Positions 1 through 37,622 of a DNA stretch of 37,622 nt are shown here, piece by piece. A program made the position numbers and the translations under genes. The notes beneath the pieces were generated by a model. That model searched no databases. It was not told the DNA's origin and saw only the letters and a list, made by a program, of their open reading frames with translations. The DNA comes from a virus, in IMG/VR virus record IMGVR_UViG_3300014325_000009, positions 1 through 37,622 of that record; one strand, 5' to 3'. How positions within the stretch are numbered: the first letter of the stretch is position 1; each line of letters begins with the position of its first letter.

Positions 1-123
1 CACCGGGCGTTGTTCCTATGGCCACAAAACCCAGAGCGGTAATATCAACAGGCCCTGAGCCCACCCAATTCGTACCTGTGGATGTGTCACGTATTTCGTT
101 GTTAGCAGCCAAGGGGTTAAATA
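1..123. repeat. Terminal overlap of a circular genome, left copy
   Basis: These 123 bases recur without a mismatch at 37500-37622, the very end of the window. Both copies lie inside the same tail gene, and joining the ends leaves that reading frame open, so the overlap marks a circular or circularly permuted molecule rather than two biological repeats. Headful packaging, expected from the P22-like terminase and portal, produces such permuted genomes. Confidence 0.95.
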
Positions 124-1969
124 AAGTAACTCCGGGCGTCCCTCTCATGGGATAATCAAATCTTATAACGGGCCCCTGAGCAACGATTCCAGCCGCTGCA
201 ACCTGGGTGCCAACTGATTCACCAGTTCCAGCCCCTACGTTTGTTGTAGGTACTGTCCCCACTAAGAATGATTTTCTATAATAAAATTGGCATCGTCTTA
301 ATGTTTCATCGAAGGAAAGCGCTGGGGTTTCAATTGCAAAATCATTTTGTACTAAAGACACACTATTAAAAACAATATTGTCGGCAGTTCCTGTTTGTGT
401 CATTGGTGTCGTTGTGTAAATAACAATACCTAATGTCATGCTTGCATTGGTTGAAACAGGCAACTCAAATCCTTCAAACTTTAATGTGCTAGACCCATTT
501 GTTAAGACATAAGTTGGATCGTTTGCAGGACTTATTGCAGTCCATCCGGCTGCATATACTGGCTGCCCAAGGGGCGCCCATGATGCAATGGGTTCTGTTT
601 GGGAAATAGGGGAAGGCAGGCTTGCCCTATATATTAAGCGCATTTTAAGGCTTACTGTGCCCTGCAATTGCGCGACTAATTTAACCATGCTTGAGAAAGT
701 CTTGCCCCAGCCTGTGCGAATGCTTGTTGGGTCTATGTATTGAATCATTGCAAATTGGTTGGTAGCTGTTACGGCGGTTACTTTAAACCCGTAATTTTGA
801 GCAAGTGATCCCCTATTGGTTGCTATATTATTTCCAGCAGCACTCGCAACATAGGCTTGTTGAAACATTATTGTTTGGTCAGCAATATAACCAAAAGTTG
901 GTAGATTCGTTGAGGTTGCGGATGAAAATTGCCATGGATTTAAGCCGAAATCCCAGCCTGTAAGTACACTTTGTTTTTGTTGTTGCAGCAATGAATCAAG
1001 GTAATAATGAAAAGTATGGTCTTGTTGGCGCTCTATTGTTTCTTGTATGTATTGAACATGGAAATTGCTTAAAGTAGACACCAACTGAATGCTGGTTACA
1101 TACACATCGATGGAAGTTGGTAAAAATAGACGGTATTCAATATAGGCTGCTGGTGGCGTATTTGTATTGGTGGTACTGGGCATAAGGCCTGTACCAGTGT
1201 ATTCATTATACGTGCCATTTAAAGTAGTATCGTCAAGCACCGTTGTTAGAGCCGTTCCCATTGAATCATATAGCTGAGCTAAAATGCTTTGTGGTGCACC
1301 ATCTACTTTAGCTGTGATGGAGCTTGCCACGTATCTACTACGAGTAAACGTTGACCACAGCATTCCATTTTCATTAAAGCGTTGATATAAATAAGGGCTT
1401 GCGGACCATGAGCCACTTAATGTGATTCTTAAAGCATATGGAGCGTTGGTTTCATTAGCTTGCGTGGCTGTTAGGGCTACGCGCTCAAGAGCTACATTCC
1501 CCGTTCCTGCTAATTTTAAGAACCAGCCTGGGGCGACCTCAATGGGATCGGGATCGGTAATGCTGGTTTGCGAATATGGAGATGCAAAGCTAATCAATGA
1601 AAACTGTGGGTTTGTAACTTGATTGTCGCTGGCAATGGCTGAGGTATCTACGGGCGTGATGCCTGAGCCTCCAGGGGTGTAATTGTTAACCTCATAAATA
1701 AGCGGGTCAGTTTGCGTATCCCCTTGGCGAAATTCTAACCGATAAACTAGGTCTGGATTCCAATATATATCTACAGGTAGGGTCCCGTTAGCTAGAAACT
1801 GAATAGGGTTGTTCCAGGGTATGGTGCCTGAGACGTCATGATAAACGGTCGATGGAATATATGGGATCGTGTTTTCTAGGACGAACATATAGAACGTATC
1901 ATCAAATTGATGACCCGTTAAATCGACCAAGCTCCATATCGGGTTGCAACCGCGTACAAAAATCGTCAT
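1..1969 (-). CDS. Large tail adhesin with carbohydrate-binding-like modules (continues across the circular join)
   Basis: The frame starts at ATG 1967-1969, runs off base 1, and continues at 37499 to a TAA at 37438-37440, giving 676 aa. The N-terminal 120 residues (MTIFVRGCNPIW start) form a domain rich in Tyr, Asn and Pro, probably for attachment to the tail. Residues about 130-320 and 390-560 look like two beta-sandwich (CBM-like) modules with patterns such as NAPYALRITLSG. The last 110 residues hold the DETLRRCQFYYRKSF signature seen in many phage tail proteins. It is the first adhesin gene after the ejection-protein block. The role as receptor-binding protein is inferred from architecture and position; no catalytic motif is visible. 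Confidence 0.8.
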   Translation of the reverse strand, partial: MTIFVRGCNPIWSLVDLTGHQFDDTFYMFVLENTIPYIPSTVYHDVSGTIPWNNPIQFLANGTLPVDIYWNPDLVYRLEFRQGDTQTDPLIYEVNNYTPGGSGITPVDTSAIASDNQVTNPQFSLISFASPYSQTSITDPDPIEVAPGWFLKLAGTGNVALERVALTATQANETNAPYALRITLSGSWSASPYLYQRFNENGMLWSTFTRSRYVASSITAKVDGAPQSILAQLYDSMGTALTTVLDDTTLNGTYNEYTGTGLMPSTTNTNTPPAAYIEYRLFLPTSIDVYVTSIQLVSTLSNFHVQYIQETIERQQDHTFHYYLDSLLQQQKQSVLTGWDFGLNPWQFSSATSTNLPTFGYIADQTIMFQQAYVASAAGNNIATNRGSLAQNYGFKVTAVTATNQFAMIQYIDPTSIRTGWGKTFSSMVKLVAQLQGTVSLKMRLIYRASLPSPISQTEPIASWAPLGQPVYAAGWTAISPANDPTYVLTNGSSTLKFEGFELPVSTNASMTLGIVIYTTTPMTQTGTADNIVFNSVSLVQNDFAIETPALSFDETLRRCQFYYRKSFLVGTVPTTNVGAGTGESVGTQVAAAGIVAQGPVIRFDYPMRGTPGVTLFNPLAANNEIRDTSTGTNWVGSGPVDITALGFVAIGTTPG

Positions 1970-2064
1970 TGGCTATCCATATTTTATTGACGATATATTT
2001 TACCATGTAAGCTTGGAATAATTAAATTTTGCTATTATGTGAACAGTTTTGGGTGATTATTGGT

Positions 2065-2268
2065 CTATTTTCCATTATTGTTCACCCATTCAAAGAAAGC
2101 AGCCTCATCGATTAAGACGCGCTTACCAACTTTTTTAACGACCTTATTAAAACCATTTTTCTCTTTATTGAAGATAAGGTGTCTTAATCCACTATCTTTA
2201 GGCCAAATATGAAACTTATTCCATTCAGGAACAGGAATGTATCTTGTTGCCGGTTTACTTGAGTCCAT
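2065..2268 (-). CDS. Small winged/AlpA-type helix-turn-helix protein
   Basis: This 67-aa protein has a pattern (YIPVPEWNKFHIWP, then GLRHLIFN, then VVKKVGKRVLIDEAAFFEWV) typical of the MerR/excisionase-like HTH_17 fold. In that fold a short recognition helix is followed by a beta-wing ending in an acidic helix. Such proteins are frequent in gammaproteobacterial phages and islands as regulators or excision factors. No integrase is visible in the genome, so a transcription factor is more likely than an excisionase. It lies between the adhesin gene and the divergent plus-strand pair at 2421-3196 and could control either. Confidence 0.75.
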   Translation of the reverse strand: MDSSKPATRYIPVPEWNKFHIWPKDSGLRHLIFNKEKNGFNKVVKKVGKRVLIDEAAFFEWVNNNGK

Positions 2269-2360
2269 GATGCTTATCGATATTTATCATTATTGGTTGT
2301 AATTGTATTTTACTGTTAATATGCGTTCTCTACAACCAGCAGTTTGTACAAATTAAGTGC

Positions 2361-2389
2361 TTGAAGTTTATTGTTTTTAGTATTAAAAT
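2361..2389 (+). promoter_or_regulatory. Sigma-70-like promoter for the XhlA-like/SPFH-like pair
   Basis: TTGAAG (2361-2366), a 17-bp spacer and TAAAAT (2384-2389) lie 31 bp before the ATG at 2421. An inverted repeat, GGTTGTA near 2295 and TACAACC near 2331, lies just upstream and could bind the divergent HTH protein. The promoter is called by eye. Confidence 0.5.
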
Positions 2390-2420
2390 TCTTGTATAGA
2401 AAAGATGGTTTAGAGGTAAC

Positions 2421-2705
2421 ATGAAAATGGCTAATCATAAAGACATGATTTCAAGCGAAGAAGCAAGAATCATGTTACTGGAACAGAAGAATGATGATTT
2501 CCATCAGTCATTAAATCGCATTGATAAAAAACTAGATAAACTTGATGGTGAAATGAATGAGATTAGAAAAGATATGAAATCTGATTTTTGCATCCTGATG
2601 GCTGAAGGCCGAACCCATCACAGATGGACCATAGGGTTAATTAGTGGTTTATACTTGGCATTTATAGGGACTTTAAGTAGTTTGCTTTTTAAGTTTTTTC
2701 ATTAG
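2421..2705 (+). CDS. XhlA-like coiled-coil membrane protein, possible holin
   Basis: This 94-aa protein has a predicted amphipathic coiled coil at about residues 25-55 (RIDKKLDKLDGEMNEIRKDM) and a single C-terminal transmembrane helix at about 70-92, ending in a short basic tail. This is the layout of the XhlA/haemolysin-like phage proteins, which act in lysis. A GAGGTAAC ribosome site precedes the ATG. It is transcribed against the late genes together with the downstream SPFH-like gene. A second small protein with the same layout is at 22983-23129, so which of the two, if either, is the holin is uncertain. Confidence 0.6.
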   Translation: MKMANHKDMISSEEARIMLLEQKNDDFHQSLNRIDKKLDKLDGEMNEIRKDMKSDFCILMAEGRTHHRWTIGLISGLYLAFIGTLSSLLFKFFH

Positions 2706-2779
2706 TTTGTATGTGTCGATATTGGAATTACAATTGATGTATGCATTTTAGTGTAAGAACTTGATTTAAGTTGGTAGAA

Positions 2780-3196
2780 ATGAGCGACAATAGTAATAGA
2801 ATGTTAGTAATTTTTCAGGGTCTCTCTTCAGGGGTTGGTTTTTTATTTTTATTATTATTGCTTCTAATTGCCTATTCAAAGTTCAATGTATGGGGGCAAG
2901 CGCTTGGAGGCGAGGCAGAATTCAAAAGAGCCGAGTGGAATAGACAGATTAAAGTTCGCGAAGCTCAAGCTAAAATGGATGCCTCTAAATTATTAGCTCA
3001 GGCAGAAATTGAACGAGCAAAAGGCGTTGCAGAAGCAAATAAGATAATAGGTGATAGTTTAAAGGGCAATGAAAGTTATCTGCGTTATCTTTGGATTGAA
3101 TCTCTGCAACATACAAAAGATAAAATTATATATATTCCAACAGAATCAGGATTGCCTATTCTTGAATCGAGTAGATTATTAAAAGGTAAAGGGTAA
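2780..3196 (+). CDS. Truncated SPFH/prohibitin-like membrane protein
   Basis: This 138-aa protein has an N-terminal transmembrane segment (about residues 14-34, rich in Leu). A helical Ala/Glu/Lys-rich stretch follows (about 45-95), then GVAEANKIIGDSL and LRYLWIESL, ending near IIYIPTESGLPIL. That order matches the C-terminal half of band-7/SPFH proteins (prohibitin, HflK/HflC), but the SPFH domain itself is absent: the membrane segment is followed directly by the coiled-coil tail. I chose ATG 2780 over the TTG at 2771. A role in modulating host FtsH-HflKC or membrane scaffolds is only inference. Confidence 0.65.
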   Translation: MSDNSNRMLVIFQGLSSGVGFLFLLLLLLIAYSKFNVWGQALGGEAEFKRAEWNRQIKVREAQAKMDASKLLAQAEIERAKGVAEANKIIGDSLKGNESYLRYLWIESLQHTKDKIIYIPTESGLPILESSRLLKGKG

Positions 3197-3330
3197 TTTT
3201 GGACCTTAATCCTCATTACGTATTAATTTTGTGATTCCCCAGACTAACAAAAAACACCAGAAAAAAGTCATGCTATAGCTCCAAAAATAATTTGTGACAA
3301 TATACCACAAATGAGCAAAGAAGAAACATA

Positions 3331-4677
3331 TTATGGCAAGAATTTTGTAAGTTTGCTCAAACCCGCTGCTGTAGCTGCGGTATTTCTTAGCTCTTTCGCT
3401 GCTTTGCTATGTAACATTAAACCAGGATATCTTTTTGCTAGTTGGATCATAAACTCTTCATCAGCTTTAAGTTTCTTAACTGCTGTTTTAGGTCTCATTT
3501 TATTTTTTTCAAAGGCCGATAATTCTTCTAATCTTTTGTAAGGAATAACCTCTTTTTTGTATCTATTACTTAAATCTGTATATCTTTCTTCCAATTCTGG
3601 GTGTATCCCAAAATGATTATTGCTAAACATAGTATCATGTATGGAATTTTGAATTTTTCTAGCCGCACGCAGCGTTCTTTGTTGGCTTGGTGATAATCCT
3701 TGCTTATCATAAATATCTTCATAATGTCTTATCAAAGAACCAAGCTCACTTTGAGCCCAATGGGCATTTTCAAGAGTTGGGTTTGTCAAATAGTTATCTA
3801 GTGATTGATGATGTTTTGTAGGCGTATGCTTTAGCACCTGCAATCTATTTTCTATTATTTCATCAGTTGGAGGTACGTGAGTTATCCCTTCCTTAGCTGC
3901 GTCTTCCCATAATCTACCGTATTCTTCTTTTGCCTCATTTATCTTCTGTGCCTTATGTCCAGACATTTTCTCCATAATAGCTTTGGCGCGAATTGGCGGC
4001 AAAGCATCCATAGCTTGTGCAGCTTTTTCAGGAACTCCTTTAACCATTTCAAGCGCTTTGGAGGTAACAGCACTTGCAGGCTTCAAGGCAGGATATATTA
4101 AAGGCAATTTTTTCCAAAAAACATCACCAGGTTCTTCTTGTCCTAAAACAGCTTTTTCAAGCCCCGTATCCCCTATTTTTAAAGATTCGGCTAGAGGTGC
4201 CCCCTCTTTAAATCCAGGTATACCTTTTTTTCCAAGATAAGTCTGTATGTTTAGGGGTAGGTTATAGGCCCCTTTCCCACCTTCTAGTAGGGTAGAAAGA
4301 ATATTCCCGGGTATTCTTGTGGCTGTGCGTATAGGATTTTTGGCAAATTGACTTGCACTTTCACCTATATTTTCTGGGATTTCACCTGCGAACTTTCCGA
4401 TGGCTCCGGGCGCATTCTCTACTGCCTGATTAAAATCACCCGCAATACTGCCCGCTTTTTCCAGAAAATCAGGGTTAATTTTTTTTGATAGTGAGGATAT
4501 GCCATGGAATAACCAGCCTGGCATATTAGTTGGGTTATCAGGCTTAAAGCCAATTTTTGAATAAAATGTTTCCTTTGGAGCATGAGAATAATATTTTTTA
4601 TGCAAAGCATCGGCAAGCTCTTGATCGCTCGCGTGATTGTATTGAGGGTATTTTTCTCTAATCTCTTGTAGATTCAT
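3331..4677 (-). CDS. Internal virion/DNA ejection protein (P22 gp16-like position)
   Basis: This 448-aa protein opens with MNLQEIREKYPQYNHASDQE and HKKYYSHAP. That N-terminal signature (IR-x-x-YPQY-x-x-x-SD-x-x-L-x-x-ALH-x-KYY) is widespread among phage internal virion proteins. The rest is helical and basic, with amphipathic segments, as expected for a protein injected with the DNA. It is last in the gp7-gp20-gp16-like trio and starts 1 bp after the previous stop codon. Assignment rests on the N-terminal motif and gene order; the overall sequence is not otherwise recognised. Confidence 0.7.
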   Translation of the reverse strand: MNLQEIREKYPQYNHASDQELADALHKKYYSHAPKETFYSKIGFKPDNPTNMPGWLFHGISSLSKKINPDFLEKAGSIAGDFNQAVENAPGAIGKFAGEIPENIGESASQFAKNPIRTATRIPGNILSTLLEGGKGAYNLPLNIQTYLGKKGIPGFKEGAPLAESLKIGDTGLEKAVLGQEEPGDVFWKKLPLIYPALKPASAVTSKALEMVKGVPEKAAQAMDALPPIRAKAIMEKMSGHKAQKINEAKEEYGRLWEDAAKEGITHVPPTDEIIENRLQVLKHTPTKHHQSLDNYLTNPTLENAHWAQSELGSLIRHYEDIYDKQGLSPSQQRTLRAARKIQNSIHDTMFSNNHFGIHPELEERYTDLSNRYKKEVIPYKRLEELSAFEKNKMRPKTAVKKLKADEEFMIQLAKRYPGLMLHSKAAKELRNTAATAAGLSKLTKFLP

Positions 4678-4678
4678 T

Positions 4679-5731
4679 TTATATTCCTAATCCTAAGGGA
4701 TCTTTATTTGCACTGCTTTGCTGGGAAGATGCTGCATTAGTACCTTCTCCAAGTACATTTTTTGCTTGATTCCATTCTGTATCTAAAGAGGACAATAAAC
4801 TTTTTAATCGTTCTCTATATGCAGAATCTGATTCAAATGACCCTCTATCTAGAATTTCTTTTGCATTTTTTAAACTCATATTGGTATTTGGCCAACCCTT
4901 TGCCTTAATAAGAGTATCAGCGGCCTCAGCTACTAATGCATTGTGTTCGGCTCTTGAGCTGCCCCTATAGCCAGGAATATTTATAGGCGATGCCGCTTTA
5001 ATAATCTCTTCAATTTGCCTCTTAACCTTAGGAACACCGTTCACAATATTTTGATTTAATGTTTTGATGGCATTCGTATTTGTCGTTTTACCTTCTAAAT
5101 CTGCCTTTTTCTGAGCGAATTTAATTTTTTGATCATAATCATGAGCTCTTTTTTGCTCAGGTGTTTCAGCGCCAATGTCTATACCGAACTTGTGTTTAAA
5201 TAACCCCCGAACCAAGGGATTATTTTTAAGAGCCTCAAAATCCAAGCCCCCGGCAGGAGGAGTCATTGGGACAGCTGCCGAGGGTTGCGCCGATGCTTGT
5301 GCTTGTTCTTGTGCCTGTCCTAATCCTTCGGGTGTAAACATGCCTAAACCTTGTCCCATTTCTTGGGTTGGCATAGGCTCTTGTGGCATTTGTGATCCAT
5401 CTTGAGGAGCGCCCTGAGCTGCTCCCTGGGTGCCTCCAAAGATGCCCAAAAGATTTTTCATATTATTAGCTTCATACATTGGGTCGTTTTGATGCTGTAA
5501 GCCAAGAAGTTGTTGCTCCATTATTAACCTTTGCAAGTCAGAATTAGCACCTGACTTAGCAAGTGCTTGTTTACGCAATGCAAGGTTTTGAGCAAACTGC
5601 TCTGCCTGTTGCTTTTGTCTTTCACGCTCTAGTACCGGCTGCATGATGCGAGAAAACATGGATGAGCCTGTATTTAATCCTTGCAATAAAGCCGTTCCAG
5701 GTGCACCAACATTAGGTATATTAAGTGCCAT
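4679..5731 (-). CDS. Internal virion/DNA ejection protein (P22 gp20-like position)
   Basis: This 350-aa protein starts MALNIPNVGAPGTALLQGL. A glutamine-rich helical region (about 35-80) and a low-complexity Gln/Pro/Met/Ala linker (about 95-160) follow. The C-terminal half is helical (KTLNQNIVNGVPKVKRQIEE). This composition is usual for podovirus ejection proteins, which assemble inside the capsid and form the trans-envelope conduit. It lies 1 bp after the upstream gene and 1 bp before the downstream one. Function is assigned from order and composition, not from a diagnostic motif. Confidence 0.6.
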   Translation of the reverse strand: MALNIPNVGAPGTALLQGLNTGSSMFSRIMQPVLERERQKQQAEQFAQNLALRKQALAKSGANSDLQRLIMEQQLLGLQHQNDPMYEANNMKNLLGIFGGTQGAAQGAPQDGSQMPQEPMPTQEMGQGLGMFTPEGLGQAQEQAQASAQPSAAVPMTPPAGGLDFEALKNNPLVRGLFKHKFGIDIGAETPEQKRAHDYDQKIKFAQKKADLEGKTTNTNAIKTLNQNIVNGVPKVKRQIEEIIKAASPINIPGYRGSSRAEHNALVAEAADTLIKAKGWPNTNMSLKNAKEILDRGSFESDSAYRERLKSLLSSLDTEWNQAKNVLGEGTNAASSQQSSANKDPLGLGI

Positions 5732-5732
5732 T

Positions 5733-6377
5733 TTATCTGCCTCCTGTGTTCCATGGGCTTTTTTGAGCGCCTAGATAACCACCCAAGAGCCCTAAGCCTG
5801 AACCTAAGAGGCTATTAAACATATTGCCTCCTGCGTTTTGCTGGTTGTATGCCATCTGAGCCGCATTTTGCCCCATATTCATAGAATTTTGTCCCATGCC
5901 CATGGCGTTTTGTGCCATCCCTCCGGCAGCCCCTGCACCGGTTCCATAAATGCCCTGGGATATGCCGGCACCCTGCATGTATTTCTGCATCAAGTCATTC
6001 ATATAGTTTTGTCTGTCTTGGGCCGCAATCCCTGTTGTGCCGGCTTGTATGGCTTGTAAGGCAGGTGATGAGCCCATAAGGCCCATGGAGCTTGCTGCAT
6101 TTAGGCCATGCTCTTGTGCAAGACCCTCTAGGCCTTTAGCGGCATCGCTTTCGTGATAGCCTTTAGCCCATTGGTTTTGCAAAGCTTCTGGGTTCATTAA
6201 GTTTTGTATATAGTTTTGGAGGGTTCCATATTGCTGTTGGCCTTGTTGCCGCAATGGGTCTAAGAATCCGAGGCCCTGATTATAATGGCCCTCTGCTTGC
6301 TGATTGAAATTATTGAGCTGCTCCTGACCCTTTTCATAGCCCCTTCCAGGGTTTAACCAATTCGATAACCAGCTCAT
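5733..6377 (-). CDS. Gly/Gln/Met-rich DNA ejection protein (P22 gp7-like position)
   Basis: This 214-aa protein begins MSWLSNWLNPGRGYEKG. It contains Gln-Asn-rich repeats, MGQNSMNMGQNAAQM-type stretches in the C-terminal half, and a hydrophobic Gly-Leu segment (LLGSGLGLLGGYLGAQ) close to the end. Phage injection proteins of this size typically combine a Gly/Gln-rich body with a membrane-active glycine-rich helix. It is the first gene after the needle-like gene in the late unit, which fits gp7. No enzyme motif is present. Confidence 0.65.
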   Translation of the reverse strand: MSWLSNWLNPGRGYEKGQEQLNNFNQQAEGHYNQGLGFLDPLRQQGQQQYGTLQNYIQNLMNPEALQNQWAKGYHESDAAKGLEGLAQEHGLNAASSMGLMGSSPALQAIQAGTTGIAAQDRQNYMNDLMQKYMQGAGISQGIYGTGAGAAGGMAQNAMGMGQNSMNMGQNAAQMAYNQQNAGGNMFNSLLGSGLGLLGGYLGAQKSPWNTGGR

Positions 6378-6386
6378 AATAGTTCC

Positions 6387-6842
6387 TTATACGATGACAA
6401 ATCCTGTTGTTTGAGTGCTTGTTGTAATCCATGTGGTGTCAGCCTCAACGCACAATAAAGCTATGCTGTCATAACGACTTGATGAGGCCACACTTACCGC
6501 AGCGGATGCGCCTGCATCGACCACTTCAATGGTTTGACCCGATCCTGGTAATAAAATCCAGCCGCCAGCACCTTGTCCTGAAATAGTGACCCTATAGCCG
6601 ACCGCGGCTGTGTCAGGTAATTGGAATGTGGTGAGGGCAGCATTCGTTGAGATGTAAGATGAATTAATTTCGGTGTTTTGCGAGATGCCTGTGGTGGCAC
6701 TTGTTGACATAATATTGGCTTGAATGTCCGCAATGTCTTCGTTTAGCGTATCAACAAGAATTGAAACCCATGAGCCAAATTCGAATGAAAAGTCATCGCT
6801 TAGCATTGGCGCGGAGTCGATTCTATCTAGGAAGACGGCCAT
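6387..6842 (-). CDS. Tail-needle-like protein (P22 gp26 position) with a C-terminal knob domain
   Basis: This 151-aa protein occupies the slot of P22 gp26, directly after the gp10-like gene, whose stop overlaps its ATG (TAATG). Residues 1-65 are helix-forming with hydrophobic spacing, suitable for a trimeric stalk. Residues about 75-151 form a beta domain (LPDTAAVG..., GGWILLPGSGQTIEV, LLCVEADTTWI). That domain clearly resembles the last 80 residues of the large fibre at 34879-37050 (LPATAAVG..., AGWVLTANTGQTIKI, VTCIVANTTWR). A short needle with a fibre-derived tip that plugs the portal is the best reading. A small tail fibre is the alternative. Confidence 0.6.
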   Translation of the reverse strand: MAVFLDRIDSAPMLSDDFSFEFGSWVSILVDTLNEDIADIQANIMSTSATTGISQNTEINSSYISTNAALTTFQLPDTAAVGYRVTISGQGAGGWILLPGSGQTIEVVDAGASAAVSVASSSRYDSIALLCVEADTTWITTSTQTTGFVIV

Positions 6843-8608
6843 TAGTTTGCCCCTCCTGATGTGCGCTCAATTAAATGCACGCCTCCAAGAATGACGATAG
6901 GGGCCGAACTCACGCATACAAGCTTGTAACAACGATTACGTGAGACCCCAAGCTGATACCAGCGCATGCGCCAACGGTATTGGCCAAGCTGGCTAAAAGG
7001 CCTAACATCGGCATAGGTAAAGGTTACGCCACCATCATCAGAGTAATACAGTTCAATATATGGTTTGAATAAAGCATAATAATGATTGTCATCAAATGCA
7101 GGCGTATTCGTGCCGTCTTGTATAATGTATTTATCATCCTCGCTAAGCATATAAATCGGGTTGTCTGGCGTCGAGTCCTCACCCACAATAAAAACCGTAT
7201 TAAGAAAAGGCGCATTGCTCTTATAAAACGTCTGATCGCCAAATACAAAGTCAATTTCTGCATATTTCACCTGAAATTCGGAATAGTCATCTTCATAAAT
7301 CTGCTGGGTAACAAGCTCATAACGCATGGGGTATTTTAAAAAGGCATTCGCCGCTTGACCATCTGGCTGAGCCGGATTTCTAAGCTCGTTGTAATAAATG
7401 TTTCCTGCCATCACATACATGGCAACATCGTCTTGAACCGTGACTAAATGTAGGTTTGCAAAATAAACGTGACGCTGGATGCGATTGCGCTCACCGTTTA
7501 ATTCAATGCATCGGTGCCATGTTTTGGTTTCAAAATTATACTCAATGCTGTTTGCTGATGTTTCAATGTCTAATTGCCCAAAGTTCTCATAGGGGCCTGC
7601 TGATACGCGGTAGAAGATGGTGTTTTCGTATTGATACAAGAAGCCAATGGCATCATTTTCTATGAATGGGCTTATGGGGTTTGAGTCCTCTGCACTTCCC
7701 TCTAATAGAACGTTTATGGCCTGCGAGGATATGTCCTCAGGCAATTGGCCTGTCGATGCCATGAAGCTTACAAGGCCGTTTGAATTTCGCCCAAGCCAAC
7801 ACATGCGTCCAAAGTCAACTGATAGGCTAAATGGGTCTTCTATGCCGTAGTCAAAGTTATAGGAAGTATTAAGCTTCCATGGGAACTCTCGTATGACGCC
7901 TGCGACCTCGATTTGGGTGACAATATTGGCCCAGACGTCCGTTACAAAATCACACAAAATGTATAATTGGTGGTGCAATACAGCGAATTGGCCAATGATG
8001 CCGGATGCTCGATTAAATAAGGCAGTACCATTTACAGTAAAATAAGTATTTAAATTGCCTGAAAGTTCGATGGTCGTTAAATAAAAATCAGGAGTATCTT
8101 TAACGCTTACTACAAAACGGTTACCGAAAGCTGCGACATAGAGAGGTTTGCCGCCGGTAGTGGAGCCACCGGGTGCTAGTGGATCGGTAACCGTACCCAT
8201 TGTGACTGCGGTGCCATTTTCTGTGATTACATAAATGTGCTGCTCATCAGTCAAAAGCGCATAAACTAAATTCCCCACCGGTAAAAAGGCGAACCATAGG
8301 TTTGTTCCTAAAATTACAGAGCCTATGATTTTGCGGTTAAACGCAGAATCCACCTGATAGACACGCGTACCATCTATGACATACATAAAATTAATGGTTT
8401 TAAATATTGCGCGCGGCTCTGCATTAAAGATAAGCTTATTTTGTTCTAAAAACTCAAGGTGTTTGCGCCCCATTGTGGGGTATAAAGCTTGTTTCTTTTT
8501 TCCGCTTTCAACCGCAATCCCATACCAGTTGGCGCAATCCATGGCACCAAACTGCGTAAACCTTTGTTTGTCGAAGTAACAGAATATGGGCAATTGTTCT
8601 AGAGCCAT
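6842..8608 (-). CDS. P22 gp10-like packaged-DNA stabilisation/tail hub protein
   Basis: This 588-aa protein is predicted to be almost all beta, with repeated blade-like stretches containing Tyr and Trp pairs (MYVIDGTRVYQV, LVYALLTDEQHIYVI, LYVAAFGNRFVVSV, FGRMCWLGRN, NSIEYNFETKTWHR). Those are features of the gp10 beta-propeller family. P22 gp10 is shorter (472 aa). The extra length is mainly C-terminal, ending in RRWRMRWYQLGVSRNRC-like basic strands. It follows the gp4-like gene with a 1-bp overlap (TAATG), exactly the P22 order. gp10 closes the portal channel and anchors the needle. Confidence 0.75.
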   Translation of the reverse strand: MALEQLPIFCYFDKQRFTQFGAMDCANWYGIAVESGKKKQALYPTMGRKHLEFLEQNKLIFNAEPRAIFKTINFMYVIDGTRVYQVDSAFNRKIIGSVILGTNLWFAFLPVGNLVYALLTDEQHIYVITENGTAVTMGTVTDPLAPGGSTTGGKPLYVAAFGNRFVVSVKDTPDFYLTTIELSGNLNTYFTVNGTALFNRASGIIGQFAVLHHQLYILCDFVTDVWANIVTQIEVAGVIREFPWKLNTSYNFDYGIEDPFSLSVDFGRMCWLGRNSNGLVSFMASTGQLPEDISSQAINVLLEGSAEDSNPISPFIENDAIGFLYQYENTIFYRVSAGPYENFGQLDIETSANSIEYNFETKTWHRCIELNGERNRIQRHVYFANLHLVTVQDDVAMYVMAGNIYYNELRNPAQPDGQAANAFLKYPMRYELVTQQIYEDDYSEFQVKYAEIDFVFGDQTFYKSNAPFLNTVFIVGEDSTPDNPIYMLSEDDKYIIQDGTNTPAFDDNHYYALFKPYIELYYSDDGGVTFTYADVRPFSQLGQYRWRMRWYQLGVSRNRCYKLVCVSSAPIVILGGVHLIERTSGGAN

Positions 8609-9549
8609 TAGATACCGGCCCTAACGCGCCAAGCGCCATTGAGTAAGCTTTGCTCATCGCCTGTGACGGATAAATTAACCTCACTGGCGGACTCAATCAC
8701 ATCGCGAGCCTCTTGATACATAACTTCCAGCTTCTCAGTCCAAGCCTCGGCACGTCCCGTATACATGGCCACATCTTTTGCTACTGCAAACAAGAAAAAG
8801 CGCCTGTAATATTGCGGCAAGCTGCCCAAGGTATCGTTGACTGTAAGCTCTGTGAGCTGGAACTTTCCTCGCGCAAATAATTGATAGAATTGACTGGGTG
8901 CGGGATATAATTGGGCTGTTACAAATTCTGTATCAGGGTATGTGATAATAAATCGCGGTAAACCCTGTAGGGGCTCATATTTCCAAGCGGCTAAAAATTC
9001 ATCACGTGATTTATCGATTAATGGATAAGTTACACCACTTAATAAAAGCCATGCGTTATCAAGATTAGCAAGCCTTCCCTCTTTGATGTATGCGAGAGTT
9101 GGATCGCTCGTGTTATGAATAAATGTAAGGTTTGAGCTACCTGATAGTGTAGCATTTGCGGTCAATGTGATGGTATTGCCGACTACCGTTAGAATTTCAG
9201 GGGCGGCAGGGATTCCATTGCCTGAGACCGTGTCTCCTGCAAAATAAAGACCACCATTTACCACGGTGAATATTGGGGAGCCGTTTGATAATGTTACAAT
9301 TTCTGTAGTAGTAATACTGGTAGGATAATCTCGTGGTGCAAATACGACATTGCTAATGCCTATGTTAACGTTTACGCTTACCGTTTTGGCAATCGTAATC
9401 ATAAGGCCATTGCTTGCGTAGTATTCCAATAATTGGTTCAATACTAGAATGCAAAGCTTTTCATCATCGCCGTGTAGTGGAATGGTTGGATTTTGAGCGC
9501 TAATTAAGCGATAACTTTGGAAGCAAAAGTCTCTAACAGTATAAGTCAT
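8608..9549 (-). CDS. P22 gp4-like head-completion protein carrying a beta insertion
   Basis: The N-terminal 60 residues (TVRDFCFQSYRLISAQNP, DDEKLCILVLNQLLEYY) match the helical start of P22 gp4/phage connector proteins, which bind beneath the portal. The C-terminal third (LPQYYRRFFLFAVAKDVAMYTG) is the typical terminal helical part. Between them, at about residues 85-165, sits a beta-rich stretch (GDTVSGNGIPAAPEILTVVG, NTITLTANATLSGSSNLTF). This makes the protein 313 aa against about 166 aa for P22 gp4, and the stretch resembles modules found in tail adhesins. The ATG overlaps the upstream stop (TAATG). Confidence 0.7.
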   Translation of the reverse strand: MTYTVRDFCFQSYRLISAQNPTIPLHGDDEKLCILVLNQLLEYYASNGLMITIAKTVSVNVNIGISNVVFAPRDYPTSITTTEIVTLSNGSPIFTVVNGGLYFAGDTVSGNGIPAAPEILTVVGNTITLTANATLSGSSNLTFIHNTSDPTLAYIKEGRLANLDNAWLLLSGVTYPLIDKSRDEFLAAWKYEPLQGLPRFIITYPDTEFVTAQLYPAPSQFYQLFARGKFQLTELTVNDTLGSLPQYYRRFFLFAVAKDVAMYTGRAEAWTEKLEVMYQEARDVIESASEVNLSVTGDEQSLLNGAWRVRAGI

Positions 9550-9782
9550 TATTTACTCCGTTTTTTGTGAGACCCTGTTTTTTCCTCATCCAACTGATTA
9601 AATGCTTTAACGTCGTCTAAATTTGAAAACCAAATACCCTGGGCAATATGAAACTCATAATCATCCCAGCTGTTCATTAATTTTTTAGAACCATCGATGC
9701 CATATATGAAGGCGCGAAAGCCATCCGTGGCAATGTTGCGTCCCTGATATACGACCTGCTTCCCTTCCATAAACAACTCCAT
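9549..9782 (-). CDS. Small conserved-type head/tail-region protein of unknown function
   Basis: This 77-aa protein begins MELFMEGKQVVYQGRNIATDGF. It continues with a segment patterned like a small beta fold (RAFIYGIDGSKKLMNSWDDYEFHI) and ends in a basic Lys/Arg tail. It sits between the coat and gp4-like genes, where many P22-like phages carry a short unassigned gene. It overlaps the next gene by one base. I do not recognise a family. Both strand order and translational coupling support it being expressed with the virion genes. Confidence 0.75.
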   Translation of the reverse strand: MELFMEGKQVVYQGRNIATDGFRAFIYGIDGSKKLMNSWDDYEFHIAQGIWFSNLDDVKAFNQLDEEKTGSHKKRSK

Positions 9783-9823
9783 GTATGGCTGACGCCCTCA
9801 CGAATGAGAGCGCCAATCATGTC

Positions 9824-11071
9824 TTACGAACAGATACGAACCGCAAACTCAGGGTTAATTGCAACGCCGCATATAACGTCAATACGGTCTAACTGTTCGT
9901 AGTTACGGATGTCCGCACCTAGCGAGTAAGTCATTGCAAGTTTGTATAAGTCTGAGTAACGGGTAACAGCCTCAACGCCACCTCTTAATTCCTTAATTGG
10001 AGGAGCTGCGAAGACTACTGCTTGGGTGTGATAAGCCAAGGACACGTTATGACTGTCTCTTAAAAGCATTTGAGCACCATTTGGAATGGCCGCTGAGATG
10101 TTTTGACGAGCACCTGAAATAACGATGGTTGGGTTAACAGGGATGTCCGCGGTATTACCACCAGCTGAAATTACTTGAGCGGTTACTACAAACTGAGCGC
10201 GCTGTTCGAGTGATTCATAGGTAAGCGGATTAATCATAAATACGCCAGATGCGTCATCGACTTCAATAATGTCGCCCTCTTGGAATACTATGGTTCCAGG
10301 AGCCTGACCAAGACCTGTTACAGAGATTGTATTGCCACCTGTAATAGGACCGTTGGTGACAGTACCTGCTAGTAAGAAGCCTGCGGGAGGTGAGCCGCCT
10401 AATTGACCTGCACCTGCTACTTGTCTGCTTAAGAAGTTAGTCTTAAAGAAGTCAAAGCCAGATAAGTGACCGATAAAGCCATCAATCAATGCGCCTGTAT
10501 TAACAGTGTTGTTAAACACGGCAAATAAGTCGTTTGATAGGTTGGCAGCAACGCGAGGTGGAACGGCTGCATATCTTTTGCCGTCTTCAGGTATTGCAAG
10601 CTCTGTCATGTAAGCATCGGCTGTTAAAATCGTGTTGAAATCAACAGGGACGCCAGGTGTGCCCACGGCCTGATAAGTTTGCTTCTGAAAATTGTCACTA
10701 GCGATAAACTTTTCTACCAAGTTAGCCAAACGTTTCGCACGAGGCGCGTTTGCCATTTCAAGGTAGGGCTCATCCCTTGCGCGATCGAATGTCAGGTTAA
10801 AGCCTGTGTATTCGATCATGGTGCGGAATTGTTTGCTAATTGTTAGAGGTCTGATTACCTGTACACGAGCCTCGGCTGTAGCTGTAGCGCCCTCGCCTGC
10901 TAGGTATCTTTCTTCTAAGCGGTAATCAAGTGTTTGACCGGTTGCGAATCTTAGGTTTTTAAAATCACCCTCAAGATTTCTGTTAGCGGTTCGTGCGAAT
11001 GCAAGTGAGTTCCAGAAACGTACAAATACGTCATCCAAGACGTACTGCGTCTCTCTAAAGACGTTAGCCAT
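9824..11071 (-). CDS. Major capsid (coat) protein, P22 gp5 family
   Basis: The ATG at 11071 (MANVFRETQYVLDDVFVRFW), preceded by GGGAGAACAATA, gives 415 aa, close to the 430 aa of P22 coat. An upstream in-frame TTG start is rejected because it lacks a ribosome site. Family hallmarks are the N-arm with DDVFVRFWNSLAFARTANR, the repeated FRTMIEYTGFNLTFDR, and the C-terminal RIDVICGVAINPEFAVR. In P22 the corresponding end is RIDVLYG...PE-AVR. The protein assembles with the scaffold (12091-13005) into the procapsid. Its gene is separated from the scaffold by the opposite-strand phd-doc pair, so it probably has its own promoter. Confidence 0.88.
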   Translation of the reverse strand: MANVFRETQYVLDDVFVRFWNSLAFARTANRNLEGDFKNLRFATGQTLDYRLEERYLAGEGATATAEARVQVIRPLTISKQFRTMIEYTGFNLTFDRARDEPYLEMANAPRAKRLANLVEKFIASDNFQKQTYQAVGTPGVPVDFNTILTADAYMTELAIPEDGKRYAAVPPRVAANLSNDLFAVFNNTVNTGALIDGFIGHLSGFDFFKTNFLSRQVAGAGQLGGSPPAGFLLAGTVTNGPITGGNTISVTGLGQAPGTIVFQEGDIIEVDDASGVFMINPLTYESLEQRAQFVVTAQVISAGGNTADIPVNPTIVISGARQNISAAIPNGAQMLLRDSHNVSLAYHTQAVVFAAPPIKELRGGVEAVTRYSDLYKLAMTYSLGADIRNYEQLDRIDVICGVAINPEFAVRICS

Positions 11072-11095
11072 TATTGTTCTCCCTGAACAAATTAA

Positions 11096-11117
11096 TAATA
11101 AAAAGCTCAAACTGAGC
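11096..11117 (-). terminator. Terminator-like or attenuator hairpin in the coat-gene leader
   Basis: GCTCA (11105-11109), AAC and TGAGC (11113-11117) form a 5-bp stem. On the minus strand the stem is followed by TTTTTATTATT. It sits 25 bp before the coat ribosome site. The stem is short, so it may attenuate or stabilise the RNA rather than end transcription. Confidence 0.35.
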
Positions 11118-11202
11118 GATTACTTTCATTTGTCCGACGGTCGACAATAATTACGCGTCTATTTTTTTAGCGGGTGATGGAATCCATTACACATCAGTTA
11201 CG

Positions 11203-11230
11203 ATGTTAACAAAACTTTACATTATGTCAA
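11203..11230 (-). promoter_or_regulatory. Candidate promoter for the coat gene
   Basis: On the minus strand TTGACA (11225-11230) is followed by 16 bp and TAACAT (11203-11208), leaving a leader of about 125 nt to the coat ATG. A promoter here would let the coat gene escape interruption of the late transcript by the opposing phd-doc unit. The -10 box matches the consensus at four of six positions. Confidence 0.4.
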
Positions 11231-11267
11231 ATTTCGCCCGGATTGTTTTTTCTATCAAATTTAAGGC

Positions 11268-11308
11268 TTGATGGAATGATAATTAATAGCTATAATATGT
11301 ACATGTAC
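11268..11308 (+). promoter_or_regulatory. phd-doc promoter with palindromic operator
   Basis: TTGATG (11268-11273), a 17-bp spacer and TATAAT (11291-11296) form a strong sigma-70-like promoter 30 bp before the phd ATG. Immediately downstream, GTACATGTAC (11299-11308) is a perfect 10-bp palindrome at the transcription start. Phd antitoxins repress their own operon by binding short palindromes of the GTGTACAC type, so this is the likely autoregulatory operator. Confidence 0.6.
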
Positions 11309-11325
11309 TGAATTATGGTGGCTTT

Positions 11326-11562
11326 ATGAATACTTTGACTTATACTTCTTTAAGAGAAAATCTTGCTGATGCGCTAGAGCGCGCAGAAAAAGGGGAAACT
11401 ATTGAAATTACACGCAGGGGCCATCGCCCTGTTTTGCTTACCCCTAAAGCGATTCCTGAGGCCAAACCTGTTAAATTTGCTGATGAGGAAAGATTTAATG
11501 CCGCCCTAAAGCGCGTTCAAAAACTTCATGCCTTAACAATTAAGACCCTGGCTGACCGATGA
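11326..11562 (+). CDS. phd: Phd/YefM-family antitoxin
   Basis: This 78-aa protein has the N-terminal DNA-binding fold of Phd antitoxins (TYTSLRENLADALERAEKGE, then IEITRRGHRPVLLTPK). The C-terminal tail is flexible and helical (FNAALKRVQKLHALTIKTLADR) and would neutralise the toxin. The stop overlaps the doc start by 4 bp (ATGA), the usual coupled arrangement. The gene lies on the opposite strand to all neighbouring virion genes and has its own promoter and palindrome, so it is a cargo (moron) gene. In phage P1 the same pair stabilises the plasmid prophage. Confidence 0.85.
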   Translation: MNTLTYTSLRENLADALERAEKGETIEITRRGHRPVLLTPKAIPEAKPVKFADEERFNAALKRVQKLHALTIKTLADR

Positions 11563-11930
11563 ATGAAATAGTTTTTTTATCTGTCGATCAGGTTTGTCAC
11601 ATTCAAAAATCAACACTTCCTGGAGTGCCTGCTGGTAATGTCGGCTTAATTGAAGGAGCGGTTGACAGGATTTTGAATCAATACCATTACAATGGCGTGT
11701 CAGATATTTTTGAGCTTGCGGCCCTATATTTAGTGGCTATAGCAAAAGCTCACGCCTTTCCAGATGCTAATAAACGAACCGCGATCCAGTCCGCCTTGAT
11801 ATTTTTACAATTAAACAATGTGTTTATCCAAGAAACTGAGGAATTAGTAGAAATAACAGTCAGGGCGGCTGAGGGATCGGCTAGCTTAAAAGAAATCGCA
11901 GCTACTCTGATGAGGCTAGCTATTCCCTAA
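11559..11930 (+). CDS. doc: Doc toxin, Fic-fold kinase of EF-Tu
   Basis: This 123-aa protein (P1 Doc is 126 aa) carries the Fic-family loop HAFPDANKR at residues 65-73. Like Doc, it lacks the second Gly of the HPFxxGNGR AMPylator motif and has Ala-Asn-Lys-Arg. The family phosphorylates EF-Tu and stops translation until Phd blocks the site. The catalytic His65, Asp69, Asn71, Lys72 and Arg73 are all present, so the toxin should be active. Its 3' end overlaps by 4 bp, tail to tail, the minus-strand gene at 11927-12091. Confidence 0.88.
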   Translation: MNEIVFLSVDQVCHIQKSTLPGVPAGNVGLIEGAVDRILNQYHYNGVSDIFELAALYLVAIAKAHAFPDANKRTAIQSALIFLQLNNVFIQETEELVEITVRAAEGSASLKEIAATLMRLAIP

Positions 11931-12091
11931 ACCTCATCCTGCCTGTCTTTTCTGCTCCACTTTCTAAATTCTTCTACGGTTCTTTGTATGTCATCATCTG
12001 ATATGGGCTCGTCAATAGGGGGGTAATAAACCCCTCCTACATAGCCGCCATTACCTTTTACTATTTCTAATATGTCCTCATCCTCTGCCAT
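11927..12091 (-). CDS. 54-aa acidic protein co-translated with the scaffold gene
   Basis: The start ATG (12091) overlaps the scaffold stop in a TAATG junction, and the frame is open to TAG at 11927-11929. The protein starts MAEDEDILEIVKGNGGYVGG and ends in a charged helix (TVEEFRKWSRKDRQDE). It is acidic at the front and basic at the back and resembles no family I can name. Coupling to the scaffold gene supports translation in the late unit. The phd-doc insertion begins immediately after it. Confidence 0.7.
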   Translation of the reverse strand: MAEDEDILEIVKGNGGYVGGVYYPPIDEPISDDDIQRTVEEFRKWSRKDRQDEV

Positions 12092-13005
12092 TATCCTCTG
12101 CCTCTTCTTGCTGTTAATTGAGCTCGGCGCTTAGCGTCCGCCTTGGCTATTAAGCTCTCTATTGTGTCACCCTCTTCTTTTTTCTTTTGATTTGGCATGC
12201 CACTGTCTTCAATGCTTCGCTGTAGGGGCCTTGGTGCCTTGGTTCCTTGAGCTGATTTCTTCATTCGTTCCTCTAATTTACCCATCTCGACCATTTGAGC
12301 GTAGGGGTCTTGTAATTGCGCTATACGTTGTAATTCCGGCGCATGGCGTTTACTTGCGGCATAAACGAAGGCTGCAGGATCTTTCATGCCTCGCAATGCG
12401 TAGGTCATAGGGTTTGTGATGTTTTGTGCGCCTACAACGTCTTTAAAATCTTGGAAGCGCTCCATGCCTGTTGTAAATTTATCCTCAAACTCTTGATGTG
12501 ATTGCGCCTCTTTTTGTTGCTGGGCTTGAGTTAATTGTCGCTGACTTATCTTGTTAAATGTTCGCTCGACGAACGTCTCTAATTGTTCTTGCCAGCCCTG
12601 GGCTGAATCAGGGTCGATGTTAAATCCTTCTTGGGCTTGTTGCACTTGTTGTACGGATGGCAGCGGTTGATCTTGCGCTTTCATGCGCGATAATCGGTCA
12701 CGAATGGCCTTATTAATTCGCTCACTTACCTCTTCTTCTGTATAAGTCCTTGGTATGGGCTTTTCATTGCCATATTCGTCTAGTTCTCGTGTAGTTTTCT
12801 CAGAGGGTTCGTCTATTTCTTCCGGCTCGTTCTCAGGCGATTCATTAGAGTCACCAAGGTCTGTAGTATTTGAGTCATCACTTATTTCTTCTGGCTCATC
12901 GTATTCGACTTCTTGTTCGTGATACTGATGTTCAGGCGCTTCCGGTTGCGTTAATGTCTTCCCTGACATTAATAAATCATCAATGCTGCTTGTTTCTGTA
13001 GCCAT
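12091..13005 (-). CDS. Capsid scaffold protein, P22 gp8-like
   Basis: This 304-aa protein is almost the same length as P22 gp8 (303 aa) and lies between portal and coat. The N-terminal third is strongly acidic (runs of Glu, Asp and Pro at about 25-75). Long Gln-rich helices follow (about 115-185), and the end is basic (IAKADAKRRAQLTARRGRG). In scaffolds the basic C-terminal helix-turn-helix binds coat subunits. The protein would leave the procapsid before or during packaging. No family signature beyond this layout can be read by eye. Confidence 0.75.
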   Translation of the reverse strand: MATETSSIDDLLMSGKTLTQPEAPEHQYHEQEVEYDEPEEISDDSNTTDLGDSNESPENEPEEIDEPSEKTTRELDEYGNEKPIPRTYTEEEVSERINKAIRDRLSRMKAQDQPLPSVQQVQQAQEGFNIDPDSAQGWQEQLETFVERTFNKISQRQLTQAQQQKEAQSHQEFEDKFTTGMERFQDFKDVVGAQNITNPMTYALRGMKDPAAFVYAASKRHAPELQRIAQLQDPYAQMVEMGKLEERMKKSAQGTKAPRPLQRSIEDSGMPNQKKKEEGDTIESLIAKADAKRRAQLTARRGRG

Positions 13006-13016
13006 ATTTTTCCTCT

Positions 13017-15326
13017 CTATTGTTGAATCCTTTCGTGCGGCTGTTTGTGCGTTAAAAGTTTAACAAGGTTGTCGGCATGAGCCATTTGCATGTCGGTTTG
13101 TGTTCTTTGCGTTTCTGCGGCATAGCGTAGTTCTTGTTCTTGCAATTTCGCGGCTATTTCTATGCGTTGAGATTCCAATTCTTTTAGTTTAAATTGTGTT
13201 TCCATCATGATTTGATGCTCTTTAAGCTCAATCTCCTTCTGTTTAAACTCAAGTTCTTTTGCCTTCATGGCGTTTTGTTGTTGTTGATTTTGGACCTGCA
13301 TTTGCATGGCCTGCTCTTCCGGGCTAGGTTGTGCGTTTTGTTCCGGCATTTTCCCGGTCTTTCCAGCCTCAATGACTGGCGGTGGAACCATGGTTTTCAA
13401 ACGATTCTTGATTTCTAGGGTATTCATAAGTGGCAGGTTTTCTGCGTATAAGTCTGCTATAAGGGCGAAGGCTTGAGGGTCTGCTTGCAATACTTGTTGT
13501 AATGACTCTAGGGCTTGTTGTTTTTGTCCCTCGAAACTTGGGCCTGGTTTTAAGCGTACCTCGTATGTGCCTTTTCGAATGTCGTTCTCGATTAGCTCGC
13601 CATATTCGTCCGCTTGTTTATTGACGGTAATGTCTTTCATGCCCTCATCAGGGGTCATTAGAACAATCACGCGCTCGGAATCATAAACTCGTGGAATCAT
13701 CTCATTTACAACCTCTCCACCGGTTGCTATGGCTCTGTTGATTGAGTTAAAGGCAATGTATGTGGAGTAGCTGCCCTGCCTTGTTCTTGCATCAATTGCA
13801 ACACCTGAGACCTCATTGCCTTGTTGGCCCATTCTTGTTGGATAAAGCCCTGTTGATGTGTATAAATCCTCAATGGCTAGTTGGTATTGGGTTAGTAGGG
13901 ATGCTGAGAGTTCGGGTGGGCGAATCTGTTCGGGCTTATGGCCATTGGGCGATTCATCATAGGTAATCATGCCCTGGGTTGCGCCTGGGTCTCGCCAGTT
14001 GCGTTGTGTATCCATGCCGGCAACGTTCTTTTTGCTTCCCATGAATTGATCGTATCGGCTAACTTTTAATATATATGCTGACTGTGTTCTAAGGTAATTG
14101 ATGTAGCGTTGTGTGTCTTTGCAATCACCGAAGAAAGAGCGGCATATTTGTTTTCCATTTTTATCGTAGTATGAGTTTTGATCAACAAAGATTAGAGGTA
14201 ATTGGTCTGATGGGAATTCGCTCTCATCAAGAATGTAATCACCGGCTAGTTTGTAGTGCATTATCTTGTGTTTTTTGGATGGGCGCTTGTCTTCGATGCG
14301 AACAATTTCACCTTCATCCCAGAGTGTTACGAAATCTAAGTCAACATCTTTTGCATGCATGTCAATTGCAATTTGCGCCTCGCCTTCTGCGTTTTGTGCG
14401 TAAATTTCTTCGCTCTTCTCGTCCTTTCCTGGGTTTTCGTTGGTGCCAATATGTTCACTTTCTTCAGGCATGCCACCGGATAGCATTGAATCAAAATCAG
14501 ATTGCTCAATCTCGGCATTATGCTCCATCGACTTTTTAATAAGCTCATCCATCTCGTCTTGGTTTAAAATCTTGCCATTTGACATCTTATAGAGCGTGTC
14601 TTTTTCATATTTACGCTCAAAGTGGTCAATGATGGTGACGGCCTCGTTGTCAGCCCAGGTGAATGGGTCATCACCCTCGTTAGGTTGAACGGCTAATGCA
14701 ATGTCCTCCTCGGTCGCAACGGTGCTGTGTATCTTTGATATTTTATCGCAAAGTTCTTTGCCGTAGATTTCTGTTAGTTTTGGATAGGTCATGCGTGTTA
14801 TGTAACCGCAGCACATGCCGTCGGTCTTATTAACGCGCTCAGCACCTATGTCAAAATAAGTACGGGTTGCATCCTTAAAATGTCTGTACACAATGTTTAG
14901 TTCGAATGCTTTTTGGTGGACGTAATCGGTGTCAACACAAAAGGCGGAGTAACCACCAATGAAGGCTTGGGAGGCTGCAACCTGGTAGACCGTATGCGCT
15001 GATGTTGAGAACATGATGTCTTTAACAATGAGCTCTCGAATCTTTGCGACCTCTTGGCTGCAATTGGCCATGGGAACGACTTCAAGCTGAGGGGTGTTTT
15101 GTTGCTGTTCGCCGCATAGTGAGTTTGCCATGGTGGCAAGTTTGTTTGATACGAGGGGTACTTTTCTAAAGGTTTTAAGCATGTCCTCCTCATCATCGGT
15201 CCATTGCTGGCCTAAGACGAAGGTATGCATCATGTGGTATTGATCAATATTGTACTTGAAATACGCACGCCATTTTTCACAAGCAACTCGTGCCTTGTGA
15301 GCGAGCTTCTCAGCCTTCCTCGCCAT
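13017..15326 (-). CDS. Portal protein, P22 gp1-like
   Basis: I place the start at ATG 15326 (MARKAEKLAHKARVACEKWR), preceded by AAGGA, giving 769 aa. The in-frame TTG at 15356 is less likely. Portal features are the QQWTDDEEDMLKTFRKVPLVSNKLATMANSLCGEQQQN region, the QRNWRDPGATQGMITYDESPNGHKPEQIRPPELS wing/stem region quoted here only as positions about 465-500, and a long Gln-rich C-terminal barrel helix (about 665-760). P22 gp1 is 725 aa and also has an extended helical barrel. The dodecamer forms the DNA entry vertex and docks gp4 and gp10. Confidence 0.85.
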   Translation of the reverse strand: MARKAEKLAHKARVACEKWRAYFKYNIDQYHMMHTFVLGQQWTDDEEDMLKTFRKVPLVSNKLATMANSLCGEQQQNTPQLEVVPMANCSQEVAKIRELIVKDIMFSTSAHTVYQVAASQAFIGGYSAFCVDTDYVHQKAFELNIVYRHFKDATRTYFDIGAERVNKTDGMCCGYITRMTYPKLTEIYGKELCDKISKIHSTVATEEDIALAVQPNEGDDPFTWADNEAVTIIDHFERKYEKDTLYKMSNGKILNQDEMDELIKKSMEHNAEIEQSDFDSMLSGGMPEESEHIGTNENPGKDEKSEEIYAQNAEGEAQIAIDMHAKDVDLDFVTLWDEGEIVRIEDKRPSKKHKIMHYKLAGDYILDESEFPSDQLPLIFVDQNSYYDKNGKQICRSFFGDCKDTQRYINYLRTQSAYILKVSRYDQFMGSKKNVAGMDTQRNWRDPGATQGMITYDESPNGHKPEQIRPPELSASLLTQYQLAIEDLYTSTGLYPTRMGQQGNEVSGVAIDARTRQGSYSTYIAFNSINRAIATGGEVVNEMIPRVYDSERVIVLMTPDEGMKDITVNKQADEYGELIENDIRKGTYEVRLKPGPSFEGQKQQALESLQQVLQADPQAFALIADLYAENLPLMNTLEIKNRLKTMVPPPVIEAGKTGKMPEQNAQPSPEEQAMQMQVQNQQQQNAMKAKELEFKQKEIELKEHQIMMETQFKLKELESQRIEIAAKLQEQELRYAAETQRTQTDMQMAHADNLVKLLTHKQPHERIQQ

Positions 15327-15373
15327 GTTCCATTCCTTTGTGTGTTGGTTGCTCAAGTCTTCCTAACTTAAGT

Positions 15374-15423
15374 GCGCCTTTTAGGTAGCCCATCTTTCGA
15401 TGACTGTCTCCCTGGTGAGGCGC
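15374..15423 (-). other. Structured intergenic RNA element between large terminase and portal genes
   Basis: On the minus (late mRNA) strand GCGCCT and AGGCGC (15418-15423 and 15374-15379) close a 50-nt element. It contains a CATC-GAAA-GATG hairpin (15391-15402) with a GNRA-type tetraloop. It occupies most of the gap between the two genes. It could be a processing or stability element or set the portal/terminase ratio. No known motif is recognised. Confidence 0.35.
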
Positions 15424-15441
15424 GGCACCATTCCATTAATA

Positions 15442-16971
15442 TTAAGTAAACATCCCGGAGGCCTTGTCGGGAATTCTGTTGACCTCAAATCCACCTTGCT
15501 GGTAATAGTCACCCACAAAGAAGGTTAATGCTAGGGCATCTGCCGTATCTGGTGACTTCATGCCACGCTTTCTTAAGTCTACTTTTGACTCAATAAGAAG
15601 GCGCGCTGAACTATCATATTTATACCCCAAACTTGTTAAATCGCCTAATAATTCATCAGAATCAGGGATTTGTACTGGTAATTCCTGGCTTAACCAGTCG
15701 CGCATGTCATGCCATAATTCTGCGCGCAAGTTTCTAAATTTGTCTTTGTCATTCGCTGTTCGTGCAACGTTTACTCCTTCGACCATATCATACCCAATTT
15801 CTTTTAAACGGTCGACAATTCCGGCCCCTATTCCTATGCAATCGATGCATACTTTTGCGGGGCGTTCTTTGTCTATGAGGCGGCGTATTAAGCCCACCAG
15901 TTCCATGGTGTTTAGGTTAAAGTGTGTTTCCATTTTATAGGCTAGTCGTCCTTTCCGCCGGATTATAGCGGTCCTATCATGGTCTGAAATAGCGGGATCA
16001 ATGCCAATGACTAAGGGCGATTCCGTCTCGACACGGTTCTTGCGCGCACGATTGACCATCTCAGCTCTGATAAACCTATCGGCCACGGGATTTCTAAACG
16101 CATCAAGGGCTGTGATCGGGTATTCGACGTTAAAGAGTTCCACGGCGGTTTCATGGTCATTGCTAAAATCTAATAGTTTTTTACGCCTCCAGTATAGGTG
16201 TTCTTTTCTTAGACCGTCGGCATAATGGTTTACAAAAATGGCATCTTCTTCATCGGATAGGTTAACGCCCTCACCTTCTCGTAAGTCGCAGGCGTACTCA
16301 GGTTGCCAATACCAGGGGATAAAAATAGCCTGGAAATCGGATTCTCCCGTTACGGCTGACATCCACATGTTGTAGAAGTAATTTCCTATGCCGTTCGCGG
16401 TAGATTCTAGAATTATTTCCGTCCCGTTCTCATTGGGCACAGCCTGCAATATCCCTTTTGCATGCTCCTCTGCATTAGGCCAATAACCTACCTCGCTTCC
16501 GTGAAATATCTGAATAGTCTGAGAACGCCCTACCGATTTATTCCCGGCTGTTCCGACGGCGTAACCGCTGTTTAAGCTTCTAAAATTAAGCTCTTTAGCG
16601 CTTGATGTGTCCGGTTTGGGTAATAAGCCTTCTGGAAGGGTATCGTAAAAGCGTTTGGTCATTTCAAATAGGTTTTTAGTGGCCTCAGCCTCATGCGTTA
16701 GGATGAATGCTTTCTTTCCCTGAGTTGTGCCAACTAGATGAAAATCACGGCCCTGAACGTAGGTAGAGCAGCCCTGTTGGCGTCCTTTCAATATGAGTGC
16801 ACGTACTCTACCGGTCTTTAGTTTTTGGGCTTCTAGACGTTCGTGGATGTATTCTTGTGCTCGATTGAAAATGAAAGGCTCAATGGCACCTGATTTGGCC
16901 CTGATTTTTAAAAAGTGTTTTGCGAATAGTGGAAGGGATCTTAAAACCTGGATTAACCGCTCATCAGACAT
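15442..16971 (-). CDS. Terminase large subunit (packaging ATPase and nuclease)
   Basis: This 509-aa protein (P22 gp2: 499 aa) has ATPase and nuclease halves. Walker A is KGRQQGCST (about 62-70). The Walker B region is IFHGSEVGYWP (about 155-165) and the coupling motif is ESTANG (189-194). The RNase-H-like nuclease has acidic residues in GIDPAISDHD (Asp325), VCIDCIGIGAG (Asp377) and SPDTADALAL near residue 480. It drives DNA translocation through the portal and makes the headful cut. It lies two small genes downstream of the small subunit. Confidence 0.92.
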   Translation of the reverse strand: MSDERLIQVLRSLPLFAKHFLKIRAKSGAIEPFIFNRAQEYIHERLEAQKLKTGRVRALILKGRQQGCSTYVQGRDFHLVGTTQGKKAFILTHEAEATKNLFEMTKRFYDTLPEGLLPKPDTSSAKELNFRSLNSGYAVGTAGNKSVGRSQTIQIFHGSEVGYWPNAEEHAKGILQAVPNENGTEIILESTANGIGNYFYNMWMSAVTGESDFQAIFIPWYWQPEYACDLREGEGVNLSDEEDAIFVNHYADGLRKEHLYWRRKKLLDFSNDHETAVELFNVEYPITALDAFRNPVADRFIRAEMVNRARKNRVETESPLVIGIDPAISDHDRTAIIRRKGRLAYKMETHFNLNTMELVGLIRRLIDKERPAKVCIDCIGIGAGIVDRLKEIGYDMVEGVNVARTANDKDKFRNLRAELWHDMRDWLSQELPVQIPDSDELLGDLTSLGYKYDSSARLLIESKVDLRKRGMKSPDTADALALTFFVGDYYQQGGFEVNRIPDKASGMFT

Positions 16972-16981
16972 TTAAATCCTT

Positions 16982-17143
16982 TTATGTCTTTATAACTACA
17001 ATGTAATGACCGCATCGGGTGCATGCGCAAGTTGAGCGAATGATTACTTCTTTGCCTGTATCGATGCAAGTGCCCGTGATATTCGCTCGCCGGTCTAGGT
17101 TTAAATTGTGACCAATGAGAAAACAGATTAACTTCTTAAGCAT
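16982..17143 (-). CDS. 53-aa cysteine-rich mini-protein, DUF1660-like
   Basis: ATG 17143 to TAA 16982 encodes MLKKLICFLIGHNLNLDRRA and then a second half with CACTRCGHYIVV. The layout (short Lys/Leu/Cys start, a Gly-His pair, then Cys-x-Cys-x-x-Cys near the end) is that of small phage zinc-ribbon proteins of the DUF1660 type. The genes at 17154-17300 and 18416-18547 share the pattern. It sits between the terminase subunit genes, in the same direction. Function is unknown. Confidence 0.6.
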   Translation of the reverse strand: MLKKLICFLIGHNLNLDRRANITGTCIDTGKEVIIRSTCACTRCGHYIVVIKT

Positions 17144-17153
17144 TTAAATCCTT

Positions 17154-17300
17154 TTATTTTCCTGGTCTCTTTCCGCAGTGATTGCATTTTAGGAACAATG
17201 TATCGCCATTTTTTTCACCTTCATGAAGAGCATAAGTATGGCCATGAACCCAGCAGCTTAGCCTATTAAATAATTTATCTAGGAGTGCAATTAAACTCAT
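17154..17300 (-). CDS. 48-aa zinc-ribbon mini-protein, DUF1660-like
   Basis: The ATG (17300) overlaps the small-terminase stop in an ATGA junction. The protein reads MSLIALLDKLFNRLSCWVHG, then HTYALHEGEKNGDTLF and LKCNHCGKRPGK, with a Cys-x-x-Cys knuckle, a Gly-His pair and a Lys-rich end. It is related in design to the neighbouring 53-aa protein and the 43-aa protein at 18416. Its coupling to the small terminase gene suggests expression late in infection. No function is known. Confidence 0.65.
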   Translation of the reverse strand: MSLIALLDKLFNRLSCWVHGHTYALHEGEKNGDTLFLKCNHCGKRPGK

Positions 17301-17737
17301 TCAAGAAGCTTCCCTAGTAAGAATTTTTCGACGGCTGATTCACCCTTACCGCCTTCTTCTTTCCTTTCGCCGTATTGCTTTGGCAAAAGCTTTGCAGCAA
17401 GCCATTTACGTGTGTCTATGCGCAAACGAGAGCGTGCGATAAATTCTGTATTACACGTTTCATATCCAGTTTCGGGATCGATGCGGATGTCATTTGAGTC
17501 TTCGTCAGCTATATCAAGGCATTCTTCAGCTAATAAATCGGCCTGCATGAGCTTAGCTTGTGCGTACCGGGCAGAAAACTCCGGGTGTTTGTAGCGCCAA
17601 AGGTTGACGGTGAACTTACTGGGAAGGTCATCATACATCGTACATAGTTTGTGCAGACCCACTGTATGAGTTGCCACCCTTTGACAAATAAGAGTGGCCA
17701 TTTCATCACAATAGTCTGTTGGTCTTCCGCCTGGCAT
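17297..17737 (-). CDS. Terminase small subunit
   Basis: This 146-aa protein starts MPGGRPTDYCDEMATLICQR. It has an N-terminal helix-turn-helix (residues about 10-55, AGxPT-like start, YDDLPSKFTVNLWRYKHPEF). A helical oligomerisation core follows (YAQAKLMQADLLAEECLDIAD), with a C-terminal LAAKLLPKQYGERK. This is the common phage terminase small subunit pattern. It recognises the packaging start on concatemeric DNA and hands it to the large subunit. The start overlaps the stop of the upstream 60-aa gene (TAATG). Confidence 0.85.
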   Translation of the reverse strand: MPGGRPTDYCDEMATLICQRVATHTVGLHKLCTMYDDLPSKFTVNLWRYKHPEFSARYAQAKLMQADLLAEECLDIADEDSNDIRIDPETGYETCNTEFIARSRLRIDTRKWLAAKLLPKQYGERKEEGGKGESAVEKFLLGKLLE

Positions 17738-17919
17738 TATGGGCCCTTTTGCTCATTGCGTTTTTCACCATGCATCTGTCCATCATCAGCACCAGGCCAA
17801 CAATATTTAGGCTGCATTGCTTCTTCACCTGTTGCCATTCTGCCGAACATGCTAGGCACGCCGTTGTAGTGTGTATTGCCTTCAAAGTTTGCTTCGCTTG
17901 TATAGTCTTTAACTTCCAT
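17737..17919 (-). CDS. 60-aa hydrophilic protein, first gene of the late unit
   Basis: A GGAG ribosome site precedes ATG 17919, and the stop overlaps the terminase start. The protein reads MEVKDYTSEANFEGNTHYNG, then MFGRMATGEEAMQPKYCWPG and ends EKRNEQKGP. A longer overlapping frame (17706-17933) has no ribosome site and an unusual composition, so I reject it. The family is not recognised. Its place at the head of the packaging genes is typical of small head-accessory genes. Confidence 0.65.
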   Translation of the reverse strand: MEVKDYTSEANFEGNTHYNGVPSMFGRMATGEEAMQPKYCWPGADDGQMHGEKRNEQKGP

Positions 17920-17939
17920 TTCAAAGTCTCCATCGTGTG

Positions 17940-18020
17940 AATTATTAATCGATTAATAATTGTGACATAAGCAAGTCAAACACGCCGAATCCATTAAGAG
18001 CGTTTTCAACTTATGTCACA
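17940..18020. promoter_or_regulatory. Nested palindromes upstream of the packaging genes
   Basis: 17940-17961 is a perfect 22-bp palindrome (half-site AATTATTAATC). Overlapping its end, TGTGACATAAG (17961-17971) is repeated in inverted form as CTTATGTCACA (18010-18020), with 38 bp between. The block lies between the late unit (minus) and a plus-strand promoter. It could be an operator for late transcription, a terminase (pac) recognition site or part of an origin. The sequence alone does not decide. Confidence 0.6.
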
Positions 18021-18044
18021 GACCCAAAGATACCATAATAAAAC

Positions 18045-18067
18045 TTATCCACAAAATTTGGGGATAA
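18045..18067. other. DnaA-box pair, possible origin element
   Basis: TTATCCACA (18045-18053) is an exact consensus DnaA box. TGGGGATAA (18059-18067) is a one-mismatch box in the opposite orientation. They lie 25 bp from the nested palindromes in an AT-rich gap without genes. Paired boxes are common in plasmid-type origins, but a phage using an O-like initiator need not use them. Confidence 0.45.
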
Positions 18068-18091
18068 CTTGCGGGCATATTTACTAAAAAT

Positions 18092-18133
18092 AGTATTCCA
18101 ATACTTGACATATCCTTACAATACTTGTAATAT
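18092..18133 (+). promoter_or_regulatory. Strong promoter with two overlapping operator-like palindromes
   Basis: TTGACA (18105-18110), a 17-bp spacer and TAATAT (18128-18133) form a near-consensus promoter for the genes at 18159 and 18416. AGTATT-CC-AATACT (18092-18105) ends at the -35 box, and TTACAA-TAC-TTGTAA (18116-18130) overlaps the -10 box. Both contain AATACTTG (18100 and 18120, 20 bp apart). A repressor bound there would block polymerase. Confidence 0.65.
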
Positions 18134-18158
18134 GGATTTGTATTAACAAGAGGGCTTT

Positions 18159-18392
18159 ATGATGAAGAAACTATCAATCAACGACATTACATTATTTGAC
18201 CTAATGGCGCAGGATTATGACGTCTGGATGACTAAAAACGATGACTTTGGTTACAACTTAGAAATTGATGATGAAAACTGTGAGATGCGTGTAAGAGAAT
18301 CTGAATTGCACCCCTGTGCCGCTGATTCATTCGCGGTTTTTTGCAGAAGTTTCTTAGCTTGTTATGATAGAGCCTCAAGAAAAGAAGATTAA
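18159..18392 (+). CDS. 77-aa acidic protein of unknown function
   Basis: The ATG (18159, an alternative at 18162) follows AGAGGG. The protein starts MMKKLSINDITLFDLMAQDY and is acidic throughout (DDFGYNLEIDDENCEMRVRE), with three cysteines. It is one of only two plus-strand genes in this stretch, and its strong, operator-flanked promoter suggests early or regulated expression. The size and acidity are compatible with a host-takeover or anti-defence protein (DNA mimic), but no family is recognised. Confidence 0.75.
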   Translation: MMKKLSINDITLFDLMAQDYDVWMTKNDDFGYNLEIDDENCEMRVRESELHPCAADSFAVFCRSFLACYDRASRKED

Positions 18393-18415
18393 TATTTACA
18401 AAAGGAGTTTTAAAT

Positions 18416-18547
18416 ATGATTAAGCGCTTAAAATGTTTATTTAAAGGGCACGACTACTTGATGGGATATCATGCCACAAGGCGATGCTACACCATTTCAT
18501 CAACAGACACCTGCGCTTGCTGCAAGAAAAAACGCGGAAAACTATAA
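18416..18547 (+). CDS. 43-aa cysteine-rich mini-protein, DUF1660-like
   Basis: AAAGGAG precedes the ATG at 18416. The protein reads MIKRLKCLFKGHDYLMGYHA and then continues with STDTCACCKKKRGKL. It shares the Lys-Leu-Cys-x-Phe-x-Gly-His start and Cys-x-Cys-Cys knuckle with the mini-proteins at 16982 and 17154, although it lies on the other strand. It probably binds zinc. The stop is 8 bp from the end of the convergent cold-shock gene. Confidence 0.65.
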   Translation: MIKRLKCLFKGHDYLMGYHATRRCYTISSTDTCACCKKKRGKL

Positions 18548-18554
18548 GCGTGCT

Positions 18555-18755
18555 TTAATTTTCTATTCTTACATTCTTAGCGATAAGGCCCTTGTCAGAG
18601 TTACCAGGCTCAAAGCTTACTTTATCGCCTTCAGATAGAACCTTAAATCCATCCATGTTTATTTCTTTAAAGTACACGAAGTAATCTTTTTTATCTGAAA
18701 GTATAAATCCAAAGCCCTTGTCTACGTTAAACCATTTTACTATTCCATTTTGCAT
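18555..18755 (-). CDS. Cold-shock-domain protein (CspA-like)
   Basis: This 66-aa protein spans one cold-shock OB-fold. It begins [20 protein letters not shown] with the RNP1 motif KGFGFI. RNP2 is YFVYF where most family members have VFVHF. The end, [21 protein letters not shown], matches the family. Csp proteins bind single-stranded RNA or DNA and melt secondary structure. In this phage the protein might act on the structured transcripts or as a single-strand-binding partner in replication. It has its own promoter downstream of the replication gene. Confidence 0.88.
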
Positions 18756-18816
18756 TCTAAGTCCTATATAAAAATCGCTTTAAACCCGCTAAATTTGCTC
18801 ACAGTTGAACGATTGC

Positions 18817-18845
18817 ATTATATCATACCCAACCCTACCGGTTAA
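18817..18845 (-). promoter_or_regulatory. Promoter of the cold-shock gene
   Basis: On the minus strand TTAACC (18840-18845), 17 bp and a consensus TATAAT (18817-18822) lie 62 bp before the ATG. The resulting leader is about 55 nt, shorter than the long thermosensing leader of E. coli cspA. Confidence 0.55.
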
Positions 18846-18865
18846 CTGTTTTTTGTTTGTGTGGG

Positions 18866-20050
18866 CTAAATCCTATTATTATGTGGTAATTTTTTTACAA
18901 ACTGGTTGGCTGCAAGTATATCTTTCATTTTATTGAATTCCATGGAGACAGCTTTTGAGCATCCTTTGTTATATTGTGACGATTTTTCAATCTCTTTTTG
19001 TTTTTCACGGGCAGCTCTTTCTTCAAGCTCAATGCTGCGCCGTTTTGCCTCTTCCCTTTTGGCGACTTGTTCTTTAGTCATAAGCCATTCCATCTCAGGG
19101 AATATCCAGCATCGGTTAACTGTGGTTTCAAAAGCATAAGAAGACTCAATCCCTAATTCTTGGCACGCGGAGAGAAACTTGTTCAGGCTTTTCCAGACTC
19201 TTGCGGTGATAGGGGCTTTTTTGGCTTTACGATTTACTTTCCAGCCCTCGAGTAAATCAGCGGATAATTTATGAGGGTTGTCATTTAGCATATCGTTTAT
19301 GTCGAACTGTACTTTTGTTTTACTAGTTGTTTTTTTATTAATCTGGGATTCACAATAATCAGACTTTGTATAATTGTCAGCCGACTCAACAAGTTGTATG
19401 GGGATGTTCGCTAGCTTCTGCTGGTTACTCAGATAATCAGACATTTCTTTTTCTTCTTTTGGCTTATCAAAATTAGTATAGGACAAATCCACCGTTTCGT
19501 CAGAAACGTGTGTATGTTTTATTATCTGATCTTTATTATCTGTATATATAGTATTAGAAACGGCAAATATTTCCGTTTGGCTGTCCGGCAAATTTTTCCG
19601 GTTAGGACAATTTTCATACAGCTTGGAAACGGCAATCCTTTCCGGTTGGGGTAATTTTTGATCATTATTTTCGGCATTAAGTGTTTCTATGATGGAGAGT
19701 AATGCATCGGTAATCTTATCCATCAATGGGCGCAGTAGGAGCGTTCTAACCCCTTTAATTTTCATAATTCGTGTTTCTATATAACCGAGATTAACAAATT
19801 CATTAAAATATGTTCTCAAGGTTCTTTCTGTGAGGAATAATTCTTCTCCCCATTCTGAATAGCATTTGTGAAACCAGCCCTCCTCATGCATTGTGGACTT
19901 ATTCGAATAAAATATTATTTGGTTAAGGAGTAAAGCCTTGTTTAAGCACTTTGTTAATCTGTAATAAATAGTGGGAATAGTGAGGATTGAGTGTTGACCA
20001 GAAAATTGGGCTAATAATATGTGATTATTGTTTTTTTTATTAAAAGACAT
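18866..20050 (-). CDS. Phage replication initiator, O-like: winged-helix N-terminus plus DnaT-like C-terminal domain
   Basis: This 394-aa protein has an N-terminal winged helix (about 35-105: NQIIFYSNKS, EEWGEELFLTERTLRTYFNE, LGYIETRIM), as in plasmid and phage replication proteins. Residues about 115-240 are a low-complexity linker whose DNA carries iterons. Residues about 255-325 contain LLEGWKVNRKAKKAPITARVW and NRCWIFPEMEWL. This is the conserved tryptophan/arginine pattern of phage replisome organisers and DnaT, which contact single-stranded DNA and the helicase loader. No helicase is encoded, so the host DnaB is presumably recruited. Confidence 0.7.
   Translation of the reverse strand: MSFNKKNNNHILLAQFSGQHSILTIPTIYYRLTKCLNKALLLNQIIFYSNKSTMHEEGWFHKCYSEWGEELFLTERTLRTYFNEFVNLGYIETRIMKIKGVRTLLLRPLMDKITDALLSIIETLNAENNDQKLPQPERIAVSKLYENCPNRKNLPDSQTEIFAVSNTIYTDNKDQIIKHTHVSDETVDLSYTNFDKPKEEKEMSDYLSNQQKLANIPIQLVESADNYTKSDYCESQINKKTTSKTKVQFDINDMLNDNPHKLSADLLEGWKVNRKAKKAPITARVWKSLNKFLSACQELGIESSYAFETTVNRCWIFPEMEWLMTKEQVAKREEAKRRSIELEERAAREKQKEIEKSSQYNKGCSKAVSMEFNKMKDILAANQFVKKLPHNNRI
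19557..19649. other. Candidate replication origin: three iterons inside the replication gene
   Basis: The core CGGCAA-N3-TTTCCG occurs three times in the same orientation, at 19561-19575, 19586-19600 and 19630-19644. Each copy is followed by a TT-GG stretch, and copies 1 and 3 are preceded by GAAA. An AT-rich tract (about 19510-19556) adjoins copy 1. Lambda-type origins have this design: initiator iterons within the O gene next to an AT-rich unwinding region. At the protein level the repeats fall in the linker (residues near 135-165), where sequence is free to vary. Confidence 0.65.
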
Positions 20051-20154
20051 GATATACTTCCTTTGTTGGTTTAACCCCCTTATCTCAAGGGATTAATGGA
20101 CTTATCCTCAATCAACGTCTATTGATTTTGGATGCTGGGCTGGATGCCCACAAT

Positions 20155-20793
20155 TTATTTTGCAGCGCTCGCTTTATCCTTAGCTCTAATTTTGCTCGTG
20201 CAACTTCTGCATCTCAAAACTAAATTTTCTATTTCATAATTATGGATTTTTTCATCTTTTCGGATAATGCATAAAGAATTTTCAACACTATGTTCGCAGT
20301 TATCGCATTTATAGCCACGTTCAACGACAATTTTTAACTTTAATTTGTCCCTTTTTCGATCAAACGCTGCTTTAGCTTTTTCTTCAGGAGATTTTTCAGG
20401 GGGAGGCGGAAATTTATAATTGCCACTTAAGACATCGATTATTGTTTGAGCTGTTTTTTTATCCTCTTCGTCGGCTATTTTGCTAGATAAAACTAGAACG
20501 GCCATTTTTTTGTATCTTTCTTGGGAGGCAAAATCGTGGTAACGGATAAGTGAATGCCAACCGTGGCCTTGAAGATGATAATGTTCAAAGCCATGCATCT
20601 GATATACAGCGTCCAATTCTTCGCTTATTTCAGACAGTTCTTTTAAAGACTGGAAAAATTTTAAATCTTGATTGTTTATGGGCTCTTTAGTCGCCTCGTC
20701 TTCAAAATTAATGTAGACGCCAAGGGAGCCATCAAACATTCGCCCAAATGAAAGGATAAATCCATTAACTTTTACTTTTCTTGTATAGGCCAT
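20155..20793 (-). CDS. Protein with C-terminal zinc/HNH-like four-cysteine module
   Basis: The GGAGG ribosome site favours ATG 20793 (MAYTRKVKVNGFILSFGRMF), giving 212 aa, over the TTG 12 bp upstream. The middle is helical and acidic (about 65-135), followed by a Pro/Lys linker. The C-terminus has CDNCEHSVENSLCIIRKDEK, later LVLRCRSCTSKIR, with two Cys-x-x-Cys pairs about 34 residues apart. This spacing resembles the treble-clef scaffold of HNH endonucleases, but the catalytic His-Asn-His residues are not clear. The result may be a DNA-binding rather than a cutting domain. It heads the replication operon. Confidence 0.65.
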   Translation of the reverse strand: MAYTRKVKVNGFILSFGRMFDGSLGVYINFEDEATKEPINNQDLKFFQSLKELSEISEELDAVYQMHGFEHYHLQGHGWHSLIRYHDFASQERYKKMAVLVLSSKIADEEDKKTAQTIIDVLSGNYKFPPPPEKSPEEKAKAAFDRKRDKLKLKIVVERGYKCDNCEHSVENSLCIIRKDEKIHNYEIENLVLRCRSCTSKIRAKDKASAAK

Positions 20794-20943
20794 TTTATCC
20801 TCCAACTTTAATTAAGGAGAATTCACCATGTGGCTTTACGGCAAGGAGGATGAAAAGGGGATTGAAATAAGAGAAAAGACTAGATATATTTGTCTTGTAC
20901 TGTTTAATCATAGTATCATTACACCTGTTTTCGATTAGGTAGT

Positions 20944-21114
20944 GATGGCCTGTCATGTCCCTCGTTGTGAGAGGACCGCATGGCACATCCTAGAACAAAG
21001 CCTAAAGACCAATGACTTTTGTCCTCTGGGTTGAAAAGCGAAGAATGATAACTTTGGTCGGGGACCATTCTCGCGGCAAAATGTTTTGTTAAATAGAGGG
21101 GCAAGGATGCCTCT
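20944..21114 (-). ncRNA. Structured leader RNA of the replication operon
   Basis: The 494 bp between 20794 and 21287 have no convincing gene, but on the minus strand they contain consecutive stems. AGAGG/CCTCT (21095-21099 with 21110-21114) comes first, then CATTCT/AGAATG (21066-21071 with 21042-21047) around a GGTC/GACC hairpin. A 9-bp bulged stem follows (21016-21025 with 20992-21000), then GATG-GCC/GGC-CATC (20944-20950 with 20982-20989), enclosing a GTCC-TC hairpin at 20957-20976. A G-U pair in the 9-bp stem and a promoter at 21165-21193 favour minus-strand RNA. A 50-codon frame from ATG 21071 overlaps it but has no ribosome site. Confidence 0.45.
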
Positions 21115-21164
21115 AATCTCTAAAAAACTCAACGCTGTGATTCTACAAAAAAAATCTCTTAATC

Positions 21165-21193
21165 AATATACCTCCCCGCAAATAATCAATCAA
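21165..21193 (-). promoter_or_regulatory. Promoter of the replication operon with operator half-sites
   Basis: TTGATT (21188-21193 on the minus strand), 17 bp and TATATT (21165-21170) form a good promoter. ATTGATTAT (21182-21190) and ATTGATTAA (21159-21167) match half of the operator consensus described at 24866. The leader to the first start codon is about 365 nt and carries the structured RNA. Confidence 0.5.
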
Positions 21194-21287
21194 TATTTTA
21201 CGATGGAAATATTACTATGGATTTTCGGCCTAATTCCAACAGGTAATACTTAGAATTATTACTAGGTATTATCATATAGAAATAACA

Positions 21288-21485
21288 TTAGTGATTAATT
21301 ACGGGAATAGCGTGAGATTCTTTGGCCTTGAAGCGGCCTTTTGTTTTGTGTTCGATTAATAGCTGGGTCTTAAAAGGTATGAACCCCTTTTTTCTCCACA
21401 ATTGATATGTACTGTTCCCTAAGTCAAGGGATCTTATCATCTTAGTCCATGTTCCATAGTGTCTGTATAATTCATCTAAACGCAT
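21288..21485 (-). CDS. Cro/YdaS-like DNA-binding protein (copy 1 of 3)
   Basis: This 65-aa protein (MRLDELYRHYGTWTKMIRSL) has a helical start. A YQLWRKKGFIP turn follows, then TQLLIEHKTKGRFKAK. Small Cro/YdaS-type regulators place a helix-turn-helix before the conserved W-x(4)-F-x-P and Q-x-x-I-E-x-x-T-x-G. The proteins at 23146 and 24588 share this core. Upstream, ATGTT-GTT-AACAT (21524-21536) is an operator-like palindrome. Which of the three acts as repressor cannot be told from sequence. Confidence 0.75.
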   Translation of the reverse strand: MRLDELYRHYGTWTKMIRSLDLGNSTYQLWRKKGFIPFKTQLLIEHKTKGRFKAKESHAIPVINH

Positions 21486-21746
21486 ATTTACACCTTTTTT
21501 GTTTTTGTTTATTTATGTCATTTATGTTGTTAACATTTAACATTACTAGCAACAAATATTATATCAAAATAATTTTAAGAAGACATGGGAATGCTTAGAA
21601 AATTTCAATTTTATTTCCAATGCGCCAATTTCTAGTAAATATTTAAACCATGTAAATTTCCCTGGAAATCCAGGCGGTAATGAATTTTTAATTTCCTAAA
21701 CCTAAAGTGGGTGGAAACGAACAGAAATACATAGAAAGGAGATAGG
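21486..21746. promoter_or_regulatory. Divergent control region with repeated AATTTCC elements
   Basis: This 261-bp gap separates a minus Cro-like gene from a plus HTH gene. It contains ATGTT-GTT-AACAT (21524-21536) and a CCTGG-AAAT-CCAGG hairpin (21661-21674). AATTTC or AATTTCC recurs at 21601, 21627, 21655 and 21690, with ATTTCC at 21613. The repeats may be binding sites for the protein encoded at 21747. They are short and AT-rich, so chance is not excluded. Confidence 0.35.
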
Positions 21747-22196
21747 ATGGATGGTGGAAAAAATTGGTTATCTTGCAAGGAAGTTGCTTCAATCCTTGGA
21801 TATACTCAAAGACACATCATTAATATAATAAAGAAAGGAAAACTCAGCGCCCGCAGGGATGAGACGGGACAATATTTTATTGATAAGTCAGAATTTTATC
21901 GGGTTTATCCAGAAAGTAGTAAGATAGAATTAACTGGAAGCAGCTCGAAATCTATAGAGGAAAGCATTAAGAAATTTCTAGAAGAGAAAATTAGGCATCT
22001 AGAGGAATTGCTTGGAGAAAAAAATAAGCTAAATGAATTTTTAACGGAACAAATACAGAATTTCAACCAAGAAAAATCAAAAATGCTAGAAGCAATTAAC
22101 AGTCATGCGCGCTTATTGGAGTATAAAGAATCAGCTATTTCCAATAAAACCAGGGAAACACCCAAGAAAAAGTGGTCCCTATTTAAAAGAAAATAA
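21747..22196 (+). CDS. Plasmid-type HTH plus coiled-coil DNA-binding protein
   Basis: This 149-aa protein has an N-terminal MerR/HTH_17-like domain (residues 5-50: WLSCKEVASILGYTQRHIIN, GQYFIDKSEFYRV). A long Glu/Lys coiled coil follows (about 70-125), and the basic end is KKKWSLFKRK. This layout is common on gammaproteobacterial plasmids, next to replication or partition genes. AAAGGAG precedes the start. It is the only plus-strand gene in a minus block and converges on 22199 with a 2-bp gap. It may be a copy-control, partition or replication accessory factor. Confidence 0.65.
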   Translation: MDGGKNWLSCKEVASILGYTQRHIINIIKKGKLSARRDETGQYFIDKSEFYRVYPESSKIELTGSSSKSIEESIKKFLEEKIRHLEELLGEKNKLNEFLTEQIQNFNQEKSKMLEAINSHARLLEYKESAISNKTRETPKKKWSLFKRK

Positions 22197-22198
22197 CA

Positions 22199-22510
22199 TC
22201 ATTCGTGTTCAACAAGGGAATCCCTCATATGCAAATAAAATTCAATGCTCTTTAATGGAAAACCCATAAAGTACGAAGGGGCGTCCGGTTCTTGTTTGAT
22301 CATATCAAGCATAAAGTCCTCGCTTCCTAGAATCTGGCGGATATGAGATACGCCCTCAAGTCTTGACTTCAATACATCGTGAGCCTGAATTTGTTTAATG
22401 TTTTTCCAGAATTCAACGTGCTCATCGTTCTCTGTGATTTTTATTTCAAGCAATTCACGCTGCAATTCTGCCGCCTTAAGTACGTGATTTATTATTCCTT
22501 CAATTTCCAT
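22199..22510 (-). CDS. 103-aa helical protein of unknown function
   Basis: The start overlaps the stop of the 48-aa membrane gene by one base (TAATG). The sequence begins MEIEGIINHVLKAAELQREL and is predicted all-helical and acidic, with a heptad-like N-terminal half. I recognise no family. It is last in a chain of four coupled small genes (22983-23129, 22657-22971, 22510-22656, this one). Confidence 0.7.
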   Translation of the reverse strand: MEIEGIINHVLKAAELQRELLEIKITENDEHVEFWKNIKQIQAHDVLKSRLEGVSHIRQILGSEDFMLDMIKQEPDAPSYFMGFPLKSIEFYLHMRDSLVEHE

Positions 22511-22656
22511 TATAGATTACCCTTTCTTTTTAGGCTAAGCATCACTATTTCCCACTCCAATTCCATTGCCCGCATTCGTTGAGAAATATAAGAGATTCTA
22601 CAAGAAAGTATGACTAAGCCTAAACATAATAAAAAAATCGTTATAAGGTATGACAT
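22510..22656 (-). CDS. 48-aa single-pass membrane protein
   Basis: The ATG follows the TAA of the upstream gene directly, and the TAA overlaps the downstream start. The protein is MSYLITIFLLCLGLVILSCR and then a charged helix (RMRAMELEWEIVMLSLKRKG). One N-terminal transmembrane segment and a short cytoplasmic or periplasmic coiled helix are evident. Perfect end-to-end packing with its neighbours is strong evidence that it is translated. It could be a holin-like, anti-holin or superinfection-exclusion protein. Confidence 0.65.
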   Translation of the reverse strand: MSYLITIFLLCLGLVILSCRISYISQRMRAMELEWEIVMLSLKRKGNL

Positions 22657-22971
22657 TTATTCGTCACCACAAATCATAGTTTTTAATACCTCTTTCTGAT
22701 ACCCAAGGTTATGTTGCCCCTCCAATAAGGGCTTCATCATAATGTACCAATGACCAATTTGGCTGCAAATGTGGTCTATTTGGTGCGCAGTAAAGGGAGC
22801 CTGACCAACGTAATACTCATTTTCTGATAATAATTCAACTATAACGGACTGAATGATGCGGCACTTCTCGGAGGGTAAATTTTTAAAATATTTATCGCTA
22901 AAATCCGTTAGTACCCTAGAAATCCTAGCACGTAATTCATCATGAGCTATTTTTACTTCTTCTTCATTCAT
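22657..22971 (-). CDS. 104-aa helical protein of unknown function
   Basis: This protein starts MNEEEVKIAHDELRARISRV and is amphipathic and helical. It carries a histidine-rich stretch (FTAHQIDHICSQIGHW) and ends KTMICGDE. The stop abuts the next ATG. No family can be named. Gene context is a coupled run of membrane and soluble small proteins on the regulatory side of the genome. Confidence 0.7.
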   Translation of the reverse strand: MNEEEVKIAHDELRARISRVLTDFSDKYFKNLPSEKCRIIQSVIVELLSENEYYVGQAPFTAHQIDHICSQIGHWYIMMKPLLEGQHNLGYQKEVLKTMICGDE

Positions 22972-22982
22972 TACTATTTATC

Positions 22983-23129
22983 CTAAACCAAATGCAAAAA
23001 ATGTAAGCCTACCGGAAGCAGCATGCCGCTAACCAAAAGTGAGATAATCCAATTAAGTTTCGATTCAACTTTGCCAAATCGTTCGTCATGAATTCGAAGC
23101 CTCACCTCATGTTCGATGTATTGCTCCAT
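22983..23129 (-). CDS. 48-aa XhlA-like coiled-coil/membrane protein
   Basis: ATG 23129 to TAG 22983 encodes MEQYIEHEVRLRIHDERFGK, then VESKLNWIISLLVSGMLLPV, ending GLHFLHLV. A short charged helix is followed by one C-terminal transmembrane helix, the XhlA/haemolysin layout also seen at 2421-2705. AGGGGA lies 10 bp before the ATG. A holin-like or membrane-anchored regulatory role is possible. Confidence 0.6.
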   Translation of the reverse strand: MEQYIEHEVRLRIHDERFGKVESKLNWIISLLVSGMLLPVGLHFLHLV

Positions 23130-23145
23130 AGTCACGACATCCCCT

Positions 23146-23334
23146 TTAGTCCTTGTTGTCATAGTCCCAATCAGCCTTAAGTTTTCCTTTAGTTAATCGT
23201 TCTATTTTGAGTTGCGACCCTTCAGGCACAAAGCCCCATTTAAGCCAATTGGCTAACGATGAGGCGGACATCCCGGTTTGTTCACGGAAATTATACAGGG
23301 TTTTATAATACTTCTTAACTTCTTTAGGTTTCAT
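23146..23334 (-). CDS. Cro/YdaS-like DNA-binding protein (copy 2 of 3)
   Basis: This 62-aa protein (MKPKEVKKYYKTLYNFREQT) contains GMSASSLANWLKWGFVPEGS and QLKIERLTKGKLKADW. The helix-turn-helix plus W-x(4)-F-x-P-x(3)-Q-x-x-I-E-x-x-T-x-G core is shared with the proteins at 21288 and 24588. It has its own promoter (23360-23388) behind the terminator at 23431. It therefore forms a separate transcription unit leading the four small coupled genes below it. Confidence 0.75.
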   Translation of the reverse strand: MKPKEVKKYYKTLYNFREQTGMSASSLANWLKWGFVPEGSQLKIERLTKGKLKADWDYDNKD

Positions 23335-23359
23335 ATTGTTCTCATTTATAACCGTGGGG

Positions 23360-23388
23360 ATTATATAACAATCATTGGCATATTACAA
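23360..23388 (-). promoter_or_regulatory. Promoter of the second Cro-like gene
   Basis: On the minus strand TTGTAA (23383-23388), 17 bp and a consensus TATAAT (23360-23365) lie 26 bp before the ATG. GGTTATAA follows the -10 box and may be part of an operator. It has no clear match to the 18-bp consensus of the main switch, so this Cro-like protein may recognise different sites. Confidence 0.55.
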
Positions 23389-23430
23389 AACTTGGAATGA
23401 TGATGGGATGGGAGATTAAAAATAGATATT

Positions 23431-23465
23431 TAGCTAGCAGGCATTTTCGATAAGCCTGCTAGCTA
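23431..23465 (-). terminator. Strong stem-loop terminator after the Q-rich secreted protein gene
   Basis: TAGCTAGCAGGC (23431-23442) and GCCTGCTAGCTA (23454-23465) form a perfect 12-bp stem with an 11-nt loop. On the minus strand an AT-rich stretch ending in TATTTTTAAT follows. The stem starts 17 bp after the stop at 23482. It separates two minus-strand transcription units. Confidence 0.6.
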
Positions 23466-23481
23466 TCAAGTCAAGATATAG

Positions 23482-23742
23482 CTATCTTGTATTCCAAGGC
23501 CTTGTTGACCCAAAATTGTTGCCGCCAAAATCACGATCTCTTGACAGGTTGTCGTTATACATTTGTTGGTCTGCAATCGCTTGTTGTTGCTGGTAAGCTT
23601 GTTGTTGCATTATTCTTGTTTGTTCCTGCTGCTGCCTTAACATTTCTCGCTGATACTGATCTTGCTGGTAGTTCGAGTATATATTTGCAAAAGCACCACT
23701 ATTTACTATAACCAAACCAATTAGGATTAATTTTTTAATCAT
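23482..23742 (-). CDS. Secreted glutamine-rich protein
   Basis: This 86-aa protein has a clear signal peptide: MIKK, a hydrophobic LILIGLVIV core, and SGAFA before residue 20 as a signal-peptidase site. The mature part (NIYSNYQQDQYQREMLRQQQ onwards) is extremely rich in Gln, Arg and Tyr to residue about 60, then Gly/Asn-rich to the end. It should lie in the periplasm or at the surface. Expression from the regulatory side would suit a carrier-state function such as superinfection exclusion, but no family is recognised. Confidence 0.7.
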   Translation of the reverse strand: MIKKLILIGLVIVNSGAFANIYSNYQQDQYQREMLRQQQEQTRIMQQQAYQQQQAIADQQMYNDNLSRDRDFGGNNFGSTRPWNTR

Positions 23743-23799
23743 TTGTTGTACCTCTTTTATAGTTAATATAATCCCTATGGTTTTTATTATTTCCTGAAT

Positions 23800-23994
23800 T
23801 CATTTATGTTTGATCTTTATATATCTAGGGGTTTTATAATGGACCCTGATTCTCCCAAGGGTAGATTCACCCAAGCGAGCTGGAATTATTTCTGAGTAAG
23901 AGATATTTAATTTATCTTTTTCACCTAGGCTTAAAAACTTATCTGGTGTTAATATTTCTTCATATAAGTCATTCATATCAAAAATTAACTTCAT
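23800..23994 (-). CDS. 64-aa protein of unknown function
   Basis: Two ATGs are possible. ATG 23994 (MKLIFDMNDLYEEILTPDKF) follows AGAGG by 11 bp and lies just behind the upstream stop at 23996. An upstream ATG at 24015 would overlap that gene. The C-terminal half is basic (RLGESTLGRIRVHYKTPRYI). It is not recognised. It is co-transcribed with the ribbon-helix-helix and two-pass membrane genes. Confidence 0.6.
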   Translation of the reverse strand: MKLIFDMNDLYEEILTPDKFLSLGEKDKLNISYSEIIPARLGESTLGRIRVHYKTPRYIKIKHK

Positions 23995-23995
23995 T

Positions 23996-24289
23996 TCAAT
24001 TTTTACCTCTAACATAATATCCAATAAGAGCCATTAGTAAGCCAAATTCTCCAGTAATAACGTTTCCTAGTAATGGAGAGTCAGGTCGCAAAATTATAAA
24101 AACTATCCATCCAATAAAAGATAAGACAATAATTATGAAGGTAAGTATAAAAAGAAGTTTGTCCTTAAATCTCCTTAAGTCAGCGTCTTTGGGATTTTCA
24201 TTCTTAGTGGATTTGATATGCAAATCAAGACCCTGCTGTTTCGCAATCTCATCAAGGTTAAACGAGCCTATTTTATTATCTTTAGACAT
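23996..24289 (-). CDS. 97-aa two-pass membrane protein
   Basis: This protein opens MSKDNKIGSFNLDEIAKQQG, a charged cytoplasmic part of about 45 residues. Two hydrophobic segments follow (about 47-68, LLFILTFIIIVLSFIGWIVF; about 76-92, ITGEFGLLMALIGYYV). It lies 2 bp after the ribbon-helix-helix gene. Phage proteins with this layout on the lysogeny side often act in superinfection exclusion or as holin partners. That is inference from context. Confidence 0.7.
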   Translation of the reverse strand: MSKDNKIGSFNLDEIAKQQGLDLHIKSTKNENPKDADLRRFKDKLLFILTFIIIVLSFIGWIVFIILRPDSPLLGNVITGEFGLLMALIGYYVRGKN

Positions 24290-24291
24290 TT

Positions 24292-24504
24292 TTAATAACC
24301 AATAATTTCTTTAATCATTTTTTCATCATCATTAAAAACGCCCAAATGATTTCCATTACCCTTTTCTCTTATAGCTAAGTCTATCAAGGCGACTGATTTT
24401 CTTAATACATCGCTTTTTGAGGCATGCATTGAATCGGCCATTCTTTCTAGGGCGTCATTTAATTCTGGGGATACCTCAAGGGATAAGCGAACTTTTTTAC
24501 TCAT
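24292..24504 (-). CDS. Ribbon-helix-helix (CopG/Arc-type) regulator
   Basis: I use ATG 24504, preceded by AGGAG, rather than an upstream frame start at 24573. The 70-aa protein starts MSKKVRLSLEVSPELNDALE and continues MADSMHASKSDVLRKSVALI. This is the beta strand followed by two helices of the CopG/Arc fold, with the Ser-Lys-Ser-Asp-Val turn typical of it. A palindromic TACGT...ACGTA lies in its promoter and suggests autoregulation. It may act with, or against, the Cro-like proteins in the lysis/carrier decision. No toxin gene adjoins it. Confidence 0.8.
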   Translation of the reverse strand: MSKKVRLSLEVSPELNDALERMADSMHASKSDVLRKSVALIDLAIREKGNGNHLGVFNDDEKMIKEIIGY

Positions 24505-24527
24505 GATTGATGCTCCTATGCAAATTC

Positions 24528-24573
24528 TACGTTTATTATACGTAAATATAGCGCATAAAACACATAGATGCAA
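24528..24573 (-). promoter_or_regulatory. Promoter and operator of the ribbon-helix-helix gene
   Basis: TTGCAT (24568-24573 on the minus strand), 17 bp and TATATT (24545-24550) make the promoter. TACGT (24528-24532) and ACGTA (24540-24544) form an inverted repeat at the transcription start, with TATAAT inside it. Short paired repeats at the start site are typical of ribbon-helix-helix autorepression. Confidence 0.5.
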
Positions 24574-24587
24574 TGGTATTTATTTGT

Positions 24588-24794
24588 TCATGGTGAATCT
24601 ATTCGTTTCTTCATGGCTTCTTTATCCACATCAATGGGCATATTAGCCCCGGTAAGCTGATTTATTAAAAACTGCTGCTTAAGAGGAATAAAGTTTTGTT
24701 TTTTCCATGTGGAATAGTTTGTGGGTGTAATTCCCAGTTTCTTGCATAGCTCATAACCACTTTTAAAGTAATGCAGCGCTTCGTCTAAAGTCAT
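24588..24794 (-). CDS. Cro/YdaS-like DNA-binding protein (copy 3 of 3), at the main switch
   Basis: This 68-aa protein (MTLDEALHYFKSGYELCKKL) contains GITPTNYSTWKKQNFIPLKQ and QFLINQLTGANMP. That is the same HTH and W-x(4)-F-x-P-x(3)-Q core as the copies at 21288 and 23146, but with a longer charged tail. It is transcribed divergently from the RecE operon, across a region with three operator-like sites. This copy is therefore the best candidate for the switch regulator. No larger CI-type repressor with a peptidase domain is encoded anywhere. Confidence 0.78.
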   Translation of the reverse strand: MTLDEALHYFKSGYELCKKLGITPTNYSTWKKQNFIPLKQQFLINQLTGANMPIDVDKEAMKKRIDSP

Positions 24795-24811
24795 AATTTC
24801 TCCTAATGAGC

Positions 24812-24883
24812 AACTATAACATAGATTATCTAATTTAAACTATATAATTTATATTTTATAAAAGTATTGATTATATAGTTAAT
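24812..24883. promoter_or_regulatory. Switch operators O1-O3 between the Cro-like gene and the RecE operon
   Basis: O1 (24866-24883, ATTGATTATATAGTTAAT) is an 18-bp imperfect palindrome. O2 (24835-24852) repeats it in inverted orientation with 14 of 18 matches; AACTATATAAT at 24838-24848 and ATTATATAGTT at 24870-24880 are exact complements. A weaker site containing AACTATAACAT lies at 24812-24822. Centres are about 26 and 31 bp apart, reminiscent of lambda OR. O1 overlaps the -35 box of the plus promoter. Confidence 0.6.
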
Positions 24884-24894
24884 GATTGTATACT
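24867..24894 (+). promoter_or_regulatory. Early rightward promoter
   Basis: TTGATT (24867-24872), 16 bp and TATACT (24889-24894) precede the RecE ATG by 31 bp. The same -35, spacing and -10 occur at 30103-30130 on the minus strand. Operator O1 covers the -35 box and most of the spacer, so a protein bound there should silence the recombination and accessory genes. Confidence 0.6.
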
Positions 24895-24925
24895 TACCTC
24901 ATCAAATCAATAGAGAGGCAAAAAA

Positions 24926-25825
24926 ATGAGTGCAACTTATAAATACGATATAATCAATAATCACAATGATAATAGTTATCAGGAAGAAGCTATAGTGACA
25001 GGCAAATACTACGCAGATGGAATTTACGACATATCTAATGATGCCTACCACGCATCACAAGGCATATCACGAAGCAGGCTAATGCTACTAGATAAAAGTC
25101 CTTATCACTTCTGGTATGAGACATTGTCAGGCCTAGCAGAGCCAAAAGAATCAACGCCATCAATGAACGTTGGATCGGCTTTTCATACCCTATTATTAGA
25201 GCCTGATAAATTTAATAAAGAGTTTGCCATCATCCCTAAAGTTGACCGTAGAACAAAGCTTGGGAAAGAGGAATACGATTTATTTACCCAGAAGAATGAG
25301 GGAAAAATATTATTGTCAGATGACCAGTTTTTCAAAGTAGAACAAATGGTAAGCCTTATAAGCCAACATGATATTGTCACCACCCTATTAGATGAGGCGG
25401 TCTTTGAGCAATCCATATTCTGGACGGACAAAGAAACAGGCTTACAATTTAAGACGCGCCCTGACATTTGGTCTAATAAGATGGTCGTAGACTTAAAGAC
25501 AACCTCTGACGCCTCCGCCTATAGTTTCACACGCTCAGCAATGCAATATGGCTACTATTTACAAGCTGGTATGGCCTACGAGGCTTGTAAAGCGATAGGC
25601 ATGCCTTTTGAGATGTTTGTTATCTTAGCATGCGAAAAAGATGCTCCACATGTGCCAGCTATTTATATGATGGACGATGAAGCGTTACAGTTTGGGATTG
25701 ATCAATTTTGTTCTTATAAGAGAAAATTAAAGGCATGCATTGATTCTGATAAATGGCCGGGATACCCTGTGCAAGAGTTAAGCATTCCAAGCTATATTAA
25801 ACCTGATGAGGAGTTAGCAGCATGA
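24926..25825 (+). CDS. RecE-like exonuclease (PD-(D/E)XK, exonuclease VIII type)
   Basis: This 299-aa protein corresponds to the C-terminal nuclease of RecE. The start domain reads DGIYDISNDAYHASQGISRS. His87 lies in GSAFHTLLLEP, and RPDIWSNKMVVDLKTT holds Asp180, Asp189 and Lys191 of the PD-(D/E)XK core. QYGYYLQAGMAY (about 207-218) matches the Gln-Tyr motif of RecB-type nucleases. It degrades the 5' strand of double-stranded ends to leave 3' tails for the annealase encoded next, with which it overlaps by 4 bp. GAGAGG precedes the start. Confidence 0.88.
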   Translation: MSATYKYDIINNHNDNSYQEEAIVTGKYYADGIYDISNDAYHASQGISRSRLMLLDKSPYHFWYETLSGLAEPKESTPSMNVGSAFHTLLLEPDKFNKEFAIIPKVDRRTKLGKEEYDLFTQKNEGKILLSDDQFFKVEQMVSLISQHDIVTTLLDEAVFEQSIFWTDKETGLQFKTRPDIWSNKMVVDLKTTSDASAYSFTRSAMQYGYYLQAGMAYEACKAIGMPFEMFVILACEKDAPHVPAIYMMDDEALQFGIDQFCSYKRKLKACIDSDKWPGYPVQELSIPSYIKPDEELAA

Positions 25826-26703
25826 GTACAGCATTACAATGTGCAACAACTAATAATATGATGATTTGGGATGACAGCAAGAAGCTCGAAGAAATACGCC
25901 AAATCTTTGCTCCTAAACTTAATACGCAAGAATTTGATGCATTTGTTGGAATGGGTAAGGCCTCAGGTCTAAACCCATTTCTTCGTGAAATCTGGGCCGT
26001 TAAGTACCAAGACAATGCGCCAGCACAAATATTCGTAGGACGTGACGGCTACAGAAAGGCTGCACAACGTCATAGTCAATACGACTTTCACGAATGCGAC
26101 GCTGTTTATTCTAATGACAAATTTAAGCGCAATAGCATTAGTGGGGAAATCATCCACGAATACAACCTAAAAGACCGAGGCGAATTATTAGGGGCCTATT
26201 GCATCGTTAAGCGCAAAAGCTCGGCGCGCCCTTCTTATACCTGGGTGAAGTTATCTGAGTACTCAACAGGTAAAAGCCTATGGAATCCTCAAACGGGAAA
26301 GCCTGAGACAATGATTAAGAAGGTAGCAGAATGCCAGGGATTGCGCTCAGCATTCCAAGATTTGTTAGGTGGCACCTATAGCGATGGCGAGGCTGACAGC
26401 ATGCAAGAACAGGCTCCTATCCAAAATAAATACACCAAATCTCAAGTGCTGATGGATAAATTAAAGGCCGCAAAGTCACAAGTTATTGACGTAGAATGCT
26501 CTATCGAGGAAGATCGAGAAACCGGTGAAATAGCCACCCCTCAACAAATGAAAGAAATACATAGCCTGATTGCCGTAAAGGGCTTTGCTAATGGCAGAAT
26601 GCAGAAGGCCCTAGAGTATTACGACGTTGAAACCATTGGGCAGTTGACCACAACACAGGCCGATGATTTCATAGCTAGGCTTAATAGGGAAGAGGATAAA
26701 TAA
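25822..26703 (+). CDS. bet: Bet/RecT-family single-strand annealing protein
   Basis: This 293-aa protein carries the Bet/RecT core: EEIRQIFAPKLNTQEFDAFV, then ASGLNPFLREIWAVKY (about 47-62), QIFVGRDGYRKAAQ (about 69-82) and a later MIKKVAECQGLRSAF. The RecT/Bet ring anneals the 3' tails produced by the exonuclease. The C-terminal 90 residues (about 200-293) are linker and helical and may bind partners such as SSB. With the RecE-like gene it forms a complete recombination pair for repair and concatemer formation. Confidence 0.9.
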   Translation: MSTALQCATTNNMMIWDDSKKLEEIRQIFAPKLNTQEFDAFVGMGKASGLNPFLREIWAVKYQDNAPAQIFVGRDGYRKAAQRHSQYDFHECDAVYSNDKFKRNSISGEIIHEYNLKDRGELLGAYCIVKRKSSARPSYTWVKLSEYSTGKSLWNPQTGKPETMIKKVAECQGLRSAFQDLLGGTYSDGEADSMQEQAPIQNKYTKSQVLMDKLKAAKSQVIDVECSIEEDRETGEIATPQQMKEIHSLIAVKGFANGRMQKALEYYDVETIGQLTTTQADDFIARLNREEDK

Positions 26704-26734
26704 TAGACTACGTATCGCATAAAAAAGGAATTTA

Positions 26735-26908
26735 ATGCAATTAGTCAGCGAATGGATTGATGAAAAACTAGAGGAAATTGCAACGAAGCTCCCTACCCTT
26801 GTCCATACGGAGCCTGCAAGTTTTTCATGTGGTTATAATGTGGGTTATAAACAAGCCGTCTTGGATTTTGAAAAATTAATAGAGGATGATAGTAAATGGA
26901 TGTTTTAA
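26735..26908 (+). CDS. 57-aa early protein of unknown function
   Basis: AAAAAGGAATTTA precedes the ATG. The protein begins MQLVSEWIDEKLEEIATKLP and continues with CGYNVGYKQAVLDFEKLIED. Proteins with a G-Y-x-x-G-Y-x-x-A-x-x-D pattern recur in phage early regions, but no function is known to me. It overlaps the next gene by 13 bp. Confidence 0.65.
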   Translation: MQLVSEWIDEKLEEIATKLPTLVHTEPASFSCGYNVGYKQAVLDFEKLIEDDSKWMF

Positions 26909-27099
26909 GCGAAGAGAGAAAGTTGCAAATTGGTAAGGAACAGCGAAGGCAAGAGTTATTCGAGTCCATACGCCATTTTGAGAAATATAAAGTTTTATGT
27001 GGAATATTGAAAGTTGATTCAGCTATTATTGAACAGGCTGGAAAGTTACAAGAAGAACTGTTTGGCTTTTATGAGAGACAGTTTGATATAAAGGATTAA
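26896..27099 (+). CDS. 67-aa helical early protein of unknown function
   Basis: This protein starts MDVLSEERKLQIGKEQRRQE and is helical and highly charged, ending FGFYERQFDIKD. It overlaps the preceding gene. Nothing in the sequence indicates an enzymatic role. It belongs to the run of tiny genes after bet. Confidence 0.65.
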   Translation: MDVLSEERKLQIGKEQRRQELFESIRHFEKYKVLCGILKVDSAIIEQAGKLQEELFGFYERQFDIKD

Positions 27100-27117
27100 T
27101 TATAGAGAGCGTTAGGC

Positions 27118-27330
27118 ATGACTAAATTTAAAAAAGACGAAAAAGTATGGATCGGAAATGTAACCATTGATGCGGGAAAATATGGTGAAGAATTTATAGA
27201 GCAGGGATATGTACAAATAGCCCTTGATAAAGGTGGCGTTTGGCCTTTTAAACCTTGTGACATATATAAGTCAAAGAAAGAAGCTAAATTTGCATTAATA
27301 AGTCAATTGGTTGATATGGGTAATGAGTGA
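27118..27330 (+). CDS. 70-aa early protein of unknown function, beta-rich
   Basis: The sequence begins MTKFKKDEKVWIGNVTIDAG. The order VWIGNV, YVQIAL and GGVWPFKPCDIY suggests a small beta barrel (SH3-like). Its C-terminus (KKEAKFALISQL) is helical. The stop overlaps the next start in an ATGAGTGA junction. Confidence 0.65.
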   Translation: MTKFKKDEKVWIGNVTIDAGKYGEEFIEQGYVQIALDKGGVWPFKPCDIYKSKKEAKFALISQLVDMGNE

Positions 27331-27655
27331 CAATTATTATTTCTATTTAAACGCCGATCATACTTTTCGCCCATGTACTCTTGATGAATGGGGAAGTCAA
27401 ATTTATGAGATGAAAAATAATCATTCTAAACATGTAGCTGATGAAATTATTAATGATTGTTGGGTATCAACTGTCTGGATGGGTATTAATCATCAATACT
27501 TTGATGGCCCTCCTCTATTATTTGAAACCATGGTTTTTAAAGATGGTAAATCCGGTGATGATATTTATATGGATAGATACTCCACATGGGATGAAGCCGA
27601 AGAAGGTCATAAGAAAGCGGTTCAATGGGTAATGGATGGATGCAAAGATGAGTAG
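27323..27655 (+). CDS. 110-aa early protein of unknown function
   Basis: I use ATG 27323 (MSDNYYFYLNADHTFRPCTL), which overlaps the upstream stop, rather than an upstream frame start at 27311. The protein contains WVSTVWMGINHQYFDGPPLL and FETMVFKD, followed by DIYMDRYSTWDEAEEGHKKA. This composition is usual for small conserved phage proteins described as hypothetical. It may be a small alpha/beta fold. No motif identifies a function. Confidence 0.7.
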   Translation: MSDNYYFYLNADHTFRPCTLDEWGSQIYEMKNNHSKHVADEIINDCWVSTVWMGINHQYFDGPPLLFETMVFKDGKSGDDIYMDRYSTWDEAEEGHKKAVQWVMDGCKDE

Positions 27656-27815
27656 TCCATCGGAATGTCCGCATGACCCAACTCAAACTTTTGGACCAAT
27701 CGGCATGTATCATTGCCCCGAGTGCGGAGAAATGCAAGTTGCTGGATTTAAGCACACAAGAATTCTTTCAGAAGAAGACTATGAGGCCATAGAGGATCCT
27801 AACAAAGATGAATAG
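27648..27815 (+). CDS. 55-aa zinc-ribbon mini-protein
   Basis: ATG 27648 lies inside the previous gene's end. The protein is MSSPSECPHDPTQTFGPIGM, then YHCPECGEMQVAG, ending in an acidic tail. C-P-H-D followed by C-P-E-C-G gives a four-ligand zinc knuckle. Related C-x-H-[DE]...C-x-x-C modules occur in the proteins at 28016 and 28781. Confidence 0.65.
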   Translation: MSSPSECPHDPTQTFGPIGMYHCPECGEMQVAGFKHTRILSEEDYEAIEDPNKDE

Positions 27816-28023
27816 TCCCTGGGAATGCCCGAGATGCTCACGCATAAATGCGCCCTCAACCCCTTGTTGCGATTGTAAGGCCAATCCATTGAATCCATAT
27901 AAGCAATCGTTTCAGTATGGCAGTACTAGCTATCCCTATTCCGATGAAAGATGTTTAATATGCGGAAAGTTCCATGGGCGTGATAATCCGTGCATAGAAA
28001 TTAGAGTGCTGTGTAATGATTGA
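27808..28023 (+). CDS. 71-aa double zinc-knuckle protein
   Basis: This protein starts MNSPWECPRCSRINAPSTPC and has ten cysteines: CPRC with CCDC, then CLICGKFHGRDNPC and a final Cys. The first group resembles RanBP-type or rubredoxin-type knuckles (W-x-C-x-x-C...N...C-x-x-C). It overlaps both neighbours. Zinc binding is likely; partner (nucleic acid or protein) is unknown. Confidence 0.7.
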   Translation: MNSPWECPRCSRINAPSTPCCDCKANPLNPYKQSFQYGSTSYPYSDERCLICGKFHGRDNPCIEIRVLCND

Positions 28024-28591
28024 CTACGATAAGCTCAAAATAGCGCATGAATTGTCTCATAACTATTACATGAAATTTGATGGACAGATTTCAATAGAGA
28101 TAAATTTCTTAACTGAATTCGTAGAATACATTTTACATATTGATGATTCACCAAATGATGCATTTAGTAATATAGACCACCTAATAGCCATGCTTTCAGA
28201 ATTAGCGAAGCAAAAACCAGAACATAATTATGAACTGGGTGACAAATTATTCGTTATGAAATATGGGGCACCTTACAGTTTTTCCATTATTGAAAGAAAC
28301 TTTTATGAATCTAGCGGCTATTTCTATGGAGATGGAATCAACGTGTGGCGAGAAGAAGTATGCTACCCCTCCTATGAAGCCCTTATCCAAGCTCAGATTG
28401 ACTATTGGAAAAACTTGCTATCAGAGGAACAGAAGCAAGATCTTTATAATTATTGCGCCCCTAAAGTATGCCAGCATGAAAGTGATGGATATAATTATGA
28501 TAAAGACTTTCCTCATTTTGATGTTCACGGAGTAATGAAAGTGCCCAGGTTCTATAATAAATGCAAGAAATGCGGTGAGTTTTATCAATGA
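28016..28591 (+). CDS. 191-aa early protein with C-terminal zinc ribbon
   Basis: The body (MIDYDKLKIAHELSHNYYMK onwards) is acidic with helical and beta parts. The middle contains ELGDKLFVMKYGAPYSFSII, a start resembling small beta domains in phage early proteins. The end has a ribbon: CQHESDGYNYDKDF near residue 154 and YNKCKKCGEFYQ at the terminus. It is the largest of the accessory genes here. It may bind a host protein or nucleic acid through the ribbon. No family is recognised. Confidence 0.7.
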   Translation: MIDYDKLKIAHELSHNYYMKFDGQISIEINFLTEFVEYILHIDDSPNDAFSNIDHLIAMLSELAKQKPEHNYELGDKLFVMKYGAPYSFSIIERNFYESSGYFYGDGINVWREEVCYPSYEALIQAQIDYWKNLLSEEQKQDLYNYCAPKVCQHESDGYNYDKDFPHFDVHGVMKVPRFYNKCKKCGEFYQ

Positions 28592-28788
28592 ATGAAAAAG
28601 AAAGGCTATTTAAAGCCTCCATTTTATTAGGCATAGCATTGGGCGGAATTAAATCTATTTACTGGACATCGACGTCGGATGATGATGCTGTTAGTGTTTT
28701 ATACGAACCCATGGATAGTCTTATAAAGCTTCTTGAGAAAGGTATTGATGAACTATTTTATAAAGATGGTGAATTGAACGATGAATGA
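28588..28788 (+). CDS. 66-aa acidic early protein of unknown function
   Basis: This protein starts MNEKERLFKASILLGIALGG. It has a hydrophobic stretch (residues about 9-26) that could be a membrane helix or a buried one, and an acidic rear half (SDDDAVSVLYEPMD). Both ends overlap neighbouring genes by 4-8 bp, so it is likely translated. Function is unknown. Confidence 0.65.
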   Translation: MNEKERLFKASILLGIALGGIKSIYWTSTSDDDAVSVLYEPMDSLIKLLEKGIDELFYKDGELNDE

Positions 28789-29005
28789 CTTCACGAAAGA
28801 AGAGCTAATTGAAATTCGAGATATAATGAAGCCGCCTCTTTGGTTCTACGAGAAAAAGAATTGTGAATTAATCAATAAAATCCAATCCATGATTGATAAC
28901 TATTGTGAGCATGAATGGGACAATAGGTGCTGTGGCTGTGAAATATATAATATAAGATGCAATAAATGCGACAAAAGTTTAGAAGACTATAATGAAAATC
29001 AGTGA
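28781..29005 (+). CDS. 74-aa early protein with zinc-ribbon module
   Basis: This protein starts MNDFTKEELIEIRDIMKPPL. The helical front is followed by CEHEWDNRCCGC and RCNKCDKSLEDY. This gives a C-x-H-E plus C-x-x-C pair as in the 27648 and 28016 proteins, with extra cysteines. Helix-plus-ribbon proteins starting with F-T-x-E-E-L are common in phage early regions. Role unknown. Confidence 0.7.
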   Translation: MNDFTKEELIEIRDIMKPPLWFYEKKNCELINKIQSMIDNYCEHEWDNRCCGCEIYNIRCNKCDKSLEDYNENQ

Positions 29006-29159
29006 AAAACAGTTAATACTTTTGATCACGACATTAAAAGAGTCATTATCATTGTCTGATAACCGTGGACTTGTTTTTTCTATTCCCAGTGATTTTAGAG
29101 AAAAGATGTATGTTCAAATACTAAATCAGCAATCAGATGAATTAAAAGATGTGGAATAA
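28992..29159 (+). CDS. 55-aa helical early protein of unknown function
   Basis: The ATG overlaps the upstream stop (28992 against 29005). The protein is MKISEKQLILLITTLKESLS, then LSDNRGLVFSIPSDFREKMY and a helical acidic end. It resembles small conserved phage proteins with two helices. Nothing more can be said from sequence. Confidence 0.6.
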   Translation: MKISEKQLILLITTLKESLSLSDNRGLVFSIPSDFREKMYVQILNQQSDELKDVE

Positions 29160-29161
29160 TT

Positions 29162-29329
29162 ATGACAATTGAAACAAAAATAATTTGTGATTATTGCCAG
29201 AAAGAAATTAAATCGATTCAAGACATAGCTTTCACTGTGACTAGCATGATATGCGGGCTGAAATTTGAAATGCATTTTTGTAACTTTAAATGTTTGAAAG
29301 TTTGTTTTGATGAGAGGTTTAAGGCTTAA
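29162..29329 (+). CDS. 55-aa cysteine-rich protein, last gene of the early unit
   Basis: ATG 29162 lies 2 bp behind the previous stop. The protein reads MTIETKIICDYCQKEIKSIQ and later HFCNFKCLKVCFDE, with C-x-x-C near the start and two more cysteine pairs, likely one zinc site. It ends at 29329, just before the structured RNA. The plus unit therefore runs straight into that RNA. Confidence 0.65.
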   Translation: MTIETKIICDYCQKEIKSIQDIAFTVTSMICGLKFEMHFCNFKCLKVCFDERFKA

Positions 29330-29359
29330 GTAATTAATACATGATAATCGCGGCGTTGA

Positions 29360-29513
29360 TCCGATTGTCACAAGAACTCAACCAGCCATGGTTAATGGTT
29401 GAGAGGCCGTAGCACGTTGCCATAATGAGGCTTAATTGCCTGTAAGTGCTCTGCGAGGTCGGCAGTACAAGGGATCGGAGGCGGTGAAAGCCCGTCATCA
29501 ATTTGAAAACGGG
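29360..29513 (+). ncRNA. Structured RNA, HEARO/OMEGA-like (hypothesis), at the convergence of early and late units
   Basis: This 195-bp gap is richer in GC than its flanks and folds into nested stems on the plus strand. CTCAACCA/TGGTTGAG (29377-29384 with 29396-29403) is first. GGCC/GGTC (29405-29408 with 29457-29460, one G-U pair) and AGCAC/GTGCT (29411-29415 with 29446-29450) enclose AGGC/GCCT (29428-29431 with 29438-29441). TCCGAT/ATCGGA (29360-29365 with 29474-29479) closes the whole. GGC/GCC and CCCGT/ACGGG follow at the 3' side. This plan recalls HEARO guide RNAs of IscB elements, but no IscB gene is present. The RNA class is a hypothesis only. Confidence 0.45.
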
Positions 29514-29522
29514 ACCCGTTAC
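29508..29522 (-). terminator. Short hairpin with T-run after the 171-aa gene (possible late terminator)
   Basis: On the minus strand AACGG-GTC-CCGTT is followed by TTTTC, starting 3 bp beyond the stop of the 29525-30040 gene. It could end the leftward late transcript. The same bases take part in the plus-strand structure, so the two uses may compete. Confidence 0.35.
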
Positions 29523-29524
29523 AA

Positions 29525-30040
29525 TCAAAAAATATCGTCCTCCTCTTCATCTTCGTCAAAATCATCTTTCTTGGATTTTTCAGTCTTTACTAGCTTTGGC
29601 TTTTTGCAAGCATGCTTGTATAAGTCCAATGAGATTTTATCTATAAACATAGTCGATGCAATAAAGTCTATGGCTCGCTGAAGTAGGCCGATGTCATTCT
29701 CTATTTTTTCAAATGCTTTATAAATCTTGGCCTGGTCATCTAGAGCTATGCCCTCTTCTGCACTGTATTTATTTTTTTTAATGGCCAGAAGTGTTTCACA
29801 AGTTATTCCAAATGCGTTCATGATGTCATAGTCGGGTGTTTTTTTTCCTACATGAAGCTTAATCTTTTTTAAATCATCTCGGCCAGGTCTTTGGTTGTAA
29901 TTTTGGCCAATTTTATTTTTTCTCCATTCGGACTGTACAATGCTTACTTTTTTTTCTGCTGGCTTCCAGTCATCCAAGCTGACATAATCATCGGCGCATT
30001 CATTTTCATCATGTTCAAATTCATAGCTCCTGCTTTCCAT
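29525..30040 (-). CDS. 171-aa protein with SSB-like acidic tail
   Basis: This protein starts MESRSYEFEHDENECADDYV, with a charged middle (QNYNQRPGRDDLKKIKLHVG) and a helical core (about 75-145). The tail is DDFDEDEEEDDIF. The tail closely resembles the C-terminal tip of SSB proteins (acidic run ending Asp-Asp-Ile-Pro-Phe), which recruits repair and replication proteins. No OB fold is visible, so it may be a decoy or partner rather than an SSB. It has its own promoter and operator and lies beside the early unit. Confidence 0.65.
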   Translation of the reverse strand: MESRSYEFEHDENECADDYVSLDDWKPAEKKVSIVQSEWRKNKIGQNYNQRPGRDDLKKIKLHVGKKTPDYDIMNAFGITCETLLAIKKNKYSAEEGIALDDQAKIYKAFEKIENDIGLLQRAIDFIASTMFIDKISLDLYKHACKKPKLVKTEKSKKDDFDEDEEEDDIF

Positions 30041-30102
30041 TTAAATCTCCCTTTTAATACCTCTCCATTAAGTCTGATTACTGTAATAATCAAACCTAAT
30101 TT

Positions 30103-30150
30103 AGTATAAAATATTTTGAATTTGAATCAAGTATTGACTAATTGGTTAAT
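30103..30150 (-). promoter_or_regulatory. Promoter of the 171-aa gene with an operator matching the switch
   Basis: On the minus strand TTGATT (30125-30130), 16 bp and TATACT (30103-30108) repeat exactly the elements of the early rightward promoter. Just upstream, ATTGACTAATTGGTTAAT (30133-30150) is an imperfect 18-bp palindrome. The 22 bp at 30129-30150 agree with 24862-24883 at 18 positions. This links the gene to the main switch. Confidence 0.6.
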
Positions 30151-30188
30151 CGCAAATAGCCAAAATTTACCCTAACAAATTGGATTTA

Positions 30189-30581
30189 TTATATACAGTT
30201 TTTTGGTGTATTTATAATGCATTTTGTGCCTGTACTTCCCAGGTAGGTTTTAATTATTTCTATAGCTGCATCAAACCCCCAAACAGCAATTGCCAGATAC
30301 CCTCTTTCATTTTTTCTATTGATGAATGCGATTTGCTCGGGGCTTAGTTTTCCTTTGCCCACTTTTAATTCAATCCATAATCCATGGTAACCGCCTGATG
30401 GAATGCCCACAAAAAAATCGGACACACCTCTTTTCACGCCCATTTTTTTTAATAAGTGCCCATGAGCAATGGAGCATTTTCTTTCGTTTGCAAAATGATG
30501 AAAATCATCAGCGAGCTCAGGAAATTGAAGATGGAACCAGGTAACAATATTAATGTGCTCGCTTTGTTCAGTCTTCAGCAT
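30189..30581 (-). CDS. VRR-NUC domain nuclease
   Basis: This 130-aa single-domain protein has the VRR-NUC pattern: MGVKRGVSDFFVGIPSGGYH (Asp55), LWIELKVGKGKLSPEQ (Glu71, Lys73, Gln83) and a C-terminal helix pair. VRR-NUC is a PD-(D/E)XK subfamily whose stand-alone phage members process branched DNA such as Holliday junctions. This would resolve concatemers before packaging. The gene overlaps the lysozyme gene by 14 bp. All metal-binding residues are visible, so activity is expected. Confidence 0.85.
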   Translation of the reverse strand: MLKTEQSEHINIVTWFHLQFPELADDFHHFANERKCSIAHGHLLKKMGVKRGVSDFFVGIPSGGYHGLWIELKVGKGKLSPEQIAFINRKNERGYLAIAVWGFDAAIEIIKTYLGSTGTKCIINTPKNCI

Positions 30582-30987
30582 TGGCTTCTCGAATCATTAT
30601 TGCAATGTCCTTGGCCCTCTCGCCTACTTGTGTGGCCCATTTGCTATCCAGGGCCTCTATGGCGGCATTTGTATAATCTTTCTCTATGATGGCTTTAATC
30701 ATCTTCTTAAAGCCCAGAAGGCGCGTTAGTCCTAGATTAAAACACATGTTAAATAATGCATCCTTGACGGGAGACGGGGCGTTTATATACCATCTGCATG
30801 TCATTAAATCTTGCTCTGTGCGCTTCATGTCGTTGTTAAACATGAACTCAGCCTCAATGTCACTGATGCCGTTATCCTGGATGTTCCTTCCAAATCCTAT
30901 GGTTAATTTGCCGGCTGTGCATATATAAGGTTTGTTGCTAAAATCCTCATAACTTTTTATCCATCTTTTTAATTCATCTTGCCTCAT
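30568..30987 (-). CDS. Endolysin, GH24 (T4-type) lysozyme with a Glu-Cys-Thr triad
   Basis: I use ATG 30987 (MRQDELKRWIKSYEDFSNKP), which overlaps the upstream stop (ATGA), rather than TTG 30993. The 139-aa protein keeps the spacing Glu14-(8)-Cys23-(5)-Thr29 in SYEDFSNKPYICTAGKLTIG, with GFGRN after it. Cys in place of the Asp20 of T4 lysozyme occurs in a known subset of phage lysozymes. There is no signal or SAR segment, so release through a separate holin is required. The C-terminal half has ALFNMCFNLGL, also typical. Confidence 0.87.
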   Translation of the reverse strand: MRQDELKRWIKSYEDFSNKPYICTAGKLTIGFGRNIQDNGISDIEAEFMFNNDMKRTEQDLMTCRWYINAPSPVKDALFNMCFNLGLTRLLGFKKMIKAIIEKDYTNAAIEALDSKWATQVGERAKDIAIMIREANAED

Positions 30988-31406
30988 TCGCAATATTCCT
31001 CACTGTAAAACCTCCATCCAAACAACCTAACCGAGTAATACATTACCGATGCCTTGTAGCGTGGAATACCGTCATTTATAAGCATGTGATAGAAAATTAA
31101 ATCAGCCTGCTTCCTAGTAAAATCGCAGGTTTTTCTATAAAACCAATCGTGAATTATTGCGGGGCGAATTAATGAGGAATGCGCAGGTGCCATGATAGGC
31201 CATGCAATTTTTGGAATACTTGCTAGATTTGTTTTAAATCCTTTTGGGATGATAAATCGTTGGTCATCTACCGTGAAATCAATGTCAAGGCAGGTCAAAT
31301 ACGTGTACGCCTTTAATGGCTTAATGCATACATCCGTATAAATCTCTGTGTGGAGATTTGAGCATCCACACAGAAAAGATGTAAACAAGAGTGCTGGTTT
31401 TTTCAT
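30984..31406 (-). CDS. DUF1353 protein with probable lipoprotein signal
   Basis: ATG 31406 (MKKPALLFTSFLCGCSNLHT) gives 140 aa. The start combines a Lys pair, a hydrophobic core and a Cys at residue 13 or 15, suggesting a lipoprotein signal. FIIPKGFKTNLASIPKIAWP and RPAIIHDWFYRKTCDF are the hallmarks of DUF1353, a small phage family of unknown role often next to lysis genes. An upstream frame start at 31442 has no ribosome site. It may act at the outer membrane during lysis, which is inference from position. Confidence 0.75.
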   Translation of the reverse strand: MKKPALLFTSFLCGCSNLHTEIYTDVCIKPLKAYTYLTCLDIDFTVDDQRFIIPKGFKTNLASIPKIAWPIMAPAHSSLIRPAIIHDWFYRKTCDFTRKQADLIFYHMLINDGIPRYKASVMYYSVRLFGWRFYSEEYCE

Positions 31407-31414
31407 GCATCCCT

Positions 31415-32587
31415 TTATACTGTAGGAATAATACTGTACCAAAGATGCACAACAAAAGTACTATCACCCGTTGTAAAGTCTGCAGTTAGGTTCGATAAAT
31501 ATATTCCTTTGTTCACAGAAGTCGTGAATGGGGATATAGCAACCGTATTACCTGATACGCCAATGAATTGAAACGCCGTACTTGCAGCGGCAAAGAAATC
31601 TGCGGCAGCTTCGGTATTGGTTGCAGCAACGCCGGCACCATGAACGGTTGAATCATATTGGAAGCCAACAACACCACCGGCAGCATAAGCCGCTGAAACA
31701 AAGGTCATAGCGACGATTGCGCGCTTAACGACAACCAGGGTATTGGCGCCACCTGCGGCAATCATAAGCAAAGGTGTATCATATAATGCTTTGAAATTGG
31801 CAGCGGTCATTGGGACTGCGATGTATTTTTCTACTAGAGGGGAAATCATAGAGCTTAATACTTTATTGGCACCAATGGCGGTTACACCAGTATTGCCAAT
31901 AGTTACGTCCCCCGTAACCGCGACTGAGGTTGCAACGTTCCCGGCACTTCCTACTAATATGTTAGTGCTGGTTAAGGCTGCAAGCTTTGAAAAATCAATC
32001 GCAGCTGCTGCATTGACGTCGGCATTTACTATAGTGCCTGCTTGGATTGAGGTGACCCCAGTGTTGGTAATGGCAATATCACCAGTCATAGCAACGGCTG
32101 TGGCCACGTTTCCAGCACTACCAACTAAGATATCAGCAGAAGGTAAGGCGGCGAGCTTGCTATAGGCAATTCCGGCTGCGGCGTTGACATCAGCGTTAAC
32201 AATAACCCCCGCTGCAATACCGAAAACCCCCGCGTTGGTCAAAGTTATATCGCCTGATGGGGTAACGCCCGTGGCTAGGTTTGACGCGTTTCCCACGAAG
32301 ATGTCTCCATCTTGTAAGGTATCGGCAAGACCGCCGGATGGTGCTAACGCATCAAACGTATCGTTTAGAGCGTCGCGTACAAAAAACCCGATTTGTGCAG
32401 TTGCGTAATAGATTAATACTAGATCAGTATCAGTCCATTGAAACTCACCATTTTGTAGTGCTTCAATTTCATCAGCTTGAGTTGTAAGATAACCGGATGT
32501 GGTAATGGTTGCTAAGTTATCCGTTGAAACGATTGCAACGATGTTAGGGTCACCTACAAAATAGCGACCAATTGCGGTAATAGCCAT
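31415..32587 (-). CDS. Repeat-containing tail fibre or adhesin
   Basis: This protein (390 aa from ATG 32587; a TTG precedes it) starts MAITAIGRYFVGDPNIVAIV. Residues about 85-255 contain nearly three tandem units of 57 residues (GDIFVGNASNLATGVTPSGD; ADILVGSAGNVATAVAMTGD; TNILVGSAGNVATSVAVTGD), two of them ending in NADVNAAA-x-I-x-x-SKLAAL. The C-terminus (about 270-390) is a different beta domain ending FVVHLWYSIIPTV. Such repeats form elongated trimeric fibres. It is one of five adhesin-type proteins in this genome. Confidence 0.75.
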   Translation of the reverse strand: MAITAIGRYFVGDPNIVAIVSTDNLATITTSGYLTTQADEIEALQNGEFQWTDTDLVLIYYATAQIGFFVRDALNDTFDALAPSGGLADTLQDGDIFVGNASNLATGVTPSGDITLTNAGVFGIAAGVIVNADVNAAAGIAYSKLAALPSADILVGSAGNVATAVAMTGDIAITNTGVTSIQAGTIVNADVNAAAAIDFSKLAALTSTNILVGSAGNVATSVAVTGDVTIGNTGVTAIGANKVLSSMISPLVEKYIAVPMTAANFKALYDTPLLMIAAGGANTLVVVKRAIVAMTFVSAAYAAGGVVGFQYDSTVHGAGVAATNTEAAADFFAAASTAFQFIGVSGNTVAISPFTTSVNKGIYLSNLTADFTTGDSTFVVHLWYSIIPTV

Positions 32588-32624
32588 CAAAATCTCCTTA
32601 TAATTGGACTTGTTGTTTTTAGAA

Positions 32625-32813
32625 CTACCTTATTTTCCTTCGTCTCATTTTATCTAAATCATCAACCCCTAAAAATCCTTCCTTTTCGATCATGGGGTCT
32701 GTATCTTTTAACTGATTGTTCCGAGCCACCTTTGCCGCATCTATGTCTCGGTTGTAATCAGTAGGGCTTGTTCTAGGACTGCCCGCTGTATCTTTGCCAT
32801 TTTCATAGGCCAT
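32625..32813 (-). CDS. 62-aa hydrophilic protein in the tail-fibre region
   Basis: AAGGGG precedes the ATG. The protein begins MAYENGKDTAGSPRTSPTDY, contains AAKVARNNQLKDTDPMIEKE and ends in Arg-Arg-Arg-Lys. It is charged and likely disordered. I recognise no family. It lies in a coupled run of small genes between the Gly-rich adhesins and the repeat fibre. Confidence 0.6.
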   Translation of the reverse strand: MAYENGKDTAGSPRTSPTDYNRDIDAAKVARNNQLKDTDPMIEKEGFLGVDDLDKMRRRKIR

Positions 32814-32823
32814 GTTAATCCCC

Positions 32824-32898
32824 TTAGTAGCAGTCTTTTCGCATAGGGCTCTTGGAGGTTTTCTTTTTATCCTCTTTTTTCTTGCTGTCTTTTTTCAT
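32824..32898 (-). CDS. Possible 24-aa lysine-rich peptide
   Basis: ATG 32898 overlaps the stop of the 58-aa gene in an ATGA junction. The frame ends at TAA 32824, 11 bp before the next gene, whose ribosome site follows. The peptide is MKKDSKKKEDKKKTSKSPMR plus KDCY. Placement supports translation; the very short length and skewed composition argue against a strong call. Confidence 0.3.
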   Translation of the reverse strand: MKKDSKKKEDKKKTSKSPMRKDCY

Positions 32899-33071
32899 TT
32901 TCTCATTCCTTTTAAAGTTTCAGCGAGTCTCGCTCTTTGTCCCAACTTACCTGGTGCTTTAGCGGCTTTCGCTAATTTCTTAGCGGGTATTTTCTTGCCT
33001 TCTGGCACACCAAGTTCCTTATGCAATGCTCCCGGCTTCTTGATTGCATTCTGAATCCATTTTTCCGCCAT
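32895..33071 (-). CDS. 58-aa basic protein of the tail-fibre region
   Basis: I use ATG 33071 (MAEKWIQNAIKKPGALHKEL), not the frame start at 33149, which would lie deep in the neighbouring gene. The protein continues GVPEGKKIPAKKLAKAAKAP and ends LAETLKGMRK. Short basic proteins with K-W-I-Q-x-A-I-x-x-P-G-A-L-x-x-x-L-G-V recur in many phages, probably binding DNA or capsid. The role is unknown. Confidence 0.7.
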   Translation of the reverse strand: MAEKWIQNAIKKPGALHKELGVPEGKKIPAKKLAKAAKAPGKLGQRARLAETLKGMRK

Positions 33072-33237
33072 CTGAAATCTCCTTATTTGTTTCTTCTTCT
33101 TGTGCTTCCACCATCTTAATCTGCTCTTGTAAAATACTAATAGCGCCAATATATTGCTGATAATTTTGCGAGACTTGATCTCTTTGAGCTATTAGGTTCT
33201 GCAACTGTTGTTTTAATGTTTGAATCTCTAAAGCCAT
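33019..33237 (-). CDS. 72-aa coiled-coil protein of the tail-fibre region
   Basis: This protein starts MALEIQTLKQQLQNLIAQRD and continues QVSQNYQQYIGAISILQEQI, a continuous heptad pattern to residue about 52. The tail is acidic and disordered. It overlaps the start of the 58-aa gene by 53 bp. It may be a small tail chaperone or fibre accessory. The family is not recognised. Confidence 0.65.
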   Translation of the reverse strand: MALEIQTLKQQLQNLIAQRDQVSQNYQQYIGAISILQEQIKMVEAQEEETNKEISDGGKMDSECNQEAGSIA

Positions 33238-33273
33238 TAACTATCTCCGTTATGATTTAAAATTTATCTTTTA

Positions 33274-34074
33274 TCAGGAAAATTCCCAAACTATTATCAA
33301 GCCACTACTGCCGTTGCCACCGGCTCGGTTAGTGGTTGTTCCGGCAACAGCCCCACCGCCGCCAGAGGCGTAATTGGTGGCATTATTACCCGCGGCCCCA
33401 CCTGAGGCGTTTATCAAAGCAACCCCTCCTCCGCCAATGGGTGAGGATGCCCCGGGGCCTGAGGCTAAAATTGCGGTGGTGCCATTTAGCATTAATCCTG
33501 CGCCACCTATGGCCCCATTTGCATTAACATCGCCGTTACTGCCAACTCCCCCGGCACCACCGGCTGCATCACCTACGGATGATGAGGCACCACCTATTGC
33601 ACCACCTACGCCACCGGTTGCTTGTAGCGATGAGGCACTAAAAGATGTCGTGCCACCCGTTGAACCAGGGTTGGCACCAGCAGTACCACCAGCACCGCCT
33701 CCGCCTACTGTGTACGTATAAGTTGAACTTGCCGAGGCCACATAAAGACGGGCATAACCTCCGGCACCGCCTCCGCCTCCCACAACAGAATTCGAGGCAA
33801 GACCGGTCTGTGCGCATCCAGCCCCACCACCACCGCCGCCCCAAACCTCAACCAAAATAGAGGTAACATTCGAGGGCTTATTATAGGTAGCGGCAGTCCC
33901 TGTAGTAAAAATTTGAAAACTCCTAACACCACCAGTAATTGTTATGTTCGTAGCAATGCCAGATGTTGGGGTTCCCAAAACAGGGGTTACAAATCCCGCT
34001 GATGTACTTCCTGCAAAATTACCTGTCCCTGTCTGGCCCGAAAGGTCAACATCTACCTGGTTTCTCGTAGCCAT
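33274..34074 (-). CDS. Glycine-rich adhesin, copy 2
   Basis: This 266-aa protein starts MATRNQVDVDLSGQTGTGNF. It has a Gly-rich body with runs such as VWGGGGGGAGC and GGGGGAGGYARLYVAS, and ends SSGLIIVWEFS. It is a diverged tandem duplicate of the upstream gene (34075-34866), sharing start, end and most motifs (SASSLQATGGVGGA, GPGASSPIGGGG). Glycine-rich sandwich domains of this kind form the receptor-binding tip of phage fibres (S16 gp38-type adhesins). The start follows the first copy's stop directly. Confidence 0.75.
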   Translation of the reverse strand: MATRNQVDVDLSGQTGTGNFAGSTSAGFVTPVLGTPTSGIATNITITGGVRSFQIFTTGTAATYNKPSNVTSILVEVWGGGGGGAGCAQTGLASNSVVGGGGGAGGYARLYVASASSTYTYTVGGGGAGGTAGANPGSTGGTTSFSASSLQATGGVGGAIGGASSSVGDAAGGAGGVGSNGDVNANGAIGGAGLMLNGTTAILASGPGASSPIGGGGVALINASGGAAGNNATNYASGGGGAVAGTTTNRAGGNGSSGLIIVWEFS

Positions 34075-34866
34075 TTAAGAAAATTCCCAAACTATGATTA
34101 ATCCACCACTGCCATTACCGCCCGCTCTGTTTGTTGAGGCACCTGAACAGGCCCCACCGCCGCCAGATGCGTAGTTAGTTGCATTGTTTCCTGCGCCCGC
34201 GGCATTAATCAATGAAACTCCGCCGCCTCCTATTGGTGACGATGCGCCAGGGCCAGATGCTAAAACCCCAGAGCCACCACTAAGTAGGACACCAACGCCA
34301 CCTATGGCACCGTTGGCATTCATATCCCCATTAGAGCCAACGCCTCCGGCCCCACCCGCACTTATGCCAACCGTGGTTGATGCGGCTCCAGGAGCACCAC
34401 CTACACCGCCCGTAGCTTGTAAAGATGAGGCGCTGAATGTAGTGGTGGTGCCCGTTGTTCCGGCATTATTGCCAGCCGCACCGCCAGCACCACCACCTCC
34501 AACTGTATAGGTATAAGTATTACTAGAAGCTGCCACATACAGTCTTGCATAACCTCCGGCACCACCGCCTCCCGCTACAATCGAGGTTCCGGCACCTCCC
34601 GCAGCAGTACCACCGCCACCGCCTCCACCGCCCCAAATTTCGACTAGGATTGATGTAACGTTGGCAGGTTTGGTATAAGTTGCGGCGGTCCCCGTTGTAA
34701 ATATCTGATAGCTTCTTACGCCACCCGTTGCAGTTAAGTTTGTGGCGACACCAGAAGTAGGTGTCCCAAGCAAAGGTGTGACTAAAGTTGGGCTTGTAGA
34801 GCCGACAAAACTACCTGTTCCGGTTTGGCCCGATAAACCGACATCAACTTGATTCCTTGTAGCCAT
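34075..34866 (-). CDS. Glycine-rich adhesin, copy 1
   Basis: This 263-aa protein starts MATRNQVDVGLSGQTGTGSF and then LLGTPTSGVATNLTATGGVR. It continues with EIWGGGGGGGGTAAGGAG, a Gly/Ala-rich body and SGGLIIVWEFS at the end. Layout and sequence match the downstream gene. The two copies differ most in the glycine-rich loops (for example AAGGAGTSIV against CAQTGLASNSV), as expected for surface loops under diversification. They may form hetero-oligomers or give alternative receptors. Confidence 0.75.
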   Translation of the reverse strand: MATRNQVDVGLSGQTGTGSFVGSTSPTLVTPLLGTPTSGVATNLTATGGVRSYQIFTTGTAATYTKPANVTSILVEIWGGGGGGGGTAAGGAGTSIVAGGGGAGGYARLYVAASSNTYTYTVGGGGAGGAAGNNAGTTGTTTTFSASSLQATGGVGGAPGAASTTVGISAGGAGGVGSNGDMNANGAIGGVGVLLSGGSGVLASGPGASSPIGGGGVSLINAAGAGNNATNYASGGGGACSGASTNRAGGNGSGGLIIVWEFS

Positions 34867-34878
34867 CTAAAAATCCCT

Positions 34879-37050
34879 TTAAGAAATAGTTAATCCGGCT
34901 GAGTTAGTGGTACGAACTCGCCATGTGGTATTGGCCACAATACAGGTAACATAAACATTATCGCTTGCCGCTACACTCGTTAAGCTCCCTGCGCTTGTTG
35001 TGGTTGATGAGCCTATTTTTATTGTTTGGCCTGTATTCGCGGTCAATACCCAGCCTGCAGCACCTAGGCCTTCTACGGCGACGGTAGCGCCCACGGCAGC
35101 CGTTGCGGGCAACGTGACTGTGGTTTGAGCGGCATTTCCAGAAACATAACCGTTATTTACAGCCGCTGCCTGCGTTGTACCGGCAATCGTGCTCCAAGAC
35201 ATAGCTGAGCCCGTGGCATCTATAGTGATTGAGCCCGCTGCATTGGTTATGCTGACGCCAGAGCCTGCGGTTAGAGTCGCAGCCGTTGGCGTGGCACCTG
35301 TTGAGCCGATTATTAATTGACCATTGGTCATGGTACTTGACCATACAGGCACACCAGTGGAATTGGTGACTAAAACGGCACTATTTGCTGTTGCTAAAGC
35401 TGCCATGACATTAGCTGATGATGCATAAAGCAAAGTGCTAACGGCATTGGTTGCGGGATATGTAGAAGTTGACCAGGTAGGCGCTGCAGTTGCACCAGAT
35501 TGAAGCATCTGACCTGCTGTGGCGGTTCCAGACAAAATTGCGCCCGCAGTTGCTGTGCTATAAAAAATACCACCATTGCTTGCCGTTAAACTTGCATTTG
35601 TTCCACCCCGAGCTAATGATAATTGGCCAGTCCATCCTAAGGTTAAAGATGTGGCTTGCAAAAGCGCTGTGGCAGGGGTGCCACCTAGAGTCAATGTGAC
35701 ATTAGTATCGTCAGTTTTGGTAAGAGCTGCTGGGACTACACCAGGAACTGATTGCCAGGTCGGTAATAATCCTGCTCCATTTGAGACCAAAACCTGGTTG
35801 GCTGTTCCTACGCCGCTAACATTTTGGAAAGCACCTGTTGCTGTTGTGCCCGCACAAATAACTGAATAGGCTGTAAAGGTGGTATTCCCAGTTCCACCAC
35901 CGGCGACCACTGCAGTCCCGTAAGCGGGATCGGCGGCAGCTCCTTGGGATATAAGAGGTATTCCAGAAGTAGCGCTTGGTGCTAACAATGTAAGCGCACT
36001 TGTGCCATTTCCTATCATCAAGTCATGAGCAGTAACAGCCGCAAGGCCTGTCCCTCCTCTAGCAACACTCAGCTGACCTGTCCATCCTAAAGTCATAGAA
36101 GTAGCTCTGAGTAATGCCGTAGTGGGAGACCCACCAAGACTCATGGTGACATTCGTATCGTCAACTTTTGTAAGTGCGGCCCCTGTAATATCTCCACCCG
36201 CTACAGTAGCCCATGCGGGTGCTGCTGATACAACACCCGTACCGGTTTGAGAAAGGTATTGTTTTACTGCTGTGGTATTACCTGATAATTTGGATAAAAC
36301 ATTAGCAGCGGAGCTATATAATGTATCGCCTAAAACATAGGTTGATTGTCCGGTGCCGCCTGATGTCGCTGACAAGGGAATTGAGGTAAGGGTTAAGCCC
36401 CCAAAAGTGGGCGTACTACCTAACGCTATATCTTGTGGCAAACTTAGGGTAACGGCACCAGTTGATGAAGATGCAATCACCTGGTTGGTGGTTCCTGTAA
36501 TTGATGTAACGCCAGATGCAAATAAAGAATCCACGTAAGTTTTATTCGTTAAATCACTGCCTACAAGAGGGGCGGCAACTACAGAGCCCGCTAGCAATGC
36601 GGCGGTTGATGCCGTGATTATAGCCCCTGGTATTGATAAACCACTTGGCAGTGTCGTGCTAAGGGATGGCACCTCTCCGGCGTTTGTCACTAAAACGGAA
36701 TTGGCGGCACTGGCTATAGGCGATATAGCCGTTCCATTAGCCGCATAAAAGGCTATGTCATTAACAGTCCCAGGGTTTACAGTACCTGTGCCCGTTCCTG
36801 ATAATTGAACCCATAATGCGACCGTTGGATCGTAATATTCGTACACCTCAAGTGTTGTATTAAATCTTAGGCGATAGTACATGGCCACCGCGGGCGTGGG
36901 TCTATCCCCCGTTGTGCCGTCTGCTAAGAAGGTCCATGGATTATTAAAGCGCGTGTTGATAGTAGCTGTGGCATCAAGGCCGACCGTTATTTTATCATTA
37001 GATAAATCGCCGCCATTAACAAATTCACTAAACTTTATAGTACTAACCAT
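34879..37050 (-). CDS. Long tail fibre with repeats and a needle-type C-terminal domain
   Basis: The AAGGA site favours ATG 37050 over GTG 37053, giving 723 aa. The N-terminus (MVSTIKFSEFVNGGDLSNDK) and a linker with YYRLRFNTTLEVYEYYDPTV form the tail attachment. The shaft has Gly/Ser/Thr/Ala repeats. One repeated block is DDTNVTMSLGGSPTTALLRA followed by TLGWTGQLSVARGGTG; it recurs about 160 residues later with small changes. The C-terminal 80 residues match the C-terminal domain of the needle-like protein at 6387-6842. It is likely the main trimeric fibre. Confidence 0.8.
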   Translation of the reverse strand: MVSTIKFSEFVNGGDLSNDKITVGLDATATINTRFNNPWTFLADGTTGDRPTPAVAMYYRLRFNTTLEVYEYYDPTVALWVQLSGTGTGTVNPGTVNDIAFYAANGTAISPIASAANSVLVTNAGEVPSLSTTLPSGLSIPGAIITASTAALLAGSVVAAPLVGSDLTNKTYVDSLFASGVTSITGTTNQVIASSSTGAVTLSLPQDIALGSTPTFGGLTLTSIPLSATSGGTGQSTYVLGDTLYSSAANVLSKLSGNTTAVKQYLSQTGTGVVSAAPAWATVAGGDITGAALTKVDDTNVTMSLGGSPTTALLRATSMTLGWTGQLSVARGGTGLAAVTAHDLMIGNGTSALTLLAPSATSGIPLISQGAAADPAYGTAVVAGGGTGNTTFTAYSVICAGTTATGAFQNVSGVGTANQVLVSNGAGLLPTWQSVPGVVPAALTKTDDTNVTLTLGGTPATALLQATSLTLGWTGQLSLARGGTNASLTASNGGIFYSTATAGAILSGTATAGQMLQSGATAAPTWSTSTYPATNAVSTLLYASSANVMAALATANSAVLVTNSTGVPVWSSTMTNGQLIIGSTGATPTAATLTAGSGVSITNAAGSITIDATGSAMSWSTIAGTTQAAAVNNGYVSGNAAQTTVTLPATAAVGATVAVEGLGAAGWVLTANTGQTIKIGSSTTTSAGSLTSVAASDNVYVTCIVANTTWRVRTTNSAGLTIS

Positions 37051-37081
37051 CACGAATCCTTGTGATTATGGTGTTTTGTTT

Positions 37082-37417
37082 TTATCCGGGCAATTGCATT
37101 AATGAAACCCCTACATAGGCAGATGCGTCAGGGGTAATTAAGTGTATGACGTCACCTCCTTTCACATATTTCTTCATTGGTCGAAACTCATTGTACTGCT
37201 CAAGCGCACCTGTTCCCGCGGGAGGAACTGTAGGTATAGCGTTAAGCCGTACAAATACATTTGATGTTGAGGTATAACTAAATAATGCTTGATATTGCAT
37301 GGTTGCAGTACCGGGCACTGTAATGGTTTCATCGGTATTTGTAGCCAAAGCCACGGGATAAGTAACATCACTAAAGGGTGTGGTGCCGTCAAAATTGCTA
37401 TTGTATGAAATGGCCAT
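37082..37417 (-). CDS. 111-aa beta-rich virion-type protein
   Basis: This protein starts MAISYNSNFDGTTPFSDVTY and contains TITVPGTATMQYQALFSYTS, NVFVRLNAIPTVPPAGTG and GGDVIHLITPDASAYVGVSL. The alternation suggests a single beta-sandwich. Proteins with this layout are found among small head-decoration or fibre-associated phage proteins. It lies between the large adhesin (ends 37438) and the long fibre. Function is not certain. Confidence 0.65.
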   Translation of the reverse strand: MAISYNSNFDGTTPFSDVTYPVALATNTDETITVPGTATMQYQALFSYTSTSNVFVRLNAIPTVPPAGTGALEQYNEFRPMKKYVKGGDVIHLITPDASAYVGVSLMQLPG

Positions 37418-37437
37418 GCCTCTAAACTCCTTATAAT

Positions 37438-37622
37438 TTATTCACCTAAGACGGCATTTGCGAACCAGTGCACGGAAGAGCCGTTTCCTAAAGCAGAGCC
37501 ACCGGGCGTTGTTCCTATGGCCACAAAACCCAGAGCGGTAATATCAACAGGCCCTGAGCCCACCCAATTCGTACCTGTGGATGTGTCACGTATTTCGTTG
37601 TTAGCAGCCAAGGGGTTAAATA
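37438..37622 (-). CDS. 3' end of the large tail adhesin (gene continues at 1969-1)
   Basis: This is the last 61 codons of the adhesin described at 1-1969, ending TAA at 37438-37440. The final residues are ALGNGSSVHWFANAVLGE. Bases 37500-37622 repeat 1-123. In the circular genome this part is counted once. The in-frame continuation over the join is independent evidence for circularity. Confidence 0.8.
   Translation of the reverse strand, partial: FNPLAANNEIRDTSTGTNWVGSGPVDITALGFVAIGTTPGGSALGNGSSVHWFANAVLGE
37500..37622. repeat. Terminal overlap of a circular genome, right copy
   Basis: Exact copy of bases 1-123, same orientation. It lies within the C-terminal part of the adhesin gene, so it is not a separate noncoding terminal repeat of the T7 type. 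It should be removed before the genome is circularised. Confidence 0.95.

What the first reader, a model, noticed from the sequence alone, without database searches (positions are those of the whole stretch)
29345..29522. Orphan HEARO/OMEGA-like structured RNA without a nuclease gene
This 195-bp gap between the convergent early and late units has no convincing gene, is GC-richer than its surroundings, and folds into nested stems. The stems are an 8-bp hairpin at 29377-29403, a branched unit at 29405-29460, and a 6-bp long-range closure, 29360-29365 with 29474-29479. A G-U pair favours the plus strand. The element plan and the GGAGGCGGTGAAAGCC stretch recall HEARO RNAs that guide IscB. No IscB, TnpB or Cas gene is in the genome. 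An orphan guide RNA in a phage could act in trans with a host nuclease, target a competitor or bind a host effector. The family link is from memory and the stems from reading by eye.
Basis: partly seen in the sequence, partly recalled or inferred. Interest (0 to 1): 0.8.

Follow-up and report, generated by a model that had tools for sequence, protein, structure and literature searches.

The report
New double-pseudoknot RNA in tRNA-carrying phages
The gap holds a real, previously uncatalogued phage RNA of about 130 bases, found in 20 uncultured phages and often placed right beside a tRNA gene; its fold is supported by matched base changes, it is not a HEARO guide RNA, and its function is unknown.

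Summary
Window 29373-29500 (+) belongs to an RNA family of 20 distinct copies, all in uncultured virus contigs. I found it through a BLAST relative, three conserved-sequence scans and covariance models. 91% of cells pair, 95 cells change on both sides (shuffled mean 28), and sliding the partners by one base abolishes it. No member reaches an Rfam threshold, and no HEARO match appears even at E=10. No IscB, and no TnpB above cut-off, occurs in 22 member records. Eight of 20 copies lie within 7 nt of a tRNA gene on the same strand, and five of these start exactly at the tRNA 3' end. In the window the RNA follows a collapsed remnant of a second, tRNA-like RNA family. Neighbouring protein genes differ, and here only a convergent gene follows, so a cis-regulatory role is unlikely. 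Best reading: a trans-acting, tRNA-co-transcribed phage RNA. What it binds is unknown; a counter-defence or translation role is inference.

The parts
29373..29500 (+). whole conserved RNA element (hairpin - pseudoknot - pseudoknot - hairpin)
   Evidence: covariance models R1/R2: 111 bits, E 1.1e-23 and 109 bits, E 1e-23; 20 distinct members
29377..29403 (+). P1 hairpin, 29377-29384 with 29396-29403; its loop holds the palindrome CCATGG (29386-29391; CCUAGG or CCAUGG in most members)
   Evidence: 5 of 6 modelled pairs covary; coordinates
29405..29421 (+). P2, GGC 29405-29407 with GCC 29419-29421 (GGGUU/AACCC in other members)
   Evidence: covaries, with a 1-nt indel between the two sub-types
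29411..29415 (+). P3 5' strand AGCAC, in the loop of P2
   Evidence: all 5 pairs covary, 96% of cells paired
29446..29450 (+). P3 3' strand GTGCT, closing the first pseudoknot
29428..29441 (+). variable hairpin, AGGC 29428-29431 with GCCT 29438-29441; length differs or absent among members
   Evidence: sequence and alignment
29451..29465 (+). P4, CTGC 29451-29454 with GCAG 29462-29465
   Evidence: first pair switches C-G/G-C/A-U among members, the rest invariant
29457..29460 (+). P6 5' strand GGTC, in the loop of P4
   Evidence: 93% of cells paired; variants CGUC/GAUG, AGUC/GGCU, GAUC/GGUC, AGCU/GCUA
29473..29476 (+). P6 3' strand GATC, closing the second pseudoknot
29480..29496 (+). P5 hairpin, GGCGG 29480-29484 with CCGTC 29492-29496, loop TGAAAGC (contains a GNRA sequence: GAAA, GGAA, GAGA or GUAA in members)
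   Evidence: 4 of 5 pairs covary, 99% of cells paired
29343..29372 (+). collapsed remnant of a second, tRNA-like phage RNA (5' acceptor strand and start of the D-like arm joined to the 3' acceptor strand), directly 5' of the element
   Evidence: comparison with full copies in L005, L041, L079, L091, L094 and L125

Best explanation
Window 29373-29500 (+) encodes a discrete, trans-acting non-coding RNA of a family not in Rfam, carried as accessory cargo by P22-like podoviruses and some relatives. Shown by comparative sequence: the fold (P1 hairpin; P2/P3 pseudoknot; variable hairpin; P4/P6 pseudoknot; P5 hairpin with a GNRA-containing 7-nt loop), the sharp 5' boundary that coincides with the 3' CCA end of a tRNA gene in five members, and the same strand as neighbouring phage genes. 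Inferred: it is transcribed in the phage operon with the tRNA (here with the early genes ending at 29329), cut free by host tRNA-processing nucleases, and folds into a compact stable RNA that binds a conserved host or phage macromolecule. The likeliest ligand class is a factor of the tRNA, translation or RNA-based defence machinery, with the RNA acting as decoy, inhibitor or cofactor alongside the phage tRNAs; I put about 0.3 on that last step.
For: 20 distinct members; scans used only the 3' part of the RNA, yet the 5' hairpin and first pseudoknot were conserved too, and four members came from whole-record model search alone. Covariation 0.503 against shuffled 0.182; sliding by one base drops pairing from 91% to 33-45%. 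tRNA gene abutting the 5' end in L123, L126, L143, L144, L145; tRNA 6-7 nt downstream in L147, L156, L157. Window and L128 carry tRNA-like remnants at the same place. Downstream genes differ between members, and in the window the next gene is convergent, so the RNA is not a leader of one gene. No frame is open across the family and lengths vary 106-150 nt. Phage tRNAs can counter tRNA-cleaving defences (PMC13096335, read), which makes the inferred role plausible.
Against: No transcript has been seen; expression and processing are inferred from position. Seven of 20 members show no tRNA or tRNA-like remnant near the element in the DNA held, so tRNA processing cannot be the only route. All members come from uncultured viral contigs of unknown host. 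A direct repeat of the AGG(G)AUCGG core and invariant unpaired bases would also fit a ribozyme or protein-binding scaffold. Nothing identifies the ligand.
Confidence: 0.65

Rival explanations
1. Orphan HEARO/OMEGA guide RNA working in trans with a host IscB or TnpB nuclease.
For: Similar size, ornate structure, no adjacent protein gene required if the nuclease is supplied by the host.
Against: No RF02033 match at E<=10; no IscB in 22 member records and no TnpB zinc-ribbon match above cut-off; the 5' flank is a tRNA 3' end in five members; flanks match other fetched loci only over short stretches, or over longer ones that are shared tRNA sequence or adjacent copies.
Confidence: 0.03
2. A self-cleaving ribozyme or other catalytic RNA, for example one that trims the 3' end of the upstream tRNA transcript.
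For: Two pseudoknots, invariant unpaired bases, a fixed 5' boundary at tRNA 3' ends, and a weak sub-threshold resemblance to twister-sister (GCAAGG and GGUGNAAGCCC; 20.8 bits, cut-off 34).
Against: The twister-sister match ends before the strand that closes P1; several members have no tRNA upstream; no conserved dinucleotide stands out as a cleavage site.
Confidence: 0.12
3. A cis-acting element: leader, riboswitch, terminator or 3' stabiliser of a phage operon.
For: In many members a co-directional small ORF starts 3-140 nt downstream; in the window the RNA ends the early operon.
Against: Downstream genes are not the same family across members; in the window, only a convergent gene follows; no terminator-like stem with a T run was found at the element; a tRNA follows directly in L147, L156 and L157.
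Confidence: 0.12
4. A small selfish or mobile RNA-coding element that inserts at tRNA 3' ends.
For: Same 5' junction at tRNA-Asn, -Tyr, -Pro and an undetermined tRNA; found in different gene neighbourhoods and in 7 of 43 virus records reached through protein relatives; in L068 it overlaps the end of a helicase gene.
Against: No conserved target duplication, terminal repeats or mobility gene seen; ordinary recombination between phage accessory regions explains the scatter.
Confidence: 0.08

Closest known systems
Ocean-VII RNA (Rfam RF03092, 41-nt sRNA motif)
   Same: Unpaired stretch AGUAUCAGGGAUCAGAG against AGUAAUAGGGAUCGGAG here, followed by a hairpin with a GAA..AG loop and AC
   Different: Only 18.2, 14.1, 11.8 and 11.7 bits (cut-off 53.5, E 0.044 at best); the Rfam model holds no pseudoknots or 5' part. 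A lead for a distant superfamily, not membership
T4 species 1 and species 2 RNAs (rnaC, rnaD)
   Same: Small stable phage RNAs encoded next to phage tRNA genes
   Different: No sequence resemblance by inspection, and model R2 finds nothing in the T4 tRNA region
HEARO / IscB OMEGA RNA (RF02033)
   Same: Size class and ornate fold
   Different: No model match, no IscB, no guide position
Twister-sister ribozyme (RF02681)
   Same: GCAAGG and a GGUGNAAGCCC hairpin loop in the same order
   Different: Below cut-off; the 3' closing strand is absent

Membership tests
HEARO / IscB OMEGA RNA (RF02033) | match to the covariance model | tested here: not met
   no match at E<=10 in the window region or in 20 cut-out members; none at gathering threshold in the whole window
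HEARO / IscB OMEGA RNA (RF02033) | encoded 5' of an IscB/HEARO nuclease gene (65% of HEARO 5' UTRs match RF02033; PMC9755519) | tested here: not met
   NF040563 finds nothing in 22 member records; several records are fragments
HEARO / IscB OMEGA RNA (RF02033) | free 5' guide next to the scaffold | tested here: inconclusive
   the 5' flank is a tRNA 3' end in five members; host DNA unknown, so no guide target could be sought there
TnpB OMEGA RNA | overlaps or follows a tnpB gene | tested here: not met
   PF07282: no match over cut-off in 22 records; one sub-threshold 13.8-bit match in G090
Ocean-VII (RF03092) | score at or above 53.5 bits | tested here: not met
   best 18.2 bits
Twister-sister ribozyme (RF02681) | score at or above 34 bits with P1 closed around the cleavage strand | tested here: not met
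   best 20.8 bits, truncated at the 3' side
Twister-sister ribozyme (RF02681) | self-cleavage | not testable with these tools
   needs an in-vitro assay
T4 species 1/2 RNA | sequence or model similarity | tested here: not met
   R2 finds nothing in L148; sequences differ by inspection
tRNA / tmRNA | ARAGORN or Rfam tRNA/tmRNA call at the element | tested here: not met
   none in the window

The most novel reading that the evidence does not exclude
A new class of phage RNA effector: a compact double-pseudoknot RNA that travels with phage tRNAs and disables or diverts a host tRNA-targeting or RNA-based defence, or is itself catalytic, possibly related to the unexplained Ocean-VII RNA.
Probability: 0.3. 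Interest if true: 0.85.

Novelty: new variant of a known kind. Interest (0 to 1): 0.62.

Why it matters
Phage non-coding RNAs are rarely found because gene callers skip them, and few have a proven fold. This one has a well-supported fold with two pseudoknots, a sharp 5' boundary, recurrent coupling to phage tRNA genes and no Rfam family. It gives a defined ~130-nt molecule that can be made, probed and used as bait in the laboratory, and it may give context to the Ocean-VII motif.

Tried and rejected
HEARO/OMEGA: rejected on Rfam, nuclease and guide-position tests. Fold stability as evidence: rejected, z about 0 for the exact element because of the pseudoknots. T4 rnaC/rnaD homology: rejected. 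Homology with the GC-rich gap blocks of L008 and L009, which also contain GGTGAAA: rejected, R2 finds nothing there. BLAST of members against isolated phages gave only short sub-significant matches, and against plasmids nothing. An Ocean-VII consensus hit in phage f2b1 (E 8) is treated as chance, and R2 finds nothing there. Model search of 369 gammaproteobacterial and 398 Pseudomonadota genomes found nothing; the host is unknown, so this says little. The one genome contigs pattern scan gave only hits without the rest of the element. Three isolated phages with related portal proteins lack it.

Full report
THE OBSERVATION. The window is a 37.6-kb virus record with a 123-bp end repeat and P22-type head genes (portal, major head protein, head closure; Sf6-like small terminase). 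The gap between the last early ORF (stop 29329, +) and the convergent 171-aa ORF (29525-30040, -) is 195 bp, GC-richer than its surroundings. Single-sequence folding is not convincing: z -1.57 on the plus strand and -0.14 on the minus strand for 29345-29522, and -0.14 for the exact element. Rfam has nothing there, at gathering thresholds or at E<=10.

FINDING RELATIVES. BLAST against isolated phages and plasmids found nothing. Relatives of three window proteins (RecE, the 171-aa protein, the VRR-NUC protein) gave 118 viral loci. One of them, L068, held a 75%-identical copy (E 7e-18) in the same orientation but at the 3' end of a helicase gene. A pattern from the shared 3' part, GGATCGGAGNNGGTGNAAGCC, and two related patterns recovered further copies from viral contigs. 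These patterns cover only the 3' part, yet the copies also share AGAACU, the first hairpin and the first pseudoknot, so the rest of the element is independent confirmation. A covariance model (R1) then found four more copies in whole viral records (L154-L157). After merging duplicates there are 20 distinct members.

THE FOLD. On the 20-row alignment (A5) the structure P1, P2/P3 pseudoknot, P4/P6 pseudoknot, P5 gives 91.3% standard pairs, 19 pairs with changes on both sides, 95 doubly changed cells (shuffled mean 27.6) and a covariation score of 0.503 (shuffled 0.182); no shuffle of 500 reached any of these, and sliding partners by 1-3 columns drops pairing to 32-45%. P3 is the clearest: AGCAC/GUGCU, GCUAC/GUAGC, UCUAC/GUAGA, GUUGC/GCAAC, GCUGC/GCAGC and GCUAG/CUAGC all occur. 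P6 is short but has CGUC/GAUG, AGUC/GGCU, GAUC/GGUC and AGCU/GCUA. The alignment was fitted to a model with P1, P2, P4 and P5, so counts for those lean towards the structure; P3 and P6 were not in the model and are the unbiased part. The P5 loop contains GAAA, GGAA, GAGA or GUAA, a GNRA sequence. The P1 loop holds CCUAGG or CCAUGG in most members, which could allow loop-loop pairing between two molecules (inference).

WHERE IT SITS. Five members begin at the very 3' end of a tRNA gene (L123 Tyr; L126, anticodon loop undetermined; L143 and L144 Asn; L145 Pro), and three end 6-7 nt before one (L147 Gln, L156 and L157 Pro), always on the same strand. L149, L152 and L154 have a tRNA within 1 kb. 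In the window and in L128 the element follows a remnant of another RNA described below. Protein neighbours vary: in one set of phages it lies between the small terminase and the large terminase or portal genes, in the window's own set among small early genes, and in L068 at the helicase gene. It is present in 7 of the 43 virus records reached through protein relatives (several are fragments). It looks like cargo in accessory regions.

THE SECOND RNA. Full copies in L005, L041, L079, L091, L094 and L125 have an 8-bp acceptor-like stem, two linker bases, a D-like arm with loop GACAGUGA, a variable region in place of the anticodon arm, a T-like arm with loop UGCAAUU and a 3' ACC-type end. On six copies all 108 cells pair and 10 of 18 pairs covary. 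ARAGORN calls no tRNA in L125 and Rfam at gathering thresholds gave no match at these places in L005 or L125. So the main RNA stands behind a tRNA-like 3' end in the window too.

WHAT IT IS NOT. It is not HEARO: no RF02033 match at E<=10 in 20 tightly cut members, no IscB in 22 member records, no TnpB zinc ribbon above cut-off. Published HEARO RNAs sit 5' of the nuclease gene and carry a 5' spacer (PMC9755519, read); here that position is often a tRNA. It is not a gene leader in general, because downstream genes differ and the window has only a convergent gene. It is not the T4 species 1 or 2 RNA by sequence. Two sub-threshold Rfam matches are leads only: Ocean-VII, whose unpaired core differs from this family's at three of 17 bases, and twister-sister, which shares two short motifs.

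HOW IT MOST LIKELY WORKS. Shown: conserved fold, boundaries, strand, tRNA coupling. Inferred: co-transcription with the tRNA or early operon, release by tRNA-processing nucleases, and action in trans as a folded RNA on a conserved partner. Phage tRNAs have been shown or proposed to offset tRNA-cleaving defences (PMC13096335), so a partner in translation or defence is a reasonable first guess, at about 0.3. A ribozyme (0.12) and a cis role (0.12) remain open.

LIMITS. All members come from uncultured viral contigs of unknown host; no expression data were available; sampling favours members that keep the 3' core; model E-values are rough. Of the calls, 18, 60, 61, 103 and 114 returned errors.

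Noticed in passing
window 29343-29372; L005 6852-7005 +, L041 1463-1622 +, L079 5089-5175 -, L091 5993-6158 -, L094 3253-3371 +, L125 168-319 -, L155 2702-2772 -: A second phage RNA family, tRNA-like (8-bp acceptor stem, D-like arm, T-like arm with UGCAAUU loop, variable region in place of the anticodon arm); all 108 cells pair in six copies. The window has only a collapsed remnant.
   Followed up: partly
window 11326-11930 (+): A Phd antitoxin and Fic/Doc gene pair on the strand opposite the surrounding head genes, as in plasmid-like prophages.
   Followed up: no
L003 11836-12596, L002 13660-14423, L006 14025-14797: Relatives carry a ParA-type gene (Pfam match for L003; L002 near-identical) and TTGATG-type repeats at the position of this gap, which suggests a plasmid-like prophage stage.
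   Followed up: partly
L009 15449-15506 and matches in L002, L003, L006, L010, L014, L027, L041: A ~58-nt conserved block (AGCTGATCACCCATGACGGTGAAACAGTACTCGGG...) in the same phage group, unrelated to the main RNA by model search.
   Followed up: no
L008 14723-14840 and matches in L006, L012, L014, L097: Another conserved GC-rich block near the 171-aa ORF.
   Followed up: no
L009 14834-15331 (+): A small phage protein with an RNA polymerase alpha C-terminal domain match (E 2.9e-14).
   Followed up: no
L126 3528-3614 (-): A phage tRNA that ARAGORN reports as tRNA-??? with a four-base anticodon 'taga', directly before the main RNA.
   Followed up: no
L006 16394-16460; L125 3893-3937: Rfam matches int-alpA and abiF in related phages.
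   Followed up: no
window 33274-34866 (-): Two adjacent glycine-rich tail-like proteins that look like a recent tandem duplication.
   Followed up: no
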